A stretch of DNA of 64,000 nt from NCBI RefSeq assembly GCF_013402815.2, contig NZ_CP058601.1, positions 186,001 through 250,000 of the forward strand, given 5' to 3'. This DNA is from Natrinema halophilum (GTDB taxonomy: Archaea > Halobacteriota > Halobacteria > Halobacteriales > Natrialbaceae). Position numbers and translations under genes: made by a program. The notes below the pieces were generated by a model that was given only the letters and a program-made list of their open reading frames with translations, did not search any database and was not told where the DNA came from. This document shows positions 1-64,000 of the stretch, piece after piece; position 1 is the first letter of the stretch; every line of letters begins with the position of its first letter.

Positions 1-1463
1 TCGAAGACATCGCCGACGGCCGGGAATTCGTCGACGCCGCGCGCGAGGTAACCGACGATACCCCGGTCGTTCTCGTCAAGTCGGGCCGAACGGATGCCGG
101 TGCGCAAGCCGCTTCTTCCCACACCGGTGCAATCGCGGGCAGCGAACGAGCGTACGAGGCCGGACTCGACCAAGCTGGTGTCCTCAGAGCCCATTCAGTC
201 CAGGAACTGTTCGACTCCGCGCGAGCGCTTTCGGGGCTTCCGGAACCCGAAACAGACGGCGTCGCCGTCGTGACCAACGCGGGCGGGCCGGGAGTCCTTA
301 CGACTGACGCGGTCGGCGACTCGACGCTCGAGATGGCCAACTTCACCGATCAAACGATAGCTGCGCTGGCAGCGGCGATGCCCGACGAGGCCAACGTCTA
401 CAACCCGATCGACGCGATCGGCGACGCCGACGTCGAGCGCTTCGCCGAAGCGCTGGAGATCGCACTCGACGATCCAGCTGTCGGAAGCGCAGTCATCGTC
501 GCAGCGCCGACAGCGGTGCTGTCCTACGACGAACTCGCCGAGACCGTGATCGAATCCCTCGAGGATCACGACACGCCGGTCGTCACCTGCCTGATGGGCG
601 GCAGACGGACGGCGGGGGCCGAGAAAACGCTGCGAAAATCGGGGGTTCCGAACTATTTCGATCCATCACGAGCGGTGACGGGACTCGATGCACTCGCTCG
701 CTTCCGTGAGATTCGAGCGCAACCGGTCGCCGAGCCGACGACGTTCGACGTCGATCGCCGGCGCGCCAGGGACGTCCTGGGACGGGCAAAGCGCCGCGAC
801 GACAACCGGCTCGGAATCGAATCGATGGACCTGCTGGAGGCCTACGGAATACCGACGCCGACCGGCGAAATAGTCGACGACCCCGCCCGAGCGCGGGAGG
901 TAGCCGAATCGATCGATGGCGACGTCGTTCTGAAGATCGTCAGCCCGGACATCTCCCACAAATCCGACATCGGCGGCGTCAAAGTCGGTGTCCCCGACGA
1001 CGAGGTGTACGACGCCTACGAGGACGTCGTTTCCCGAGCGCGTACCTACCAGCCAGACGCGACTATCGTGGGCGTGCAAGTCCAGGAGATGCTCGACCTC
1101 GAATCCGCGACCGAAACGATCGTCGGAATGAACCGCGACCCGCAGTTTGGTCCGCTGCTGTTGTTCGGACTCGGTGGCATCTTCGTCGAAATACTCGAAG
1201 ATACGTCGATTCGCGTCGCGCCCATCGGGGAGGACGAAGCCCGCGAGATGGTCGACGAAATCACGGCCGCACCACTGTTGCGCGGCGCTCGCGGCCGCGA
1301 GCCGGCGGACATAGAGCGCGTCGTCGAGACGATCCAGCGACTCTCACAGCTGGTGACCGATTTCCCGGCGATCCTCGAACTCGACGTCAACCCGCTCGTT
1401 GCGGGACCGGAGGGCGTACAGGCGATCGATCTACGACTCACCGTCGACACGGAGAAACTATGA
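1..1463 (+). CDS. acd: Acetate-CoA ligase (ADP-forming), C-terminal part (5' truncated by window edge)
   Basis: The reading frame is open from base 3, so the start lies before the window; about 486 residues are visible. This enzyme interconverts acetyl-CoA, ADP and Pi with acetate, CoA and ATP in the cytoplasm, and is the usual archaeal acetate-forming enzyme. The visible part begins in the succinyl-CoA-ligase-like region (SSHTGAIAG motif, where the family keeps its phosphorylated His). It continues through a flavodoxin-like domain with NAGGPGV, and ends in an ATP-grasp domain (LLEAYGIPTP, then KIVSPDISHKSDIGGV, then ELDVNPL). The fused alpha-beta order is the usual haloarchaeal form. The stop overlaps the start of the next gene by 4 nt (ATGA), so the two are probably co-translated. 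Another acyl-CoA substrate cannot be excluded. Confidence 0.9.
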   Translation, partial: EDIADGREFVDAAREVTDDTPVVLVKSGRTDAGAQAASSHTGAIAGSERAYEAGLDQAGVLRAHSVQELFDSARALSGLPEPETDGVAVVTNAGGPGVLTTDAVGDSTLEMANFTDQTIAALAAAMPDEANVYNPIDAIGDADVERFAEALEIALDDPAVGSAVIVAAPTAVLSYDELAETVIESLEDHDTPVVTCLMGGRRTAGAEKTLRKSGVPNYFDPSRAVTGLDALARFREIRAQPVAEPTTFDVDRRRARDVLGRAKRRDDNRLGIESMDLLEAYGIPTPTGEIVDDPARAREVAESIDGDVVLKIVSPDISHKSDIGGVKVGVPDDEVYDAYEDVVSRARTYQPDATIVGVQVQEMLDLESATETIVGMNRDPQFGPLLLFGLGGIFVEILEDTSIRVAPIGEDEAREMVDEITAAPLLRGARGREPADIERVVETIQRLSQLVTDFPAILELDVNPLVAGPEGVQAIDLRLTVDTEKL

Positions 1464-2599
1464 CCGAGACCGATACAGACCCCGAATCCACGGACGCTGA
1501 CAGCGATGCCACCACAGCTACCGACGGCGATACCGACACTGAACCCGACGCGTTGCTCGTCAGCTCGCTCGAACCGAGTACCGGAAAAACCGGAATTACG
1601 CTGGCACTCGCCCGCCTCGCCGCAGCCGAGGGCGACAGCGTCGGCTACATGAAACCGAAAGGGACCAGACTCCAGAGCAACGTCGGGAAAACGCTGGACG
1701 AGGACCCGCTGCTCGCCCGCGAATTGCTCGAACTCGAGGCCGAGATGCACGACCTCGAACCGGTCGTCTACTCGCCAACGTTCATCGAAGAGGCGCTCCG
1801 CGGACGCGAAGAACCCGCCGAGCTCCGCGAGCGCATCCGCGACGCGTACGGGACCCTCGCTGCGGATCGCGACCGAATGTTCGTCGAAGGCGGCGGGCGG
1901 TACACCCTGGGCGGCATCGTCGACCTCGCAGACGCAGACATCGCAGACATCATCGACGCGCGCGTTCTGCTGGTCGCATCGTACGACGTCCCCGGGGACG
2001 TAGACGACATCCTCGCCGCCGCACGGACCTTTGGCGACCGGCTCGACGGGATCGTGTTCAACGACGTGTCCGACGCGGCCTACGATCGGCTCGAAACGGA
2101 CGTTATTCCGTTTCTCGAGGCACATGAAATCCCGGTCCACGGCGTCCTTCCGAGCGAACGGGAGTTATCTGGCGTGACTGTCGGAGAACTTGCGGACGAA
2201 CTCGGCGGTTCGATGCTCGTCGAGGCCGGACGGGATGCCTACGTCGAACGGTTCACCGTCGGCGCGATGGGGGCGGACAGCGCTCTGCGTCGGTTCCGGC
2301 GGACGAAAGACGCCGCCGTCATCACCGGCGGCGACCGGGCGGAGATCCACACCGCGGCGCTGGAAGCGCCCGGCGTTCGCTGTCTCATCCTCACCGGCGG
2401 CCACCGGCCCTCGGGTGCGATTCTCGGTCAGGCCAGCAAGAAGGGCGTTCCGATTCTCGCGGTCCAGACGGACACGCTCGCGACCGTCGAGCGCGCGGAG
2501 GATATCGTCCGGAGCGGTCGAACTCGAGACGCCGCCACCGTCGATCGGATGCAACAGCTGTTGTCCGACCACGCCGCCGTCGACTCGATTCTTGGCTAG
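1460..2599 (+). CDS. Phosphotransacetylase-family protein (P-loop AAA_26 plus DRTGG domain)
   Basis: A 379-residue protein whose ATG overlaps the upstream ligase stop. After an acidic Thr/Asp-rich tail of about 30 residues comes a P-loop (EPSTGKTG, about residues 38-45) of the dethiobiotin-synthetase-like AAA_26 type, with a glycine-rich VEGGGRYTLGG segment near residue 140. The C-terminal half (from about residue 210) fits a DRTGG regulatory domain. The same arrangement forms the N-terminal part of long bacterial Pta proteins; the catalytic PTA domain itself is absent. Coupling to the acetate-CoA ligase suggests a role in acetyl-CoA/acetate balance, perhaps as a sensor or partner. Family assignment is fairly sure; catalytic function is not known. 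Confidence 0.75.
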   Translation: MTETDTDPESTDADSDATTATDGDTDTEPDALLVSSLEPSTGKTGITLALARLAAAEGDSVGYMKPKGTRLQSNVGKTLDEDPLLARELLELEAEMHDLEPVVYSPTFIEEALRGREEPAELRERIRDAYGTLAADRDRMFVEGGGRYTLGGIVDLADADIADIIDARVLLVASYDVPGDVDDILAAARTFGDRLDGIVFNDVSDAAYDRLETDVIPFLEAHEIPVHGVLPSERELSGVTVGELADELGGSMLVEAGRDAYVERFTVGAMGADSALRRFRRTKDAAVITGGDRAEIHTAALEAPGVRCLILTGGHRPSGAILGQASKKGVPILAVQTDTLATVERAEDIVRSGRTRDAATVDRMQQLLSDHAAVDSILG

Positions 2600-2707
2600 G
2601 GTCTGAATCGATATTTTGGCGATCGCACACACTCATCGATACGCTAGTCGCTGCGTGACTGTCACGTCTGACTAAGAATTAAGAGTCCGCCACGCGTGGG
2701 TCAAGTC

Positions 2708-3001
2708 ATGGACGACACTCCGCAAGAGATCACGTCTCTCGTCGGCCGCGAGGTGTACTCGAACAACGGCGTTTTCGTGGGCGAGGTCGAAGACCTTCGG
2801 CTGAACATCGACAGCGAAGCCGTCACCGGTCTTGCACTCGCGAATCTAAACGTCGAACTGTTCGCGGACGAAGCCCGCAGCGGGCAGGGCATCATCGTTC
2901 CCTACCGCTGGGTCCGGTCCGTCGGCGATATAATCCTCATCAACGACGTCGTCGAACGCGTTCGCGAACCCGACGAAGAAGAGGACGAACTCCTGGTCTG
3001 A
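2708..3001 (+). CDS. PRC-barrel domain protein, CdpB-like
   Basis: A 97-residue single PRC-barrel protein (LVGREVYSNNGVFVGEVEDL at the start, IIVPYRWVRSVGDIILI near the end) with a short acidic tail. I chose ATG 2708 rather than GTG 2696, because an AT-rich TATA-like stretch near 2676-2682 lies about 28 nt upstream, as expected for a leaderless transcript. Small haloarchaeal PRC-barrel proteins include CdpB1/CdpB2, which bind SepF at the division ring; this protein may belong there, but that is inferred from size and fold. It converges on the DHH gene, with a 74-bp copy of that gene's end beginning 11 nt after its stop. Confidence 0.75.
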   Translation: MDDTPQEITSLVGREVYSNNGVFVGEVEDLRLNIDSEAVTGLALANLNVELFADEARSGQGIIVPYRWVRSVGDIILINDVVERVREPDEEEDELLV

Positions 3002-3012
3002 ATTCCGTCCCT

Positions 3013-3086
3013 AACCGCCGTTCGATCCCTCGCCGCCCTCGACACCCATCGCATCGAACAGCGTCCGCTTGACCGCTTCTTCGGTC
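3013..3086. repeat. 74-bp direct repeat, copy 1: orphan 3' end of the DHH gene
   Basis: Identical to 3417-3490 except one base (3032 G versus 3436 A). Read on the minus strand it encodes TEEAVKRTLFDAM through EGSNGG and its own stop (TAG), so it is a detached copy of the last codons of the 3415-4875 gene. Together with copy 2 it brackets the AT-rich insertion 3087-3416. Confidence 0.9.
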
Positions 3087-3416
3087 GCCGCTAACATACT
3101 AAATGTGCGTAAGCTATAACTTCTCGCCATCACAAATAATTATATCCTATATTATGTGGCTACCTCATTAAAGAAAAAATCACTCCGAAATGATGTGAAA
3201 TCGTGGAATAATAAATGGTATGTCTACAGAGGGTCACCAATCTTGGCGCTTCTTGGAGTAATAATTGGATCTTTATGGAGCGTTCACGTTGTTCCGTCAA
3301 CTCTGGGAGACACTATAGTTATCGGGGTAACGATCGGTCTTACTCTCGTTTTCGGGCTGACCGTTCTAGCCGTTATCGATGAAACAGTAGTATTCGGCTG
3401 ACAGTACCCACGAATC
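3087..3416. mobile_element. Small AT-rich insertion between two copies of the DHH gene 3' end
   Basis: This 330-bp stretch is clearly richer in A and T than its neighbours and carries only one small ORF (3156-3401). It lies exactly between two 74-bp copies of the end of the adjacent gene, and both copies finish with Gly-Gly and a stop codon (TAG in copy 1, TGA in copy 2). Elements that integrate at the 3' end of a gene and restore it leave this pattern. A simple duplication is also possible. No recombinase is encoded inside, so at most it is a remnant or a passive cassette. Confidence 0.55.
3156..3401 (+). CDS. Small two-helix membrane protein in the AT-rich insertion
   Basis: An 81-residue ORF starting with GTG. 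It has a basic N-terminus (SLKKKSLRNDVK), then two hydrophobic helices, about residues 28-45 (ILALLGVIIGSLWSVHVV) and 53-75. Lys and Asn content and A/T-ending codons are unlike the flanking acidic haloarchaeal genes, which suggests recent transfer. I do not recognise a family. It is the only ORF in the insertion, so it may be its cargo. Confidence 0.45.
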   Translation: MATSLKKKSLRNDVKSWNNKWYVYRGSPILALLGVIIGSLWSVHVVPSTLGDTIVIGVTIGLTLVFGLTVLAVIDETVVFG

Positions 3417-4875
3417 AACCGCCGTTCGATCCCTCACCGCCCTCGACACCCATCGCATCGAACAGCGTCCGCTTGACCGCTTCTTCGGTCAACTCGAGCA
3501 ACGTATCCCGCGTGTCCTCCGAGATTTCGATTCCCGTGAAAATGCCGAGTGGGATCTCCGCGCTCGCTTGCGTCGAGTGGCCGGCCGTCTCGCCGATGTC
3601 GCCGTACGCGTCGTCGAGCACTTTGCCGATGTTGATGCGGATGTCTTTCGAACGGCCGGCGAGGAAGATCGTTTCGTTCGCGATTCCGAAGACCGCAGTC
3701 GTCGTGACTCCCTCGAGGTTCAGGAGGTGGCTGGCAGCCTGTGTTAGCGCCTCGCGGTCGCGGACGAACCCGGCGTTAGAAACGAGGTGGCTGCCCTGAA
3801 CGCCGCGATTCGTTATCGCTTCCGCGAGGACGTCTAACGTCTCGGGGGACATCGACGGCGACTCGACTTGCTCTAACGTGTCGTGGTTCGCGAACGGATA
3901 GAGGTAGGCCGCGGCAGTGAGATCGGCGGGGGTAGTGTCGCGTTTGAAATCCAGGGTCTCGGCTCGGATACCGTAGAGCAAGGCTGTGGCGACCTCCTCG
4001 GAGACGTTCATATCGAACTCCTGGATGTACTTCGTCATGATCGTCGACGTCGAGGACATGTTCGGCCGAATGTCGACGAACTCGGGTTCGAACTCCGTCT
4101 CTGTTTCCGACTCCGTTTCGAGGTGATCGATGACGATGTCGACCGGGAGTTCCATGTCGTTCGAGGTCGCGTGATCGACCAGTGCGACGGTGTCGTATAC
4201 CGAATGATCTTCGATTTCGTCCCACTGGACGAGGTCGATCCCGAGCAAATTGACGAACGCCCGGTTCTCCTGGTGACCGACCTCGCCGAGGTAAATGATG
4301 TCGGATTCGATTCCGAGATGGTTCGCGACCGCCTGTAATGCTGCCGCACTGGCGATCGAATCCGGATCCGGGCTGTCCTGGGTGACGATGGCCAGCCGCG
4401 TGGTCGTGTCTTCGACGATATCCGCGAGTTTGCCCGCGTTGTACTCGAGTTCGCCGGACTCGAGTGCTCGGAGGGCCGATTCGGCGATGACCGAGGAAGG
4501 GTTGATGACGATATCGGCCCCGAGTTCGGAGAGTTCGTCACCGGAGACGGGGTCGCTCGCTCGGGCGACGACGAACTGGTTGGTGGTGCTATCGCGGATG
4601 TGTTCGACGGCCTGTTTGTTCGACTCGACGTCGGAGGCGAGGATGAGGACGACGTCGCGGTCGGCAACTAACTCGGCGACTCCGGGTTCACGGATATCGG
4701 ACGTCCGGGCATCGAGATCCTGATCTCTGAGCGATTCGACCCGGTTTTCGTCGCGGTCGATGATCAGGACGTCTTTGCCCTGTTCGACGAGCTCCTCCGC
4801 GACGGCGTAGCCCACGCTCCCACAGCCCAAAATAGCGTAGTCAGAGATCGACGAAATCGTAACCCCCGTGCTCAT
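3415..4875 (-). CDS. TrkA-N / DHH-DHHA1 phosphoesterase-family protein
   Basis: A 486-residue protein. Residues about 12-125 form a Rossmann RCK/TrkA-N domain (ILGCGSVGYAVAEEL, then VLIIDRDENRVESL). Residues about 150-330 form a DHH phosphoesterase domain (QDSPDPDSIASAAALQ, then GHQENRAFVNLLGI), followed by a DHHA1-type C-terminus (GRSKDIRINIGKVL). Relatives hydrolyse phosphodiesters such as nanoRNA or cyclic dinucleotides. Here the name-giving motif reads IDHLE instead of IDHHP, so activity may be altered. ATG 4875 is preferred over the longer frame because a TATA-like CTTAAC (4902-4907) lies about 29 nt upstream. The last 25 codons are duplicated at 3013-3086. Confidence 0.8.
   Translation of the reverse strand: MSTGVTISSISDYAILGCGSVGYAVAEELVEQGKDVLIIDRDENRVESLRDQDLDARTSDIREPGVAELVADRDVVLILASDVESNKQAVEHIRDSTTNQFVVARASDPVSGDELSELGADIVINPSSVIAESALRALESGELEYNAGKLADIVEDTTTRLAIVTQDSPDPDSIASAAALQAVANHLGIESDIIYLGEVGHQENRAFVNLLGIDLVQWDEIEDHSVYDTVALVDHATSNDMELPVDIVIDHLETESETETEFEPEFVDIRPNMSSTSTIMTKYIQEFDMNVSEEVATALLYGIRAETLDFKRDTTPADLTAAAYLYPFANHDTLEQVESPSMSPETLDVLAEAITNRGVQGSHLVSNAGFVRDREALTQAASHLLNLEGVTTTAVFGIANETIFLAGRSKDIRINIGKVLDDAYGDIGETAGHSTQASAEIPLGIFTGIEISEDTRDTLLELTEEAVKRTLFDAMGVEGGEGSNGG
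3417..3490. repeat. 74-bp direct repeat, copy 2: 3' end of the DHH gene
   Basis: This copy is in frame with the full-length gene and supplies its present C-terminus and TGA stop. See copy 1 at 3013-3086. Confidence 0.9.
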
Positions 4876-5038
4876 ATGCCCGAGTGGTCGGACCGGTTGC
4901 ACTTAACGCTCCCGAAGAGTAGCACAGACTGACGGGAAAAGAGAACGACTTCCAGCCGGAAATTTGGTGCGTGGATAGCTGCCACGGGAGTCCACAAGGG
5001 AAACGTATTTTAACGACCGAGGGAAAGTCGGAGGTGAA

Positions 5039-5112
5039 GGGCCGGTAGCTCAGTCCGGCAGAGCGTCTGACTCTTAATCAGACGGTCGCGTGTTCAAATC
5101 GCGCCCGGCCCG
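5039..5112 (+). tRNA. tRNA-Lys (anticodon CTT)
   Basis: A complete cloverleaf can be drawn: acceptor GGGCCGG (5039-5045) pairs with CCGGCCC (5105-5111); the anticodon stem TCTGA/TCAGA encloses the loop CTCTTAA, giving anticodon CTT; the T arm is GCGTG-TTCAAAT-CGCGC. The discriminator base is G and there is no intron. A TATA-like TATTTTAAC lies about 25-30 nt upstream. From the T arm onward its 3' end is the left attachment site of the 15-kb island. Confidence 0.95.
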
Positions 5113-5154
5113 CTTCTGCTCCGAATACGGACGTGAGGAGCGAAGCGGCTACCG
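5092..5154. repeat. attL: left 63-bp attachment repeat of the island
   Basis: Starts inside the T arm of tRNA-Lys and continues 42 nt past the tRNA. Every base matches 20229-20291. The intact tRNA lies on this side, as in elements that insert into a tRNA 3' end and restore it. Confidence 0.9.
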
Positions 5155-5214
5155 CGATTTGAATCGCAGGGAACACGCAGCGCGAGCGGAGCGAGCGACC
5201 GTGTGACCGTGTGG

Positions 5215-5235
5215 TCAAATCGCGCCCGGCCCGCT
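5215..5235. repeat. Extra 21-bp copy of the tRNA-Lys 3' end
   Basis: Matches 5094-5114 (T arm through discriminator and two further bases) exactly. It lies 101 nt past attL, suggesting a second, older integration or a remnant attachment site of a tandem element. Confidence 0.75.
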
Positions 5236-5318
5236 ACCTCTCTTACGCGTGCGGAGTACGGAAGAATCGCAAGCAGGCGTAGGGCCGAGCCTGCGCTGAC
5301 CGGCTTTCTGCGAGTCGT

Positions 5319-7562
5319 TTACTCGTGATGAGACGTTTTGGGCAGCGTGAACGAGAACGTCGATCCCTCACCGGGTTTGGAGTCGACCCAGATCCCGCCG
5401 CCGTGGCGCTCAACGATTCGCCGACAGAGCGCCAGTCCGATGCCCGTTCCTTCGAACTCGTCGTGGCTGTGGAGGCGTTGAAACACCTCGAAGACGCGAT
5501 CGGTCTCATCCGAGTCGATGCCGATACCCTCGTCGTGAACCGAGATGCGCCACATCGATCCATTTCGCTCCGCCGAGACGGCAACCCGGGGCGGTTCGTC
5601 GCCGCTGTATTCGATCGCGTTCGCCACCAAGTTCTGGAACACCTGACAGAGCTGTCCCTCGTCCCCGCTGACCTGCGGGAGCGAGCCAACCTCGATACGG
5701 GCGTCGGACTCTTCGATCTGCAACTGGAGGTCGGTGCGCACGTCGTCGAGCACCTCGTTCAACTCGACCGGTTCGAGCGGGTCGCCTCGCGTTTCGACGC
5801 GGGCGTATTCGAGCAGCCCGTCAATCATCTCCCGCATCCGTTCGGCACCATCAACCGCGTAGTCGATGAACTCCTCGGCATCCTCGTCGAGTTCGTCGCC
5901 GTAGCGCCGCTCGAGCAACTGGAGGTAGCTCGTGACCATCCGCAGCGGCTCCTGGAGGTCGTGACTGGCGGCGTACGCGAACTGTTCCAGCCGTTCGTTT
6001 GACTCCTCCAGCTTTCGGCGATACTCCTCGCGTTCCGTGACGTCTCTGATGACGCCGACGCGCGTTCTCGCGCATCCTCGTCCAGAAGGACAAACCGGTT
6101 CTCGACCGTTCGGGTCTCGTTCGGGCCAGCGTAGATCGTCTCCTCGAATGACGGGAGTTCATCCGGCGTCGCACGCTCCCACTGTTCGGCCTCGATGGAC
6201 GCGAACTCGTCGCCGAACACCGTCGAGGCGTGTTGACCCAGTAACTCCGATCGGGAAAGCGAGGTCAGATCGACAAACGACTCGTTAACGAGTTCGAACC
6301 GTCGCTCCTCGTCGAAGACGTAGATACCATCGTGAGCCGTTTCGACGACCGTTTCGTACTGTTCGAGCTCTCGTTCCCGCTCTAATCGGCCGGTGATGTC
6401 TTCGGTGGTGAACACGGCACTGTCGAACGCTCCGCTGTCGTCGTAGACCGGCGCCCCGTTAACAGAGATCCAGACGCGCTTCCCATCCGGACGAGACACG
6501 CCACTGAGATGATCGAACACCGATTATCCGGACTCCAGAATCTGCGAGATGGGTTTCTCGTCATCCAGGAGGGGTTCGCCGTCGATGGAGACTTGGTTCC
6601 AGTCGGAATCGTCGAAGCGGAGGTTGTTGATTTGCTCTTTGCTCAGCCCGTAAATCTCCTCGGCGCGGTCGTTGGCGAACTGCAACTCTCCGTCACTGTC
6701 GGCGATCATAATGCCAATCGGACTCGTTTTGACGATCGTTTCGAAGCGGGTCAGTTCTCGTTCACGTCGCTTCCGTTCAGTGACTTCTCGTCCGATGCCC
6801 GCCAACACTGTCTCGCCGTCCGGACCGACGAGCGTTGACGCCACGAACTCGTACGGGATGGAGGCACCGTCCTTGGTGAGCAACTCCGCTTCAACCTGTG
6901 CATTCCCCGTTTCGAATCCTTCCTCGATTGCATCAGCGACCCGGTCGTGATCGCTCTCGTCGAAGAACTCCAGCACGGGCATCGACGTGATTTCCGAATC
7001 CTCGTAGCCTGTTACCTCACAGAGACTGTCGTTCCAGCAGTGGAGCGTCCCATCAGTTTCGAGCACGTAGAAAACGTCGTGGATCGCGGTCAGTACGTCA
7101 TCCGTGTACTCCCGATAGCGTTCGAGTTGCTGGTTGCGAGTTTCGAGTTCGTACGTCCGCGTTCTCGCATTGCCCGTCGTTGATCCCCACGCCCAAGCCT
7201 GCAACGCTGGCATGTGCGGTCAGAATCGGCGTCGATCTCATGGAAACGCTTTCGCCGGGCTGGAGGTGGTAGACAACGAGGAGGAAGGCCATGACGCCGA
7301 AGCCGGCGAGACACCAGCCAGCAATACGTGGATAGAAGTCGGGATCGATATCGTCGCGTGCGAGCCAATATGCACCGTATACGAGGATGACCCCGGGGAC
7401 GACAATCATCATCATCAAAAGGACAAGAATATTCACATGGTAGTGAGGGTGATCACTCTCAACGATCGCAAATCCGACCGCAACCGCAACGAATAGGGTG
7501 CCGAGAAGACCGATGATGTATCTCGCACCGATAGCAGACAGCAGGCGTCTCCGAGGAACCAT
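5319..7562 (-). pseudogene. Membrane-anchored PAS sensor histidine kinase, broken by one stop and two frameshifts
   Basis: Read through its lesions this is one kinase of about 745 residues. It has four N-terminal membrane helices (up to about 7230), then PAS domains (one with FYVLETDGTL, one with IVKTSPIGIMIADSDG, more in 5825-6520), a HisKA segment (FAYAASHDLQEPL, phospho-acceptor His) and an HATPase (NLVANAIEYS, HDEGIGID, GTGIGLALCRRI). Lesion 1 is a frameshift near 7160-7190 before the TYELETRNQQLERYRE coil. Lesion 2 is an in-frame TAA at 6524-6526 (ILESG*SVFDHL). Lesion 3 is a frameshift near 6060-6075, before RDVTERE. The start at 7562 is chosen because a TATA-like CATAATAC sits about 24 nt upstream. 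The 5319-5939 part alone could still give a kinase core, but no promoter is evident. Confidence 0.8.
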
Positions 7563-7610
7563 TAGCCCCTTTTTGAGAGAAAGTATTATGGATCTTACGT
7601 TGGTTGGCAC

Positions 7611-8305
7611 TTAATCGTCTTCCACGTTGGATGCGCGAAAATTAGTGCACAGATGCCTTCGTTGTGCGGGATACGGACGATCTGTGACTGGCTCCCATCA
7701 CGGAGTCGTTGCTGATTCCCTCGTGATGCCTCATTCGAGCCCTGTATTCAGTAGCAATTAACCGAACTACCAGATCACTGTTAAGAGCGGCATGCTGAAT
7801 ACAGAGGATGGATACAGCAAACCGACATCGTTTATTCCAAGCAATTCGTGCTGGAGTTGCCGATAAGTAGACCTGCGAACGTAACGCTGCGAGTTAGGTC
7901 AAATAGAGGAGACGGTGATAGGGCCATGCTGAATACAGGTCAAACAGTTAATGGAATATCTATCGACCTTCCTGTTGCCTGTAAAAACAGTGCTGGTTCA
8001 GCAAACCCACTTCGTTTGTTTTATTCCTATGCCAAGAACCAGACTATCAATAAACCTGTGTAATGAGCGATATCATCTATATTAGATTTCAGTGACACCT
8101 CCCGGGTCAGGAAAAAGTAGGGTGTCGCGCTGTGATGGGTCAAGTCCACCGGCCCTTTGACACTCTATTCGATTGACTTCTCTCCTTGACGTCAGCAAAC
8201 TACCTCCCATCTAGGGATGTATTCAGTACTGAGGTCGGAACCACGTCTGAAAAATTCTTTTCAATGAATTGAATCGGATTGTCCGAAATCAGTCGTTCTC
8301 GTTTA
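7611..8305. other. 695-bp gap without a supported gene
   Basis: AT-richer spacer. It holds one copy of the island's dispersed repeat (about 7741-7812), a second partial match near 7921-7945 (GCTGAATACAG), and a possible hairpin (GTCAA/TTGAC arms, about 8143-8165). The 71-codon frame at 7848-8063 overlaps the repeat matches, has no recognisable motif and is not called. Confidence 0.6.
7741..7812. repeat. Dispersed island repeat, partial copy A
   Basis: Contains CTGTATTCAGTAGC, then AGAGCGGCATGCTGAATACA and GAGGATGGATACAGC. The second half aligns with the distal end of copies at 8957, 11621, 13149 and 15157. The ends GCTGTATTC and GAATACAGC are imperfectly inverted. Confidence 0.5.
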
Positions 8306-8728
8306 CTATATCGGGATAGTCACCTGTTGCCCTTCTTCTTTTGGCAACGTAATTTTCAGTATACCGCTTTCGTAAGTGACTTCAGCTTTATCCGGGTTCG
8401 TTGGCACTGGTAATGGAATGGTCCGTTGGACGTCAGAGTGCCATTCACTGTGGAGTGTTTCGCCTTCCCCTTCGTATTCGTCGCGGGTTGCTGAAATAGT
8501 CAACATGGTATCTGTACTCTTGATTTGAATATTGTCACTCTCGAAACCTGGAAGTTGAGCACTGACAGTTATCGATTCAGGTTCGTTGATAATTTCGATT
8601 GCTGGTCTTGGTACAGCGTGTTGTGACCGGGCTTCCTCTGCTGTTTGTGAAAGCGCACGACGGTGTTCCTCCCATGTAGCATATTGCGGTACGGGAGTCA
8701 TTCCAACTGGAACATGGTGTCGGTTCAT
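8306..8728 (-). CDS. hsp20: Hsp20 / alpha-crystallin family small heat-shock protein
   Basis: A 140-residue chaperone that binds unfolding proteins in the cytoplasm without ATP. The alpha-crystallin domain covers about residues 45-140: PAIEIINEPESITVSAQLPG opens it, then SEWHSDVQRTIPLP, and the GILKITLPK strand carries the family's conserved (G/A)-x-L motif. It ends in VTIPI, an I-x-I-type tail used for oligomerisation. I chose the ATG encoding MNRHHVPVGM (8728) over the one 14 codons upstream, since homology begins only later and the closer start suits the usual length. It is one of the few intact genes in the left part of the island. Confidence 0.85.
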   Translation of the reverse strand: MNRHHVPVGMTPVPQYATWEEHRRALSQTAEEARSQHAVPRPAIEIINEPESITVSAQLPGFESDNIQIKSTDTMLTISATRDEYEGEGETLHSEWHSDVQRTIPLPVPTNPDKAEVTYESGILKITLPKEEGQQVTIPI

Positions 8729-9102
8729 AACACTTCCCTTGCTTGGGATTAGATCTCCTTTGTTATACACACTGATCGTTCGTTTATATGATAGCTACAA
8801 TGGTTTTCTAAGTGTTTTATCGAGATGCCAACAATCGTGACGGATTATAAAATGTATCTTTGACATTAAGATAGTAACACTTTAAGAAATCGACGAGTAC
8901 TGTGATAGCTGCGAACCCTGTACTGAGCGATCGCCGTTCTTGTAGATCAAGTTTTGACTCGTGCTGTATTCGCGCTTTGTATCTGGCAGAGACTTGCAGA
9001 ACAACCTAACTGCTGTCAGGAACGGCGTGCGAGATACAGAGGTTCTATCCAGCACAGTGACACCTACAGGATAGTAGGATATTCACAACGTGTACTATCC
9101 AC
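8729..9102. other. 374-bp gap with one dispersed repeat copy
   Basis: No gene seen. An AT-rich stretch upstream of hsp20 (8760-8890) probably holds its promoter. Repeat copy B occupies 8957-9052. Confidence 0.6.
8957..9052. repeat. Dispersed island repeat, copy B
   Basis: Shares CGTGCTGTATTCGCGC, the central AGAGACTTGCAGAACAACC segment, and GGAACGGCGTGCGAGATACA with the copies at 11621, 13149 and 15157, here without the promoter/Tat module attached. Confidence 0.6.
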
Positions 9103-9288
9103 TCAACTTTCAAGATATTCTATGTGTGCGCCGTACGCGCTACCAAATGCTGAAAAGAATGAGGCTAATCCAACAGCAATAAACAGTTGTGTCGGCCAAA
9201 TTAGTGAAGCAATATAGGTTAGAACCAGTGTAATTGAGAGAGAAATAACTCCTGCAATAGCTGATTTTTTGAGTGCCTGTGAATTCAT
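9103..9288 (-). CDS. Small two-helix membrane protein
   Basis: A 61-residue ORF. Two hydrophobic helices lie at about residues 8-27 (AIAGVISLSITLVLTYIASL) and 32-50, separated by a short WPTQ turn, and it ends in GAHIEYLES. I picked the internal ATG at 9288 because the codons before it are not protein-like. A/T-ending codons match the rest of the island. The glycine/alanine-rich helices look like a real small membrane protein, but I cannot name the family or function. Confidence 0.5.
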   Translation of the reverse strand: MNSQALKKSAIAGVISLSITLVLTYIASLIWPTQLFIAVGLASFFSAFGSAYGAHIEYLES

Positions 9289-9387
9289 ACAGCAAACCAC
9301 ATGATGATATTACAAAGAATTATCCACAGCACCTTTGCGCCTTCTATTCAGCAGAGGCTAAAAGAGTAGTGAGTAGCCTGTTAGTTA

Positions 9388-10089
9388 TCAATGATGCGCT
9401 TGTCGGAGTGCATCTGCGGTCGCTGTTCCGGAAATTCGGATGTATTTCTGGGCATTGGCGAGATCGCTCTACCCCATCAAGGCCTGAAGCGGAACTGGCG
9501 CAACCCCCTGATAGGCGTGATAGCTCGCAGCGGTTGCTCGCAAACAGTGTGGGTAGACGCGCCCCCGAAGATCGGCAGTCTCAACTGCTTCGTTCACTCG
9601 CCTATTGATCGTCGAGCGCGAATGCGGGAACGAATCGTAGCGATTGGCGAACCGTTCGATACACAGTTCGAGACGTAACGACAGGTCGAAAGGAATCGCC
9701 CGCGTGGAGGAGACCGTCTTTGGGTGCCACCGGGCCTCCACTGTCTCGTCCTCAGTGAGGTCGCTACAGTGGCTCGCTTCCTGAGTTGCTTGGCGACGAC
9801 AGTACCCACAAGAACATGGCTCGTGCTGTGGGATCTGGAGAAGTTTCCGATCCCAGTCGAACCAGTCGGTATTGAGGTGGGAAATCTCTCCCGCCCGTAA
9901 TCCGAGCCGACCTGCGACCAGACAGATGAACCGTGCTTGGAAATCACGGGGACTGGGCAACTCCGAACAGGCTTCGAGTAGCAACTCGAACTCTCGGTCG
10001 GTGAGTACATTTTCGTGAGAATGTCGTGTCGTCAACGCTCGTCGATGTCGCTTCGCCCATGTTGACGACTCAGACTGATGCTGTGTCAT
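9388..10089 (-). pseudogene. Tyrosine recombinase (XerC/D-like) inactivated by an amber codon
   Basis: The open part (9469-10089) holds Arg I in GLRAGEISHL, an insertion with CSCGYC cysteines, and the H-x-x-R box PHCLRATAASYHAYQG. It then meets TAG at 9469-9471. Reading on in the same frame gives LMG(*)SDLANAQKYIRISG and runs to TGA at 9388-9390. The catalytic Tyr (QKYIRISG) is therefore encoded after the stop, and TAG stands where relatives have Trp (MGW), a one-base change from TGG. Unsuppressed, the protein lacks its nucleophile. The DNA after the stop is otherwise well preserved, so the mutation looks recent. Confidence 0.8.
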
Positions 10090-10267
10090 TACAGCAGGAG
10101 GTGTGCGCGGTTCCCAGAGAAACTATTCAAAATTGAGATTGTTCGGCAGTGCCGAATAGAGAGGACAAGTTCAGCACGACCGGTAGTACGAGATGAAAAA
10201 ACAGTCGAAATTCGATATCGCAGTGATTCGGTCCTGAATGGCAATTAAGCTGCTCTCCGCCCGCATG

Positions 10268-11417
10268 TCATTTAATTGGCTGAGCTTCGGGGAATTGATA
10301 GTTCTCGTTGATAATTGGCTTGCTTGCGTCGTAGAACCGGAAAAGATAGCGCCATCCCCCCGGGGTGTAGAGGAAGTTCTTCTGGTCGGGGTCGCCATCG
10401 AAATGCACTGTGACACTCCCGTTAGCGTTCCGGTCTGCGGTCACGTTGCTCACAGTAAAAGCATCGTATTTGTTCTTTACAAAGGACAGGCGACGGTTGT
10501 AGACGCTAATCGACCAGAACCCGTCGACAGGGACGTCCTTGACGGTGAGTGTGTATGGCGTCTCGCCGTCATTCTGGTCGGGTGTCCGTTGGAGGATGAG
10601 TGCTTCTGACGGTTCCGGGACGCCAGTCCACCCCGACGCGCTGGAGATAAAAAAATTTCACAGGATCGACCTGGCCAACGTCACCGAATGCGTCCGACCA
10701 GTTGTCTATCGTGTAATAGAGTGTTCTCAGCGTGTCGTCGATCTGTTCGAGAGATTGTTGATCCCAATTGGGAATCTCGAACGACCCAGCCGACGATTGC
10801 ACCACGCCGATCTGATCCTGGAGTTGACGGACTTGTTTCACATCGGCCGGGTCGTCAGCATTGACGAACGTGCGGAACAGGATACCAGCATACTGCGTGC
10901 CGATCTGATCCTGCGTCAATGTGTACGTATCAGGTTCGGTGACGCTCAGCTACACATATTGATCCTCATTCTGTACATTCATCGACTGATATCGGTCACC
11001 GGTGTCTGGTTTCGTGATGGTGACGGGCTCGGTCAGATCGAACACCCCAAACGAGTAGAGTGAGTCACGCTGCTCCCCGATACCCAACTCATTCTTTGCC
11101 CTGATGGGAGAAAGATTTCGGACATGATAGAACTGTCCGAATCCACCCTTGCTGACGATTGGCTGAAATGAAGCATGACAGTAGGCACGTGGGAAGTTCG
11201 CCCATGTCACTGGGACAGCATCGGTATTGTCCGTCGTCTGTTGCTCGGCTTGGTTGGGGGTCTGGCTCAGCGTGTCTTGGTGGGCGCTGGCACTACCGAC
11301 GCCCAGTGCGAGCAAGCCGGCGAGTCCTGCTCCTTGCAGCGCGGTGCGGCGGGTTGCCCCCAACGGGTTGGAATTCGATTCTGAATCAGCCGGCGTGTCG
11401 TGTGTCTCGTTGGTCAT
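10268..11417 (-). pseudogene. Tat-exported DUF1254/DUF1214 protein, broken by a stop and a frameshift
   Basis: The N-terminus carries a Tat signal (ATRRTALQGAGLAGLLALGV, residues about 21-40). A DUF1254 part follows (VPVTWANFPRAYCHASFQ, YSFGVFDLTEPV) until an in-frame TAG at 10950-10952. The same frame continues as LSVTEPDTYTLTQDQIGT. A second lesion is a frameshift at the A7 run 10648-10654. After it the DUF1214 part (VPVDGFWSISVYN, then GSVTVHFDGDPDQKNFLYTP) runs to 10268. DUF1254/1214 proteins are secreted bacterial-type proteins of unknown function, often near sulfatases. The A7 run means a sequencing error should be excluded for that lesion; the amber codon is a separate one. Promoter and signal belong to module 1. 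Confidence 0.8.
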
Positions 11418-11709
11418 GGCTCATGCCTCTCTAAGTGTCCCACAGTAGCGGTTGGGACTGACTCAGACAACCGCACACCAGCACTTCATATAAAACAGCG
11501 ACGACACTCGAGAATACTTTCATGACATGATAGAACTATTTGCTTAATGACTATCTCAGAACCATCAATATACTATTAGTACCTGTAGTAAGCGCTCACA
11601 GAACTCGCTATTCAAACTTCAGTTCGTGCTGCACTCGCGCCTTCTCTGTTGCAGAGACTCAACGAACTCCGAGTTGCTGTCAGAAGCGGCCTGTGCAATC
11701 CAGAGGATG
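11418..11709 (-). repeat. Promoter/Tat module, copy 1 (non-coding part)
   Basis: About 290 bp that recur upstream of three consecutive minus-strand exported-protein genes. From the gene outwards: leader with SD-like GAGAGG, TATA box TTTTATATG (11487-11495), the segment ending ACTCGAGAATA, and then the dispersed repeat (11621-11709). Homology with copies 2 and 3 continues into the signal peptide codons of each gene. Confidence 0.8.
11487..11495 (-). promoter_or_regulatory. TATA box of module 1
   Basis: Minus-strand TTTTATATG, about 70 nt before ATG 11417, giving an expected leader of about 45 nt. The leader has GAGAGG 8 nt before the ATG, unlike the leaderless genes elsewhere in the window. 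Confidence 0.6.
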
Positions 11710-11821
11710 TGTTCCTACATCAGGACAAAACAGCAACCGAATCGGCGAATCTGCGAGCAGCGACGTCGTCGTATCGGCCGTTCAGCGGTGGTCCCCGTTC
11801 GAAATCCATCGGTGGGGCGCC

Positions 11822-12946
11822 TCAGCTATCCGCTTGCTCGAAGGGGAAGACGTACTCCCAATCGTCTTTCATACTGACGACGACCCAGCCCTTCTCTTCT
11901 GCCACGTCGATAAATGGCTGGGAAGACTCGTCGGACGTCTCTCCTGTTAGGTCTTCGTCCATACTATAGGCATACTCACGCTTGGCGTCGTCGTGGTTAA
12001 CCAGCAGGAGCAGCCGCGGACCGTCCCCTGCTTCGGTCCACTCGAGCATCTGGCGGTCTCCGACGTAGTTGCCGAACGCCGCGATGGGGCGCCTGCCGAT
12101 GAACTTGTGGATACCGATTGGTTTGCCAGCCTCGTCGTCGACGAAATCGACCTCCGGCAGCTTTACCAGCACCGGCTCACTGTCCCGGACCTCGTAGCGG
12201 GTCTTCCCGGTCGAGCCGACCACCTGCTCTGGCGGGATCCCATACGTCGCTTCACTCATCTGTCGCATGAACTCGGCGCCACCGCCGGAAACGATGAAGG
12301 TCTTGAACTCGTTCGCCCGCAGAAACGAGAGCAGTTCCAGCATCGGCTGATAGGCGAGGTCAGTATAGCGCCGGTCGAAACGCGGATCGCGAGCCGTATT
12401 CAGCCAGTCGGTCACGGTTGCCTCGAATTCGTCCGTGGTCATTCCGGTGTGCGTGACAGTGAGCAGTTCGGCCACCTCATTCTGGTTCATCGCCGCCAGT
12501 GTCTCGAGGTCGTTCTCCAACACCGCCTTAAAGGGCTGTTCGTCCTCCCATTCTGGGTGCTGGGGGGCCAGCTCTTGTATTCGGTCGATTACAAAGGCGA
12601 GCTGGGCGTACACTGGCCGTTCGACCCACAGCGTGCCGTCGTTGTCGAAAGTGGCTATGCGCTCAGCGGGCGGTACGAAGTCGGGAGAGTCTGGCGTGGT
12701 CACTTTCTCTACGAACGCAAGTATGGCCTGCTTGGCCCTGCCGTCGTTCCAGGATGGAAGCGCCTCGGTGGTCTCTTTCCGACTCTGATGGGCATCCGCA
12801 TTCGGAACGGTTCGCTGGGCCGTGGCGCTGCCGCCGCCCAGTGCGAATAAACTGGCGAGACCTGCCCCGCGAAGCGCGGTTCGGCGGGTTGCGCGCAACG
12901 GTTCGGATACTGGCTCCGCCGTCGTGTGGTGTGGTTCGTTGCTCAT
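11822..12946 (-). CDS. Tat-exported HAD-family phosphatase
   Basis: A 374-residue protein. The Tat signal is ATRRTALRGAGLASLFALGG (about residues 19-38). The HAD core follows: motif I FDNDGTLW (first Asp is the predicted nucleophile, near residue 101), a helical cap, motif II FIVSGGGAEFM, and motif IV FGNYVGDRQMLEW. This resembles phosphoserine-phosphatase-like HADs annotated beside arylsulfatase and DUF1254 genes in bacteria. It probably hydrolyses a phosphoester outside the membrane; the substrate is unknown. ATG 12946 is preferred over the overlapping ATG 12952 because GAGAGG then lies 7 nt upstream, the same spacing as in the sister gene at 11417. Intact. Confidence 0.8.
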   Translation of the reverse strand: MSNEPHHTTAEPVSEPLRATRRTALRGAGLASLFALGGGSATAQRTVPNADAHQSRKETTEALPSWNDGRAKQAILAFVEKVTTPDSPDFVPPAERIATFDNDGTLWVERPVYAQLAFVIDRIQELAPQHPEWEDEQPFKAVLENDLETLAAMNQNEVAELLTVTHTGMTTDEFEATVTDWLNTARDPRFDRRYTDLAYQPMLELLSFLRANEFKTFIVSGGGAEFMRQMSEATYGIPPEQVVGSTGKTRYEVRDSEPVLVKLPEVDFVDDEAGKPIGIHKFIGRRPIAAFGNYVGDRQMLEWTEAGDGPRLLLLVNHDDAKREYAYSMDEDLTGETSDESSQPFIDVAEEKGWVVVSMKDDWEYVFPFEQADS

Positions 12947-12952
12947 GGTCAT

Positions 12953-13240
12953 GCCTCTCTGAGTAGCCCACAGCAGCAGTTGGGACCGACTCAGACAACC
13001 GCACACCAGCGCCCCATATAATACAGCGACGATACTCGAGAATGATTTCATGGCCTGATGATAGTATTATATTAATTACCATCCCTGAATCCTCAATGTA
13101 CTATGTGTACCTGGAGTGAACGCTCACGGAACTTGCTATTCATCCGTCAGTTCGTGCTGTACTCGCGCCTTCTGTCCAACCGACTCTGTCCAAACTCCCG
13201 AGCCGCTGTGAAAAACGGCGTACTGGATACAGAAAACGCT
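12953..13240 (-). repeat. Promoter/Tat module, copy 2 (non-coding part)
   Basis: Closest to copy 1: the GAGAGG leader, CAGACAACCGCACACCAGC, the TATA region (13015-13024, GTATTATATG on the minus strand), CGCTCACGGAACTTGC, and the dispersed repeat (13149-13240). Confidence 0.8.
13015..13024 (-). promoter_or_regulatory. TATA box of module 2
   Basis: Minus-strand GTATTATATG, about 73 nt before ATG 12946, in the same place relative to the gene as in module 1. Confidence 0.6.
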
Positions 13241-13276
13241 AGCAAACTGTCTTGTTAGGGATGAAGGTAGAAGGTA

Positions 13277-14959
13277 TCACTCCTCTGCAGGAACGACTTC
13301 GGGCATGTCGTAGGTCCCATCGACCAGCGACCAGTGGGGACCATAGAACCGCGCTGCGAATCGCATACCACCTTCGGGAGCTGGCAGCCAGTTCGTCACC
13401 TGCTCGGAATCGTCCGGCTTCTCGTGTTGGACGTAGATGACGAGTTCGTTGGCGTCAGTGTGCAACAGTCCTTCTTCGAGCATGTAGCTGTTGATGCTGT
13501 AGCGGTCGAGTTCGTTCTCGACGAAGTAGCCCTGCGCGTCGTAGATCGGAATCTCCCAGAACTCGGTGACTGGCGGGAAGTTATCGAGGTCGAACGTGAT
13601 GGTGTACTGTGTCGACCCGTTTAGTTGCTCGCCGTTCGCGTCGGTGAATTTGAACGCACCGACGTGAGATGCGGGCGAGTCGGGGCCCGCGAAGCCGAAG
13701 TCGGCCACGGCGGCCCGGGTCAACCAGTCGGTTCTGAAGTCCGCCGTGTTCTGAACGATGTTCCACCCATTCATGTCTACTACGACGTCGCTGTTACCCT
13801 CCACGACGGTGGCTCTGACGCGCTCGAACCCGCTCTCGAATCCGCTAGTCAGGGCCTCCTGCACGTCGGTATCGAGGGCGGACCAGTCGAATTCCAGTCC
13901 CGGGCCGATTCCGAGTTGTTCCAGTCGCTCGAGCATCGCAGCCTCTTTTCGGGAGTCGTCGATGAGCGACATACTCGGATCGTTCAGGACGAGGTTGAGG
14001 AGGGTGAAGAAGTCCGATGGGGTCTGGTTTTCGACCTGCTGCTCTGTGAGGTCCGCCATTCGTGGGATCGTCTCGTAGTCGCCGGGGACGACTGACTGCT
14101 CCACCCGTGGCACGCCCGAGCGGTCGTTGGCGAGCCACTCGCTGAGCGGGGTGATGTTCGTCTGCTCCTGCAGGTCGTTGACGTAGGCGATTTCGGATTC
14201 GTCCGTGGGGTTGCGCAACGCGTACCGGACGAGGGTGAATAGGGTCTTCGTCCCTGCTTGGACGACGTCGGTCGCGGCGAAGTCGCCTGGAATCTCGCCC
14301 TCGTAATCGTCCGGCAGAATCAGGTACGACCGCGCGTCGGTGCCGTTGAACTGATTCCCGGCGTAGAGAGGGAAGATTCCGTACTGGTTCATCAACTGTA
14401 ACGAGAAGTAGCGGTCGGTAACCTCGGGCATCTCGATGACGATGGGGTCGTCCTGCAGGTCGAGGAAGCCCATTCCGTACAGGGTGGTGTTGTTCGGAGT
14501 GACGATAGCCGTGAAGTCGGCCGTTATCGGTTGGCCATCGTTAGGATAGTACAACCGATTGACGCCCACGAAGACGTCGCTGTTCTCCTTCTGTGTGTAG
14601 TTGAAGCGCGTCACGTAGAAGATAATCTGCTGGAGACCGTAGAGGTACGCGTCTTCGGCGATCGATGCCACACTGCTATCCATATCGCTTTCCTGACTAC
14701 CTTCGGATTCTCGATCGGCGGCGACTGTCCGCGTCACCGTCGATCCCCCGAGTGAGAGTCCGCCCACGATGAGCCCCCCTTTCTGGAGTGCCTCGCGGCG
14801 CGTCAGCGTTCGGGTACGAAACAGGTCCACTCCGTCAGCTGCCCTGTCTGAATTCTGGGTTCCCTGGTAAGTACTCATTCCACGAAGTGCAGTTTGGCGC
14901 GTTGCTCGCAGCGGTTCGAAGCCCGATTCCTCCGTCATGTCTGGTGGTTCGTTGCTCAT
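13277..14959 (-). CDS. DUF1254/DUF1214 exported protein with two tandem Tat-type signals
   Basis: A 560-residue protein, intact. The first 27 residues (ending RATRQTALRG) are the truncated Tat signal of the module. They are fused directly to a second start, MSTYQGTQNSD (ATG 14878), which leads to a complete second Tat signal (LTRREALQKGGLIVGGLSLG, about residues 52-71). DUF1254 follows (ITADFTAIVTPNNTTLYGMG, GIFPLYAGNQF) and then DUF1214 (PVTEFWEIPIYDAQGYFVEN). Function is unknown; the domains are common in bacteria near sulfatases. ATG 14878 is probably the ancestral start, and the module added about 81 nt of coding sequence. GGGAG lies about 10 nt before ATG 14959. Confidence 0.82.
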   Translation of the reverse strand: MSNEPPDMTEESGFEPLRATRQTALRGMSTYQGTQNSDRAADGVDLFRTRTLTRREALQKGGLIVGGLSLGGSTVTRTVAADRESEGSQESDMDSSVASIAEDAYLYGLQQIIFYVTRFNYTQKENSDVFVGVNRLYYPNDGQPITADFTAIVTPNNTTLYGMGFLDLQDDPIVIEMPEVTDRYFSLQLMNQYGIFPLYAGNQFNGTDARSYLILPDDYEGEIPGDFAATDVVQAGTKTLFTLVRYALRNPTDESEIAYVNDLQEQTNITPLSEWLANDRSGVPRVEQSVVPGDYETIPRMADLTEQQVENQTPSDFFTLLNLVLNDPSMSLIDDSRKEAAMLERLEQLGIGPGLEFDWSALDTDVQEALTSGFESGFERVRATVVEGNSDVVVDMNGWNIVQNTADFRTDWLTRAAVADFGFAGPDSPASHVGAFKFTDANGEQLNGSTQYTITFDLDNFPPVTEFWEIPIYDAQGYFVENELDRYSINSYMLEEGLLHTDANELVIYVQHEKPDDSEQVTNWLPAPEGGMRFAARFYGPHWSLVDGTYDMPEVVPAEE

Positions 14960-15249
14960 GATTCGTGTCTCCCTGAGTGTCCCACTGCAGCGGTTGGGAC
15001 TAACTCACCTGCTGGCACATCAGTGTCCCACATAATACAGCGACGATACTCGAGAATAATTTCATGACATGATGGTAGTGTTAGATTGATAACTATCTCT
15101 GAATCCTCAAGATACAATCTGTACCTGGAGTGAGCGCTCACGGAACGCGTTACGTTAGTTCATTGTTACACTCGCGCTGTGTATCATTGCAAAGACTCAT
15201 CGAACTACAGACCTGTTGTCAGAATCGGCGTGCAAGATACAGAGGATGT
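14960..15249 (-). repeat. Promoter/Tat module, copy 3 (non-coding part)
   Basis: Same order as copies 1 and 2: leader, TATA-like GTATTATG (15031-15038), CGACGATACTCGAGAATAAT, AGCGCTCACGGAACGCG, and the dispersed repeat (15157-15249). It ends against a DUF1214 gene fragment at 15262. Confidence 0.8.
15031..15038 (-). promoter_or_regulatory. TATA-like box of module 3
   Basis: Minus-strand GTATTATG at the position equivalent to the TATA boxes of modules 1 and 2, with one base weaker than consensus. Confidence 0.5.
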
Positions 15250-15261
15250 CTCCAGCACGAC

Positions 15262-15360
15262 CGTCAAAAGGTAGATGAAGTTCGGCTGGCCGGTATCGCC
15301 ACCGAAGTGCACCGTAATTGAATTGTTTCTTCTACCGGCGTTATTGGCTACTGGTGTCCA
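15262..15360 (-). pseudogene. Fragment of a DUF1214 C-terminus
   Basis: The minus frame reads NNSITVHFGGDTGQPNFIYL, clearly related to GSVTVHFDGDPDQKNFLYTP of the broken gene at 10268-11417. Nothing recognisable precedes or follows it, and it abuts module 3. It is a remnant of a third DUF1254/1214 gene. Confidence 0.65.
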
Positions 15361-15494
15361 GTATACGTGCAATTTCTTGGGGGAACGATAGAACGATTTT
15401 ACGTCAATCTACGCTGTTCAATCTGCTTCGACGGTGGCGTTGGCGATCCTGATTTCTACGAATCACGGACGGACTCCATCGCGAGGGAAACGAT

Positions 15495-17810
15495 ATGCCA
15501 GAACAGGAATTCCACGGCCACATCGGTCGTACGTACGATGAATCCGAGGAGTGGTGGCCCGAACAGACGCGACCGCCTGAAGACGCACCGAACGTATTGA
15601 TGATCGTCCTTGACGACGTCGGCTTCGGTCAGGTCGGCTGCTACGGCGGTCCGATCGACACACCGAATATCGATCGACTCGCCGAGAACGGACTCCAGTA
15701 CAATAACTTCCAGACGACTGCGCTCTGCGCGCCAACGCGCAGCTGTCTGCTTACCGGGCGAAATCACCACTCGAACGGTATGGGTCTCGTCACCGAAGCC
15801 TCGACCGGATTCCCGGGCTACAATGGTTCAATTCCGCACGAGAACGGCTTCCTCTCTGAGATGTTAGTCGAGCACGGGTACAACACGTTCGCCGCTGGCA
15901 AATGGCATCTCGCTCCTGCCGAGGAGACGAGTGCCGCCGGTCCTTACGACGAGTGGCCGCTCGGTCGAGGGTTCGAACGCTACTATGGCTTCCTCAGCGG
16001 TGACACGCATCAGTACTATCCCAATCTGGTGCAGGGAAACGAACAGATCGAACCACCCGCAACCCCCGAAGAGGGATATCACCTCACAGAAGATCTCGCT
16101 GACCGAACCATCCAACACATCCAGGACGCACAATCGGTTGCTCCCGAGAAGCCGTTCTTTGCGTACTTTGCGACAGGTGCATGCCACGCCCCACATCACG
16201 TCCCACAAGAGTGGGCGAACAAGTACGAGGGTGAATTCGATATAGGCTGGGATGAGTTACGGAAACAAATCCTGTCGCGCCAGAAAGAACTCGGTGTCGT
16301 CCCTGAAAATGCAACCCTCTCGCCAGACGATCCCGATATCCCACACTGGGATGACCTCTCGGACGACGAGCAGACGCTCTACGCCCGAATGATGGAGGTT
16401 TTCGCAGGCTTCCTCGAGCACACTGACCATCACATCGGTCGCATCCTCGATTTTCTCGAGGAGATCGGCGAACTCGACAACACGCTCGTACTAGTCGTCT
16501 CGGATAATGGTGCGAGCGCCGAAGGGGGCCCGGGTGGCTCAGTTAACGAGATGAGATTTTTTAATAACATCGAGGAAGATCTCGAGGACAATCTGGAGGC
16601 GATGGACGCTCTCGGGGGCCCAGAGTACTACAACCACTATCCGATGGGATGGGCGTGGGCCGGTGATACACCGTTTCGCCGGTGGAAGCGTGAAACCTAC
16701 CGCGGTGGTGTAAGCGATCCCATGGTCGTCCACTGGCCTGACGGTATCGACGCACAGGATGAAATCCGCGACCAGTTCGTCCACGCTATCGACATCGTCC
16801 CCACTGTTCTGGAAGCGATCGGAATCGAGGCACCCGAGGAGATCAAAGGTTATTCGCAATCCCCAATCGAAGGGACGAGTTTCGCGTACACCTTCGACGA
16901 CCCTGCTGCCCCCGAGCAGCATACTGACCAGTATTTCGAGATGCTCGCGTATCGGGCCATCTATCACGACGGCTGGCGAGCGGTGAAACCGTGGGAGTTT
17001 GGGAAACCGATCACCGCTGAGGACCTCTCGGCGACGACGATCAAGGAGACTGGCTGGGAACTGTACAATCTCGAGGAGGACTTCTCGGAAGCGCATAACG
17101 TCGCCGACGAGCACCCCGAGAAGGTACTCGAACTCGCCCAGTTGTGGTGGGCAGAAGCTGGCACGTACGACGTGTTGCCACTCGACGGACGCGCCGTTGA
17201 GCGAATGGCAGCCACAGGTCGGCCACAAGTGTCCTCACCTCGCGACCAGTACGTCTACTACCCCGGAGGGGAGAGCGTCCCGGAGAATGGCGCAGTCTCG
17301 GTGCTAAATCGCGACCACAGCATCACAGCCGAGGTCGATATACCGCAGGGTGGGACGGAGGGCGTGCTGCTCGCTCACGGGAGCACGAACGGTGGCTACT
17401 CGCTATTCGTCCTGGACAACCGGCTGCACTACGTCCACAACTATTGCGGCATCGAGGAGTACCAGATAACAACCGACAGTGAAATTCCGGCGGACGTAGC
17501 CGAACTCGGAATGGAATTCGAAGTGACTGGTGAACCGGACGTCCAGAACGGAGCGGGAGCGCCAGCGACGCTTCGACTCTACTACGACGACGACCAGGTC
17601 GGCGAAGGTGATCTACCGGTCACTATCCCGATCATGATCGCCATTAACGCGGGACTGAGTTGCGGCCAGGATCTCGTACAGGCGGTAACTACGGAGTACG
17701 AAAAACCGTTCGCATTCACAGGCGACCTCACACAAGTGACCGTCGACGTCAGCGGCGAACCGTTCGTTCACCACGAGGCCGTGGTGAAACGTATTATGGC
17801 GAGAGAGTGA
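15495..17810 (+). CDS. Arylsulfatase-type sulfatase (Cys-type)
   Basis: A 771-residue alkaline-phosphatase-superfamily sulfatase that would hydrolyse a sulfate ester. Metal-binding Asp40-Asp41 lie in NVLMIVLDDVGFG. The signature C-x-P-x-R is CAPTR with Cys78, which must be converted to formylglycine; LLTGR follows. GKWHLAP and VVSDNGASAEGGPGG supply further active-site residues. The last 200 residues are a beta-rich C-terminal region. There is no evident signal peptide, unlike its neighbours, so it may act in the cytoplasm. The FGE gene starts 51 nt downstream and is the expected activator. The family is bacterial-like and unusual in haloarchaea; the substrate is unknown. Confidence 0.9.
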   Translation: MPEQEFHGHIGRTYDESEEWWPEQTRPPEDAPNVLMIVLDDVGFGQVGCYGGPIDTPNIDRLAENGLQYNNFQTTALCAPTRSCLLTGRNHHSNGMGLVTEASTGFPGYNGSIPHENGFLSEMLVEHGYNTFAAGKWHLAPAEETSAAGPYDEWPLGRGFERYYGFLSGDTHQYYPNLVQGNEQIEPPATPEEGYHLTEDLADRTIQHIQDAQSVAPEKPFFAYFATGACHAPHHVPQEWANKYEGEFDIGWDELRKQILSRQKELGVVPENATLSPDDPDIPHWDDLSDDEQTLYARMMEVFAGFLEHTDHHIGRILDFLEEIGELDNTLVLVVSDNGASAEGGPGGSVNEMRFFNNIEEDLEDNLEAMDALGGPEYYNHYPMGWAWAGDTPFRRWKRETYRGGVSDPMVVHWPDGIDAQDEIRDQFVHAIDIVPTVLEAIGIEAPEEIKGYSQSPIEGTSFAYTFDDPAAPEQHTDQYFEMLAYRAIYHDGWRAVKPWEFGKPITAEDLSATTIKETGWELYNLEEDFSEAHNVADEHPEKVLELAQLWWAEAGTYDVLPLDGRAVERMAATGRPQVSSPRDQYVYYPGGESVPENGAVSVLNRDHSITAEVDIPQGGTEGVLLAHGSTNGGYSLFVLDNRLHYVHNYCGIEEYQITTDSEIPADVAELGMEFEVTGEPDVQNGAGAPATLRLYYDDDQVGEGDLPVTIPIMIAINAGLSCGQDLVQAVTTEYEKPFAFTGDLTQVTVDVSGEPFVHHEAVVKRIMARE

Positions 17811-17861
17811 CGCGAGAGCACACAGGTAAAGAAACACATCTCGTAATCATCGGAATTCAGG

Positions 17862-18848
17862 ATGACACGTACGACAGACGAGCGAACGAAGCCAGTGACA
17901 GAACTCCCAGGGGACCCACCCGAACCCGAGATGGAGTGGATACCGGGCGGCACGTTCAGAATGGGCTCAGAGGATTTCTACCCGGAAGAGAAGCCTGTTC
18001 GAGCAGTCACAGTCGATGGGTTCTGGATGAACCGAACGCCCACAACGAATCGGGAGTTTGCCGCCTTCGTCGCGGACACGGGCTACACGACGCTCGCTGA
18101 GCGCGACCCGGACCCCGCGGACTACCCGGGCGCGAATCCGGACGACCTCGTCTCGGGGTCCGCCGTCTTTACACAACCTCGGGGCTCGGTACCGCTCCGG
18201 AATCCGAATAGATGGTGGAACTACGTCCCTGGCGCAGACTGGCGACACCCGTTCGGTCCGGACAGTGATATCGGCGACAAGATGGATCATCCCGTCGTCC
18301 ACGTCGCCTACGAAGATGCGATGGAATTCGCCGAGTGGGCGGGCAAAACGTTGCCGACGGAGGCACAGTGGGAACGTGCCGCCCGCGGCGGGCTGGAGCA
18401 CAAACGATTCGTTTGGGGTGACGAGCACGTCCCCGACGGACGGCTGATGGCCAACACCTGGCAAGGAGAATTTCCGCACGAGAACACGGTTCTCGATGGC
18501 TATGAGCGTACGTCGCCCGTGGCGTCGTTTCCATCGAATGAGTTCGGACTCTTCGATATGGCTGGAAACGTCTGGGAGTGGACCCGCGATTGGTACAGCG
18601 ACGATCCAACGTCAGATGAGTCAGAGTCGCCGTCGTGCTGTACACCGACGAATCCACGCGGTGTCACTGAAGCGCAGAGTGTCGACCCGCGTGACCCGAC
18701 CGAGATGCCTCGGAAAGTGCTTAAAGGCGGGTCGCACCTCTGTGCGCCGAACTACTGTTTCCGATACCGGCCCGCTGCTCGGTACCCTGAGCCGATCGAT
18801 ACCTCGACCAGTCACGTCGGGTTCCGGTGCGTGGTCGAACCCGACTAA
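17862..18848 (+). CDS. Formylglycine-generating enzyme (sulfatase-modifying factor)
   Basis: A 328-residue FGE-sulfatase/SUMF1-fold protein. Motifs in order are MEWIPGGTFRMGS, VDGFWMNRTPTTNREF, PVVHVAYEDAMEFAEWAG, LPTEAQWERAARGG, GLFDMAGNVWEWTRDWY, and VLKGGSHLCAPNYCFRYRPA. Cys294 and Cys299 (CAPNYC) match the copper-binding cysteine pair of aerobic FGEs, so this looks like a true oxidase rather than a cysteine-less relative. It would oxidise Cys78 of the upstream sulfatase, in the cytoplasm before folding. No signal peptide is seen. The 51-nt gap suggests one transcript. Intact. Confidence 0.9.
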   Translation: MTRTTDERTKPVTELPGDPPEPEMEWIPGGTFRMGSEDFYPEEKPVRAVTVDGFWMNRTPTTNREFAAFVADTGYTTLAERDPDPADYPGANPDDLVSGSAVFTQPRGSVPLRNPNRWWNYVPGADWRHPFGPDSDIGDKMDHPVVHVAYEDAMEFAEWAGKTLPTEAQWERAARGGLEHKRFVWGDEHVPDGRLMANTWQGEFPHENTVLDGYERTSPVASFPSNEFGLFDMAGNVWEWTRDWYSDDPTSDESESPSCCTPTNPRGVTEAQSVDPRDPTEMPRKVLKGGSHLCAPNYCFRYRPAARYPEPIDTSTSHVGFRCVVEPD

Positions 18849-19182
18849 CGAAGCGGGCGAAGACGGGGTATCGGTAGTGATTCCTTGATTCCCAGTTCAT
18901 GTAGTCGGCTTCCTGTTAACCACGTTTTTCTGCCCTGTGCGATACCTTCTTTCGCAAATCGAAGCGGATCTTGTGCCACATTTGCGCTCTGTGTTCAGCA
19001 CGGCTCTATCGACATCATCCACAGATGATACAACTTCCGTGGTAGGTTGGCACGCGTAGTGTGCGTTTGTACCCGTCAACCCAAAGGAGAGCGATCGTAG
19101 ATTAACAATTCAAGTTGCCCCTTGTTTGGAGACGCCGTGGGAAATGATTAGGTGGGCTTCAATCAGACCGGAGTTTGAGCCT
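18849..19182. other. 334-bp gap, nothing recognised
   Basis: AT-richer spacer between the FGE gene and the convergent integrase remnant. I see no gene, repeat or clear promoter. Confidence 0.5.
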
Positions 19183-19950
19183 CTAAATGTTATCCAGATA
19201 GTCCCTCCTCACCTCTATAGCTTCTGCCCCAGATAACACTGAGTAATAGGTTTCAAGTACAAACGGTGAGACGTCCGTCTTCTTGGATGCGACAGCTACA
19301 GGAACACCTTCTCGGAGGTGATGCGTGATTGAGCCTCGTCGAATTGGGTGTGTCGATACACTGCTTAGACACGTTGATGCATCCTCCCAGTTGTTACTCT
19401 CACAGGTATCCGGATCACGCCCATGTGGGCACTGGAGATTAGCCCTACAGGGGCATGTCCAGAAGTAGGCATTCGCCCGGACTGATTGACGCAATCGACG
19501 ACCATGCTCCGTGCTGAATAGTGGTTGTCGGCCGTGCTCGTCTGTCACGTCGTGCCTGTACTCGTCAATATAATCATCGTGGACTTGGCACGTCCGATCT
19601 TTGATTGCGACGAGTCGGTTCGCGTCAGTACCGTTATTCAACGGTGTTCCTGTCTCTGGACGGTGGCGAATCCTGAGACATTGCTGATCTCGTTGATAAT
19701 CCCGTAGATCTAATGCTCTAAGTGTTCCTGCACGGATACCGATTTGTCTCCATACGCGGAACTCATGAAAATCTCGGGCAGACAGTCCGTCGAGAGTATT
19801 GATACCTATTTCATCGCACCAATCGACAAATAAAGAAAGTCGTCATCGGTGCGCATTGAGTGAACTGTTAGCGAGTTCGCTCTGCCGGGATTGCAAGTAC
19901 ATTTCGAGTGCAGTGCTTGGATCGATCGGATCGATATCTTCGTCGGTCAT
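19183..19950 (-). pseudogene. Tyrosine integrase next to attR, with a stop codon and an internal deletion
   Basis: The frame from ATG 19950 reads MTDEDIDPIDPSTALEMYLQ, a typical core-binding start, and hits TGA at 19843-19845 (NAHR*RLSLFVDW, one base from CGA). It then continues in the same frame. HEFRVWRQ is joined directly to IGIRAGTLRALDLRDYQRDQ, whereas full-length relatives have roughly 80 more residues between these segments. Arg I (GIRAG), the cysteine-bearing insert (CPCRANLQCPHGRDPDTC), the H-x-x-R box HPIRRGSITHHLRE and the Tyr region ETYYSVL are all present. Its position beside attR makes it the likely integrase of the island, now dead. Confidence 0.75.
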
Positions 19951-20228
19951 GATGTGCATGACTCGACCCAGTCCAACCGTCACGCGCGCGATAGCCGGTA
20001 GCTCAAGACGCATAAATACCTGACTTTTAGTCCGTGGAAGCGGAGCGCAGCGCCGACGGCGCGAGCACCGAACCGCGAAACCGGTTGGAGCGCAGGCTCG
20101 GTCGTGTTCTCCGAGAGTTCCGCCCGGCACGCGACCGAAGGGAGCGCGCCCGGCAGGCGATCGGGAGCAGACGAGTCGCAAGCCCGCGCAGCGCGCCTCT
20201 GGCGCGCGAGCAGGAACGTCTCGACGAG

Positions 20229-20291
20229 GTTCAAATCGCGCCCGGCCCGCTTCTGCTCCGAATACGGACGTGAGGAGCGAAGCGGCTACCG
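20229..20291. repeat. attR: right 63-bp attachment repeat
   Basis: Perfect match to 5092-5154. Only the T arm, 3' acceptor strand and flank of tRNA-Lys are present, so no functional tRNA exists here. It marks the right end of the island. Confidence 0.9.
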
Positions 20292-21420
20292 GACCAGCCC
20301 GCGTTCCAATCGCGAACAACTCCGTGAGAGGCTGGTTCCGGACCCGGCCGAATTTGAACGGCGGGAGTTCGCAGCGTTTTCTGAGGAGATCGCGGCCGCG
20401 AATCCGGGACGGGAGCGAACCGACCACACATCGGTATACCCCGCCGTTCGGGACGAAAAACCGTCGACAAGCGGTATCAGCGGTGTGTCAGCGCGATATC
20501 GGATCGCTCGAGAGCCACGACGCGGCCGCTCGAGCGGGTCGCGTCGAGGCGAGTCGTCGACGTGTCGTCGGTGTCGGCGTCGCCACAAGAGTGCGGCGAT
20601 GGGGACACCTTCGAATGGAGTCGACGTCACCACCCCCAGTGGTCACCGGACGACACAGCCCCCGCTGGTCGTCGGGCACGGTCGATCCAGGTCGCCACGA
20701 ACTCGCAAGCGTCGCGATGGGACTGGATCGAGAAGTGACCTCGAAACGCGTCGCTCTCCGTGTGAAGCGGGCGGATTCGCGTGCGAGACGTTTATATCTC
20801 GCGAGCGGATACGCAATCATGGCTTCGACCGATCCGGTGGAAGCCACGTCTCGGGTGCTGGTTCCACCCGGGGCATTTCAGCGCATGCCCCCTGCGGCCG
20901 TTCTGGAGACGAGAGCTTCCGACGGAGAATACTACATAGCATCACTTGTATTTATTGGTAATTGCCTGTAACCACTGGCGCGGGCGGTGAACGAACGCTC
21001 CGTACTACCCCGATAGAGAACGCCGCGATAGCGAACGCGAAGTCGACCAACGATCGTAGCCCTGGGTAACGTGGCGTCGTTCGCAAACGACCCCCTGTTC
21101 CGACTGAGTAGCGATCGATTCGGCAGTTCAGATACGCAGACAGTATCGAGTGTGAAAGGTGGTCAGAGCAACGGCTGCGTCGAGATGAACCGACGCGTTA
21201 GTATTCCGCCTCCGGCACCATCGCTGGCAGATTGGTGTGGTACGACGTGCGAAATCTCCGTATCAGGGACCCTGGTTCGATGGTTACGAGCTGCGTTGCC
21301 ACTCGGTTGTCCGCTGCTATTCGGAGCAGTTTCTCGAGGGTGAGAGTCGCCGATGCGGATTTTCTCGCGGTGGAAACACCACGACCTATAACACGAAAGA
21401 CAACATACGATCGATCGACC
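20292..21420. other. 1.1-kb gap after the island, no supported gene
   Basis: GC-rich and full of short overlapping frames, none convincing. One plus-strand patch near 20730-20850 reads KRVALRVKRADSRARRLYLA and then SGY, like the C-terminal A..LY...GF box of GNAT acetyltransferases. It lacks the acetyl-CoA binding loop, so at most it is a decayed GNAT gene. A TATA-like CCTATAACA (about 21384-21392) probably belongs to the next gene. Confidence 0.5.
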
Positions 21421-22086
21421 ATGTCAGTCGACTACAGGGGGATCACGTTCGAGCGACTGGGACACGCGAGCGTTCGCCTCGAGACCGAGGACGGAACCGT
21501 CGTCTACGTCGACCCGTGGAGCGAGGTACTCGCGAACGAACCGAGCGACGGCGACGTCGTGTTCGTCACGCACGACGATTACGATCACTACGATCCGGAT
21601 GCGATCGAAGCGGTCTCCGGCCCGAACGCGACCGTCGCAGTCTACGAGGCGGTCGACACCGCGGACCTCGCGTTTGATGTCGTCGACCTCCCTCACGAGG
21701 GCGAACTGACCGTCGATGGGATCGACGTTCGATCGGTTCCAGCCTACAACGATCCCGACGGAGACCACGTCGACGACGACGGAACCCCCTTCCACGCCGA
21801 AGGTGAAGTGATCGGGCTGGTAGTGACCCTCGAGGGGACGACGATCTTGTTCCCGTCGGACACGGACTTCCTCCCGCATCACGAGTCAATGTCCGCGGAC
21901 GTGTTCGTCCCGCCGATCGGCGGGCACTTCACGATGGATCGCCATCAGGCCGCTGCGTTCGCCCGACGTATCGACCCGGGACTCGTCCTACCGGAACACT
22001 ACGATACGTTCGAGCCGATCGAAACCGATGCGGAGGCGTTCGCAGCCGATCTCGACGCCGACGGAATCCGAGTCGAACTGTTTTGA
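21421..22086 (+). CDS. MBL-fold (UlaG-like) metallohydrolase
   Basis: A 221-residue metallo-beta-lactamase-fold protein. RLGHASVRLE and VYVDPWSEVL open the fold, the metal motif is THDDYDHYDPDAIE (HxDxDH-like), and GHFTMDRHQAAAF and LPEHYDTFEPIE supply further ligands. UlaG-type enzymes hydrolyse lactones or phosphodiesters; the substrate here is unknown. ATG 21421 lies about 30 nt after a TATA-like CCTATAACA, which fits a leaderless or nearly leaderless transcript. Intact and core-like in codon use. Confidence 0.85.
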   Translation: MSVDYRGITFERLGHASVRLETEDGTVVYVDPWSEVLANEPSDGDVVFVTHDDYDHYDPDAIEAVSGPNATVAVYEAVDTADLAFDVVDLPHEGELTVDGIDVRSVPAYNDPDGDHVDDDGTPFHAEGEVIGLVVTLEGTTILFPSDTDFLPHHESMSADVFVPPIGGHFTMDRHQAAAFARRIDPGLVLPEHYDTFEPIETDAEAFAADLDADGIRVELF

Positions 22087-22189
22087 ATCCCGGATCGGGA
22101 TTCTCGTCTGCAACGAGTGGTGCGACTATCGGATCCGACTCGCGTCAGCTACAGGTGACACTGGGGAGGAGTAACTAATTCCAGTTATC

Positions 22190-22224
22190 TCCCCACAGAT
22201 CTGGAACCGATACCAGTTATATTT
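22190..22224 (+). promoter_or_regulatory. Leaderless promoter and possible operator of the binding-protein gene
   Basis: TATA-like GTTATATTTA (from 22217) is centred about 28 nt before ATG 22249. Just upstream, CTGG (22201-22204) and CCAG form an inverted pair around AACCGATA, and CCAGTTAT occurs twice. This could be an operator, but there is no independent support. Confidence 0.45.
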
Positions 22225-22248
22225 ATGCTGGAATTCGAATGGGGGGAT

Positions 22249-23202
22249 ATGCACAGTCGTGGCGGCCGCTCCGAACCGTCTCCGACGACCCGTCGAGCAG
22301 CCCTCACCGGGGCTGTCGGGCTGACTGCGGGGTTGGTCGGAGCGACGGGCTGTCTCGGTCGCGCTGACGGCGCTCGAGTACTCGCTGCGGGGAGCCTCTC
22401 GGTGCCCCTCGAAAACGGGATCGGGCCCGAGTTCGAGACCGAGACCGGCTACCGATACGAGGGAGAGTACTACGGGACCAACGCCCTGTTGCGAATGGTC
22501 GAGGACGGAACGAAGTATCCGGACGTCGTCGTCGGCGCCGACGTGGAATTGTTGCGGGACCGACTCTATCCGGACCACGCCGACTGGGATGCCGAATTCG
22601 CGGCCAACGAAGTGGTGATCGCGTACGAACCCGAGACGAATCTGGGCCAGCGGCTTGCGGCCGGCGAACCGTGGTACGAGGTTTTCGCCGACGCGGACGA
22701 CGGCGACATCGCGATCACCGACCCCGATCTCGACCCGCTCGGCTACCGTGCGATCCTCCTGTTCGAACTCGCTGAGCGCGAGCACGGACTCGAGGGCTTC
22801 CGGGAGGCGATGGCCGAGGCTGTCTATCGGGAGCCAGACGAACCGCAGTTGCTCGCGGGTCTCGAAAACGGAAATCGAGCCTGTGCAGTAGCCTACAGCA
22901 ATATGGCTGCCGAACGCGACGTGGCCGTTCGCGAGCTTTCCGACGCGTACAATTTCGGGAATCCCGCGTACGCGGATCGGTACGCCGCGGTGAGTTACAC
23001 CACCGAGGGTGGCCAGACCGTCGAGGGGTCCCCCGTCGTCTACAACGCGACGGTTCGAACGGACGCGGCCAGCCCCAAAATTGGCCGAACGTTCGTCTCG
23101 TTTCTCCTCGAGAACAGGGACCTGCTCGTCGAGCACGGACTGCGCGTCGGCGACTCGCTACCGCGGTTTCACGGCGATCCGCCCGAGGAGGTCGAACCGT
23201 GA
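22249..23202 (+). CDS. wtpA: Tungstate/molybdate ABC transporter substrate-binding lipoprotein (WtpA-like)
   Basis: A 317-residue extracytoplasmic binding protein. TTRRAALTGAVGLTAGLVGA plus a following TGCLG make a Tat signal with a lipobox cysteine. The fold starts VLAAGSLSVPLENGIGPEFE, a typical oxyanion-binding start, with YYGTNALLRMVEDG, PDVVVGADVELLRD and ITDPDLDPLGYRAILLFELA. ATG 22249 is chosen over 22225 because the TATA box is 28 nt upstream, giving a leaderless mRNA, and because the Tat motif is then close to the start. The permease follows with a 4-nt overlap. Sulfate or another oxyanion is the alternative ligand. Confidence 0.82.
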   Translation: MHSRGGRSEPSPTTRRAALTGAVGLTAGLVGATGCLGRADGARVLAAGSLSVPLENGIGPEFETETGYRYEGEYYGTNALLRMVEDGTKYPDVVVGADVELLRDRLYPDHADWDAEFAANEVVIAYEPETNLGQRLAAGEPWYEVFADADDGDIAITDPDLDPLGYRAILLFELAEREHGLEGFREAMAEAVYREPDEPQLLAGLENGNRACAVAYSNMAAERDVAVRELSDAYNFGNPAYADRYAAVSYTTEGGQTVEGSPVVYNATVRTDAASPKIGRTFVSFLLENRDLLVEHGLRVGDSLPRFHGDPPEEVEP

Positions 23203-24053
23203 GTCTGTCGGATCGGCCGCGTGACGGGAACGCCGACGGTGATACGGCCGTCAGTTCGGTTCGCAGGAGTCTCACGTGGCCGGCCGACGGAGTAGCCGTC
23301 CCGGCGATGCTGGGGGCGGTGTTGCTCGCGTACTTCGTCGTTCCGTTCGCAGTATTTCTCCTTCAGACGCGAGCGGTGGCCGTCGGCACCGCGTTCGCCG
23401 ATCCGGCGATTCGAGACGCTATCACGACGTCGCTCCTGACCGCACCGATTTCGACGACGATCGCGGCAGTTTTCGGCATTCCGTTAGCATACGTCCTCTC
23501 GCGGGTCTCGTTTCGTGGTAAGCGACTGGTCGAGGCCGCAGTGTTGCTCCCGCTGGTCGTCCCGCCGATCGTCGGCGGCGTGATGTTGCTTACCGTCGTC
23601 GGTCGATTTACGCCGATCGGATCCGCCGCTGCGACACTCGGCGTACCACTGACAGGGAGTCGAGCCGGCGTCGTTCTCGCTCAGACGTTCGTCGCTGCCC
23701 CGTTTCTGGTCGTTACCGCACGCGCGGGCTTCGACAGCGTCGATCCGCGACTCGAGGAGGCGGCCAGGACGTTGGGATACGGCCGACTACGGACGGTTCG
23801 ACTCGTCTCGTTACCCCTCGCTCGCAACGCCATCGCTGCCGGGATCGTCCTCACGTTCGTCCGAGCGATCGGAGAGTTCGGCGCGACTATGATGGTTGCC
23901 TACACTCCGCGAACCATGCCAACGCAGATTCGCGTCTCGTTTATCGCCCACGGGATCGACGCTATTGTTCCGATCGCGCTCGCGCTGCTGGCGATCGCAG
24001 TGATCGTCGTCGTAGCCGTGCAGTTGCTGGTCGGAACGCCGCGTCGGTACTAA
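23199..24053 (+). CDS. wtpB: Tungstate/molybdate-type ABC transporter permease (WtpB-like)
   Basis: A 284-residue membrane permease starting with GTG that overlaps the binding-protein stop. About six hydrophobic helices are visible, beginning MLGAVLLAYFVVPFAVFLL. The EAA loop for the ATPase is EEAARTLGYGRLRTVRLVSL, and FVRAIGEFGATMMVAY is typical of CysT/ModB/WtpB permeases. No ATP-binding subunit follows; the next gene is a regulator. The ATPase must be encoded elsewhere or shared with another transporter. Confidence 0.85.
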   Translation: MSLSDRPRDGNADGDTAVSSVRRSLTWPADGVAVPAMLGAVLLAYFVVPFAVFLLQTRAVAVGTAFADPAIRDAITTSLLTAPISTTIAAVFGIPLAYVLSRVSFRGKRLVEAAVLLPLVVPPIVGGVMLLTVVGRFTPIGSAAATLGVPLTGSRAGVVLAQTFVAAPFLVVTARAGFDSVDPRLEEAARTLGYGRLRTVRLVSLPLARNAIAAGIVLTFVRAIGEFGATMMVAYTPRTMPTQIRVSFIAHGIDAIVPIALALLAIAVIVVVAVQLLVGTPRRY

Positions 24054-24188
24054 ACGAGGGTGAGCTTGGACGAATATATTCCAATCTACTTCCCAACCGA
24101 TCAGAACGCGTGTAATTCGCTCAAATCCCTTCTAAGTGCTTTGGAAATGCGATTATGGTCGTTGTCGTCCTATCCTCGTTTGAGAATC

Positions 24189-24857
24189 ATGACCTCCATC
24201 GCAGACATCGAAATCCCGGCCGACGGAACCGGAACTGGCGAGTTGTTCGATACCGTCCCGTCTCTCACCTGCGAGATGGAACAGGTGATCGCTTCGAGCG
24301 GCCACGGGCTCTGGCTGTCGGGACCATCGCAATCGGAGATCGAAACGGCTCTAGTCGAGTCGTCGGCGATCGGCTCCCACTCCCAGATCAGTAGCGAAGA
24401 CGACCGTTGGCTGTACGACATCGAGTTCCAACCGGATACGGTCGATCCCTTCGAGCTCATCCTCGAGGAGGGTGGGACGGTGCTGAGTGCGTCGGCCACT
24501 GACGGAAAGTGGCTACTCAGTATCCGCGTCATCGACCGCGAGAGCGTGAGCACGCTATACGACCGCCTCGACGATACCGGCGTTACGCCGACGATCGTCC
24601 GGCTGTTCGATCTGGCCGAGGAGACTCACTCGCAGTGTGGCCTCACATCCCGTCAGTACGAGACGCTCGTCGCGGCAATCGACCACGGATACTTCGAGAT
24701 ACCCCGCGAAGTCTCGATGCAGGAACTGTCTGAGGAACTCGGGATCTCCCATCAGGCACTCTCCGAACGCCTCCGCCGAGCGTACCGAGCGCTCGTCACG
24801 TCCGAACTCAACGTGACGGACGAAGAGACCGCCGCACCGGCCATTCCGACGAATTAA
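24189..24857 (+). CDS. Bat-type helix-turn-helix transcriptional regulator (HTH_10)
   Basis: A 222-residue protein. The N-terminal 150 residues are a haloarchaeal sensor-like region without a named domain. The C-terminus is the bacterioopsin-activator HTH: LTSRQYETLVAAIDHGYFEI, then MQELSEELGISHQALSERLR. The ATG at 24189 (MTSIADIE) is preferred to the frame opening at 24060, because the intervening codons are not protein-like. It lies in the same direction 135 nt after the permease gene and may control it, which is inference from position. Confidence 0.8.
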   Translation: MTSIADIEIPADGTGTGELFDTVPSLTCEMEQVIASSGHGLWLSGPSQSEIETALVESSAIGSHSQISSEDDRWLYDIEFQPDTVDPFELILEEGGTVLSASATDGKWLLSIRVIDRESVSTLYDRLDDTGVTPTIVRLFDLAEETHSQCGLTSRQYETLVAAIDHGYFEIPREVSMQELSEELGISHQALSERLRRAYRALVTSELNVTDEETAAPAIPTN

Positions 24858-25099
24858 CGGACGCTGACCGTATTCGGACCGCTCGGTGAGGGACTCGTCT
24901 GAACTCAGGCAGGCGTCACGAGATTTTCCGTCCGGACGCGGCTCGACAAGGGTGCGAGACCGGCCGCGTCGACGTACGCTTCACGGGGAGCCGATACACG
25001 GGACGCCACCATCCACGATCACAACCGCCAGTCAAAATTCTTCGCTGACCGGGTTCGATTGGTGCCAGTGATGTCTCGGTAGGTACCCGAAAGGCGTAC

Positions 25100-25423
25100 T
25101 TAGCCCTCGCTGTCGTTCTCAAGCCACGACTGAACTCGATCGATCAGGGCGTCGGCGACCGCGTCCGCGATGCGCTCTGGTGAGTCGGAGAGGTCCCAGA
25201 CGTACTCGCCGCGACGGGTAACGGTCACCCATTCGAGGTAGTCGTGTCGGTCTAACTCGAACAAAAACTCCTCGAGAGCGCTTTCGTCGAGACGAAATCC
25301 GAGAGCGTTCTCGATCGTTTCGTTCAGTCGGGATGTCGTCGCCAAGACGCTGTCCTCACGGTCAGTTTCGGCGATGGGAGATGCAGAGAGGGGAGTCGGC
25401 GGCGATGGAGGCCGATCGGTCAT
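25100..25423 (-). CDS. Conserved-looking haloarchaeal protein of unknown function
   Basis: A 107-residue acidic protein starting MTDRPPSPPTP (ATG 25423). After a disordered N-terminus comes a compact part: LNETIENALGFRLDESALEE, FLFELDRHDYLEWVTVTRRG and AVADALIDRVQSWLEND. The helix-strand-helix pattern resembles a small winged-helix domain, but I do not recognise a family. It is convergent with the regulator gene to its left. No function proposed. Confidence 0.6.
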   Translation of the reverse strand: MTDRPPSPPTPLSASPIAETDREDSVLATTSRLNETIENALGFRLDESALEEFLFELDRHDYLEWVTVTRRGEYVWDLSDSPERIADAVADALIDRVQSWLENDSEG

Positions 25424-26173
25424 CGTCGGCCGGCGGTTGTGACGCATGTATTATAAAGGGTAAGGAGAATACTCGCGCCGTTACAGTAGTTGCCAAAGTG
25501 CCTGAGAGATGGATTTCTTCGTGGCAACATACAACGAGTATGGTCACTACTGCCGAGCCACGGCAGATCTGCCGTGCTGCAGGATCGCTTCTCTATCCGT
25601 CCATGGACTTCGGAGCGAAGGCAAACGGCACCTATCCGAGTGAGGACTTCGCCAGAGCCCTCACTCGAAGTGCCTTCGAACGAGCGTTCTCCAACACCAG
25701 TGCCAGACACCTCCAACTTGCTAGAGGTGACGATCTCGACCTCGAAGACCGGAGTCCGTTAGCGAACTCTAATCTGAACAGCGCCTTGGCACAGCCCGGA
25801 GTCTCCCTTCATGACTTGTCTTGCGGATTGCAAAAGACGGACGAATTCGATTCGCAGGCGATCACCGAAGTGGCAGGCATCGCACGTTGCGCTGAGATGG
25901 TCCGTCTCGATTCTCGAGCCGTCGGACTCTCGACCAGCGCTTTGGTGGTGAAGCCGTCACTCGGTAGGCGTGCTGGTGAGAAAGCCGTCACTCGGTAGGC
26001 GTGCTGGTGAGAAAGCCGTCACTCGGTAGGCGTGCTGGTGAGAAAGCCGTCACTCGGTAGGCGTGCTGGTGAGAAAGCCGTCACTCGGTAGGCGTGCTGG
26101 TGAGAAAGCCGTCACTCGGTAGGCGTGCTGGTGAGAAAGCTGTCGCCCGATGGGCAGTCTGGTGAGAAAGCCG
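25424..26173. other. 750-bp gap: coding-like patch and 31-bp tandem repeat
   Basis: 25448-25590 shows nothing. About 25600-25945 (plus) gives an open, coding-like translation (TYPSEDFARALTRSAFERAF, then SPLANSNLNSALAQPGVSLH) without a family I recognise and without a good start. It runs straight into the tandem repeat, so it is a possible gene remnant. Confidence 0.5.
25947..26163. repeat. 31-bp tandem repeat, seven units
   Basis: Five identical units (25978-26132) of a 31-mer that begins GAGAAAGCCGTCACTCGG and ends TAGGCGTGCTGGT. One variant unit precedes them (25947-25977) and one diverged unit follows (26133-26163). The unit matches the sequence running into the 3' end of the MaoC gene (GAGAAAGCCGTCACTCGG at 26164-26181, which includes that gene's stop), so the array grew from the gene end. 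Confidence 0.9.
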
Positions 26174-26830
26174 TCACTCGGCGGGCGGTGCGTTAATAAT
26201 AACGACGGCTTCACCGTCGACGACCGTTTCGTTGTCCTGGTCGACGACCATCGTGTGCAACCGATATCGATCGCCGCCGAGTGTTTCGACTATCTCACAC
26301 TCCGCCGTTACCGTCTCGCCGATCTCGACGGGCCCCGTGAACTCGAGGTCTTGCGAAAGGTAGATCGTCGTTCCGGGAAGGCGGGCCAGCGCGGCGCTGA
26401 TCGTGCCGGCGACGAGCGTGCCATGAGCGATCCGATCGCCGAATCGGGTACCTTCAGCGAAACCGGGTTCGAGGTGCAGTCTGTTAGTATCGCCCGAAAT
26501 CTGTGAAAAGGCGGTGACGTCGCTTTCGACGATCGGTTTACTAAATCGGACGTAGTCGCCGACGCCCAGTGCGTCGTGGTTGTCCGTCGAACGCTCTAAA
26601 ACCCACGTTTCATCGCCGAAGGCGACTTCGTCGACCGAGGAGGACGTCGTCGTGGTCGGTTCCGGCTGGGAATTGGGTGCATCACTATACGAGGGTGACA
26701 TTCCGATCGCCGCCAGGAAGGCGTTGTTAGCTTCGACGTAGCTATTGACGACGTGTTTCGAGATACTCGTCCAGTGAGTGGTTGTTGACCCTGAATCGTT
26801 GCTGTCAGTATCTGAACATTTGCTGCTCAT
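26174..26830 (-). CDS. MaoC-like (R)-enoyl-CoA hydratase (PhaJ-type)
   Basis: A 218-residue protein. The N-terminal 70 residues are polar, with a phasin-like helix WTSISKHVVNSYVEANNAFL, then a Thr/Ser/Glu linker. The C-terminal 145 residues are a hot-dog-fold MaoC dehydratase: VGDYVRFSKPIVESDVTAFS, SGDTNRLHLEPGFAEGTRFG (catalytic Asp and His) and RIAHGTLVAGTISAALARLP. The enzyme would hydrate trans-2-enoyl-CoA to (R)-3-hydroxyacyl-CoA, a precursor of polyhydroxyalkanoate. No PHA synthase is in the window. The fused N-terminal helix suggests granule association, which is inference. Confidence 0.82.
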   Translation of the reverse strand: MSSKCSDTDSNDSGSTTTHWTSISKHVVNSYVEANNAFLAAIGMSPSYSDAPNSQPEPTTTTSSSVDEVAFGDETWVLERSTDNHDALGVGDYVRFSKPIVESDVTAFSQISGDTNRLHLEPGFAEGTRFGDRIAHGTLVAGTISAALARLPGTTIYLSQDLEFTGPVEIGETVTAECEIVETLGGDRYRLHTMVVDQDNETVVDGEAVVIINAPPAE

Positions 26831-27291
26831 AGTGCTGTGGCGATCTGTGGTGTTTGCCAGGCGGCGGTTCTCCTAGAAAATAGAGAGCCCACCTCTTTGT
26901 GGTATCGCCAAATCGTGTTGGATGGCTTTCGAAGAATAACACGATGTTTGAGTGGCCGACGTGGAAACCGAAGGCTCTCCTGCCCGTATCCGGTGTCTTT
27001 ACGGGATGTTCCGGGTTTGTGCGGTTGATGCGGGGACGTTCATGAGGCGATCGGATCGGATACCTTCGAATAGGACGAACGCGGCTGCAGTCGACGGTAT
27101 CCGTTCGCTGTGCTATAGTAGTCGGTGACAGTCATTGCACACCCCGCTCGCGAATTCGCGGCCAGCGAGTACGCGCTGGCCGCAGTAGTGCGAGCGGTGG
27201 ATGAATCGTTTCACCGACTACTATATCGAGACACCCACCGCAGAGACGAACGATCGGAAACGAGCACGTCGAGACGATGGCCCGCATTGAG
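26831..27291. other. 461-bp gap containing a palindromic element
   Basis: No gene seen. The left part has short frames only. The right part is the long inverted repeat 27114-27225. Confidence 0.6.
27114..27225. repeat. 112-bp palindromic hairpin element with 15-bp terminal inverted repeats
   Basis: TATAGTAGTCGGTGA (27114-27128) is the exact complement of TCACCGACTACTATA (27211-27225). Inside, CCGCTCGC pairs with GCGAGCGG, and GCGGCCAGCG with CGCTGGCCGC around AGTACG, so most of the element folds back on itself. This fits a MITE-like non-autonomous element or a structured RNA. No ORF. Confidence 0.8.
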
Positions 27292-28119
27292 CTAGACAGC
27301 GGAGAGATCCTGCAGGAAATCGGTCGTGGCTGCATTGAACGCATGCGGGCGATCCTGATTGACGAGGTGACCGGATTCAGACAGCACGAGTCGATCACCG
27401 TCGGCGACCGAGGTGGCGATCCGCTGGCCCTGCCGTTTGACTAGCGGGGCTTCCTGTTCGCCGTGGACGACGAGCGCCGGCGTCCGGACGTCGGTTAGTT
27501 CCGGCGGGTCGTACCGGTAGAGTGCCTGAAAGATCTTACGAAACTCGGTCGATCGTATGTCGCCGACGTCGTCGATCGCGTCGGCTCTGACCTCAGGATC
27601 GACGGAGAGCCACCGCTGGCCGGTCGTCGCCTGAATCGAGTACAGCATCGATTGAAACGTTCCCGTCGTCCCCGTTAGCGACAGCGACGCGGTCAGCGCT
27701 GGAACCGGCGACCAGAACGACTTCAGCCCCGTTGGAAGTTCGATCGGCGGCATCGACCGAACCGCCCCGCCCAGGATTGCACCCGTCGCGTCGGTCGGAT
27801 GGCGACTCAGGAACTCCTGGACGATCATCGATCCCAGCGAGAGACCACAGAGTATCGGCTGCTCGATTTCGAGATGGGAGAGCAGCGCCTCGAGGTCGTC
27901 GGTAAACAGTTCAATCGAGTATCGATCGGGATCGGTCGGACCGGTGTTACCGTGACCTCGGACATCGAGGGTAACGACTCGGTAGTCGTCGGCGAAGTGA
28001 TCGACCTGTGGGGTCCAGGCCCCACCGTTCATCCAGCCGCCGTGGACGAACACCAGCGGCGGGCCGTCGCCAATCGTCTCGTACCAGATCGTGCCGTCTT
28101 CGAGCCCGAGTTCTGCCAT
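27292..28119 (-). CDS. Alpha/beta-fold hydrolase
   Basis: A 275-residue serine hydrolase. The oxyanion motif is VFVHGGWMNGGAWTPQ, the nucleophile elbow GLSLGS (Ser near residue 94), the acid strand PALVVHGEQEAPLVK, and the catalytic His ESGHLVNQDRP. RGHGNTGPTD is typical of the epoxide-hydrolase/lipase-like branch. The length matches the family, and there is no signal peptide, so it acts in the cytoplasm. The substrate is unknown. It is the leftward neighbour of the NCS2 permease with a 107-bp spacer. Confidence 0.85.
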   Translation of the reverse strand: MAELGLEDGTIWYETIGDGPPLVFVHGGWMNGGAWTPQVDHFADDYRVVTLDVRGHGNTGPTDPDRYSIELFTDDLEALLSHLEIEQPILCGLSLGSMIVQEFLSRHPTDATGAILGGAVRSMPPIELPTGLKSFWSPVPALTASLSLTGTTGTFQSMLYSIQATTGQRWLSVDPEVRADAIDDVGDIRSTEFRKIFQALYRYDPPELTDVRTPALVVHGEQEAPLVKRQGQRIATSVADGDRLVLSESGHLVNQDRPHAFNAATTDFLQDLSAV

Positions 28120-28226
28120 GGAATCTTCTGGGCTCCACTCGCTATTAGAACGACGGGTTGCGTTAGCACGGACTGAAAAGATGTTGGAGAGGGTCGATGA
28201 CCGAGTCGATCCGCCACGTCGTCAAC

Positions 28227-29816
28227 TCAGCGCTCGCGTCCGGCGTCGACCTCGAGCCACCGATCCCAGAACGACTCGAACTCGGATTCGTCTTCGGTGA
28301 TGCGATCCCAGGTTGCGATGCCGCGTTCTTCGCGTGTTCCCGGAACCGTATTATCGAGAAACAGCGCGGCGAGACCGCCGACCGCCATCCCGGTCGAACC
28401 GATGATGTAGACGGTGTCGACGATCGCCTGTGTCGCTGTTTCGATCGAGGCCGCGAGGGCTGTCCCCGAAACGCCGATCGCGCCGACCAGGAACTCGATC
28501 GTTCCTTCGAGACCAACGGCGTCGCGGAACGCGATCGTACTCTCGAAGTTGCCCATGTACGCCGGGATCGCCAGTCCGACGAAGAGTGCAAAGCCGATGA
28601 TGAAGGTGTTTCGCGACGAGTCGAGGTCGACGTGACGGAGATTCGAGATGCCGACGGCGACGATCTGGCCGAACATGGCGATAAAGAGACCGCCGACGAT
28701 CGGGTCGGGGATCGTCGCGATGAGTTGGCCGAAGTAGCCGACGAAACCGACGACGAGCATGACTGCGGCCCCGAGCTGGACGACGTATCGCGAGGCGACG
28801 CCGGTCAGCCCGATCGCACCGATATTCTCGGAGTAGGAGGTCGATCCCGCGGTCCCCATCACACCCGAAAAGACGTTCATCAGCCCCTCCATTCCGATGC
28901 CGTGATTGATCCGCTTCTCGCTTGGCGCCCCCGTCCCGGAGAGGTTCGCTACCGCGTAGTAGTCGCCGATGCTCTCGACGATCGAGGCCAGGACGCCGGC
29001 GAACATCCCGACGACGAACGCCGTTGTCACCTGCGGCATCCCCCACTGGAGGGGATAGATCGGCAGCAACGGCCGGGTACCTGCGACCGCTCCGAGGTCG
29101 ACGTAGCCCGGGTGGCTAGCCCCGATTACGCCGAGTACCGACAGCGCGGTGGCGGCGACCCAGGCGATGACGAGGGCCAGAATCACCGGATAGAGCCGAA
29201 ATGCCTTGTGTTTGACGTCGAGATACTGCGAGAACAGCAGGATGAGACCGAGCGTGAGTCCGAGCAGGGGCCAACTTTGATTCTCGGCCGTGATCTGGGG
29301 TGCGCTAAACAGCGCCAATCCGATCAGCGCGATCGTCGGTGCGATGACGACCGGCGAGAGGTAACGGCGCAGTTTCCCGACCAGTCCGAAGTACCCCATC
29401 GCGACTTCGACGACCGCAGCGACGATGATCGCGCCCTGTAACTGCAACAGCGCTGCTTCCCAACTCGGTTGGCCCTGAACGCCTCCCGCGGTGACCACGC
29501 CGACGATGGCCAGTGCGGGTGCGAGCATGGAGAACGGCGCACCCTGGACGATCGGGTACCGGTTGCCAAACGTCGTCTGGGCGAGCGTTGCGATCCCGGA
29601 AACGACGAAGAACGTGCCGACGAAACGCGCGGTTACGTTGGGAGGCATTCCCATTACGTCCGCCAGTATCAGTGGCACCGCGATGTTGGCGCCCACCATC
29701 GTCAGGTAGTGCTGGATGCCAAGCACGACCGATTCCGCGAACGGCGGCCGATCCTCGATTCCGTACTCGATTTCGTCACCGACGGCTCCGCCGGCACCAG
29801 AGTCGTCCCTCGTCAT
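28227..29816 (-). CDS. NCS2-family xanthine/uracil permease
   Basis: A 529-residue membrane transporter with about 12-14 hydrophobic helices. Family motifs are FAESVVLGIQHYLTMVGANI, GNRYPIVQGAPFSMLAPAL, VESIGDYYAVANLSG and GMEGLMNVFSGVMGTAGSTS. It would import a nucleobase such as uracil or xanthine with protons or sodium. The acidic N-terminus (MTRDDSGAGG) starts at ATG 29816; the frame extends upstream, but those codons overlap a palindrome and are not protein-like. The uncharged substrate cannot be told from sequence alone. Confidence 0.9.
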   Translation of the reverse strand: MTRDDSGAGGAVGDEIEYGIEDRPPFAESVVLGIQHYLTMVGANIAVPLILADVMGMPPNVTARFVGTFFVVSGIATLAQTTFGNRYPIVQGAPFSMLAPALAIVGVVTAGGVQGQPSWEAALLQLQGAIIVAAVVEVAMGYFGLVGKLRRYLSPVVIAPTIALIGLALFSAPQITAENQSWPLLGLTLGLILLFSQYLDVKHKAFRLYPVILALVIAWVAATALSVLGVIGASHPGYVDLGAVAGTRPLLPIYPLQWGMPQVTTAFVVGMFAGVLASIVESIGDYYAVANLSGTGAPSEKRINHGIGMEGLMNVFSGVMGTAGSTSYSENIGAIGLTGVASRYVVQLGAAVMLVVGFVGYFGQLIATIPDPIVGGLFIAMFGQIVAVGISNLRHVDLDSSRNTFIIGFALFVGLAIPAYMGNFESTIAFRDAVGLEGTIEFLVGAIGVSGTALAASIETATQAIVDTVYIIGSTGMAVGGLAALFLDNTVPGTREERGIATWDRITEDESEFESFWDRWLEVDAGRER

Positions 29817-30128
29817 CGATAGTCGCCGACTATCAACGAAGGACGGTGATAGTAGTGTTGATCCGCCATCGTCGATCGCGGGCGCCCTCGAGACGAGCCA
29901 CGAGCGAACACGACCCACGACGAGACAGGTGCCGAACACGGCCGTATCGAGTTTTTGTCAGTCCGGGCGAACGATGATCGACTCCGTCAGCTCATACTCG
30001 AGTCGGCCCTGAACGAACGGACGGAGAGAAGCGGGATTGCATCGTCTCACCCATCGAACCGGCAGGGCCGCTCAGTACGACGGCAACGACCTGCCTCTGT
30101 GACACCGTTGTAGCCCGAACACGCGGTC
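29817..30128. other. 312-bp spacer upstream of the permease
   Basis: Contains the operator-like palindrome at 29818-29834 next to the permease start. The remainder is GC-rich with no supported gene. Confidence 0.5.
29818..29834. promoter_or_regulatory. 17-bp palindrome at the permease start
   Basis: GATAGTCGCCGACTATC is a perfect 8-bp inverted repeat around one central base and ends 2 nt before ATG 29816. This is where a repressor site would block transcription or initiation. Confidence 0.5.
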
Positions 30129-31112
30129 TTACTGGCGCTGCTCGTACTGATCTCGCTCCGCGTCGTACCCTCGGCGGAGCGTTCCGACGGCGCTAGTCAC
30201 GGCAGCATCTTCGGAGGTCCCGAATCCGAGCGCGACCTGCCATTCGGCCTCGTCGGCCGTCCCGATATAATTCCCGAAGGCGACGTCGATCGGACCCTCG
30301 TTGTACTCGTTACTGTCGAGCCAACCATCGCCGTATCGATTTCGCCAGTCCGCATAGCCGTTCTCGGTCTCTCCGTAGATGTCCTGCCAGGCGCTCTTTT
30401 CGGTCCCATCCGTTCGGCCGATACAGTGGCCGTCGAAGGTTATCCGGTCACCCGCTCGGTGACCGACTGCGACGTATCGGGTGCCGCCACGAGCGACGAG
30501 GATATCGTATCCCTCGTGACTGGTGGTCCACGCCTCGTTGTCGGCGTCGCCGATCTGTGGGTTCAACAGCGTGTATATCGTCCGCTCGTTGTCACCGAAT
30601 TTCTCGTCGTAATTGAAGCCGTAGATGTCCTCATCCGGCCAGAAAAAGGAGATCTCGGTGTCGATCAGGATCGCCGGCCGATCACGCGCGACCAGTGCGC
30701 GTTGGACCACGTCACCGACGTAGTACGTGCCTCCGTAGAGCGACCTGCCGCCCATCGCTTCAATCCGTATCTGTCCATCGATCGTGACCTCCGGTGCGTC
30801 GGCCGCTTTCCGGACGGAGACGTTCCGCCCGTCATCGCGTACGTTCCCCGTATTCGCTTCACCGTCGTCCCAGACGAACGTGTGGAGATCGGCGATTCGG
30901 AACGATTCGTCGATGCCGCTTAGATCTTCGAGGATACCGCCGGTGTGGCCACGATGATCGTGTTCGCGCGCTGAAACGCATACGTTGTGGGCACCAGCCG
31001 TTGTAACGGTGCTTCTCGCTGCTGTCGTCTTCGTTCCTGAGACGACTTCACTACCAAGAAGACCGATCGCGCTTGTTTTCAATATCGCTCGTCGGGATGA
31101 TCTCCGTGTCAT
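30129..31112 (-). CDS. Exported lone GH15 N-terminal (glucodextranase-type) domain protein
   Basis: A 327-residue protein starting MTRRSSRRAILKTSAIGLLG, a Tat signal. The mature part resembles the beta-sandwich domain that precedes the catalytic barrel in GH15 glucoamylases: FRIADLHTFVWDDGE, ILIDTEISFFWPDEDIYGFN, RTIYTLLNPQIGD, YVAVGHRAGDR, and WQVALGFGTSEDAAVTSAVG. It stops right after this domain, and no catalytic (alpha/alpha)6 barrel follows, so it is a truncated enzyme or a stand-alone carbohydrate-binding protein. A TATA box (31134-31146, AT-rich palindrome ATTTTATAAAAT) about 27 nt upstream supports the start and a leaderless mRNA. Confidence 0.65.
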   Translation of the reverse strand: MTRRSSRRAILKTSAIGLLGSEVVSGTKTTAARSTVTTAGAHNVCVSAREHDHRGHTGGILEDLSGIDESFRIADLHTFVWDDGEANTGNVRDDGRNVSVRKAADAPEVTIDGQIRIEAMGGRSLYGGTYYVGDVVQRALVARDRPAILIDTEISFFWPDEDIYGFNYDEKFGDNERTIYTLLNPQIGDADNEAWTTSHEGYDILVARGGTRYVAVGHRAGDRITFDGHCIGRTDGTEKSAWQDIYGETENGYADWRNRYGDGWLDSNEYNEGPIDVAFGNYIGTADEAEWQVALGFGTSEDAAVTSAVGTLRRGYDAERDQYEQRQ

Positions 31113-31133
31113 CGTCGCAAGGTAGGTGCCCCT

Positions 31134-31146
31134 ATTTTATAAAATA
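31134..31146 (-). promoter_or_regulatory. TATA box of the GH15-domain gene
   Basis: TATTTTATAAAAT centred about 27 nt before ATG 31112, in a strikingly AT-rich patch of an otherwise GC-rich region. Confidence 0.6.
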
Positions 31147-31246
31147 ACTAAAATAATCTATGTGAATTTTTGTTATAGAAAACGGATGCAAGCGAGACGA
31201 TTGCGCTTCCGTCGATGCGGCTGCGCCCCAATCGCTCGCGACACCA

Positions 31247-33469
31247 CTACCGGTTCGCATCGGTGGTCGCGCGGTCGGCAGCGTCTCGTATCGTCTCAGC
31301 CGACAGCGCGGAGAGATCGACCAGTTCGCCCTCGGTTTCGCGCGCGACCAGTTCGGAGAGGCCGGCTCGAGAATCCCCGCCGGCGTCGACGACGATGACT
31401 CGAGCACCGCGCTTCGCGAGCGCTCTCGCGGCCGCTCGTGTGTCAGCCGTCGGACTGCCGTCCGCGACGTTCGCTCGGCCGTCGGTCACGAGAACGACCA
31501 CCGCCGTATCGGTGTCGGCTCGTTCGAGAACTCGCCGCGACGTCTCGAGACCGGCCGGGAGCGGGGTTCGATCGCCCGACGGCAGCTCCTTGAGATGTCG
31601 GGCGGCGAGCGAGACGCTGTCGGTCGGCGGGAGCAATACCTCGGCTTCTTCACCGGCGAAGGTGACGAAGGCGACCTGATCGCGCCGTTCGTAACTATCG
31701 CGTAGTAACTCGAGGACGACACCCTTCGCGGTCCGCATCGCCGGCCGCATGGAGGCGCTGGCGTCGACGGTGAAGACGATCGTAACCGACGTTTTTCCCG
31801 TTCGAACTGACTGACGGAGATCGTCCGTCCGGACACGAGATTCGCCTCGAGCGGCGGCCGAACGCACCGACGCTGCGGCGTCGATCGGCCCGTCTTCCGA
31901 TGCGGGTTCGGTACGGACGCGTGCGCCCCGGTTGTCGACGCTCGGTTCGACGTTCGCGCGCGAACCCGATATGGTGCGCTCACTCCGGTCCGCGGCCGGT
32001 GGCTCCAGATTCGGCGGCCGTGCCTCGCCGATTCCGGCCCGCTGCTGGCCGGGGACTACCGGCCGAGCGGTTTCGTCCTCCGTGTCGTCGTGCGACTCGT
32101 CCGACTCGCGTCGGCTCGAATCGTCGCCCCCTCCGTCGCCGACCGACGCGGATGACTGGCTCGCAGACGTCGGTCGACCGCCGTCTTCCGACTGCCGTTT
32201 GGAACCGGACCCGTTGCCGTCATCGCCGGAGCTGGAATCGCTGCCGAAGCCGTCAGAATCGGAACCGCTACCGTCGATCGAGTCGTCGCTATCTCCGTCG
32301 GTTCCGTCGTCCCTGTGTTTCTCGTAATCGCATTCGCCGGCACCGGAGTCCGATTTCGTCTGGCCGTCTTCGTCTCCGCTCGTCTCGTCGTCTCCGTTGG
32401 ACCCGCCGTCCCCCTCGCCTTCGTCCGCGAGGCTCTCGTCGAATCGATCCTCGAGCACGTCGTCGAGGTCCGGTTCGTCCTCGAACGGCGTGCTTCGGAG
32501 ACGATGGGGGAGTGCGTACGTCACAGCCTCGCGGACATCGGATTCGATGACGGTCTCTCGTCCGTCGAGCGCGGCCAGCGACAGCGCTGTTCGTGCCGTC
32601 GCCACGTCGCCGCGGTGACCGTCGACGCCGGCCTCGAGACAGATGCTGGCGATCTCGGCTTTGAATTCCGCCGGCAGGTCGACGGACGGGAGGCGGTCTC
32701 GAGCCGCAATCAGGTCGCGGCGAAGCGCCTCGACGTCGTCGGCGTACTCCGTTTTGGACGCCGGATCGTTACTGCCCTCTCCCTCGAGCGCTCGATCGAT
32801 GATTTCGACGCGGTCGTCGATTTCGCGACACCCTTCGACGGTGGCCTGCAGGGCAAAGCGGTCGCGAAGTTGCGGGCGCAAATCGCCTTCTTCGGGGTTC
32901 ATCGTCCCGATCAACGTGACGTCTGCAGGGTGAGAGACGCTGATTCCGTCGCGCTCGACGGTGTTGATCCCGCTCGCTGCGGCGTCGAGGAGGACGTCGA
33001 CAAGGTGGTCGTCCAGCAGGTTGACCTCGTCGACGTAGAGGATACCCCTGTTCGCGCGGGCCAATAGACCGGGGTCGAAGTCTGCGTCGCCCGCCAGCGC
33101 GTCCTCGATCGAAAGGGTTCCGACGATTCGATCGCGGGTCGCGCCGAGTGGCAAGGTGACGAGGGGCACTGATCGGGTCTCGACCGGTAGTTCGTCCGGG
33201 TCACGCCGACGGCACTCCTCACACTGCAAGTCGACGTCGTTCGGCGAACAGCCGTACGGGCAGTCTGCGACGACCCGCTGTTCGGGCAGAAGATCGACGA
33301 GCGCCCGAACGGCGGTCGACTTGGCAGTGCCTTTCTCTCCGACGACGAGAGCTCCGTCGAGCTCGTCGTTCGACGCTGTGGCGAGCAACACGCGCTTTAG
33401 CTCCTCCTGTCCGACGATCGCCGGAAACGGGAGTGACGATAGCTTTTTGCCCCCGGCGTTTGCAACCAT
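31247..33469 (-). CDS. chlID: Cobaltochelatase ATPase subunit, fused ChlI-ChlD type
   Basis: A 740-residue fusion. Residues about 15-330 are an AAA+ ChlI/BchI module with Walker A VVGEKGTAKST and Walker B GILYVDEVNLLDD. A very acidic Ser/Asp/Gly-rich linker follows (about 370-510). The C-terminus is a von Willebrand A domain with MIDAS FTVDASASM. With CobN it forms the ATP-dependent chelatase that inserts cobalt into the corrin ring. It is divergent from cobN with only 34 bp between the start codons. The start at 33469 is supported by TTTTTAAAC about 25 nt upstream. Magnesium chelatase is excluded by the cobN neighbour. Confidence 0.9.
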   Translation of the reverse strand: MVANAGGKKLSSLPFPAIVGQEELKRVLLATASNDELDGALVVGEKGTAKSTAVRALVDLLPEQRVVADCPYGCSPNDVDLQCEECRRRDPDELPVETRSVPLVTLPLGATRDRIVGTLSIEDALAGDADFDPGLLARANRGILYVDEVNLLDDHLVDVLLDAAASGINTVERDGISVSHPADVTLIGTMNPEEGDLRPQLRDRFALQATVEGCREIDDRVEIIDRALEGEGSNDPASKTEYADDVEALRRDLIAARDRLPSVDLPAEFKAEIASICLEAGVDGHRGDVATARTALSLAALDGRETVIESDVREAVTYALPHRLRSTPFEDEPDLDDVLEDRFDESLADEGEGDGGSNGDDETSGDEDGQTKSDSGAGECDYEKHRDDGTDGDSDDSIDGSGSDSDGFGSDSSSGDDGNGSGSKRQSEDGGRPTSASQSSASVGDGGGDDSSRRESDESHDDTEDETARPVVPGQQRAGIGEARPPNLEPPAADRSERTISGSRANVEPSVDNRGARVRTEPASEDGPIDAAASVRSAAARGESRVRTDDLRQSVRTGKTSVTIVFTVDASASMRPAMRTAKGVVLELLRDSYERRDQVAFVTFAGEEAEVLLPPTDSVSLAARHLKELPSGDRTPLPAGLETSRRVLERADTDTAVVVLVTDGRANVADGSPTADTRAAARALAKRGARVIVVDAGGDSRAGLSELVARETEGELVDLSALSAETIRDAADRATTDANR

Positions 33470-33503
33470 ACTTGAGCTAATACAACAGAGGTTTAAAAAC
33501 GCG
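33470..33503. promoter_or_regulatory. Divergent chlID/cobN promoter
   Basis: Only 34 bp separate the two ATGs. On the minus strand TTTTTAAAC lies about 25 nt before chlID. On the plus strand CTAATAC lies about 26 nt before cobN. Both mRNAs should be leaderless. The minus strand also reads CTGTTGTATTAG, which partly resembles the motif shared by the cbiT and cbiH1 promoters. Confidence 0.5.
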
Positions 33504-36500
33504 ATGACACGCATCGGTATTTACACCGCGACGGAGAACGAACTCGGCTCGATCGGCCGGGCTGCCGAGCGCCTCGAGGATGTCGAACTGGTCGTTCGCT
33601 CGGAGAGCGACCTCGAGGACGAAGCCGACGTCGAGGAGTTCGTCGACGCATTGACCGACGCCACGGCAGCGATTTTCTGGCTGCACGGGGCCGAAGACAG
33701 CATGCCGGGGTACGAATATGCGACGGCTGCGCTCGAGGAGGCGGGCGTCCCGCTGATCGTCAAGGCGACCGGCGACGCCTTCGCCATCGAGGATACGACG
33801 GTTTCGACAGCGCATCGGGACGAGGTCTACGACTACCTCGACAGGGGTGGCACGATCAACACTGCAAACCTTTGCCGTTTCCTCGCGTCCGAGTACGAGG
33901 GCCGGGACCTCGAGTACGACGGTCCGACCGAACTCCCAACTGAGGGCGTCTACCACCCCGACCATCCAGGAATCGAGTACGAAGACCTGCTCGCGACCCA
34001 CGATCCCGAAAGACCGACGGTGGCGATCTGGTTCTACGAGTCCCACTGGACCCACGAAAACACCCGGTACGTGGACGCGCAAGTTCGGGCCCTCGAAGAG
34101 CATGGGGCAAACGCCCTGCCGATCTTCTGCAATCCGGCGACGGACACGGAAGAGCAAGAAGACGCCGAGTGGGTAACGGACAACTGGCTCTTGGATGACG
34201 CCGACCGGCCCATCGTCGACGCCGTGCTCTCCTCGTTCATGTTTTCTCTCTCGATGGACGAACGCGGTCGCAGTGCCGACGACGAAGGCTCGGGCGCCGA
34301 AGACGTCTTCCTCGACCGCCTCGGGGTACCGGTCTTGCAAACGATCACGACGATGCGGTCGCGGTCGCGCTACGAGTCCAGTCACACGGGCGTGATGGGC
34401 TTCGAACTCGCGCTCTCCGTAGCGCTCCCGGAGTTCGACGGGAACGTCATCACCCACCCGATTTCGGGCAAGGAACGCACCAACGACGAGGCCGGCATCG
34501 GTTCCGCGCCGAAACACCACTTCCCGATCGAAGACCGGATCGACCACGCGACCCGACTGGCGGTCAACTGGGCCGAACTCCGGCACACCCCCAACGAGGA
34601 CAAACGGGTCACCGTCGTCCTCCACAACTACCCGCCGAGCGACGACGGGATCGGAACCGCGTTCGGCCTCGACAGTCCCGAGTCGACAGTGAACCTGCTC
34701 GAGGAACTCGACGAGCGCGGCTACGATGTGGGTGAGGACATGCCCGATAGCGGACAGTCGCTGGTGGAGAAGTTGACCGCACAGCTCACGCTCGATGACC
34801 GCTGGGTCGCACCGGAGGACGTCCGGGAGCTGTCGGTCGACGTGGTTTCGCCGGACACCTATGCAGACTGGTTCAGTGAGGCCGACGAGCGCTTCCAGGA
34901 GAACATCGTCGAGGAGTGGGGTGACGTTCCTGACCGCCCGTTCGCGATTCCGGGGGTCGAGTTCGGTAACGTCCTCGTGACGGTTCAACCGCCCCGCGGA
35001 TTCGGCATGGATCCGTCGAAAGTCTACCACGACTCAGACCTCCAGCCGCCACACGACTATGACGCGTTCTACGGCTGGCTCCGGAACACGTTCGAGACCG
35101 ACGCGGTCGTCCACCTCGGGACTCACGGCAGCCTCGAGTGGCTCCCCGGCAAGACAGTCGGGCTGAACGGCGAGAGCGCGCCCGACCAGCTACTCGACGA
35201 CATACCGAACGTCTATCCGTATATCGTGAACAACCCCGGGGAGGGAACGCAGGCCAAGCGACGGTCCTACGCGGCTATCGTCGACTATCTCACGCCCGTC
35301 ATGCGGAACGCGGGTACCTACGACGCACTCTCGGAACTCGAGGAACTCGCAAACCAGTACCGCGAGGCAGGCATGGAAGATGCGCGCGCCGACGACGGCG
35401 AGCACCTCGAGACCCTGATCCGGGAGAAAATCGACGAACTCGATCTCGCTGTCGAACTCGGGATCACGGGTACTATCGACGAAAAAGCCGACGTACGTGG
35501 CCCCGAGGATGCCGGATCGACGCTCGCGGACGGTCACGTGGACGGAGACGATCTTGCGATCGACGAACTCGTCGATCGCGTCCACGAGTACCTCACGGAC
35601 GTGAAGACGACGCAGATTCGGCTCGGATTGCACACGATGTCCGAGCCGCCCGTCGGTGATCGACTCGTCGAGTATCTCGTCGCGCTTACGCGACTCGAGA
35701 ACCCCGGTGCCCCGAGCCTGCGCGAGAGCGTGGCCGGCGCGCTCGGTGTGGACTACGAGACGATGCTCGAGTCGCCGGGCGAGTACGACGAGGCCCTCGG
35801 GATGACCTACGCCGAAGCCGCCGACGAGGTCTACGAGACCAGCGTCGACCTGATCGAGACGCTCGCCGAGCACGGTTTCGACGTCCCCGCATCGGAGCGC
35901 GGAGCCGGTCCGGACGACGACGTGAACATGAACCTGCTCGTGGTCGGTCTCGAGACGATCGGCGACGGGCGGGCGAAGCCGGGAGCACACGACGACCTGC
36001 GCGACGTTCTCGCATTCATCTGTGAGGAGGCTCAGCCGCGGGTCCAGGGCTCGGAAGCGGAAATCCCAAGAACTGCGGATGCCCTTTCGGGGGAGTACGT
36101 CCCGCCGGGTGGGTCCGGTGCACCGACTCGCGGCGGCGTCGACCTGCTTCCGACGGGGCGAAACTTCTACACGCTCGATCCGCGCAAGGTGCCCGCGAAG
36201 GCCGCCTGGCAAGTCGGGAGCGACGTCGCGGAGGGGGTCCTCGAGCGCCACCACGACGAAAACGGCGAGTACCCCGAGGAGATCGGCGTCGTCGTGTGGG
36301 GGACTCCCACCGTTCGAACCCGCGGCGAGACCATCGCCCAGGTACTCGCGATGATGGGCGTCGAACCGCAGTGGACTGACGCCGGGCGAATCGACGACGT
36401 GGAACCGATCCCGCTCGAAGAACTCGATCGGCCTCGAGTCGACGTGACGACGCGCGTCTCCGGTCTTTTCCGGGACGCGTTCCCGGCGGCGGCAGGGGTC

Positions 36501-37394
36501 GTCCACGACGCCGTCGACGCCGTCGTCGATCTCGACGAACCCCACGAGATGAACTACGTGAAGAAACACGTCGAGGAAGAGCGGGCCGAACTCGAAACGG
36601 AGGAGGGACTCGACGAGAAGTCGGCCCGAAAAGCCGCGAAGCACCGCGTCTTCACGACCCGACCCGGCGGCTACGGTGCCGGGACGAACAAGGCCGTCGA
36701 CGAGGGCAACTGGGACGATCGCTCGGACCTCGCCGAGGTGTACGTCCAATGGGGCGGCTACGCCATGGGTTCGAGAGGGCGCGTCTCGGACGCTCACGAG
36801 GCTTTCGAGCGCCATCTCTCGAGCGTCGACGCGACGGTCAAGATCGAGGACACGATGGAGCAAGACGAGTTCGACTCGTCGGACTGGTATGCGTTCCACG
36901 GTGGCTTCATTTCGGCCGTCTCGGAAATCTCGGGCGAGGAGCCAGCCTCCTACGTCGGCGACTCCTCGGACCCGGACAACGTCTCGGTCTACACGAACGA
37001 AGAGAAGGTCCGGAAGGCCATGCGTTCGCGGGTCCTCAACCCCGACTGGCTCGAGTCCATGGAGGAACACGGCTACAAAGGCGCCGGTGATCTCTCGACG
37101 ACCGTGGACGTCACGCTCGGGTGGGACGCGACCGCCGGCGTCGTTAGTGACGCCCTCTGGGAGGAGGTGGCCGAAAAGTACGCACTCGACGACGATCGCC
37201 AGGAGTGGATGCGCGAGGTGAACCCGTGGGCGCTCGAGTCGATCACGGACACCTTGCTCGAGGCGATCGAGCGGGGCCTCTGGAACGCCGACGACGGGAT
37301 GGGCGATCGCCTCCGAGATCTCAATCTTGAGATCGACGGCGACCTCGAGGCACGGACGACTACTGACGCAGTTGAGGTGACGAACGATGACTGA
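33504..37394 (+). CDS. cobN: Cobaltochelatase large subunit CobN
   Basis: A 1,296-residue CobN/magnesium-chelatase H-type protein, the substrate-binding subunit that inserts Co(II) into hydrogenobyrinate-type rings using ATP from ChlID. Family landmarks in order: ALEEAGVPLIVKATGD, QTITTMRSRSRYESSHTGVM, VVLHNYPPSDDGIGTAFGLD, VTVQPPRGFGMDPSKVYHD, VVHLGTHGSLEWLPGKTVGL, PYIVNNPGEGTQAKRRSYAA, LDPRKVPAKAAWQVG, and RPGGYGAGTNKAVDEG. The length is normal. The longer open frame starting at 33156 is antisense to chlID and rejected; ATG 33504 is the first good start. It probably heads the cobN-cbiC-cbiE operon. Confidence 0.95.
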   Translation: MTRIGIYTATENELGSIGRAAERLEDVELVVRSESDLEDEADVEEFVDALTDATAAIFWLHGAEDSMPGYEYATAALEEAGVPLIVKATGDAFAIEDTTVSTAHRDEVYDYLDRGGTINTANLCRFLASEYEGRDLEYDGPTELPTEGVYHPDHPGIEYEDLLATHDPERPTVAIWFYESHWTHENTRYVDAQVRALEEHGANALPIFCNPATDTEEQEDAEWVTDNWLLDDADRPIVDAVLSSFMFSLSMDERGRSADDEGSGAEDVFLDRLGVPVLQTITTMRSRSRYESSHTGVMGFELALSVALPEFDGNVITHPISGKERTNDEAGIGSAPKHHFPIEDRIDHATRLAVNWAELRHTPNEDKRVTVVLHNYPPSDDGIGTAFGLDSPESTVNLLEELDERGYDVGEDMPDSGQSLVEKLTAQLTLDDRWVAPEDVRELSVDVVSPDTYADWFSEADERFQENIVEEWGDVPDRPFAIPGVEFGNVLVTVQPPRGFGMDPSKVYHDSDLQPPHDYDAFYGWLRNTFETDAVVHLGTHGSLEWLPGKTVGLNGESAPDQLLDDIPNVYPYIVNNPGEGTQAKRRSYAAIVDYLTPVMRNAGTYDALSELEELANQYREAGMEDARADDGEHLETLIREKIDELDLAVELGITGTIDEKADVRGPEDAGSTLADGHVDGDDLAIDELVDRVHEYLTDVKTTQIRLGLHTMSEPPVGDRLVEYLVALTRLENPGAPSLRESVAGALGVDYETMLESPGEYDEALGMTYAEAADEVYETSVDLIETLAEHGFDVPASERGAGPDDDVNMNLLVVGLETIGDGRAKPGAHDDLRDVLAFICEEAQPRVQGSEAEIPRTADALSGEYVPPGGSGAPTRGGVDLLPTGRNFYTLDPRKVPAKAAWQVGSDVAEGVLERHHDENGEYPEEIGVVVWGTPTVRTRGETIAQVLAMMGVEPQWTDAGRIDDVEPIPLEELDRPRVDVTTRVSGLFRDAFPAAAGVVHDAVDAVVDLDEPHEMNYVKKHVEEERAELETEEGLDEKSARKAAKHRVFTTRPGGYGAGTNKAVDEGNWDDRSDLAEVYVQWGGYAMGSRGRVSDAHEAFERHLSSVDATVKIEDTMEQDEFDSSDWYAFHGGFISAVSEISGEEPASYVGDSSDPDNVSVYTNEEKVRKAMRSRVLNPDWLESMEEHGYKGAGDLSTTVDVTLGWDATAGVVSDALWEEVAEKYALDDDRQEWMREVNPWALESITDTLLEAIERGLWNADDGMGDRLRDLNLEIDGDLEARTTTDAVEVTNDD

Positions 37395-37464
37395 CGTCGG
37401 TGAATCGACGACCGACCGTGGTGGGACGATAGCCGACGGCCGAACGGAGAGTGAGTCACGATGA
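37387..37464 (+). CDS. 25-codon bridging ORF between cobN and cbiC
   Basis: ATG 37387 overlaps the cobN stop (8 nt), and its TGA overlaps the cbiC ATG (ATGA at 37461-37464). It would encode a 25-residue polar peptide, MTDVGESTTDRGG and so on. The double overlap could couple translation of cobN to cbiC even if the peptide itself has no role. The product is unsupported by any family. Confidence 0.35.
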   Translation: MTDVGESTTDRGGTIADGRTESESR

Positions 37465-38207
37465 GCGATAGTCAGGACTTCGAAGCCGAGTACGCCGATC
37501 TGGGCGCGACGACGCGCAACGCAATGGACATCGCCGAAACGAGCATGGACATCGTCCGGCAGTTCGTGCCGGACGAGACGCTGGCTGACCGAATCCGGCA
37601 GAAGTCGGTCCACTCGATGGGCGACATCGAGTTCCAGCACCTGATCGAGTTCACCGGCAGCGACGCGCTCGGCGACGACGAGGACGCACCGGTCCGTGCC
37701 GGCGCCCGAGCCGTCCTCGACGAGACGACCATCGTGACCGACATCACGATGTCCAGGGCCGGGATCACCGGCCGCGGCCACAACTGCGAGAAGCGAAAGG
37801 CGATCGGCAACGGTGCCAAGCTGGCAAACGAGACCGGGATGACCCGGACCGCGGCATCGGTGCTCGAACTCGACAAGCGAGACGTTTACGACGGCGCCAT
37901 CGCCACGATCGGGAACGCGCCGACGGCCGCGTTCGCGCTAGCGGACTGCATCGAGGACGGGACCCGGCCGGCCGCTATCGTCGCGACCCCGGTCGGCTTC
38001 GTCAAAGCCGAAGAGAGCCGCAAGCGCATCCGCGAGGTCAGCAAGGCGTACGATATCCCGGCGATCACGAACGTCGGCCGACGCGGCGGGAGCGGCCTCG
38101 CCGCCGCCCTGACGAACGAATTGATCCACGTCGCGACGGACGTCCGAACGGACGACCTCGAATTGGATCTCACGGCCGTCGAACGGGCATCGTCGGAGGA
38201 CGAATGA
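37461..38207 (+). CDS. cbiC: Precorrin-8X methylmutase
   Basis: A 248-residue enzyme that moves the C11 methyl to C12, making (hydrogeno/cobyri)nate. Motifs: RQKSVHSMGDIEFQHLIEFT with the catalytic His, TIVTDITMSRAGITGRG, ATIGNAPTAAFALADCI, and IVATPVGFVKAEESRKRIRE. The length and motif order match the CbiC/CobH family. The stop overlaps cbiE by 4 nt. Confidence 0.95.
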   Translation: MSDSQDFEAEYADLGATTRNAMDIAETSMDIVRQFVPDETLADRIRQKSVHSMGDIEFQHLIEFTGSDALGDDEDAPVRAGARAVLDETTIVTDITMSRAGITGRGHNCEKRKAIGNGAKLANETGMTRTAASVLELDKRDVYDGAIATIGNAPTAAFALADCIEDGTRPAAIVATPVGFVKAEESRKRIREVSKAYDIPAITNVGRRGGSGLAAALTNELIHVATDVRTDDLELDLTAVERASSEDE

Positions 38208-38989
38208 CCGACGAGTACGACCTCGAGAGCGGGCCGGACCCGGCGACGTTTGCCGCGGCAGCGGCGGAGCCGGACAGCGACGAGGAGGCGGTTAGATCCG
38301 TCTACGCCGTCGGCGTCGGCCCGGGAAATCCGGAGTATCTCACCCCGCGGGGCGAGCGAGCGATCCGCGAAGCAGATGTCGTCGTCGGCTTTACGACCGT
38401 CATGGAGTTCATCGAGGGCCAGACTGATGCGGATCTGCTGACCTGCGGCTACAGCGACGAGGCCGAGGCGCTCGAGGAGTTCGCGGAGCGCGTAGCCGCT
38501 GGCGAATCCGGGACCGCCGTCGCAATGGGCGATCCGAACCACTCGGGGTACCAGTTCGTCGGCAAGGTACAGAAAGCCCTCGAGCGCGAGGCTCCCGAAA
38601 TCTCGGTTCGTATCGTCCCCGGCATCTCGTCGCTGCAGGTGGCCGCGAGCCGCGCCCGAACGCCGATGGAAGACACCGAGTTCGTCACGCTGCACAAGAG
38701 CGGCGACCTCGGGGCCGATCTGGATCGGCTCGCAGCCGCGGCGGACGACCGCCACCTGCTCGTGCTCCCGCGGCCCTACGACCGAATGCCCGGCGACATC
38801 GCCGCCTTCCTGCTCGAGCAGGGCACAGAACCGACGCTGGAGACGCTCGTGCTCGAGAAGCTGACACACGAGGACGAAGCGGTCCATCGATTTACGCTCG
38901 CGGGACTGTCGGAGCACGCAGGCGGGAACGGCAGAGACGACACACCGTTTTCCGACCTGGTCGTGCTCGTGATTCGACAGCCGGTATAG
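38204..38989 (+). CDS. cbiE: Cobalt-precorrin-7 (C5)-methyltransferase
   Basis: A 261-residue tetrapyrrole methylase. After an acidic 30-residue lead come the family's SAM-binding features: VYAVGVGPGNPEYLTPRGER, then AVAMGDPNHSGYQFVGKVQK, then IVPGISSLQVAASRARTPME. The GDPNHSGY and LQVAASR combination fits CbiE rather than CbiF or CbiL. It works with CbiT, encoded separately at 41794, to methylate C5 and C15; in many bacteria the two are fused as CobL. Confidence 0.9.
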   Translation: MTDEYDLESGPDPATFAAAAAEPDSDEEAVRSVYAVGVGPGNPEYLTPRGERAIREADVVVGFTTVMEFIEGQTDADLLTCGYSDEAEALEEFAERVAAGESGTAVAMGDPNHSGYQFVGKVQKALEREAPEISVRIVPGISSLQVAASRARTPMEDTEFVTLHKSGDLGADLDRLAAAADDRHLLVLPRPYDRMPGDIAAFLLEQGTEPTLETLVLEKLTHEDEAVHRFTLAGLSEHAGGNGRDDTPFSDLVVLVIRQPV

Positions 38990-39001
38990 CCGGTCCTCGA
39001 A

Positions 39002-39595
39002 CGAGAGAGGCCACCATCAACTCGAGGCCGCGGGTCGAACCGGCGCACAACGAGATAATTTCGAACTCCTCTTCATGTGCAAACCCGAGAACGAACGCGA
39101 ACCACGAGATACCCAGTAATCCCCGGTCGGCCGTTTCATCGCGATCGGCGGTCGGTGGTATATGCGTGCCACCAACGAAGGGAACGAACGCTGGCCGTCG
39201 AGCGCGAAGTCCGGTATCCGAGTGGTCTCCGTGATCGTGGTCTCCGCGATCGCTGTGATCGTGATTGTACTCGCGATCGCTGTGATCGTGATTGTACTCG
39301 CGATCGCTGTGATCGTGATTGTACTCGCGATCGCTGTGATCATGGCCTCTGTAATCACTGTGATCGTGAAGATGGGCAGATGCTGCTGGTCGAAATCGTG
39401 GTCGTGATCGCGGCTGTGGTCGTGAGCGTGTCCGCCGTGAGAGTGCTCGTGAAAATACTCCCGAGCGCCGAGGCCTATGAGGAGCACGCCGGCGATGAGG
39501 CGTACGGGGCCGCCGAACTGGATGCTTCCCAGGGTGCAAGACGTGATCCGGAACACGAGCCACATCCACGACGGTGAGTGATGCCTGGAGTCGCT
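39002..39595 (-). pseudogene. Remnant of a NicO/RcnA-type Ni/Co transporter with a His-rich loop
   Basis: The left-most frame gives a helix (VRLIAGVLLIGLGAREYFHE) and a His loop (HSHGGHAHDHSRDHDHDF). A frameshift near 39385-39395 moves the loop to another frame, with SDREYNHDH repeats and DHDHGDHSD. It ends in SWFAFVLGFAHEEEFEIISL, the LGxxHExE helix of the family. N- and C-terminal parts are missing; a stop codon (TAG, 39596-39598) precedes the first helix. It would have moved cobalt or nickel across the membrane. Its place next to cbiE fits cobalt supply. Confidence 0.6.
39248..39340. repeat. 27-bp tandem repeat in the transporter remnant
   Basis: Three near-identical units encoding DREYNHDHS on the minus strand, which lengthen the histidine-rich metal-binding loop. 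Confidence 0.75.
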
Positions 39596-39670
39596 ACTTT
39601 GTCGCGGACCGACCGAAACGGTCCGCGTTTTCGGCCGCGGCCCTCCCGTTTTCGTCCGAACGACCGGCTG

Positions 39671-39838
39671 CTATTCGTCGCCTTCGTATTCCCGAAGCAC
39701 CGACGATACCGTGTTCGATACTTCCTCGAGCGCGACGTCGTTAGTTTTTCTGAGATCGCCGCTTTCTCGGGCTGCGCTCAGATGTCGAAGCGCCTTCCGG
39801 AGATGACGTTCGGTCTCGGTTTTGTGTTCCCCACTCAT
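39671..39838 (-). CDS. Small haloarchaeal helical protein
   Basis: A 55-residue acidic ORF (MSGEHKTETERHLRKALRHL start). The helix continues SAARESGDLRKTNDVALEEV and ends VLREYEGDE, giving an amphipathic helical hairpin. I chose ATG 39838 because the longer frame overlaps unconvincing codons. Family and function unknown. Confidence 0.5.
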   Translation of the reverse strand: MSGEHKTETERHLRKALRHLSAARESGDLRKTNDVALEEVSNTVSSVLREYEGDE

Positions 39839-39995
39839 AGTTCGAGGGAACGGTCGTAACCGATTCAATCGGTTAAGTTCGTCGGTGAGGCCCCCGCTCC
39901 GATCGACGGCTGCGTCCCATCGCTTCGGGTGAGGTGATTTCGACTCTAGATGCTCGTCCCCGACCGGCACCCGTACCGCACTCCGCTGGACTAAA

Positions 39996-40018
39996 GTACA
40001 GTTGCACTAAGTAAAATC
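39996..40018. promoter_or_regulatory. Possible cobalamin-gene operator upstream of cbiA
   Basis: GTACAGTTGCACTAAG matches the first half of the 31-bp sequence shared by the cbiT and cbiH1 promoters (ACAGTTG, then CTA at the same spacing). It lies about 80-100 nt before cbiA and upstream of the divergent small gene. Confidence 0.4.
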
Positions 40019-40097
40019 CAGCAATGGTGCAGAACGCGCAAGGCAACGAACGTGACCGAATCCCCGTACCTTCGAGCCGCCTTCCGGGGCGGGACCG

Positions 40098-41405
40098 ATG
40101 AAGGGGTTCGTCGTCGGCGGTGTCAGTTCCGGCGTCGGAAAAACGATCGCAACGCTGTCGATTCTTCGGGCGCTGGAAGCGGCCGGGTATGCGGTTCAAC
40201 CCGCGAAGGCGGGCCCCGACTTCATCGATCCGAGCCATCACGAAGCGATCGCTGGCCGCCCGTCCCGCACGCTCGATTGCTGGCTCGAGGGTGAAAGCGG
40301 TCTCCGGCGGAACTATCGCCGCGGGGAGGGCGATATCTGCGTCGTCGAGGGCGTCATGGGCCTGTACGACGGCGACGGTTCGAGCACCGCGATGGTCGCG
40401 GAAGCCCTCGAGTTGCCCGTCGTCCTCGTGGTCGACGCCAGCGCGGGTATGGAGAGCGTCGCGGCAACTGCGCTGGGATTCCGCGAATACGCCGATTCGA
40501 TCGGTCGCGACGTCGACGTCGCCGGCATCGTCGCCCAGCGCGCCCATGGCGGCCGCCACGAGCAGGGGGTCTGCGACGCCCTGCCCGACGACCTCGAGTA
40601 CTTCGGCCGGATACCGCCTTCGAGCGACCTCGAAATCCCGGACCGCCACCTCGGTCTCGAGATGGGCACGGAAGCGACGCTGCCGACGGATGCGCTGCAG
40701 ACGGCTGCGGAATCGCTGCGAACCGAGCGTCTGGCTGCCGTCGCGAGCGAACCGCCCGCTCCCGATACGCCGGTTAAAGCCGCGGATTCAGTCGACGCGA
40801 CGATCGCTGTCGCGAGCGATGCGGCGTTCTGTTTCCGGTATCCGGCGAGTCTGGAACGGATCGACGAGCGTGCCGAGCTGGTGACGTTCTCGCCGACTGC
40901 AGGTGATTCCGTCCCGGACTGTGAGGGGATCTACTTGCCTGGTGGCTACCCCGAACTCCACGCCGCCGAACTCGAGTCGGCCGGCACCCTCGCGGAGATC
41001 GGCGATCTGGCCGCCGACGGGATGCCCATCCTCGGCGAGTGCGGCGGATTGATGGCCATGAGCCGATCGCTAACCACCGCCGAGGGCGAGCGCAGCGAGA
41101 TGGCTGGCATCTTCCCGGCGGACGTGACCATGCACGACCGGTATCAGGCGCTGGATCACGTCGAACTCGAGGCGCTCGAGGGGACTCTGACCGCGAGCGC
41201 CGGCGAGACGATTCGGGGCCACGAGTTCCACTACTCGAGCGCCGACGCCGACGCCGACGCTCGCTTCGCCTTCGAGACGCTGCGCGGCGACGGTATCGAC
41301 GGCGCTCACGACGGGCTAGTCGAGCACGAGTCGCTTGGCACCTATGCCCACGTCCACCCCGAAAGCGGGGCGTTCGATCAGTTCCTCGAGCGACTGGAGC
41401 GATAA
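40098..41405 (+). CDS. cbiA: Cobyrinate a,c-diamide synthase
   Basis: A 435-residue enzyme that amidates carboxylates a and c of (cobyrinic) acid with glutamine and ATP. The P-loop is GGVSSGVGKTIATLS, followed by PAKAGPDFIDPSHHEAIAGR and VEGVMGLYDGDGSS. The C-terminal glutaminase domain has GIYLPGGYPELHAAEL, the nucleophile Cys in LGECGGLMAMS, and the catalytic His in YAHVHPES. The length and order are typical. ATG 40098 is the first start of the conserved N-terminus MKGFVVGG. It is followed by a 388-bp gap. Confidence 0.95.
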   Translation: MKGFVVGGVSSGVGKTIATLSILRALEAAGYAVQPAKAGPDFIDPSHHEAIAGRPSRTLDCWLEGESGLRRNYRRGEGDICVVEGVMGLYDGDGSSTAMVAEALELPVVLVVDASAGMESVAATALGFREYADSIGRDVDVAGIVAQRAHGGRHEQGVCDALPDDLEYFGRIPPSSDLEIPDRHLGLEMGTEATLPTDALQTAAESLRTERLAAVASEPPAPDTPVKAADSVDATIAVASDAAFCFRYPASLERIDERAELVTFSPTAGDSVPDCEGIYLPGGYPELHAAELESAGTLAEIGDLAADGMPILGECGGLMAMSRSLTTAEGERSEMAGIFPADVTMHDRYQALDHVELEALEGTLTASAGETIRGHEFHYSSADADADARFAFETLRGDGIDGAHDGLVEHESLGTYAHVHPESGAFDQFLERLER

Positions 41406-41793
41406 CAGCCCGTTTTCGCGACCGTCGACGGACACTCACCTGGTAACGGGAATCGCGTACGGTCCCGACCGCGTGACCTTCGACCCATATTCCAACATGA
41501 AAGGCGGTGAAAACGATTTCAGCTGTGTAGACTCGACTTTCGGTGTCTGGAGGCTCCTCGGTGAGACGCGTCTTCGACGGCGAGCGATGTCGGCTGCGAA
41601 GCGCCGATCAGTCGGTTGTTCGCATCTCGATCCGACCGGCGACCGACTCGTTCTGTGCCGAAAACTCGCTCGAAAACGGTTGTCCGCTTTCGTATGACAA
41701 CTGGAGTCGTCAATCCGCTCCGCCGGAATAGCAACTACAGTTGTCCTACCACAAACAAAATTGTTTTAGGGCCGGACTTTGTTCCAACGGGTG
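41406..41793. other. 388-bp gap between cbiA and cbiT
   Basis: No gene is supported. It ends with the promoter of the cbiT operon, including the shared motif at 41735-41765. Confidence 0.6.
41735..41765 (+). promoter_or_regulatory. Shared 31-bp cobalamin promoter motif, cbiT copy
   Basis: Starts CTACAGTTGTCCTACC and ends AAAATTGTT. It matches 47643-47673 upstream of cbiH1 at 24 of 31 positions. The AAAATTGTTTT end lies about 28-35 nt before ATG 41794 and may be the TATA region, with an operator just upstream. Confidence 0.6.
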
Positions 41794-42414
41794 ATGCCAC
41801 CCATCGCGCTTCCACACGACGCGAAGGCCGGACCGACCAAGTCCGAGGTCCGGGCCGTCGTTCGCTCGAAGCTCGCGCTCGAGCCGGACGACCACTTCGC
41901 GGAGGTCGGCTCCTGTACGGGGGCCGTCACGATCGAAGCCGCACAGCGAGCCGGGCGGGTGACCGCCCTCGAGCGGAAGTCCGAACGGCTCGAGACGACG
42001 ACGAAGAATCTCGCCGCGAACGAGGAGTCGGTCCGTGCCGATATCGAACTCCGCAACGCGGAAGCACCCGAGGGGCTTCCTGACGACGCAGACGCGCTCT
42101 TTCTGGGCGGGAGTCGCAACTTCGGGGCCGTTCTCGACCACGCCGTCGAAACAGGAATCGACCGAATCGTCATGAACGTGTCTCGGCTCGAGGTCGCCGG
42201 CAAAGCGACTGAAGCATTCCGGAAGCGCGACCTACTCGAAGAGGTCGTCCAGTTCCAGGTGAGTCACGGCTACGAACTCGCCGGCGCGACGAGTTTCGAC
42301 TCGGACAATCCGGTGTACATGCTGGTCGGAAGCGCGACTGCGAAAGGAGACGACGCCGACGGAGAGACGGGCGTCGCGGATGGTGGAACGGCGACCGGAG
42401 GTGCAAAGCGATGA
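41794..42414 (+). CDS. cbiT: Cobalt-precorrin-6B C15-methyltransferase (decarboxylating)
   Basis: A 206-residue Rossmann-type SAM methyltransferase: AKAGPTKSEVRAVVRSKLAL is the typical CbiT start, then AEVGSCTGAVTIEAAQRAG (SAM loop), ALERKSERLETTTKNL and DALFLGGSRNFGAVLDHA. It partners CbiE for C5/C15 methylation and C12 decarboxylation. ATG 41794 (MPPIALPHD) is preferred over the TTG 15 nt upstream. The stop overlaps cbiL by 4 nt, and cbiT, cbiL, cbiF and cbiG follow in one operon. The last 20 residues are an acidic, glycine-rich tail. Confidence 0.92.
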   Translation: MPPIALPHDAKAGPTKSEVRAVVRSKLALEPDDHFAEVGSCTGAVTIEAAQRAGRVTALERKSERLETTTKNLAANEESVRADIELRNAEAPEGLPDDADALFLGGSRNFGAVLDHAVETGIDRIVMNVSRLEVAGKATEAFRKRDLLEEVVQFQVSHGYELAGATSFDSDNPVYMLVGSATAKGDDADGETGVADGGTATGGAKR

Positions 42415-43232
42415 CGCTCTACGGCGTCGGACTTGGTCCCGGTGAGGCCGACCTCGTGACCGTCCGTGGGAAGGTGACCCTCGAGAATTGCGAGGTGGTC
42501 TACTCGCCGGGTCGGCTCTCGCGGACCGTCGCGCTCGAGCACGTCGACGAATCGAAGATCGGCGACCTCGATTTTCCGATGACGAAAGACGAGGAGAAGC
42601 TGCGGGCAGCGTGGAAGGAGGCTGCGTCGGAGATTGCCCCAAACGCGCGCGACGGGGACGTCGCCTTCGTCACGCTTGGCGACCCCAACGTCTACTCGAC
42701 GTTCGGTCACCTGCGCCGAACGATCGACGCGTTCCATCCCGACGTCGACCTCGAGATCGTTCCCGGCGTGAGCGCGGTGACCGCGTTCGCGACCGCGCTG
42801 GGAGTCGAAATCGAAGCCGGTGCGGGTCTCTCGTTGCGGGAGGCCGCAGGCGGCCACAGTCCGACGGGGCCTGACCGGATGATCCTGTTTAAAGTCACCG
42901 ACACGCCGGCGACCCACGAAGGCCTCGTCGAGGCCGGCTACGACGTGACCTACGGCCGCCGGCTCTTCATGGAGCACGGTCAAACGATCGTCACGAACGA
43001 CCCCCAAGTGGTCGACGAACGAGACTATTACACGCTCGCCTACGCCGAGAAGGCGGACCTCGAGGTCGAACAGGCGACAGCCGCGTTCACGCGGGACGAC
43101 GCCGACGAGTCCGACACCTCAAGCGAGGAGGATTCGACGACCAGCGACGAGCTGGTCGCGGACGGCGGCGAACTGATCGATCTCGAGCGCGCCGAAGGCT
43201 GCGCACACGGCGACTGTGGAGGCCACCGATGA
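42411..43232 (+). CDS. cbiL: Precorrin-2 C20-methyltransferase
   Basis: A 273-residue tetrapyrrole methylase: LYGVGLGPGEADLVTVRGKV, VAFVTLGDPNVYSTFGHLRR, and IVPGVSAVTAFATALG followed by EAGAG. The GDPxxYSTF(G/Y) signature identifies CbiL/CobI, which methylates C20 of (cobalt-)precorrin-2. The C-terminal 50 residues are an acidic tail with a small Cys/His cluster (CAHGDCGGH) not needed for the fold; it could bind metal. The stop overlaps cbiF. Confidence 0.93.
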   Translation: MTLYGVGLGPGEADLVTVRGKVTLENCEVVYSPGRLSRTVALEHVDESKIGDLDFPMTKDEEKLRAAWKEAASEIAPNARDGDVAFVTLGDPNVYSTFGHLRRTIDAFHPDVDLEIVPGVSAVTAFATALGVEIEAGAGLSLREAAGGHSPTGPDRMILFKVTDTPATHEGLVEAGYDVTYGRRLFMEHGQTIVTNDPQVVDERDYYTLAYAEKADLEVEQATAAFTRDDADESDTSSEEDSTTSDELVADGGELIDLERAEGCAHGDCGGHR

Positions 43233-44164
43233 CCGAGGACACATCGAACGGCGAGACACCCGTCACGACGGACGGAGGCGGCCCCCAGGACGCGATCGAC
43301 GCGCAGGGCGAGCGACGTCGCGAGGAACTGGACGACCGAATATTCGACCACAGCGCCGGCGACGAGCAGGAAGGGGTCCCCTTCGTCGGTGCTGGCCCAG
43401 GCGACCCCCGCCTGCTGACCGTTGCGGGCAAGGAATTGCTCGAAGACGCCGACCTCGTCGTCCACGCGGGGTCGCTGGTCAACAGCGAGTTGCTGGACGA
43501 GTACTGCAGCCACGCCGAACTGGTAAACTCCGTGGGGAAAGACCTCGAGGAATTGATTCCGCTGATGAGAGACGCCTACGAGAATGGCGACGACGTCGTC
43601 CGACTCCACAGCGGCGATCCAGCGATATACGGGGCGGCACTCGAGCAGATGGACGCGCTAGAACACGAGGGCGTCCCGACGTACTTCGTTCCCGGGGTCA
43701 CATCGGCCTTCGCGGCCAGCGCGACGCTGCGGACGCAGCTGACGTTAAACGAGGTTTCGAATCACGTCGCCTTCACCCGGCCACAGGGGAAGACCCTGAC
43801 GCCGGAGGAAGATCACATCTCAGACTTCGTCGGAATGGGTGACGTGACGACCTGCATCTACCTCGGGACCCACGCCGTCCGGGATACGATGAACCGGCTG
43901 CTCGAGGACGGCCACGACCCCGAGACAGCGGTTGCGGTGATCTATCACGCGTCCTGGCCGGACGAAGACGTGATTATCGGCTCGATCGGCGATATCGCCG
44001 AGCAGGTCGAGGAGGCGGGATATCGGGCATCGGCGCTGGTCGTCATCGGCGACGCCGTGACGGGAGCGGGCTACGAGCGGTCGTTCCTCTACGGCGATTG
44101 GGCGAACCGCGGCCCCGACTCGAGCGACGCGAACGAATCGGAAACGCACGCAGGAGACGACTAA
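43229..44164 (+). CDS. cbiF: Cobalt-precorrin-4 C11-methyltransferase
   Basis: A 311-residue tetrapyrrole methylase. After an acidic lead: VPFVGAGPGDPRLLTVAGKE, VVRLHSGDPAIYGAALEQMD, VPGVTSAFAASATLRTQLTL and CIYLGTHAVRDTM. HSGDPxxYGA and the A-x-L-x-x-Q-LT-x-x-E region identify CbiF/CobM. It methylates C11. The ATG overlaps the cbiL stop; cbiG starts 4 nt after its TAA. Confidence 0.93.
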   Translation: MTEDTSNGETPVTTDGGGPQDAIDAQGERRREELDDRIFDHSAGDEQEGVPFVGAGPGDPRLLTVAGKELLEDADLVVHAGSLVNSELLDEYCSHAELVNSVGKDLEELIPLMRDAYENGDDVVRLHSGDPAIYGAALEQMDALEHEGVPTYFVPGVTSAFAASATLRTQLTLNEVSNHVAFTRPQGKTLTPEEDHISDFVGMGDVTTCIYLGTHAVRDTMNRLLEDGHDPETAVAVIYHASWPDEDVIIGSIGDIAEQVEEAGYRASALVVIGDAVTGAGYERSFLYGDWANRGPDSSDANESETHAGDD

Positions 44165-44167
44165 TCT

Positions 44168-45163
44168 ATGAGTACGGATAACGCTGACAACGCGAACGAC
44201 GATGCTGGATCGGACTCCGGCGGCGCACACTGTTCGACGGCGGACAGCGACGGCGAAGTCGCCGAGGAGATCGGGATTATCTCCTTCGGTCGGAAGATGG
44301 ACACCGCCGAGGAGATCAAGGATGAAATCGGCGATCGCTACGAGACGGTCGACGTCATCGAGTACCACGGCGACGTCTTCGAGGAGCACTGGGGCGAGTA
44401 CGATTGTTTCATCGGCCTGATGGCCTCCGGGATCGCGATGCGAAAGACGGCCCACTTGCTCGATGACAAGTGGGAGGACCCGGCGATCTGCGTCGTCGAC
44501 GAGGAATTAACGTGGACGATCCCGATCACCGGCGGTCACCACGGTGCGAATCAGGTCGCACAGGATCTCGCAACGATGGGTGCCGTCCCGGCCATGACCA
44601 CCGCGAGTGAGGCGGCCGGCAAGCAGGGCGTCGAATCCCGAGCGAAAGCGATGGACGCCCACGTCGTTAACGGCGACTCGACGGTCAAAACGAATCTTGC
44701 CGTCCTCGACGACGACCTCGGTCCCGTCGCTCGACTCGACGGGCCGCGTGCGGTACTGGTCGGTGACGACGTGACGGTACTGAAGCGAAACGAAGACGAC
44801 GGAGTCGTCCTCGGCACAGGTAGCGTCTCCGGCGCGAGCAAAGCGTCGTTCCTCGCCGCCTGGGAGGAAGCGCTCGCACAGACCGACTATGGATTCGAAG
44901 ACGTCGAGTTCGTCGCCACCGCGACCCGGAAGGAAGACGAAGAAGGGTTGCTCGCGGCCGCCCAGGAACTCGACCTCGGTGTGGTCGCATTCGAGAAAGA
45001 GACGTTGCTCGAGCATGAGGGGCCCTCCCCCTCTAAATCGAAAGAATTGATCGGCTGGCCGGGCATCTCCGAAGCGTCGTCGATTGCCGGCGGGCGCAAC
45101 CAGGAACTGATTCTCCGGAAACTGAGCTACGAAAACGAGGTTACGGTGGCGATCGGTCGGTAG
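44168..45163 (+). CDS. cbiG: Cobalt-precorrin-5A hydrolase
   Basis: A 331-residue CbiG, which opens the delta-lactone of cobalt-precorrin-5A and releases acetaldehyde. The N-terminal and central domains hold FIGLMASGIAMRKTAHLLDD, CVVDEELTWTIPITGGHHGA and DLATMGAVPAMTTASEAAGK. The C-terminal domain contains EDVEFVATATRKEDEEGLLA and GVVAFEKETLLEHEGPSPSK. CbiG belongs to the cobalt-early (anaerobic) route, consistent with the cbiX gene downstream. Confidence 0.92.
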   Translation: MSTDNADNANDDAGSDSGGAHCSTADSDGEVAEEIGIISFGRKMDTAEEIKDEIGDRYETVDVIEYHGDVFEEHWGEYDCFIGLMASGIAMRKTAHLLDDKWEDPAICVVDEELTWTIPITGGHHGANQVAQDLATMGAVPAMTTASEAAGKQGVESRAKAMDAHVVNGDSTVKTNLAVLDDDLGPVARLDGPRAVLVGDDVTVLKRNEDDGVVLGTGSVSGASKASFLAAWEEALAQTDYGFEDVEFVATATRKEDEEGLLAAAQELDLGVVAFEKETLLEHEGPSPSKSKELIGWPGISEASSIAGGRNQELILRKLSYENEVTVAIGR

Positions 45164-45345
45164 TCAGAGCCGCGAATCCAACAGTACCGGAGGGCAGCGA
45201 TCGGGTTCGTTCGAGCGGCTCCGAAGGGGCGCCCCGAGTTGATTTCGATCGCCGGTTCGCTGTTCTGCGCATCTGAACGGGTATTCGAGGCCGCCATCTT
45301 TATTGCCGGATTGATATATGTAACGACGAGTACAGACAACAGACG

Positions 45346-47430
45346 ATGTCCGTTCAATTCACCCTGTATTCACTTCCGTACTATCTCTCGAGTGTCTGTT
45401 CGGTCATCGTCGCAGCGTACGCGGTTCAGCAGGGGCGGAAACACGGGTTCGATCGGACCGTACGGTCCTTCGTTGCGATGCAGGTGATGGCCCTGTTTTG
45501 GGTGTTCTGCGTTGCACTCGATTTTTCGGTTACCGATCGCTGGCTCAAACTCGCGATCAGCGCCATCCGGTATTCCGGGGCGTTCGTTCCGGTCTTTTTC
45601 TTGCTGTTTGCGCTCGCGTTTGTTGGTCGTGATCGGTTCTTCTCTCCCCGGTACGTCGTCGCCTTGTCGATCGTGCCAGCCGTCGGTACCGTTCTCGCGG
45701 TAACGAACTGGTATCACGGGCTCATGTGGAGCGTGCAACCACTTGTCGAACATAACGGCGCGATGTTCTTACAACGGGAATTCACCTCGCTGTTCAACGT
45801 GACGGTCTTGTACGGGACCGTCCTCGGACTGCTCGGGAGCGGTGTTTTGCTGAAGCAGGCGCTCACCTCGCAACAACTGTACCGCCGACAGGCGATAGCG
45901 GTGGCCAGCGGGACGCTCGTCGCCGTCGGCATTACGGTGGTGTGGCTCGCCGTCGGATCGCCGGTCGAATTTAACATTCCATCGACACCGCTCGCGTTTT
46001 CGATCAGCGGGGTGCTGTACGGGTACGCGATCTTCCGGTTTCGGTTCCTCGACATCGCTCCCGTCGCCCGGGACACGGTCATCGACAACATGCGAGACGG
46101 CTATCTCGTGGTCGATCCCAGCGGCCGAATCGTGGACATCAACGACGCGGGACAGGAACTCCTCGACCGGACCGACGGCGACGTGATCGGAGACGAACTC
46201 GCGACCCTTCTCCCGAGCGAGGACGAAATGCTCGACGAACGCACTAACGAGGCTCGGATCGAGCGCGAACTGGCCGTCGAAACGGCCTGCGGTGACCAGC
46301 GGTTTCTCGTCGCACACTGCTCCGATCTCACGAAGCCCGACCGTGATCGTCCGCTCGGCCAGTTGGTGATCCTCCGGGACATCACTAACCGTCGACGCGT
46401 CCAGAAGCGATATCAGGCGCTTATCGAACACTCGTCCGACCTCACCGTCGTCCTCGACGAAGAGGGAACCATCATCTATGCGAGTCCATCAGCAAAATCG
46501 ATAACCGGCGTCTCTGCGGAGACGATTATCGGACGGAAGACCCTGGACCTCGTTCATCCTGACGACGCCGAAACGCTGACCGAGCGATTCGAGGAGATTC
46601 TGGCGGACCCGGATCAGAACGTTCGATTCGAGTATCGGCTGCGCCATATCGACGGCTCATGGCACACGATGGAAGGCGTCGCTCGCAATCTCCTCGGAAA
46701 CCCGTACGTCGAGGGTATCGTCGTCAACGCACGGGACATCACGGCACGGAAGGAACGCGAGCGCGAACTACGACGCACCAACGAACAACTCGAACAATTC
46801 GCGAACATCGTCTCACACGACCTCCGAAATCCGCTCACCGTCGCTCAGGGGCACCTCCGTCTGTACCAGGAGACCGGTGACACGGAGTCCCTCGAGACGA
46901 TCGAGCAGTCCCATGAACGGATGGAGACGATCATCGAAGACGTGCTGACGCTCGCACAGCAGGGCAAATCGATCGGCGAAACCGAGCACGTCGATCTCGC
47001 GTCGGCCGCCAGGGACGCATGGGAGCACGTACAGACGAACGACGCCGACCTGATCGTCGACTCGAGCGTCACGATCACGGCCGATCGCGATCGGCTGCTC
47101 CAGTTGCTCGAAAACTGTTTCCGGAACGCGGTCGAACACGCGGGCACCGACGTGACTGTCACGGTTGGCGTGGACGATCAGTCCTTTTTCGTCGCAGACG
47201 ACGGGCCTGGGATACCCGAGGAGAACCGGGATGACGCGCTCGAACCAGGGTATACGACCGGCGAGATGGGGACGGGGTTTGGCCTGTCGATCGTCTCGCA
47301 AATCGCGGAGGCACACGGCTGGATCGTCGAGATAGAAACGAGTTCGACCGGAGGGGCGCAGTTTACGTTCCGCGGCGAAACGTTCGACGACCTTTTCAAA
47401 TCCGTATCCGAGGGACAGAAGTCCCGGTGA
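45346..47430 (+). CDS. Sensor histidine kinase (N-terminal 7TM, two PAS, HisKA, HATPase)
   Basis: A 694-residue kinase starting MSVQFTLYSLPYYLSS. Seven hydrophobic helices (to about residue 235) resemble the haloarchaeal histidine kinase N-terminal 7TM domain. PAS 1 starts NMRDGYLVVDPSGRIVDIND; PAS 2 lies near IEHSSDLTVVLDEEGTIIYA. HisKA follows with FANIVSHDLRNPL (phospho-His), and the HATPase has ENCFRNAVEHAG, VADDGPGIPEENR and MGTGFGLSIV. No receiver protein is adjacent. It sits between cbiG and cbiH1 in the same direction, so it may sense something relevant to cobalamin, or simply be an insertion. Intact. Confidence 0.9.
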   Translation: MSVQFTLYSLPYYLSSVCSVIVAAYAVQQGRKHGFDRTVRSFVAMQVMALFWVFCVALDFSVTDRWLKLAISAIRYSGAFVPVFFLLFALAFVGRDRFFSPRYVVALSIVPAVGTVLAVTNWYHGLMWSVQPLVEHNGAMFLQREFTSLFNVTVLYGTVLGLLGSGVLLKQALTSQQLYRRQAIAVASGTLVAVGITVVWLAVGSPVEFNIPSTPLAFSISGVLYGYAIFRFRFLDIAPVARDTVIDNMRDGYLVVDPSGRIVDINDAGQELLDRTDGDVIGDELATLLPSEDEMLDERTNEARIERELAVETACGDQRFLVAHCSDLTKPDRDRPLGQLVILRDITNRRRVQKRYQALIEHSSDLTVVLDEEGTIIYASPSAKSITGVSAETIIGRKTLDLVHPDDAETLTERFEEILADPDQNVRFEYRLRHIDGSWHTMEGVARNLLGNPYVEGIVVNARDITARKERERELRRTNEQLEQFANIVSHDLRNPLTVAQGHLRLYQETGDTESLETIEQSHERMETIIEDVLTLAQQGKSIGETEHVDLASAARDAWEHVQTNDADLIVDSSVTITADRDRLLQLLENCFRNAVEHAGTDVTVTVGVDDQSFFVADDGPGIPEENRDDALEPGYTTGEMGTGFGLSIVSQIAEAHGWIVEIETSSTGGAQFTFRGETFDDLFKSVSEGQKSR

Positions 47431-47759
47431 TACTGGCTCTTCTGCGTCGATCCGCCGAACGACTCAGCGGTGCGTCACGAGCGACCGTTGCCTCGTTCGC
47501 GACGGCCACGGGCTCGTCACTCGGGAAATACTGCACCGATCACGCCGCACTGATCCTGCTCAGGGTCGTCGAGTACGACCGACGTTCGGTGATCGAGACG
47601 ACAGGGTATCGTCACTCTCGGGGCGCGATACGCCACGATAAACCACAGTTGTTCTAACGCAATATAAATTGTTATGTGTCTCCGTTACGTCCCCGTGAGA
47701 TATATGAATCGGATGGACGATCGACGAGGGACGCTGCACCGCCGGACGGAGTTCGAACC
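47431..47759. other. 329-bp gap upstream of cbiH1
   Basis: No gene supported. It holds the shared promoter motif at 47643-47673 and an AT-rich TATA-like CAATATAAATTG within it, about 90-100 nt before the cbiH1 start. Confidence 0.55.
47643..47673 (+). promoter_or_regulatory. Shared 31-bp cobalamin promoter motif, cbiH1 copy
   Basis: Starts CCACAGTTGTTCTAACGC and ends AAATTGTT. It matches the cbiT copy at 24 of 31 positions. The similarity in otherwise unrelated spacers suggests a common operator or promoter architecture. Confidence 0.6.
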
Positions 47760-48623
47760 GTGACGGGCCCCACCGAGAACCAGGCCGATAGGGAGGCCGA
47801 CGGAACACTTTACGTCGTCGGCATCGGGCCCGGCCTCCCGGACCACATGACGAAGCGGGCAACGGAGGTCATCGAATCCGCCGACGTGATCATCGCCTCG
47901 AGTCTGTATCAGGAGTTCCTGCGCGCCGACGGAACGATCCCCGCGGCGGAGCGCACGGACGAAGACGGAATCGCCACCCGGGAGGACGGGTTCGAACAGG
48001 AAATCGTTCGCTCGACGATGGGGCGACAGGTCGAACTCGCACGCGCGGCGTTCGACTACGTCCGCGAGGGCAAGGACGTGGCCCACGTCTCCGGGGGCGA
48101 TCCGTCGGTCTACGGCAAGTCGGACCTCATTTTCAGGATGGCCGAGGAAGACGACGCCACGGACGTCTCGATTGAGATCGTTCCCGGTCTGACGGCAGCA
48201 CTGGGCGGATCGGCGAACGTCGGCGCACCGCTTTGCAACGATTTCTGTACGGTCTCGCTGTCGGACAAGTGGCGCGGCTGGGATGAAATCGAGGAAAAGC
48301 TTCGGGCGGCTGCGATTTCGGGCTTCGTGATCGTCCTCTACAACTGCTGGCGTAATTACGAGCAAGCCGTCGATATCGTCCGCGAGGAGCGGATCGACGA
48401 CGCCTACGTAGCTATCGTCAACGACGCCGGTCGGGAAGACGCCGGCCGCAACGGCGAGAGCCACTACATTACGACGCTCGGCGAGGCCGCCGACCACGAC
48501 GACAAGGTGTCCGGGATGGGCACCTCGCTGATCATCGGCAATCACGAAACGGAGACCTGGCGCAGCGACGACCGAACGTACCTCGTCACCCCGCGCGGCG
48601 GGCGTGACATCGACGACTTCTAG
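47760..48623 (+). CDS. cbiH1: Precorrin-3B C17-methyltransferase paralogue 1
   Basis: A 287-residue tetrapyrrole methylase. The GTG at 47760 is preferred over the longer frame since the earlier codons overlap the promoter region. Motifs: LYVVGIGPGLPDHMTKRATE, VAHVSGGDPSVYGKSDLIFR, EIVPGLTAALGGSANVGAPL, CTVSLSDKWRGWDEIEEKL and VLYNCWRNYEQAVDI. GDPSVYG plus DFCTVSLSD fits CbiH/CobJ, the C17 methylation and ring contraction step. A close paralogue follows 19 nt downstream; which one contracts the ring is not evident. Confidence 0.88.
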   Translation: MTGPTENQADREADGTLYVVGIGPGLPDHMTKRATEVIESADVIIASSLYQEFLRADGTIPAAERTDEDGIATREDGFEQEIVRSTMGRQVELARAAFDYVREGKDVAHVSGGDPSVYGKSDLIFRMAEEDDATDVSIEIVPGLTAALGGSANVGAPLCNDFCTVSLSDKWRGWDEIEEKLRAAAISGFVIVLYNCWRNYEQAVDIVREERIDDAYVAIVNDAGREDAGRNGESHYITTLGEAADHDDKVSGMGTSLIIGNHETETWRSDDRTYLVTPRGGRDIDDF

Positions 48624-48642
48624 CGCAACTGCCAACACTACA

Positions 48643-49677
48643 ATGAGTACTGATACCAACGCAGACGCGGAATCGACTTCAAAATGCGGTGCCTCCTGGG
48701 GCGGCGAGAGCAACGAGGCCAGCACCGATAGCTCGAGTTCGAACTGCGGAGCCTCGAGTACGGACGATTCGAGTAGCTCCGCGTGCGGAGCCTCCTCGAG
48801 TTCGAGTTCCTCGTCCTCGAGCGGGTCACAGTGCGGGGCCTCGAGTTCCGGCGACAGTTCGAACGAACAGGAAGTCGGCGCGACGGTCGACGACTTCGAC
48901 TCGGAGCCGGGCGAGTTGATCGCCGTCGGCCTCGGACCCGGCCATCCGGAGGGAATGACCGACCGCGCGAAGACCGCATTGCTCGAGGCGGATCACATCG
49001 TCGGCTACACGACGTACATCGAGCTGATTCCGGACGAGATCACGGAGCAAGCGGACGAGATCTACGACACGCCGATGTGCGGCGAAGTTTCCCGGACCGA
49101 AGAGTCGATCGACCGCGCGCTCGCGGGCAACGACGTCGCGATCGTCGGCAGCGGCGATCCCAACGTCTACGCCCTCGCAGGGCTGGCACTCGAGATACTG
49201 GAGTCCAAAGGTGCGACGGCGTCGATGGTCGACTTCGACGTCGTCCCCGGCGTTCCGGCGGCCCAGTCCTGTGCGGCCCGACTGGGTGCACCGCTCGTCA
49301 ACGACACCGTCTCGGTCTCGCTGTCGGACCACCTCGTGCCGATGCCAGAGATCGAATCGCGGCTGCACTCCGTGGCCAGCGAGAACTTCACGATCACGAT
49401 CTACAACCCGTGGAGCCGTAAGCGTCGGGAGAATTTCGAGAAGTGCTGTGAGATCCTCCTCGCACATCGCGGCCCCGATACGCCGGTCGGCATCGTCCAC
49501 GGCGCCGGCCGCGAGGACGAGCAGGTGATGATAACCGAACTGAGCGAACTCGAGGGACTGGGGGAAAGCGAGATCATCGACATGACGACGACCATCGTCA
49601 TCGGCACCGAGGACACCTACGTCTGGGACGACCGGATGGTGACGCCGCGGGGCTACGAGACGAAGTACGACTACTGA
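48643..49677 (+). CDS. cbiH2: Precorrin-3B C17-methyltransferase paralogue 2 with a Ser-rich CGAS-repeat N-terminus
   Basis: A 344-residue protein. Residues 1-75 are a low-complexity Ser-rich tail with four CGAS motifs (Cys15, Cys35, Cys48, Cys64). The methylase domain starts LIAVGLGPGHPEGMTDRAKT and continues VAIVGSGDPNVYALAGLALE, VPGVPAAQSCAARLGAPLVN, DTVSVSLSDHLVPMPEIE and ITIYNPWSRKRRENFEK. The last signature is typical of CbiH. The extension is absent from paralogue 1. Evenly spaced cysteines next to a ferredoxin gene suggest metal or Fe-S binding, or anchoring, which is inference only. Confidence 0.9.
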   Translation: MSTDTNADAESTSKCGASWGGESNEASTDSSSSNCGASSTDDSSSSACGASSSSSSSSSSGSQCGASSSGDSSNEQEVGATVDDFDSEPGELIAVGLGPGHPEGMTDRAKTALLEADHIVGYTTYIELIPDEITEQADEIYDTPMCGEVSRTEESIDRALAGNDVAIVGSGDPNVYALAGLALEILESKGATASMVDFDVVPGVPAAQSCAARLGAPLVNDTVSVSLSDHLVPMPEIESRLHSVASENFTITIYNPWSRKRRENFEKCCEILLAHRGPDTPVGIVHGAGREDEQVMITELSELEGLGESEIIDMTTTIVIGTEDTYVWDDRMVTPRGYETKYDY

Positions 49678-49698
49678 GCGCACTCGAACACATCCAGT

Positions 49699-49965
49699 AT
49701 GCCACGATACGAAGTCACCATCGAGAAAGGAGCCTGCGACGGCATCTTCGCCTGTCTGACCCGCGATCCGCGGTTCGTCGAGGGCGAGGACGGCCTCGCG
49801 ACGATCGACCCCGGCGCGGACCCGGTGTACGATTGCGAGGGCGAGGTCACCGATGACGAGGACCGCGTCGTCGCGACGTTCGACGACGACCGCATAGAAG
49901 AAGCCCAGCAGGCCGCCGCGGCGTGCCCGACGGACGCGATCGTCGTCGAGGAGGTGCGCGAATGA
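49699..49965 (+). CDS. Ferredoxin with three visible cluster cysteines
   Basis: An 88-residue protein with the small bacterial ferredoxin pattern: Cys13 and Cys19 in GACDGIFACLTRD and a C-P pair in AACPTDAIVVEE. The middle position of the usual CxxCxxC is Ile16, so only three of the four canonical ligands are present; one extra Cys lies at VYDCEG. A [3Fe-4S] cluster, or a [4Fe-4S] with an open site, is likely. It may feed electrons to a ring-contraction or reductive step of corrin synthesis. It overlaps the next gene by 4 nt. Confidence 0.8.
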   Translation: MPRYEVTIEKGACDGIFACLTRDPRFVEGEDGLATIDPGADPVYDCEGEVTDDEDRVVATFDDDRIEEAQQAAAACPTDAIVVEEVRE

Positions 49966-50684
49966 GCGACGCGGAATCCGCAACCGGGTTCGAGGTTCCA
50001 TCCGATCCGCTCGCCGGCCACGCTGCGACGGCGTACTTCTGGGGCCACGTCGCCGGGAGCGGCGACGTGACTGACGACAGCATCGAGGTCGTCACCAACG
50101 ACGAGGAGTCGGCGCACGTGCTCGCCTCGATCGCCGGGGGCAATCTCGAGCACGACACAACCACTCGCGACTACGCCCACGACACGTCCATTACGCGAAC
50201 CGAAGACGAGTATACGCTCTCGATCGGCTGTGACGGGGGCGAAAGCGGCGAAAAAGAGGATGGCGATCTGCTCGGTCGCAGCGGCGCGCTCGGCCTCCCC
50301 GTCGACAGCCGCGGCAACTACCGCTTCGGCGCGTTCTCGAATTACGACCGGGAACTGCTCCGGGGACTGCTCGAGGGCTGTGGCACGATCTGCTTCAAAT
50401 CGAAGAGCGGCACCGTGGGCATCTCCTTCGTCCACGACGACCGCGAACTGCTCGAGCTTGCACGGAACCTGATCGCCGAGTGTCCGATCGAGACCCCCGT
50501 CGGCGACCTGTCCGAAGCCTCCTCGGGCGGCTACTGGTTCAGCGTCGACGACGGCGCCGCACCGGCATTCGGAACGTGGCTCTACGAGAACTGCGAGGAA
50601 ACGGGACTGTTCGCGCCGAGTCGTCGTCGGAAACTCGAGAAGAGTCTCGAGCAGGCGTCGGCGTACGGCGGCGACGAGGCATAG
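49962..50684 (+). CDS. Cobalamin-cluster protein with LAGLIDADG-like C-terminal half
   Basis: A 240-residue protein that overlaps the ferredoxin stop and ends 13 nt before cbiX. The first half (AATAYFWGHVAGSGD, then SAHVLASIAGGN) and the second half (ELLRGLLEGCGTICFKSKSG, VGISFVHDDRELLELARNLI, WFSVDDGAAPAFGTWLYENC) both look like LAGLIDADG homing-endonuclease folds. WGHVAGSGD and LLRGLLEGCGTI stand at the signature helices, and the acidic catalytic pair is only partly kept. Its stable place in the cbi operon suggests a recruited, non-nuclease role. I do not know a biochemical function. The fold call is from pattern reading only. Confidence 0.6.
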   Translation: MSDAESATGFEVPSDPLAGHAATAYFWGHVAGSGDVTDDSIEVVTNDEESAHVLASIAGGNLEHDTTTRDYAHDTSITRTEDEYTLSIGCDGGESGEKEDGDLLGRSGALGLPVDSRGNYRFGAFSNYDRELLRGLLEGCGTICFKSKSGTVGISFVHDDRELLELARNLIAECPIETPVGDLSEASSGGYWFSVDDGAAPAFGTWLYENCEETGLFAPSRRRKLEKSLEQASAYGGDEA

Positions 50685-50697
50685 CGCACTCCGACCG

Positions 50698-51927
50698 ATG
50701 AGCACACACGACGAACCCATGCCCGCGGCGACCGAATTCGACGACGAGGCCGTTCTCCTGGTAGGACACGGCTCCCGACGCGAGAAATCCAACGAACAGG
50801 TCCGCGAACTGGCCGCCAACCTCGAGTCGCGACTCGAGATTCCGGTCGACGCCGCGTTCCTCGAACTCGCAGAGCCCGCTATCGACGACGCCATAGCCGG
50901 ACTCGCACCCGTCACGTCGCGGGTAATCGTCGTCCACTGCTCGTTGTTCGCCGCGAGCCACGTGAAAAACGACGTGCCGATGGCGATCGAGCAGGCCCGT
51001 GCAGAACACGACCTCGAGATCGACACCGGTGCCCACTTGGGGGTTCATCCCGCGATCCTCGATCTGATGGACGATCGGGCGGCCGCGGTCGAACACGACC
51101 TGAGTGTCGACCGCGAGAACGACGACGTTGCCGTCGTCCTCTGTGGGCGGGGCTCGAGCGATCCGGACGCGAACGGAGACGTTCACAAACTCGCCCGACT
51201 GCTATTCGAAGGCCGGGCGTTCGACCGCGTCGAGGCGACGTTCATCGGGGTCACGGAGCCGACGCTCGAGGATACGCTTCACGGACTTTCGAAGCACCGT
51301 CCGGACGCGGTCGTCGTCCTCCCCTATATGCTCGGCGACGGCGTCCTCACGCAGCGAGTCCGCGATCGGACGGCGGAGTTCGACGCGGACTACCCATACG
51401 TGGATGCGTCAGCCGGTGGTCCGCTTGGGACCGATTCTCGGTTACTGGACGTCTTCGCCGACCGCTGGCAGGAAGCCCGCACCAAGAGCGTCGAAATGTC
51501 CTGTGATACGTGCAAGTACAAGGTCGACCTCGAAGGCTACGAGGAGGACGTCGGCGGCGCGCGAGCCATGCTCCGGGCGCTCGCTCACCAGGAGGCTCAC
51601 GCTGATCGAGCGGACGTCGACGACGAACCGCACAGCCACGATGCGCCCGGAAAACACGTCGCAGTGTGTACGAATCGAACTTGTGCCGAGATGGGGTCAC
51701 CCGCTGTTCTCGAGCGCTTGCGGCAAGCGACCCGGGATTCCGATTACTGCGACGCCCGCATTACGCGATCGTCCTGTCTGGGACGCTGCGGCGACGGTCC
51801 TATGGTTGCGGTGTACCCGGACGGGATCTGGTACGGCGACGTCGCCAGCGGGGATGCCGAACGGATCGTCGCCAACCACCTGGAGCGAAACCGCATCGTC
51901 AGCGACCTCGTCGATCAGACGCTGTAG
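50698..51927 (+). CDS. cbiX: Sirohydrochlorin cobaltochelatase, long form with Fe-S C-terminus
   Basis: A 409-residue protein with two CbiX/CbiK-like half domains. The first has AVLLVGHGSRREKSNEQVRE with a catalytic His and SRVIVVHCSLFAASHVKNDV. The second has VAVVLCGRGSSDPDANGD and VVVLPYMLGDGVLTQRVRDR. It inserts Co(II) early into sirohydrochlorin without ATP. After about residue 260 a Cys motif (SCDTCKYKVDLEGY) and a linker lead to a thioredoxin-like [2Fe-2S] ferredoxin domain (VAVCTNRTCAEMGSP, then SSCLGRCGDGPMVAVYPDG). The C-terminal Fe-S part suggests redox or assembly control of chelation. Confidence 0.92.
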   Translation: MSTHDEPMPAATEFDDEAVLLVGHGSRREKSNEQVRELAANLESRLEIPVDAAFLELAEPAIDDAIAGLAPVTSRVIVVHCSLFAASHVKNDVPMAIEQARAEHDLEIDTGAHLGVHPAILDLMDDRAAAVEHDLSVDRENDDVAVVLCGRGSSDPDANGDVHKLARLLFEGRAFDRVEATFIGVTEPTLEDTLHGLSKHRPDAVVVLPYMLGDGVLTQRVRDRTAEFDADYPYVDASAGGPLGTDSRLLDVFADRWQEARTKSVEMSCDTCKYKVDLEGYEEDVGGARAMLRALAHQEAHADRADVDDEPHSHDAPGKHVAVCTNRTCAEMGSPAVLERLRQATRDSDYCDARITRSSCLGRCGDGPMVAVYPDGIWYGDVASGDAERIVANHLERNRIVSDLVDQTL

Positions 51928-52006
51928 TCGGTCGTACCGATGCGGAATCCAGTCGGAATAGCACGCGAACTACCTGCGGAAACAAATCGAACCTAACGAC
52001 GAACCT

Positions 52007-52378
52007 ATGAGCTGTTACGAAATCGAAGCATTGCGACTCGGACTGATGAATGTCCTCGATGTCGGGGACGAGAGTGCCCGCAACCACGCGGCGAACGAAC
52101 TCGAGGGCCATCGAGATGGCCCTATCGAAGGCCTCGCGGAGGCCGACACCCTCACGGAGATCCAGCGGCATCTCGATGCGGCGCTGGTCGATCTCGAAGA
52201 GGTGGTCGCAACGATGGATCGCGACGACCCCGAGTTCGATTATACCCGGGGTCGACTGCTGGCGGTTCGTGACGCCGAACGAGCGGTCCAGCGACTGAGC
52301 GCTCAGGGAGAGAGTATCGTCGACGGCCTCGGCGATGCGCACGATACCCTCCACGAGACGTTCCCGGTCGAAGAATAA
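52007..52378 (+). CDS. DUF3209 family protein
   Basis: A 123-residue helical protein (MSCYEIEALRLGLMNVLDVG start, then LVDLEEVVATMDRDDPEFDY, then GRLLAVRDAERAVQRLSAQG). DUF3209 is a short family that occurs beside cbiX in haloarchaeal cobalamin clusters; its function is not established. It follows cbiX after 79 nt and is separated from the next gene by only 2 nt, so it is probably in the same operon. One N-terminal Cys is the only obvious candidate ligand. Confidence 0.8.
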   Translation: MSCYEIEALRLGLMNVLDVGDESARNHAANELEGHRDGPIEGLAEADTLTEIQRHLDAALVDLEEVVATMDRDDPEFDYTRGRLLAVRDAERAVQRLSAQGESIVDGLGDAHDTLHETFPVEE

Positions 52379-52380
52379 CG

Positions 52381-53676
52381 ATGAGTGAGAGCGCACCTAA
52401 AAACGATCGCGCCGAATTCCGATCGGTATCGCTCGGAAAGATCGAACCTGCCCGTAGCCGGCATATGTGGACCCGATCCGCGGTCCACCTACCCGAGACC
52501 GAAGCCCTCGTCGTTACCGGCGAGTGGGATGGAACCGTCACCGGCCGCGACGCCGACACGCTCGAATCGCGCTGGACGGCCGATCATCCGGGCCACGCCG
52601 TTGGGATCGCATCGCTCGAGGCCAGCGGGTCCGGGATGGATAGCGACGAGCAGGATGGGAGAGCCGAAACGATCGTCGTCGGCGGGCGGGGCAAAACGGG
52701 GACGATCGCCGCCTACGACGCCGAATCGGGCGATCGGCGCTGGCGATACGACACCGCTGACGACGTCGGCGAAGCGGTCAAAGACACCGTTTTCTACCGC
52801 CCCTACGTCGTCGCCCTCGAGACTGATAGAACCGGATTGTACGCCGCGGCTCGGCGCTACGAACGTGACGGCGAGGCCCGTCGGTGGTATAGCACGGTCT
52901 ACGCGTTCGATCCCGACGGGACAGTTCGGTGGACGTACGAAACCGACGCCTCGCCGATTGCACTCGACCTTGACGCCGACGGCGACCGTTTGGCGGTCGG
53001 TTATAATCGGTGTATGGGCGACCACGATACCGGACTCGTCGTCCTCGAGACCGATTCCGGTGACCTCGCGTGGACCTGGGACCCCGGAACCGAGGGCGAC
53101 CGCCGCGTCGGCGACGTTTCCATCGACGGGGAATCGATCGCCGTCTCGAGTCACGGCGATAAGCGTGGCTATCTATTGGGTTCCGGTGGTGCCGAGCGCT
53201 GGAGCGTCGACCTCGCTGTCGAAACCGAAATCGACGGTGAGACGCTGTATGCCTATCCGAATCACGTCTTCGCTCATAACGGCCGGATCGCGTTCGTGAC
53301 AGGCAACACCTACGCACAAGCGGGACGCGAGACCGGCAATCGGCATCCGAACGAACACCGGATCGCCGCGTTCGACGCCGACGGCGACCTCGTCTGGGCC
53401 GACGACGTTCGCGGCTTCGTCCACGGTCTCGCCACAGCCGGCGGGCGTCTCGTCGTCCCCTGCGCCCAGAATTTCCGAGTCCGCGATCCGACAACCCACC
53501 GTATCCGCTGGTTCGATCTCACGTCCGGTGATGGCGACAGCGAGCGCCTCGGGGGGATCGCCACGGCTGCCGCCGTCGAGGGCGGGACCGTCGCAGCCAT
53601 CGAGGAACCCGTCGAGTATCACGACGACGGCGAGTTGCGCGGCGAATACGCGCTTCGCGTCGGCTCGCTCGAATAA
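52381..53676 (+). CDS. PQQ-like beta-propeller repeat protein of the cobalamin operon
   Basis: A 431-residue beta-propeller protein with repeated strand-turn units such as DGTVTGRDADTLESRWTADH, GTIAAYDAESGDRRWRYDT and VYAFDPDGTVRWTYETDA. It resembles BamB/PQQ-repeat proteins but has no signal peptide or lipobox, so it is cytoplasmic. Its position as the last gene, 2 nt after DUF3209, ties it to the cobalamin cluster. A scaffold or sensor role is possible; the function is unknown. Confidence 0.8.
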   Translation: MSESAPKNDRAEFRSVSLGKIEPARSRHMWTRSAVHLPETEALVVTGEWDGTVTGRDADTLESRWTADHPGHAVGIASLEASGSGMDSDEQDGRAETIVVGGRGKTGTIAAYDAESGDRRWRYDTADDVGEAVKDTVFYRPYVVALETDRTGLYAAARRYERDGEARRWYSTVYAFDPDGTVRWTYETDASPIALDLDADGDRLAVGYNRCMGDHDTGLVVLETDSGDLAWTWDPGTEGDRRVGDVSIDGESIAVSSHGDKRGYLLGSGGAERWSVDLAVETEIDGETLYAYPNHVFAHNGRIAFVTGNTYAQAGRETGNRHPNEHRIAAFDADGDLVWADDVRGFVHGLATAGGRLVVPCAQNFRVRDPTTHRIRWFDLTSGDGDSERLGGIATAAAVEGGTVAAIEEPVEYHDDGELRGEYALRVGSLE

Positions 53677-53782
53677 CACGCTCGGTCGGTCGCTGCGAAA
53701 CGCAATCGACTTCGTTGTGTTGGATCGTCGCACACGCAAGGCCAACCCCCACAACGCAGAGGACCATCTGTTTTCCCGTACA

Positions 53783-54838
53783 ATGACTGAGGGTCCAGAA
53801 TACGACGGCAACGAGGTGTTCGTAAAACCCGTGGTGACCGGGTTCGCCTCGACCCGTCACGACGAGAGCGACCGGCGGGGCATCCCCTCGCGCCCTGTGA
53901 TGACAGACGGCGGGCAAGCGGAGATGGACGACGCTGACGACGGAGACTCGAGCGATGAGTCGCCAGAGGAGACGACGGAGGCGGAAGCTGAAGAGACTGA
54001 ATCTGGAGAGGGCGAAGAGGCTGAATCTGAAGAGGCCGAAGGAGAGGCGGAAGAAGCTGAATCTGAAGAGGCCGAAGAAGAGGCGGAAGAAGCTGAATCT
54101 GAAGAGGCCGAAGAAGAGGCGGAAGAAGCTGAATCTGAAGAGGTCGAAGAAGAGGCGGAAGAAGCTGAATCTGAAGAGGCCGAAGAAGAGGCGGAAGAGG
54201 CTGAAGAGGAAGAAGCCGAAGAGGAGGCGGAAGAGGCTGAAGAGGAAGAAGCCGAAGAGGACGAGTATCATGTCGAAGACGCCGACGACGTCTACCAGAG
54301 CGACGAGGCATCGGGCGTCCTTCACCTCGATCTCGACGGGTTGTTCCTCGACCTCCTCGGGCTCGAGGTCAACCTGAACTCGGTCACGCTGGACGTTTCG
54401 GCGCGACCAGGGGAGGGTAACCTTCTCGGAAATCTTCTGTCCGCCGTCGCGGGGCTGATGGACGGTACCGACGCCATGATGGATAAAGCGAAGTCCCTGC
54501 TGAGCAAGCCGGTGGAGTTTCTCAGCAACCTGATGAGCAAACCCGGTGAGTGGCTCGAGGGGCTATTCAGTGGTGATGGCGAAAGGGACGAGGAGCCAAC
54601 GGCGGATGAGGATGTGGCTGACGAAGGTGAAGACGAGTCACCCGGCCGGATCGCGTCGGCGATCGGCTGGCTCAAAAAGAAGTTGGCCAGTCTCGTCCCA
54701 AGCGTCCCCACCGAGGAGATTGTGGCGATCATCGTCAGAGAAGTGCTCGAACAGCTGGTCGAACGGCTCGAACCGGACCGAGACGAGGAATCCGGCGGAC
54801 AACCCGAATCACAGTCACAGGCGGAGGCGACTTCATGA
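53783..54838 (+). CDS. Acidic protein with Glu-rich repeats and an LLGLEV/GNLLGNLL domain
   Basis: A 351-residue protein. Residues about 55-170 are almost pure Glu/Ala/Ser. Then comes a conserved-looking core, GVLHLDLDGLFLDLLGLEVN and LDVSARPGEGNLLGNLLSAV, like the LLGL/PGxGNLLGNLL domain seen in many bacterial exported proteins of unknown function. A hydrophobic helical C-terminus follows (SKPVEFLSNLMSKPGEWLEG, SLVPSVPTEEIVAIIVREVL). No signal peptide is seen. The stop overlaps the next gene by 4 nt. The start is uncertain between 53783 and 53901. Function unknown. Confidence 0.65.
   Translation: MTEGPEYDGNEVFVKPVVTGFASTRHDESDRRGIPSRPVMTDGGQAEMDDADDGDSSDESPEETTEAEAEETESGEGEEAESEEAEGEAEEAESEEAEEEAEEAESEEAEEEAEEAESEEVEEEAEEAESEEAEEEAEEAEEEEAEEEAEEAEEEEAEEDEYHVEDADDVYQSDEASGVLHLDLDGLFLDLLGLEVNLNSVTLDVSARPGEGNLLGNLLSAVAGLMDGTDAMMDKAKSLLSKPVEFLSNLMSKPGEWLEGLFSGDGERDEEPTADEDVADEGEDESPGRIASAIGWLKKKLASLVPSVPTEEIVAIIVREVLEQLVERLEPDRDEESGGQPESQSQAEATS
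54020..54260. repeat. In-frame 36-bp repeats coding AEEAESEEAEEE
   Basis: About five near-identical 36-bp units, some shortened to 30 bp near the end, in the Glu-rich part of the 53783 gene. Slippage here would change linker length without shifting the frame. Confidence 0.8.
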
Positions 54839-55362
54839 GCGACGATTCACTGACACAGCGACTAGACACAGAAAAGATCACCGACAACGTCGACGTGAAC
54901 AATCTGGTCGAAGGCACCCAGTGGGAAGACGAGATCGACGAGGAGAAACCGCTCGGAGAGGCCCTCGGCGGACAGATCGGTGCGGTCGTCGGACGAGCGG
55001 TCGGGGAATCACTCGGTCGAACGATCGGCAACATGGTCGTCGACGAACTGCTCAGTTCCAGCGAAACAGAGCAGGGTGACGGCGAAGAATCGACAGAAGA
55101 AAGCGAAGAGAGCGTCGAGGAAGGGACCGACGAGGGCGAAGAAGGTCGAGAGGCCGAAGAGAGCGTCGAGGAAGAGACCGACGAGGGTGAAGACAATCGA
55201 GAGGACGAACCGGCGGTGGGCGAAAGCGATGACGCGGGTGCCGACGACGATGACGCGGGTGCCGACGACGATGACGCGGATGCCGAGGAAACGGCAACCG
55301 ACTCATCCGACCAATCGGATGAAGCGGAATCGGAAGCCGAAACGGAAACAGACGAGGAGTAA
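54835..55362 (+). CDS. Glycine-zipper protein with acidic tail (unit 2 of the acidic operon)
   Basis: A 175-residue protein. Residues 1-40 are polar. A glycine-zipper helix follows, GGQIGAVVGRAVGESLGRTI (residues about 43-62), with Gly every fourth position, and then VVDELL. The remaining 95 residues are Glu/Asp-rich with ADDDDAG-type repeats. The same zipper pattern occurs in the next gene. Zipper helices of this kind pack against each other or insert into membranes. No family recognised. The ATG overlaps the upstream stop. Confidence 0.6.
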   Translation: MSDDSLTQRLDTEKITDNVDVNNLVEGTQWEDEIDEEKPLGEALGGQIGAVVGRAVGESLGRTIGNMVVDELLSSSETEQGDGEESTEESEESVEEGTDEGEEGREAEESVEEETDEGEDNREDEPAVGESDDAGADDDDAGADDDDADAEETATDSSDQSDEAESEAETETDEE

Positions 55363-55415
55363 GACCGTGATACAGGGCCAGCCTATCGATCACGAATCAG
55401 TTCGAGATGATCGCG

Positions 55416-56201
55416 ATGAGTAACGGACTCGGATTGAAAGAGATCGTCGCCGAAGAGGTCAGCAAGCAGGTTGCCATCGGCGATATGCTCGGAGACGGAG
55501 CGATCGAGGACAGCGTCGACGGCAGCGAGGTTGGCGCGGCCGTCGGTCGTCAGTTCGGGGAGCGCATCGGACGCGAACTCGGTGCCTCGATTGGCCTCGA
55601 GGTTCACGAGTCGATCGCCGACGGAATCGAGGACGGAAAGAAACTCGGCGAGATCAAATCAGACCTCGCCAGGGGAGTACAGAGCACGGTCCGCGAATCG
55701 CTCGAGTCCGTCAACGAAAGCGATTCGCTCGCATCGATGGCCAGGGGCGCAAGCGAGGGGGGCAGCCTCAAGGGACTGGCAGCGGGAATTGGCGGTGACG
55801 ACGCCGAAGCGCCGGCATCGGAGACCGAGTCGCAAGCGGGGTCAGAGGCCGACGCGGAGAGCGAGAAACGGGCTGGCGAAGGCGAAGATACGGACGACGC
55901 CGAAGGTGACGAGTCGGGAAGCGAGAAAACGGACGAAAGATCCGAGAACGGAGAGACTCGGGCCGACGAGGAATCGAGCCTCGCACTCGAAAAAGCGGAC
56001 CAGTCGGTTGACGATCTCGAAGACCTGCGGAAAGAGACCCTCGAGGACTTCCTCGGCGTCATGTCCTACAACGACCTGCAGTCGATTGCCAAGGATGTCG
56101 ATGTAAAGGCAAACCTCAGTCGCGAAGAGATGACCGATCGGATAATCGAGACCGTCACGAACGACGAGACGGGCGCTGGCTCGGAGGCGGAAGCCGAGTA
56201 A
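55416..56201 (+). CDS. Glycine-zipper protein with SAP/Rho-N-like C-terminus (unit 3)
   Basis: A 261-residue protein. The zipper helix VGAAVGRQFGERIGRELGAS (about residues 37-56) parallels that of the preceding gene. An amphipathic part (GEIKSDLARGVQSTVRESLE) and a disordered acidic stretch follow. The last 50 residues, LEDLRKETLEDFLGVMSYND and LQSIAKDVDVKANLSREEMT, fold like a SAP or Rho-N helix-extended-loop-helix, which often binds nucleic acid. ATG 55416 is preferred to 55407. It starts 53 nt after unit 2. Function unknown. Confidence 0.6.
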   Translation: MSNGLGLKEIVAEEVSKQVAIGDMLGDGAIEDSVDGSEVGAAVGRQFGERIGRELGASIGLEVHESIADGIEDGKKLGEIKSDLARGVQSTVRESLESVNESDSLASMARGASEGGSLKGLAAGIGGDDAEAPASETESQAGSEADAESEKRAGEGEDTDDAEGDESGSEKTDERSENGETRADEESSLALEKADQSVDDLEDLRKETLEDFLGVMSYNDLQSIAKDVDVKANLSREEMTDRIIETVTNDETGAGSEAEAE

Positions 56202-56288
56202 GTAGTCCAATCGAATCCGCTGTCAGAGCCGCTCTGACCTGGGGTGGGGGACAGCAATGGAACCAACCGATTTCGATGCGACCGCGGG

Positions 56289-57146
56289 ATGACTGACTCT
56301 CAGATGAGCCCACACGATCAACTGCGCGATCGAATCCAGGACGTACTGCACGAGGCGGATGCCTCCAGCGGTGCGATCGTCTCGAGTACCGATTCAGACG
56401 GCGACCAGGAGACAGCCAGGACGGAGTTGCTCGAGACGGCAGAGGAAGCGAGCGATATTCTGGAGACGACGGATCCGTCTACATTGCTCGAGGCGCTCGG
56501 ACTGGATACGCTTCCGGACGGCTCTGAACCGGGCTCGATTCCCGCTGCCGTTGCTCGGGCAGAGCCGGAACGGCTCGAAGCGCTCCAGCGACTCCTCAGT
56601 CTCGCGAAACTCGCTGACCGATACGATGGAGGAACAATCGACGGTGCCGTCGATGATCTCCGGAAGACGGTCAGCGAAACGGGCGAATCGGCCGCGGAAT
56701 CCGAACCGGGCGCTGCTAACGGCGTCGAATCCGACGACGAATCGATATCCGATCGGAGCGACGCGACCGAAACCGAGCGTGGCGACGCGACCGAAACCGA
56801 GCGTGGCGACGCGACCGAAGCGACCGACGAACCCGAAGAACGACTCCGATCGGCCTTGCAATCGTCGTTTTCTGCTTTCGGCGACGAGATCCAGCAGCTG
56901 CGGGACCAACTCGAGACGGCGAGCACCGATTCAGAGTCCGACGAGAAAGCCGGTTCAGCGGAGGGCGGTTCGGAGGAGAAAACGGAAGACGCTGTCCCGA
57001 GTCCCGAACTCGAGAGTGGTCGGGACCGTGGCGTTGCATCCGCCAGGGGGTCTCACCACTCCACGATCGCACCGTCACCGTCGAAACGAGCAGATATGCG
57101 CGGGCTCGCGCGGTTTTCGACCATGCCGGACAAACGGAGGGAGTGA
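56289..57146 (+). CDS. Acidic helical protein (unit 4 of the acidic operon)
   Basis: A 285-residue protein. The N-terminal part is helical (HDQLRDRIQDVLHEADASSG, then RLEALQRLLSLAKLADRYDG). A middle linker holds three ATETERGD repeats (about 56757-56820). One further helix (DEIQQLRDQLETA) precedes a basic Ser/Arg tail. The start is ATG 56289, 87 nt after unit 3. No family recognised. It resembles accessory or scaffold proteins more than an enzyme. Confidence 0.55.
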   Translation: MTDSQMSPHDQLRDRIQDVLHEADASSGAIVSSTDSDGDQETARTELLETAEEASDILETTDPSTLLEALGLDTLPDGSEPGSIPAAVARAEPERLEALQRLLSLAKLADRYDGGTIDGAVDDLRKTVSETGESAAESEPGAANGVESDDESISDRSDATETERGDATETERGDATEATDEPEERLRSALQSSFSAFGDEIQQLRDQLETASTDSESDEKAGSAEGGSEEKTEDAVPSPELESGRDRGVASARGSHHSTIAPSPSKRADMRGLARFSTMPDKRRE

Positions 57147-57287
57147 CCGGCCGGTTGACAACGCCGTCAGAACGCTTTACGAGACGAGTTTCTTCTTCGA
57201 GACAGCGACCACCGGACTTCGTTGACGCGAGGACCGGCTCGGTCGCTAACGATTACGGTTAAGAGTCAGGGCCACGAGGCTCAGGGC

Positions 57288-58052
57288 ATGAAGATCGATA
57301 CCGATGATGGCGTTTTGCGACTGACGTTCAATCGACCGGATTCGCTCAACGCGCTTACGATGGAGACGGCGGACGAACTGGCCGATGCGATCGGCGACGC
57401 CACCACCGACGAGTACGATGTGATCGTTATCACCGGCACGGGCGACGCGTTCAGCGCCGGTGGCGACCTCGAGATGCTGGCGCACACCCCCGACTCGTCG
57501 CAGGAGGAGTACGAACGCATCTCCGAAACGTTCGGCCGCGTCGTCGAAGCGATGCTCGAGTGTCCCGTTCCGATAGTCGCGAAAGTCAACGGCGACGCGA
57601 TCGGCGCCGGCCTTTCGATCGTTGCACTCTCGGACATCGCGTACGCCGCTGCCGATGCGACGTTCTCCTGTGCTTTCGTCAGAGTCGGGTTGGTCCCCGA
57701 CACCGGCGGCACGTTCATGCTCCCTCACATCGTCGGACTGCGGGCCGCAAAGCAACTTGCATTCACCGGTGAGTTTTTCGGCACCGATCGGGCGGCCGAC
57801 CTCGAGTTGCTCAACGAAGCGGTTCCCGCCGACGAACTCGACGACCGGGTCGCAGAGACCGTCGAACGGCTTGCGAACGGTCCCACTGCGACGATCGGGA
57901 TGATGAAACAGGCTATGCACGAGAATCTGGGCCGTTCCTGGGACGACGCGCTCGACTACGAAAACCTGCTTCAGGCACAGGCCCGTACGTCACAGGCCCA
58001 CGAGGAGGGAGTCTCCGCCTTCCTCGAAGATCGCACACCGGAGTTCGAGTAA
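57288..58052 (+). CDS. Enoyl-CoA hydratase/isomerase family protein
   Basis: A 254-residue crotonase-fold enzyme: LRLTFNRPDSLNALTMETAD, the oxyanion loop TGTGDAFSAGGDLEMLA, VPIVAKVNGDAIGAGLSIVA and VRVGLVPDTGGTFMLPHIVG. The last segment has Pro-Asp where hydratases keep a catalytic Glu, which suggests an isomerase or another crotonase reaction. It acts on an acyl-CoA in the cytoplasm, probably in fatty-acid breakdown. ATG 57288 (MKIDTDDG) fits the usual family start. Confidence 0.88.
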   Translation: MKIDTDDGVLRLTFNRPDSLNALTMETADELADAIGDATTDEYDVIVITGTGDAFSAGGDLEMLAHTPDSSQEEYERISETFGRVVEAMLECPVPIVAKVNGDAIGAGLSIVALSDIAYAAADATFSCAFVRVGLVPDTGGTFMLPHIVGLRAAKQLAFTGEFFGTDRAADLELLNEAVPADELDDRVAETVERLANGPTATIGMMKQAMHENLGRSWDDALDYENLLQAQARTSQAHEEGVSAFLEDRTPEFE

Positions 58053-58145
58053 GGCGATCCGAAGACGCGTTTGAATCCGTCGTTCGGCGCGCATGGGGTC
58101 GCAAGCACTACGACCTTGCATGACTCCGTTGTCACTCCGAATGCA

Positions 58146-58547
58146 ATGTCTCCACAGTTTTCCGACGATGATACCGGCAAGCGCGTCGTCAACGCCGACG
58201 GCGATAAGATCGGGATCGTCGCCGACGTCGATCACGGAACGGCCCACGTCGAACCAGATCCCGGAATTACGGATACGATCAAGGCAAAGCTCGGCTGGGG
58301 CGATACCGGTGAAGACACCTATCCACTTCAGGAAGAGTCAGTCGCTCGAGTAACGGACGACGAAGTCCGCCTCCAAAGCGACCTATCCGGATCTGGCACG
58401 ACCGGTGGAATGACCGACGCCGAGACGTCCGGGACGACAGGAACGAATCGCGACCGCGGTATCGATCGGGACGAGAACGATATCAGTGGCACTGACGACG
58501 ACGACGAGTCGCTTCTCGGAGACGATACCGACGACCGCCGTCGATAA
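58146..58547 (+). CDS. Small PRC-barrel-like haloarchaeal protein
   Basis: A 133-residue acidic protein. The core is FSDDDTGKRVVNADGDKIGI and VADVDHGTAHVEPDPGITDT, then KLGWGDTGEDTYPLQEESVA. This resembles a PRC-barrel-like sheet with a following GWG turn that is common in haloarchaeal stress-type proteins. The C-terminal half is a disordered Asp/Gly/Thr tail. ATG 58146 is chosen over 58071 because the core starts right after it. Function unknown. Confidence 0.65.
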   Translation: MSPQFSDDDTGKRVVNADGDKIGIVADVDHGTAHVEPDPGITDTIKAKLGWGDTGEDTYPLQEESVARVTDDEVRLQSDLSGSGTTGGMTDAETSGTTGTNRDRGIDRDENDISGTDDDDESLLGDDTDDRRR

Positions 58548-58726
58548 CACGGCTTACGGTACGGTTGACGCGACGCTGTGCCGAACGGTATCGGTTACAT
58601 TTCCGTTTTTCTCGCGCGTTCTAGTCGCGGATGCGCGCCCCTTCTAGTCGCGGATTTGCGCTGGATTCTATCGGGAGTTCGTTGCCAGCTATCGACGACG
58701 TAGCTGCGTGTCGGAACTCGAGGGAG

Positions 58727-59854
58727 TCATCTCCGCTTTGGTTTGCGTTTCTCGTCGTCGCGCCCGTTCCGTGGCTGCTGCTGGGACCGGTTCGACGACT
58801 GTTCCTCTCCAGCACTCGTTTCCCGGGACCGTTGGGTCTCTCCGCGATTGTGTTCGTTGCGACGTTGCGTCTCTCCGCGAACCCGGTCCTCGGGGCGTTC
58901 TTCCTCGGGGCTACGCACGTCCGATTGTTCTGCGGGTCCCTGCTGGCTCTGTGGGGCCTTTCGGCTCGTTCGTCCGCGTTCGCGTCGACCGCCCTCGATG
59001 CGTTGAGAATACCGTTCCGGCGGGGCCCCCTGGCCGGTTTGGGGCTGAGTTGCCCCTCCGCGTTGGGCTGACTGCTCGGCTTCCTGCTCGCGGCGCCTCT
59101 GGGTCTCGCTCGTCGCTGGACCGCCGTACTGGGTTTGCTGTGGACCCCGAGGTTGGGTGTGAGGGCTCTGCTGTTGCTCCTGTTCGAACTGCCCGCCAGG
59201 CGCCGCCGACATCGGCTCTTGCTGGGCGCCAGATGCGCCGGCCGATTCGCCGCCGTACTCGCCAGGGGTGATCCATTCGCCAGTCTCCGATCCCGTCCGT
59301 TGTCCGGTCGGCGTTCCGGTTTGCTGTCCGAGCCCCTGTGATGACGTCGCACCCCGTTCGCTCGTCGAATAGTCCGGTTGTCGGCTTCCGGACGGCTTGC
59401 GTTCCGTTCCCGGAACTCGAGTGTCCATTTGGCCGCGGCTTCCGCGTTGGGTTGGTTCCTGGTGGCTTCGTTGCCCGCTCTCCGATAGCTGACGTCCCAT
59501 TTGTTCCATCTGGCCACCCATCTGCTCCATCTGGTTCATTTGCGGCTGAGCAGCAGCTTCGAAGCCCTGTTCCATCACCTGTTCCATCTCCGGCAACATG
59601 GCTTCGACTCCCTGCACGTAGCTCTGCATCATCGACTCCGTGAGTTGCTGGCTCGGTGCGTTTTCGAGCATCGATTTCGTCATCTCGAGGCCCTGTTTCT
59701 GGGCGCTTTCCTGCCATTTGAGCGCGCTCAGTGACATTCGAACCATATCCCGCTGGAGATCGATCAGCTGTTCCATCGCCTGCTGGCCCTGGTTCATCGT
59801 CGATTCTGTCATTTGCTGCGTGTCCATGGGTTGCTGGGATTGATTCTGTCTCAT
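58727..59854 (-). CDS. Phasin-like protein with a long disordered Gln/Arg-rich tail
   Basis: A 375-residue protein. The first 120 residues are helical and Met/Gln-rich (QQAMEQLIDLQRDMVRMSLS, then LEMTKSMLENAPSQQLTESM, then MEQVMEQGFEAAAQPQMNQM), a pattern like phasins or other amphipathic surface proteins. The rest is a Gln/Arg/Gly/Ser low-complexity tail ending basic (RKPKRR), which is rare for a haloarchaeal protein. ATG 59854 is preferred over 59881. A granule- or nucleic-acid-binding role is possible. Convergent with the 58146 gene. Confidence 0.65.
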   Translation of the reverse strand: MRQNQSQQPMDTQQMTESTMNQGQQAMEQLIDLQRDMVRMSLSALKWQESAQKQGLEMTKSMLENAPSQQLTESMMQSYVQGVEAMLPEMEQVMEQGFEAAAQPQMNQMEQMGGQMEQMGRQLSESGQRSHQEPTQRGSRGQMDTRVPGTERKPSGSRQPDYSTSERGATSSQGLGQQTGTPTGQRTGSETGEWITPGEYGGESAGASGAQQEPMSAAPGGQFEQEQQQSPHTQPRGPQQTQYGGPATSETQRRREQEAEQSAQRGGATQPQTGQGAPPERYSQRIEGGRRERGRTSRKAPQSQQGPAEQSDVRSPEEERPEDRVRGETQRRNEHNRGETQRSRETSAGEEQSSNRSQQQPRNGRDDEKRKPKRR

Positions 59855-60124
59855 GAGAGTCACCTGGGGACCGTGTGTCACCGTCGTCCGATCCCCGGTT
59901 CACGATTGCGCGCGACCGAGACGCAAATAAAGGGCGACGTCAGTTCCGTACGGAAGCGCAGATACAACCGATCATAACCGACGAAGGACAGGATCGCTCG
60001 GCACACGACGTGGCCGCACGCCGTCTCGCGGATACAGACGACTAATCGTCTCGTACTTCGTCGTAATCACGGCTTGGAAGCTGAAACGGTCGTTCGAAAC
60101 GCGGCGCAGGTCTCTGCGCTGCGC

Positions 60125-60970
60125 TCAGGATTCGGTTTCAGAGCCCGGTTTGCCGTGGGTTACCCCATTTCGCTCGTCCGCTTGCATCCGTCGCAAAGCT
60201 GCGCGTGCGTTGCTCGCCTCGTACCCGAAAAAGACGTCGTTGGCGTATTCCTCAGCGACTTCTGTCGCGTGAATGAGGTCGTCCACGTCGATATTTATCG
60301 CGTACAACTCGATGTTGAACGGCGTTTCGAGCGCGCTTTCGAATCCCTTCGCGATCGTCTCGAGCCAGTAGGTCGTCCCGTAGGCCGTATCGTACAGTGG
60401 GACGACGAATTCGTCGATGTACTCCTCGATAGCCTCGAGGTCGATGCCGGCGCGTTCGTAGAGGTGACCGGGATACGGGTCCGGATAGAGCGTCATGTAG
60501 ACCGTTCCCGGAATGCGATCGGCGGCCGCGTCGACGAACTCGGTGATGACGTTTGCCCGCCAGGCCATTCGGTCGTCGTACTCGCTCTCCGCGAACGACG
60601 TTTCGCAGACGCCACAGCGACAGTATTCCGCACGGGGAAAGCCGATGTCGTCGAGGCGGACGTCCTCGTTTTCGGCGATGCAGTCGTCGATGATTTCGAA
60701 CAGACCCTCTCGATAGTCTTCGCGGGAGGGGCAGACGTACGCCCAGTCGAAGTACGAACGTTCACGGTCGGCCGGTCGGCCCATGTCGTCGACGGGGACC
60801 AGCGACGGGTCGGCGTCGGCGGCAGCGTTGTCGCCGAAGCAAGAGACCATGTTTACCCCGTCAGCGATCGGGTCGGCGGACCGGCCGGTCACGTCTTTAA
60901 CCTCGTAGAAGCCGCGGTCGAACTCCGGCCACCGTACTTCATCGGCGTTACGGGTAACGACGCCGTACAT
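60125..60970 (-). CDS. Putative TIM-barrel glycosidase-like protein of unknown function
   Basis: A 281-residue acidic protein from ATG 60970 (MYGVVTRNADEVRWPEF). AYVCPSREDYREGLFEIIDD, DDIGFPRAEYCRCGVCETSF, GTVYMTLYPDPYPGHLYERA and EYIDEFVVPLYDTAYGTTYW read like successive strands and helices of a barrel related to glycoside-hydrolase superfamily proteins. The CRCGVC cysteines may hold zinc. The frame stays open upstream to 61159, but that part overlaps the small gene at 61017 and is unlike protein. The function is not established. Confidence 0.6.
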   Translation of the reverse strand: MYGVVTRNADEVRWPEFDRGFYEVKDVTGRSADPIADGVNMVSCFGDNAAADADPSLVPVDDMGRPADRERSYFDWAYVCPSREDYREGLFEIIDDCIAENEDVRLDDIGFPRAEYCRCGVCETSFAESEYDDRMAWRANVITEFVDAAADRIPGTVYMTLYPDPYPGHLYERAGIDLEAIEEYIDEFVVPLYDTAYGTTYWLETIAKGFESALETPFNIELYAINIDVDDLIHATEVAEEYANDVFFGYEASNARAALRRMQADERNGVTHGKPGSETES

Positions 60971-61016
60971 ACCTCCTGATACGTCGCCATCCCCGTAAGC
61001 CGTTCGGATTTGTACG

Positions 61017-61130
61017 TTACGCTTCGGTTGGTTCGTAGTCGACTTCGACGTCCGACGAACCGCTAAAGGCGACTTTCCACAGGACGGCGATGGCGAACAG
61101 GGCGAGTACAATTTTGACGGTACGTGACAT
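61017..61130 (-). CDS. 37-residue single-helix membrane protein
   Basis: A short ORF: MSRTVKIVLALFAIAVLWKV makes one membrane helix, followed by the acidic tail AFSGSSDVEVDYEPTEA. The hydrophobic helix with one Lys before an acidic tail is typical of small haloarchaeal membrane proteins. It overlaps nothing else once the neighbour is started at 60970. Function unknown. Confidence 0.6.
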   Translation of the reverse strand: MSRTVKIVLALFAIAVLWKVAFSGSSDVEVDYEPTEA

Positions 61131-61213
61131 GTACATCTAGGGGTTCGGTTGGGAATCACTTAGGTATTCTGGATGGTCACTTCGGTGAGAAACTATCTCG
61201 ATCTGCAGACTGC

Positions 61214-61696
61214 TCAGGTATCGATCAGGGATGCGATCTCTTCGCGGACGATCGTTTCGCAGTACGAACAGCGAACGCCGTCTTCCAGGACCGTAAATCG
61301 TGACGTGACGGGTTCGTTGCCGGTCGTGATACAGGCGGCGTTGGGACAGGAGAGGACACCCTCGACGACGTCTGGACGTTCGACGCGGTGTTTCTCTTCG
61401 ACGTCATAGTCCCGAACGATATTGATCGTCGCGTCTGGCGCAATCAACGAGAGGACGTCAACCTCGTCTTGACTGAGTTCGCGACCCTCGACCTTGACGA
61501 TGTCCTTGCGCGCGAGCCGATCGGATGGGACGTTCATCCCGATCGATAGCTCCTCACCTTTGCTCCCGTCGATACCCAGAATCGCGAGGACGTTCAGTGC
61601 CTGTCCGCCGCGGACGTGATCGATGACGGTCCCGTCGCGAATCTTGCTGACTCGCAGTTCGTGGTCGACGTCCTCGTTGTCGCCCTCGTTACTCAT
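61214..61696 (-). CDS. pyrI: Aspartate carbamoyltransferase regulatory subunit
   Basis: A 160-residue PyrI. The N-terminal allosteric domain has [33 protein letters not shown] and [20 protein letters not shown]. The C-terminal zinc domain keeps two cysteine pairs (CPNAAC and CSYC). It binds nucleotides and controls PyrB in pyrimidine synthesis. ATG 61696 overlaps the pyrB stop by 8 nt; the two are translated together as in other archaea. Confidence 0.95.
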
Positions 61697-62660
61697 CGAG
61701 ATCACCTCCACTGGTGTCGTCGGTTCCATCGGGCCCGGCGGTTCCGTCATCACTCAACAGGAGGTCCAGAAGCGCCATTCGAACCGGAACTCCGTTGTGC
61801 GCTTGCTCGAAGTAGGCCGCGTGGTCGGTTTGGTCGATTTCGGGGGCAATCTCGTCTACCCTCGGCAGCGGATGCATCACCGTCAGGTCGTCGCTCGCCG
61901 CCTCGAGCGTCTCGACGTCGATCTGGTACTCACCGGCGACCGTCTGGTACTCGTTTTCGTCGGGGAATCGCTCGCGCTGGATTCGCGTGACGTAGAGGAC
62001 GTCCAGTGACGGCAGGATGTCCTCCAGGGATTCGTGTTCGCGGATTCCCGTTCCGTCCTGTTGCTGATGGAGGTCGTAGACCACCTCGCGGGGTAGTCGT
62101 AAGCTCTCGGGGCTGACGAAGTGCTGACGAGTGTCGAAGTTGGTCAACGCGTGGGCCAGTGAGTGGACGGTCCGACCGTATTTCAGGTCGCCCATGATAC
62201 CGATCGTCAGATCGTCCAATCCGGCGTTCTCGCGGATCGTATAGAGGTCCAGTAACGTCTGTGTTGGGTGATGGCCGGCCCCATCGCCCGCGTTCAGCAA
62301 CGGGACGTCGACGAACTCGCTGGCCATCGTCGCCGATCCCTGCTTTGGATGCCGGAGGACGATTGCATCCGCATACCCCTCGATGACACGGACGGTATCG
62401 GCAAGCGTTTCTCCTTTCTTCACGCTCGAGGATTCGATCGATCCCATGTCGACGACGTCACCGCCGAGCCGTTTCATGGCGGTTTCGAAGCTCATCTTCG
62501 TCCGCGTACTCGGTTCGAAAAATAGCAGGCCGAGCAAGGTTCCGGCGTGTCGGTCGGCGACGGCCGACGGGTCGGCGGCGATATCGGCTGCATGGTCGAG
62601 GACGGTCTCGATGTCTGCCCGCGAGAGTTGTTTGCTCGTGATGAGGTGATCGTGGCGCAT
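61689..62660 (-). CDS. pyrB: Aspartate carbamoyltransferase catalytic subunit
   Basis: A 323-residue PyrB that condenses carbamoyl phosphate with aspartate, the first committed step of pyrimidine synthesis. Motifs: [20 protein letters not shown] (carbamoyl-phosphate site), [40 protein letters not shown] and [16 protein letters not shown]. It starts [14 protein letters not shown]; the 18 codons upstream are discarded. The C-terminal tail is a Gly/Asp-rich extension that overlaps pyrI. Confidence 0.96.
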
Positions 62661-62829
62661 TCGTTCGTGTAGGCTTGTGCGTGCCCCTTGAATCTCTCCA
62701 TTCGACGGTGGCATTCGCGACCCGGTTGCCGTGGTGGTCGACTGGGTGGCAATCTCCCGGATTCGCGGTCAGACACGTTATCCTAGGGCAAAGAGTTATA
62801 CAGGTTCTACGATAATTGGTGGTACTTGT

Positions 62830-63453
62830 ATGGTCGGTCGGTTGGATACCGGAATCAACGTGCTCGATCGAAAGCTCGATGGTGGCCTCCCACCGGGTTG
62901 TATCGTCGCGTTCACCGCCGAGCCGGCCAGCCAATCGGAGCTCCTCCTCTACGAACTAACGGCCGCTCGCGGAACGCTTTATCTCTCGACGGAACGTTCG
63001 GACGACGCCGTGCGACACGCCATCGAAACCTCCCCGTCGGCCGTCGGCAGTCCAACGATCAGACACGTCGCCAGCGAATCCCCGATCGAGGAGGCAACGC
63101 GGCTCATCGGTGCCTTACCCGACGGGGCCAACCTCATCGTCGATACGATGGACGTCCTCGAGCGATGTAACACGGAAGACTATATCGCGTTTCTCAATGA
63201 GCTCAAATCACAGATGCTCGAGACCGGGAGCATCGCCGTCCTACACTGTCTGAAGGGGGACGAGCCCGCAAACCGATCGCGGACTTACCACGCGGCCGAC
63301 GCCGTCTTCGACCTTCGAACGGAGATCGCCGGGACGGAACTCGAGAACCACTTGACCATCCCGAAGTTCCGCGGCGGCAGCCAGCCAACTGACGCGATCA
63401 AACTCGAGTTGACGGAGGAAGTCGCGATCGACACGAGCCGAGACATCGCCTGA
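62830..63453 (+). CDS. RAD55/KaiC-like protein with a degenerate P-loop
   Basis: A 207-residue RecA-fold protein: TGINVLDRKLDGGLPPGCIV, the position of Walker A as AEPASQSE, LYLSTERSDDAVRHAIET, ANLIVDTMDVLERC (Walker B-like) and IAVLHCLKGDEPANRSRTYH. Family members have GxxGSGKT at the first site; here Lys and the glycines are missing, so ATP binding is doubtful. Such proteins in haloarchaea are often proposed regulators. ATG 62830 follows a TATA-like AGTTATACA. It is divergent from pyrB. Confidence 0.8.
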   Translation: MVGRLDTGINVLDRKLDGGLPPGCIVAFTAEPASQSELLLYELTAARGTLYLSTERSDDAVRHAIETSPSAVGSPTIRHVASESPIEEATRLIGALPDGANLIVDTMDVLERCNTEDYIAFLNELKSQMLETGSIAVLHCLKGDEPANRSRTYHAADAVFDLRTEIAGTELENHLTIPKFRGGSQPTDAIKLELTEEVAIDTSRDIA

Positions 63454-63817
63454 CCGAATGTACCGATTTTGTACCCCCTGTACGTCTGGGTGCGGTGTGA
63501 CGCTCCCATCACGAGAGCCGGAAACACCAGTCTAAACGATATCGCGACGCCGATCGCGATCGCAAACCGGTTCCCGGTCAGCAGGAACCACTGCTCGATC
63601 GCTGCGATCAGCCGTTTCGACTCCGACTCGGCATGGTCATTCCTCGAGCTGACCAGTAACTGCGGCGCCTGGATACCTCTCGCTGCACAAAAATTGATCC
63701 ACGCACTATCGTGTGGTCGCCACGGAGAGACCCGCAACCGTAAACCCAATCCCGATCACCGAACCATCGATTTCTGTCGCAGACAACCAAACGCACTCAA
63801 GCGCGGTGTCGCGGTCC
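63454..63817. other. 364-bp gap before the FKBP gene
   Basis: No confident gene. The minus strand near 63500-63680 reads IAAIEQWFLLTGNRFAIAIG, a membrane-helix-like segment that could be the decayed start of a membrane protein gene. Confidence 0.45.
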
Positions 63818-64000
63818 TTACTCTTCTGCGCCTTCGAGTTCTTCGACGATCTCGTCGGCATCGACGTCGGCGTCCTCGAGGGCCTCCTCGATGTCGCCGC
63901 CGCCCATACCGCCCATGCCGCCCATCATGCCGCCCATTCCCATGCCGCCCATGCCGTCGATGACTTCCTGGACGATGACGCGGTCGACGCCGACCTTGTC
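63818..64000 (-). CDS. FKBP-type peptidyl-prolyl isomerase, C-terminal end (partial)
   Basis: The last 60 codons of a gene that runs off the window. It reads DKVGVDRVIVQEVID, then a Gly/Met repeat (GMGGMGMGGMMGG and on), then an acidic helix (DIEEALEDADVDADEIVEEL). This matches the C-terminus of large haloarchaeal FKBP prolyl isomerases (VDRVI-QE-ID, GGM run, acidic helix). Thermosome subunits also end in GGM repeats but lack the following helix, so they are less likely. Confidence 0.6.
   Translation of the reverse strand, partial: DKVGVDRVIVQEVIDGMGGMGMGGMMGGMGGMGGGDIEEALEDADVDADEIVEELEGAEE

Follow-up and report, generated by a model that had tools for sequence, protein, structure and literature searches.

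Four consecutive genes (A to D) of a haloarchaeal genome of 4.84 Mb almost certainly belong to the gas-vesicle system as an accessory operon, as is shown by their co-occurrence with gvp genes, their gene neighbourhood, and the homology of D to GvpI. The best single model, to which we give an even chance of being right, is that the products of A, B, and C would constitute a shell-associated layer standing in for GvpC and that D would act as a GvpI-like partner.

Organization of the four-gene operon

The window analysed is a stretch of 64,000 nucleotides (contig C1, positions 186001–250000). Four ORFs, all in the same direction, were found at 53783–57146 of the window, where the initial annotation had placed a four-gene operon. 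We regard A–D as genes and not as chance ORFs because gene order (A-B-C-D) and core sequences are kept in the genus, in the family, and in other families. The features of the locus are as follows, in coordinates of the window.

53727–53757, plus strand: 31-nt conserved element GTCGCAYACGCAAGGCNAAYCCCCACAACGC, candidate promoter/operator, near-invariant in 12 aligned relatives, with diverging flanks
53783–54838, plus strand: gene A, 351 aa, pI 4.05, with a Glu-rich brush, a hydrophobic core, amphipathic 11-mers, and a C-terminal helix
53957–54259, plus strand: Glu-rich brush of A, residues 59–159 (101 residues), 64% Glu
54311–54466, plus strand: 52-residue core (LLGLEV...GNLLGNLL) that marks the family of A, from alignment A1
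54506–54571, plus strand: two 11-residue amphipathic repeats of A, KPVEFLSNLMS and KPGEWLEGLFS, from lag-11 autocorrelation
54692–54775, plus strand: C-terminal helical segment of A, conserved in relatives as far as the tblastn match extends
54835–55362, plus strand: gene B, 175 aa, with a glycine zipper and an acidic tail (52% Asp+Glu)
54949–55053, plus strand: glycine zipper of B, from sequence, with a weak Gly-zipper_Omp match below the cut-off
55416–56201, plus strand: gene C, 261 aa, with a glycine zipper, an acidic linker, and a SAP/Rho-N-like end; alternative start at the upstream ATG 55407
55521–55631, plus strand: glycine-zipper helix of C, residues 36–72, a predicted helix with pLDDT block means of 56–82
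56013–56165, plus strand: SAP/Rho-N-like C-terminal domain of C, helical, pLDDT 80–86
56289–57146, plus strand: gene D, 285 aa, a divergent GvpI paralogue by HH comparison and tree; alternative start at GTG 56244
57054–57143, plus strand: basic STMP tail of D, a reduced form of which is common to GvpI (tail alignment)

The 31-nt element lies 26–56 nt upstream of A. It was present as one copy per genome in 23 genus genomes having the operon, was degraded in G004, and was absent from two genus genomes without the operon (G005 and G013).

In searches of A–D against Pfam and NCBIfam, matches were sub-threshold only, with none significant for any of the four proteins. Annotated plasmids gave haloarchaeal matches only, and a second query gave no match; among the viral contigs searched, no relative was confirmed. 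Two readings based on the neighbouring genes were rejected. A coat of PHA granules had been prompted by the adjoining enoyl-CoA hydratase gene and a phasin-like ORF, and these neighbours are not kept beside the operon. Upstream lie genes for CbiX, DUF3209, and a beta-propeller protein, and a tie to these was dropped likewise, since only near relatives keep them next to the operon and other families do not.

Co-occurrence with gvp genes

Among 61 genomes (the own genome and those of relatives), matches to A were obtained in 34 genomes, to C in 37, and to D in 34, a few of those to C and D being partial (the SAP-like tail alone, or a related GvpI). The gene order A-B-C-D was seen in gene maps. 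The genes are clearly co-conserved elsewhere, the opposite of the finding that the initial annotation had named as speaking against its proposal. Its view of the four genes as a unit, with products that look non-enzymatic and contribute to a single structure, was right.

In a survey of 372 genomes of the order, each at least 90% complete, the core of A was detected in 130 and gvpA-type genes (PF00741) in 158. Every genome with A also carried gvp genes (130/130; Fisher p about 6e-73, uncorrected for relatedness). A and gvp were jointly absent from three genomes of the own genus (G005, G013, and G027) and from G119, which speaks for more than shared ancestry. G004 kept its gvp cluster and had A as a fragment and D with an altered end.

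An independent, undescribed structure unrelated to gas vesicles, as originally proposed for these genes, would agree with the lack of linkage between the operon and gvp in the window's genus and with the finding that A and B/C match no known family. The complete co-occurrence with gvp, the embedding of the genes in gvp operons of several families, and the homology between D and GvpI make it highly improbable. Co-occurrence and gene neighbourhood thus turn the proposed undescribed assembly into an undescribed accessory operon of a known one. Gas vesicles were not among the types of structure that had been suggested for it (membrane patch, filament, granule coat, or nucleoid factor), but the coat is not far off.

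Gene neighbourhoods in gas-vesicle clusters

The gvp cluster of the own genome (L082) lies approximately 610 kb from A–D. It consists of gvpO, N, and A, followed by F, G, H, a long I, J, K, L, and M, where gvpN and gvpO were identified from their translations; no gvpC was present between gvpA and gvpN. The site between gvpH and gvpJ is held by this second, long GvpI and not by D.

In distant families (L064, L067, and L068), the same kinds of genes were found in or beside gas-vesicle clusters. In L064, Pfam matches around the operon genes comprised gvpA, O, F, H, K, and L; in L068, they comprised a GvpA-type protein (gvpJ). Two arrangements were observed. An embedded form, consisting of A, B/C, and a long GvpI, lies between gvpH and gvpJ at five loci (L064, L100, L106, L110, and L127), and forms with A-B-C(-D) lie beside gvpO/gvpA at six (L103, L104, L107, L108, L109, and L139). 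The embedded form is seen in the annotated cluster of Halocatena salina (L100), which runs gvpO-gvpA and then gvpF-G-H, A, B/C, long GvpI, gvpJ-K-L, and a last GvpA-type gene; its A (176 aa) and B/C (138 aa) are both annotated as hypothetical. In Haladaptatus halobius (L099), the operon lies approximately 11 kb from gvpO/gvpA.

Relationship of D to GvpI

The initial annotation described the four proteins completely except for the last: D is more than a helical linker protein, and its C-terminal tail carries the conserved basic sequence HSTxxPxxxRADM...(F/H)STMP. D has a pI of 4.2 overall and of 11.2 in the last 50 residues, a pattern also seen in the long GvpI encoded by its genome.

Profile comparison of D with the long GvpI of gvp clusters gave an HH probability of 99.9 (E 1.5e-31), and that of the long GvpI with GvpI of H. 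salinarum gave 97.4 (E 1.2e-11). D compared directly with H. salinarum GvpI reached 63.5. As controls, A, B, C, D, and I were compared with eight other Gvp profiles, and the HH probability was 10.5 at most. When 30 Ds from operons and 39 GvpIs from gvp clusters were placed in one tree, the two groups were split with 100/100 support, so that D is an old GvpI paralogue and not a recent copy. We file D as a GvpI paralogue and not as GvpI, the site between gvpH and gvpJ being that of the long GvpI.

Alternation with GvpC

PF05465 GvpC repeats, several per genome, were found in 11 of the 372 genomes, all of which had gvp genes and none of which had A (0/11). Among the other gvp-positive genomes, without canonical GvpC repeats, A was present in 130 of 147 (p about 8e-10, uncorrected for relatedness). 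PF05465 had no match in A–D and none in the whole own genome. One genome with A (G094) had a single weak GvpC match, and in G020 a typical gvp cluster is accompanied by a second one that encodes a GvpC-like protein. The remaining 17 gvp-positive genomes had neither A nor strong GvpC repeats, so that a coat may be dispensable. In G034, one of the 17, the gene between gvpA and gvpN encodes a GvpC-like protein missed by PF05465; G126 and G176, two others, carry a glycine-zipper gene of the B/C type inside the cluster (L114 and L119).

The model of a shell-associated layer was drawn from this alternation together with the amphipathic repeats, the acidic stretches, and the presence of a GvpI relative. 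Further observations stand against a role as a coat: the embedded form sits with the accessory genes F–M and does not adjoin gvpA as gvpC does, and no sequence homology links A, B, or C to GvpC.

The main alternative is a module for assembly or size control, in which A–D would act early with GvpF–M, outside the mature vesicle surface, in nucleation, in chaperoning of the hydrophobic GvpA, GvpJ, and GvpM, or in termination of growth. The position of the embedded form inside the gvpF–M accessory operon favours such a module, as does the paralogy of D with GvpI, whose loss leads to overlong vesicles (PMC4390858; PMC7688916); in addition, acidic glycine-zipper proteins could serve as solubilisers. 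However, this module would not predict the alternation with GvpC, as clusters with GvpC keep the same F–M set, and we consider it possible but rather less than probable.

Proteins A, B, and C and the proposed layer

A is assigned to a new family. Its core has 21 invariant columns across 11 sequences (alignment A1), and a sequence search of the core against the PDB found nothing. The number of 11-residue amphipathic repeats varies, with two in the window and up to four in-register copies in relatives; outside the window's genus and its near relatives, they are not clear. The structure of A predicted by AlphaFold with one further sequence added is a weak model (mean pLDDT 41), insufficient for a fold search. 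A motif like LLGLxV...GNLLGNLL presumably occurs also in secreted bacterial proteins.

B, which overlaps A by 4 nt, and C are classed as glycine-zipper paralogues; their profiles matched each other with an HH probability of 99.8. The model of C, predicted in the same way as that of A, is also too weak for such a search (mean pLDDT 60). The relative L099 gave weak, sub-threshold matches to Rho_N and SAP. The end of C was considered as proof of homology to GvpC and rejected, since its HH probability against GvpC-like ends was only 26.6 and SAP-like ends were found in genomes without gvp as well (G044 and G046).

SAP and Rho_N-like domains of other proteins bind nucleic acids. The conserved domain that ends C would therefore suit a tethering or partition module, in which A–D would cluster or hold vesicles, with the end of C possibly binding nucleic acid. 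We consider such a module unlikely: the domain matches of C fall short of the curated cut-offs, in L064 and L100 the embedded B/C gene has another short helix at its end, and the alternation with GvpC is left unexplained.

According to the shell-layer model, haloarchaea that lack GvpC would have their gas vesicles stabilised and shaped by a layer made of the A–D products. The hydrophobic core of A and its 11-residue amphipathic helices would attach it to the GvpA shell, with the Glu-rich brush in the cytoplasm, and B and C would self-associate through their glycine-zipper helices. The end domain of C may dock other Gvp proteins, like the C-terminal part of GvpC, which binds GvpF, H, I, L, N, and O (PMC9372576). 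D would be a dedicated GvpI-like partner, comparable to GvpI of Halobacterium salinarum, which binds GvpC and GvpH (PMC9501494; PMC7688916). More tentatively, and with a chance that we put slightly below even, we propose that in most gas-vesicle-bearing haloarchaea a hitherto unrecognised multi-protein coat of A, B, C, and the second GvpI replaces GvpC and represents a second reinforcing architecture.

Significance

Gas vesicles are protein floats that give buoyancy and are used as ultrasound reporters, and GvpC is the lever for tuning their stiffness. If most haloarchaea with gas vesicles use different, often unlinked proteins in place of GvpC, the accepted gene list of 11–14 genes in one cluster would be incomplete. 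The missing parts would then be supplied for the GvpC-less clusters of Natrinema, Natrialba, and their relatives, and new candidate shell-binding proteins would become available.

A review lists 11 gvp genes in Natrinema pellirubrum, Natrialba magadii, Halopiger xanaduensis, and others, notes the lack of gvpC and gvpDE, and reports that no vesicles are seen in these species (PMC4390858). In the literature within reach of our search, which most subscription papers were not, no description of the A–D operon was found.

Comparison with known systems

In the gvp clusters of Natrialba magadii and Haloterrigena turkmenica, a long GvpI has been noted together with one additional gene that H. salinarum lacks (PMC3403918); that gene is located inside the gvp cluster, whereas the A–D operon is unlinked. 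With GvpA, GvpJ, and GvpM (PF00741), A has in common a short, highly conserved hydrophobic core and the same organelle. Homology of A to these proteins was rejected, as A had no PF00741 match and no profile similarity to them (HH probability of 0.4 or less).

The helical N-terminal half of D is common with the long GvpI of Natrialba-type clusters, and the basic STMP tail is common to D, this long GvpI, and GvpI of H. salinarum. D differs from them in that it sits with A–C, lacks the final RIYGRRF motif, and forms its own clade (100/100), and in that its genome has a separate long GvpI inside the gvp cluster.

Compared with GvpC, the outer-surface protein represented in haloarchaea by PF05465, A–D lack the PF05465 repeats, no homology was detected for A or B, and the genes are not located between gvpA and gvpN and encode three or four proteins instead of one. 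On the other hand, the presence of GvpC is complementary to that of A, the amphipathic tandem repeats and the acidic stretch of A are comparable to those of GvpC, and the small end domain of C weakly resembles the end of the GvpC-like proteins of L083 and L095.

Genes and sequence element near the operon

Three features lie near the A–D operon in the window:
Window 52007–53676 (+): DUF3209 and PQQ-type beta-propeller genes, directly upstream of the operon
Window 53727–53757 (5′ of gene A): 31-nt element of near-invariant sequence
Window 58727–59881 (−): 384-aa protein

The DUF3209/PQQ-type beta-propeller pair adjoins the operon across the genus and in one near genus (L061), and was not found next to it in other families among the loci compared. 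The 31-nt element occurs in one copy per genome among members of the genus that carry the operon. The 384-aa protein has a helical, Gln/Met-rich start resembling phasin and a low-complexity Gln/Arg/Gly tail, and its Pfam search yielded no match.

Variant operon copies and a lone GvpI homologue

L055 7805–10276: operon copy of genome G004, with A a fragment and the D end altered
L123 8134–9999 (−): A homologue of 621 aa, genome G094
L101 8998–9783 (+): lone long GvpI homologue, Halalkalicoccus jeotgali plasmid

The operon of G004 is apparently in decay, though the gvp cluster was retained in this genome. In the G094 homologue of A, the core is followed by long tandem repeats of the SPLSALRGLASRVW type; besides this protein, the genome contained a single weak GvpC-repeat match. 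The plasmid-borne GvpI homologue showed 61% identity to the G049 query, and no gvp gene lay within 9 kb of it.

SAP/Rho-N-like ends and GvpC-like proteins

L065 9223–10170 (+) and L066 8955–9551 (+): acidic proteins whose SAP/Rho-N-like end strongly resembles the one encoded by gene C
L083 11684–12934 (+): GvpC-like protein adjoining gvpA, immediately before gvpN
L095 15555–16577 (−): GvpC-like protein adjoining gvpA

Acidic proteins with ends closely matching that of gene C were observed in G046 and G044, which lack gvp genes; the SAP/Rho-N-like end is a module widespread in haloarchaea. PF05465, the Pfam model of haloarchaeal GvpC repeats, gave no match to the GvpC-like proteins of L083 and L095, and this current model under-detects GvpC. 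Both of these proteins end in a SAP-like segment.
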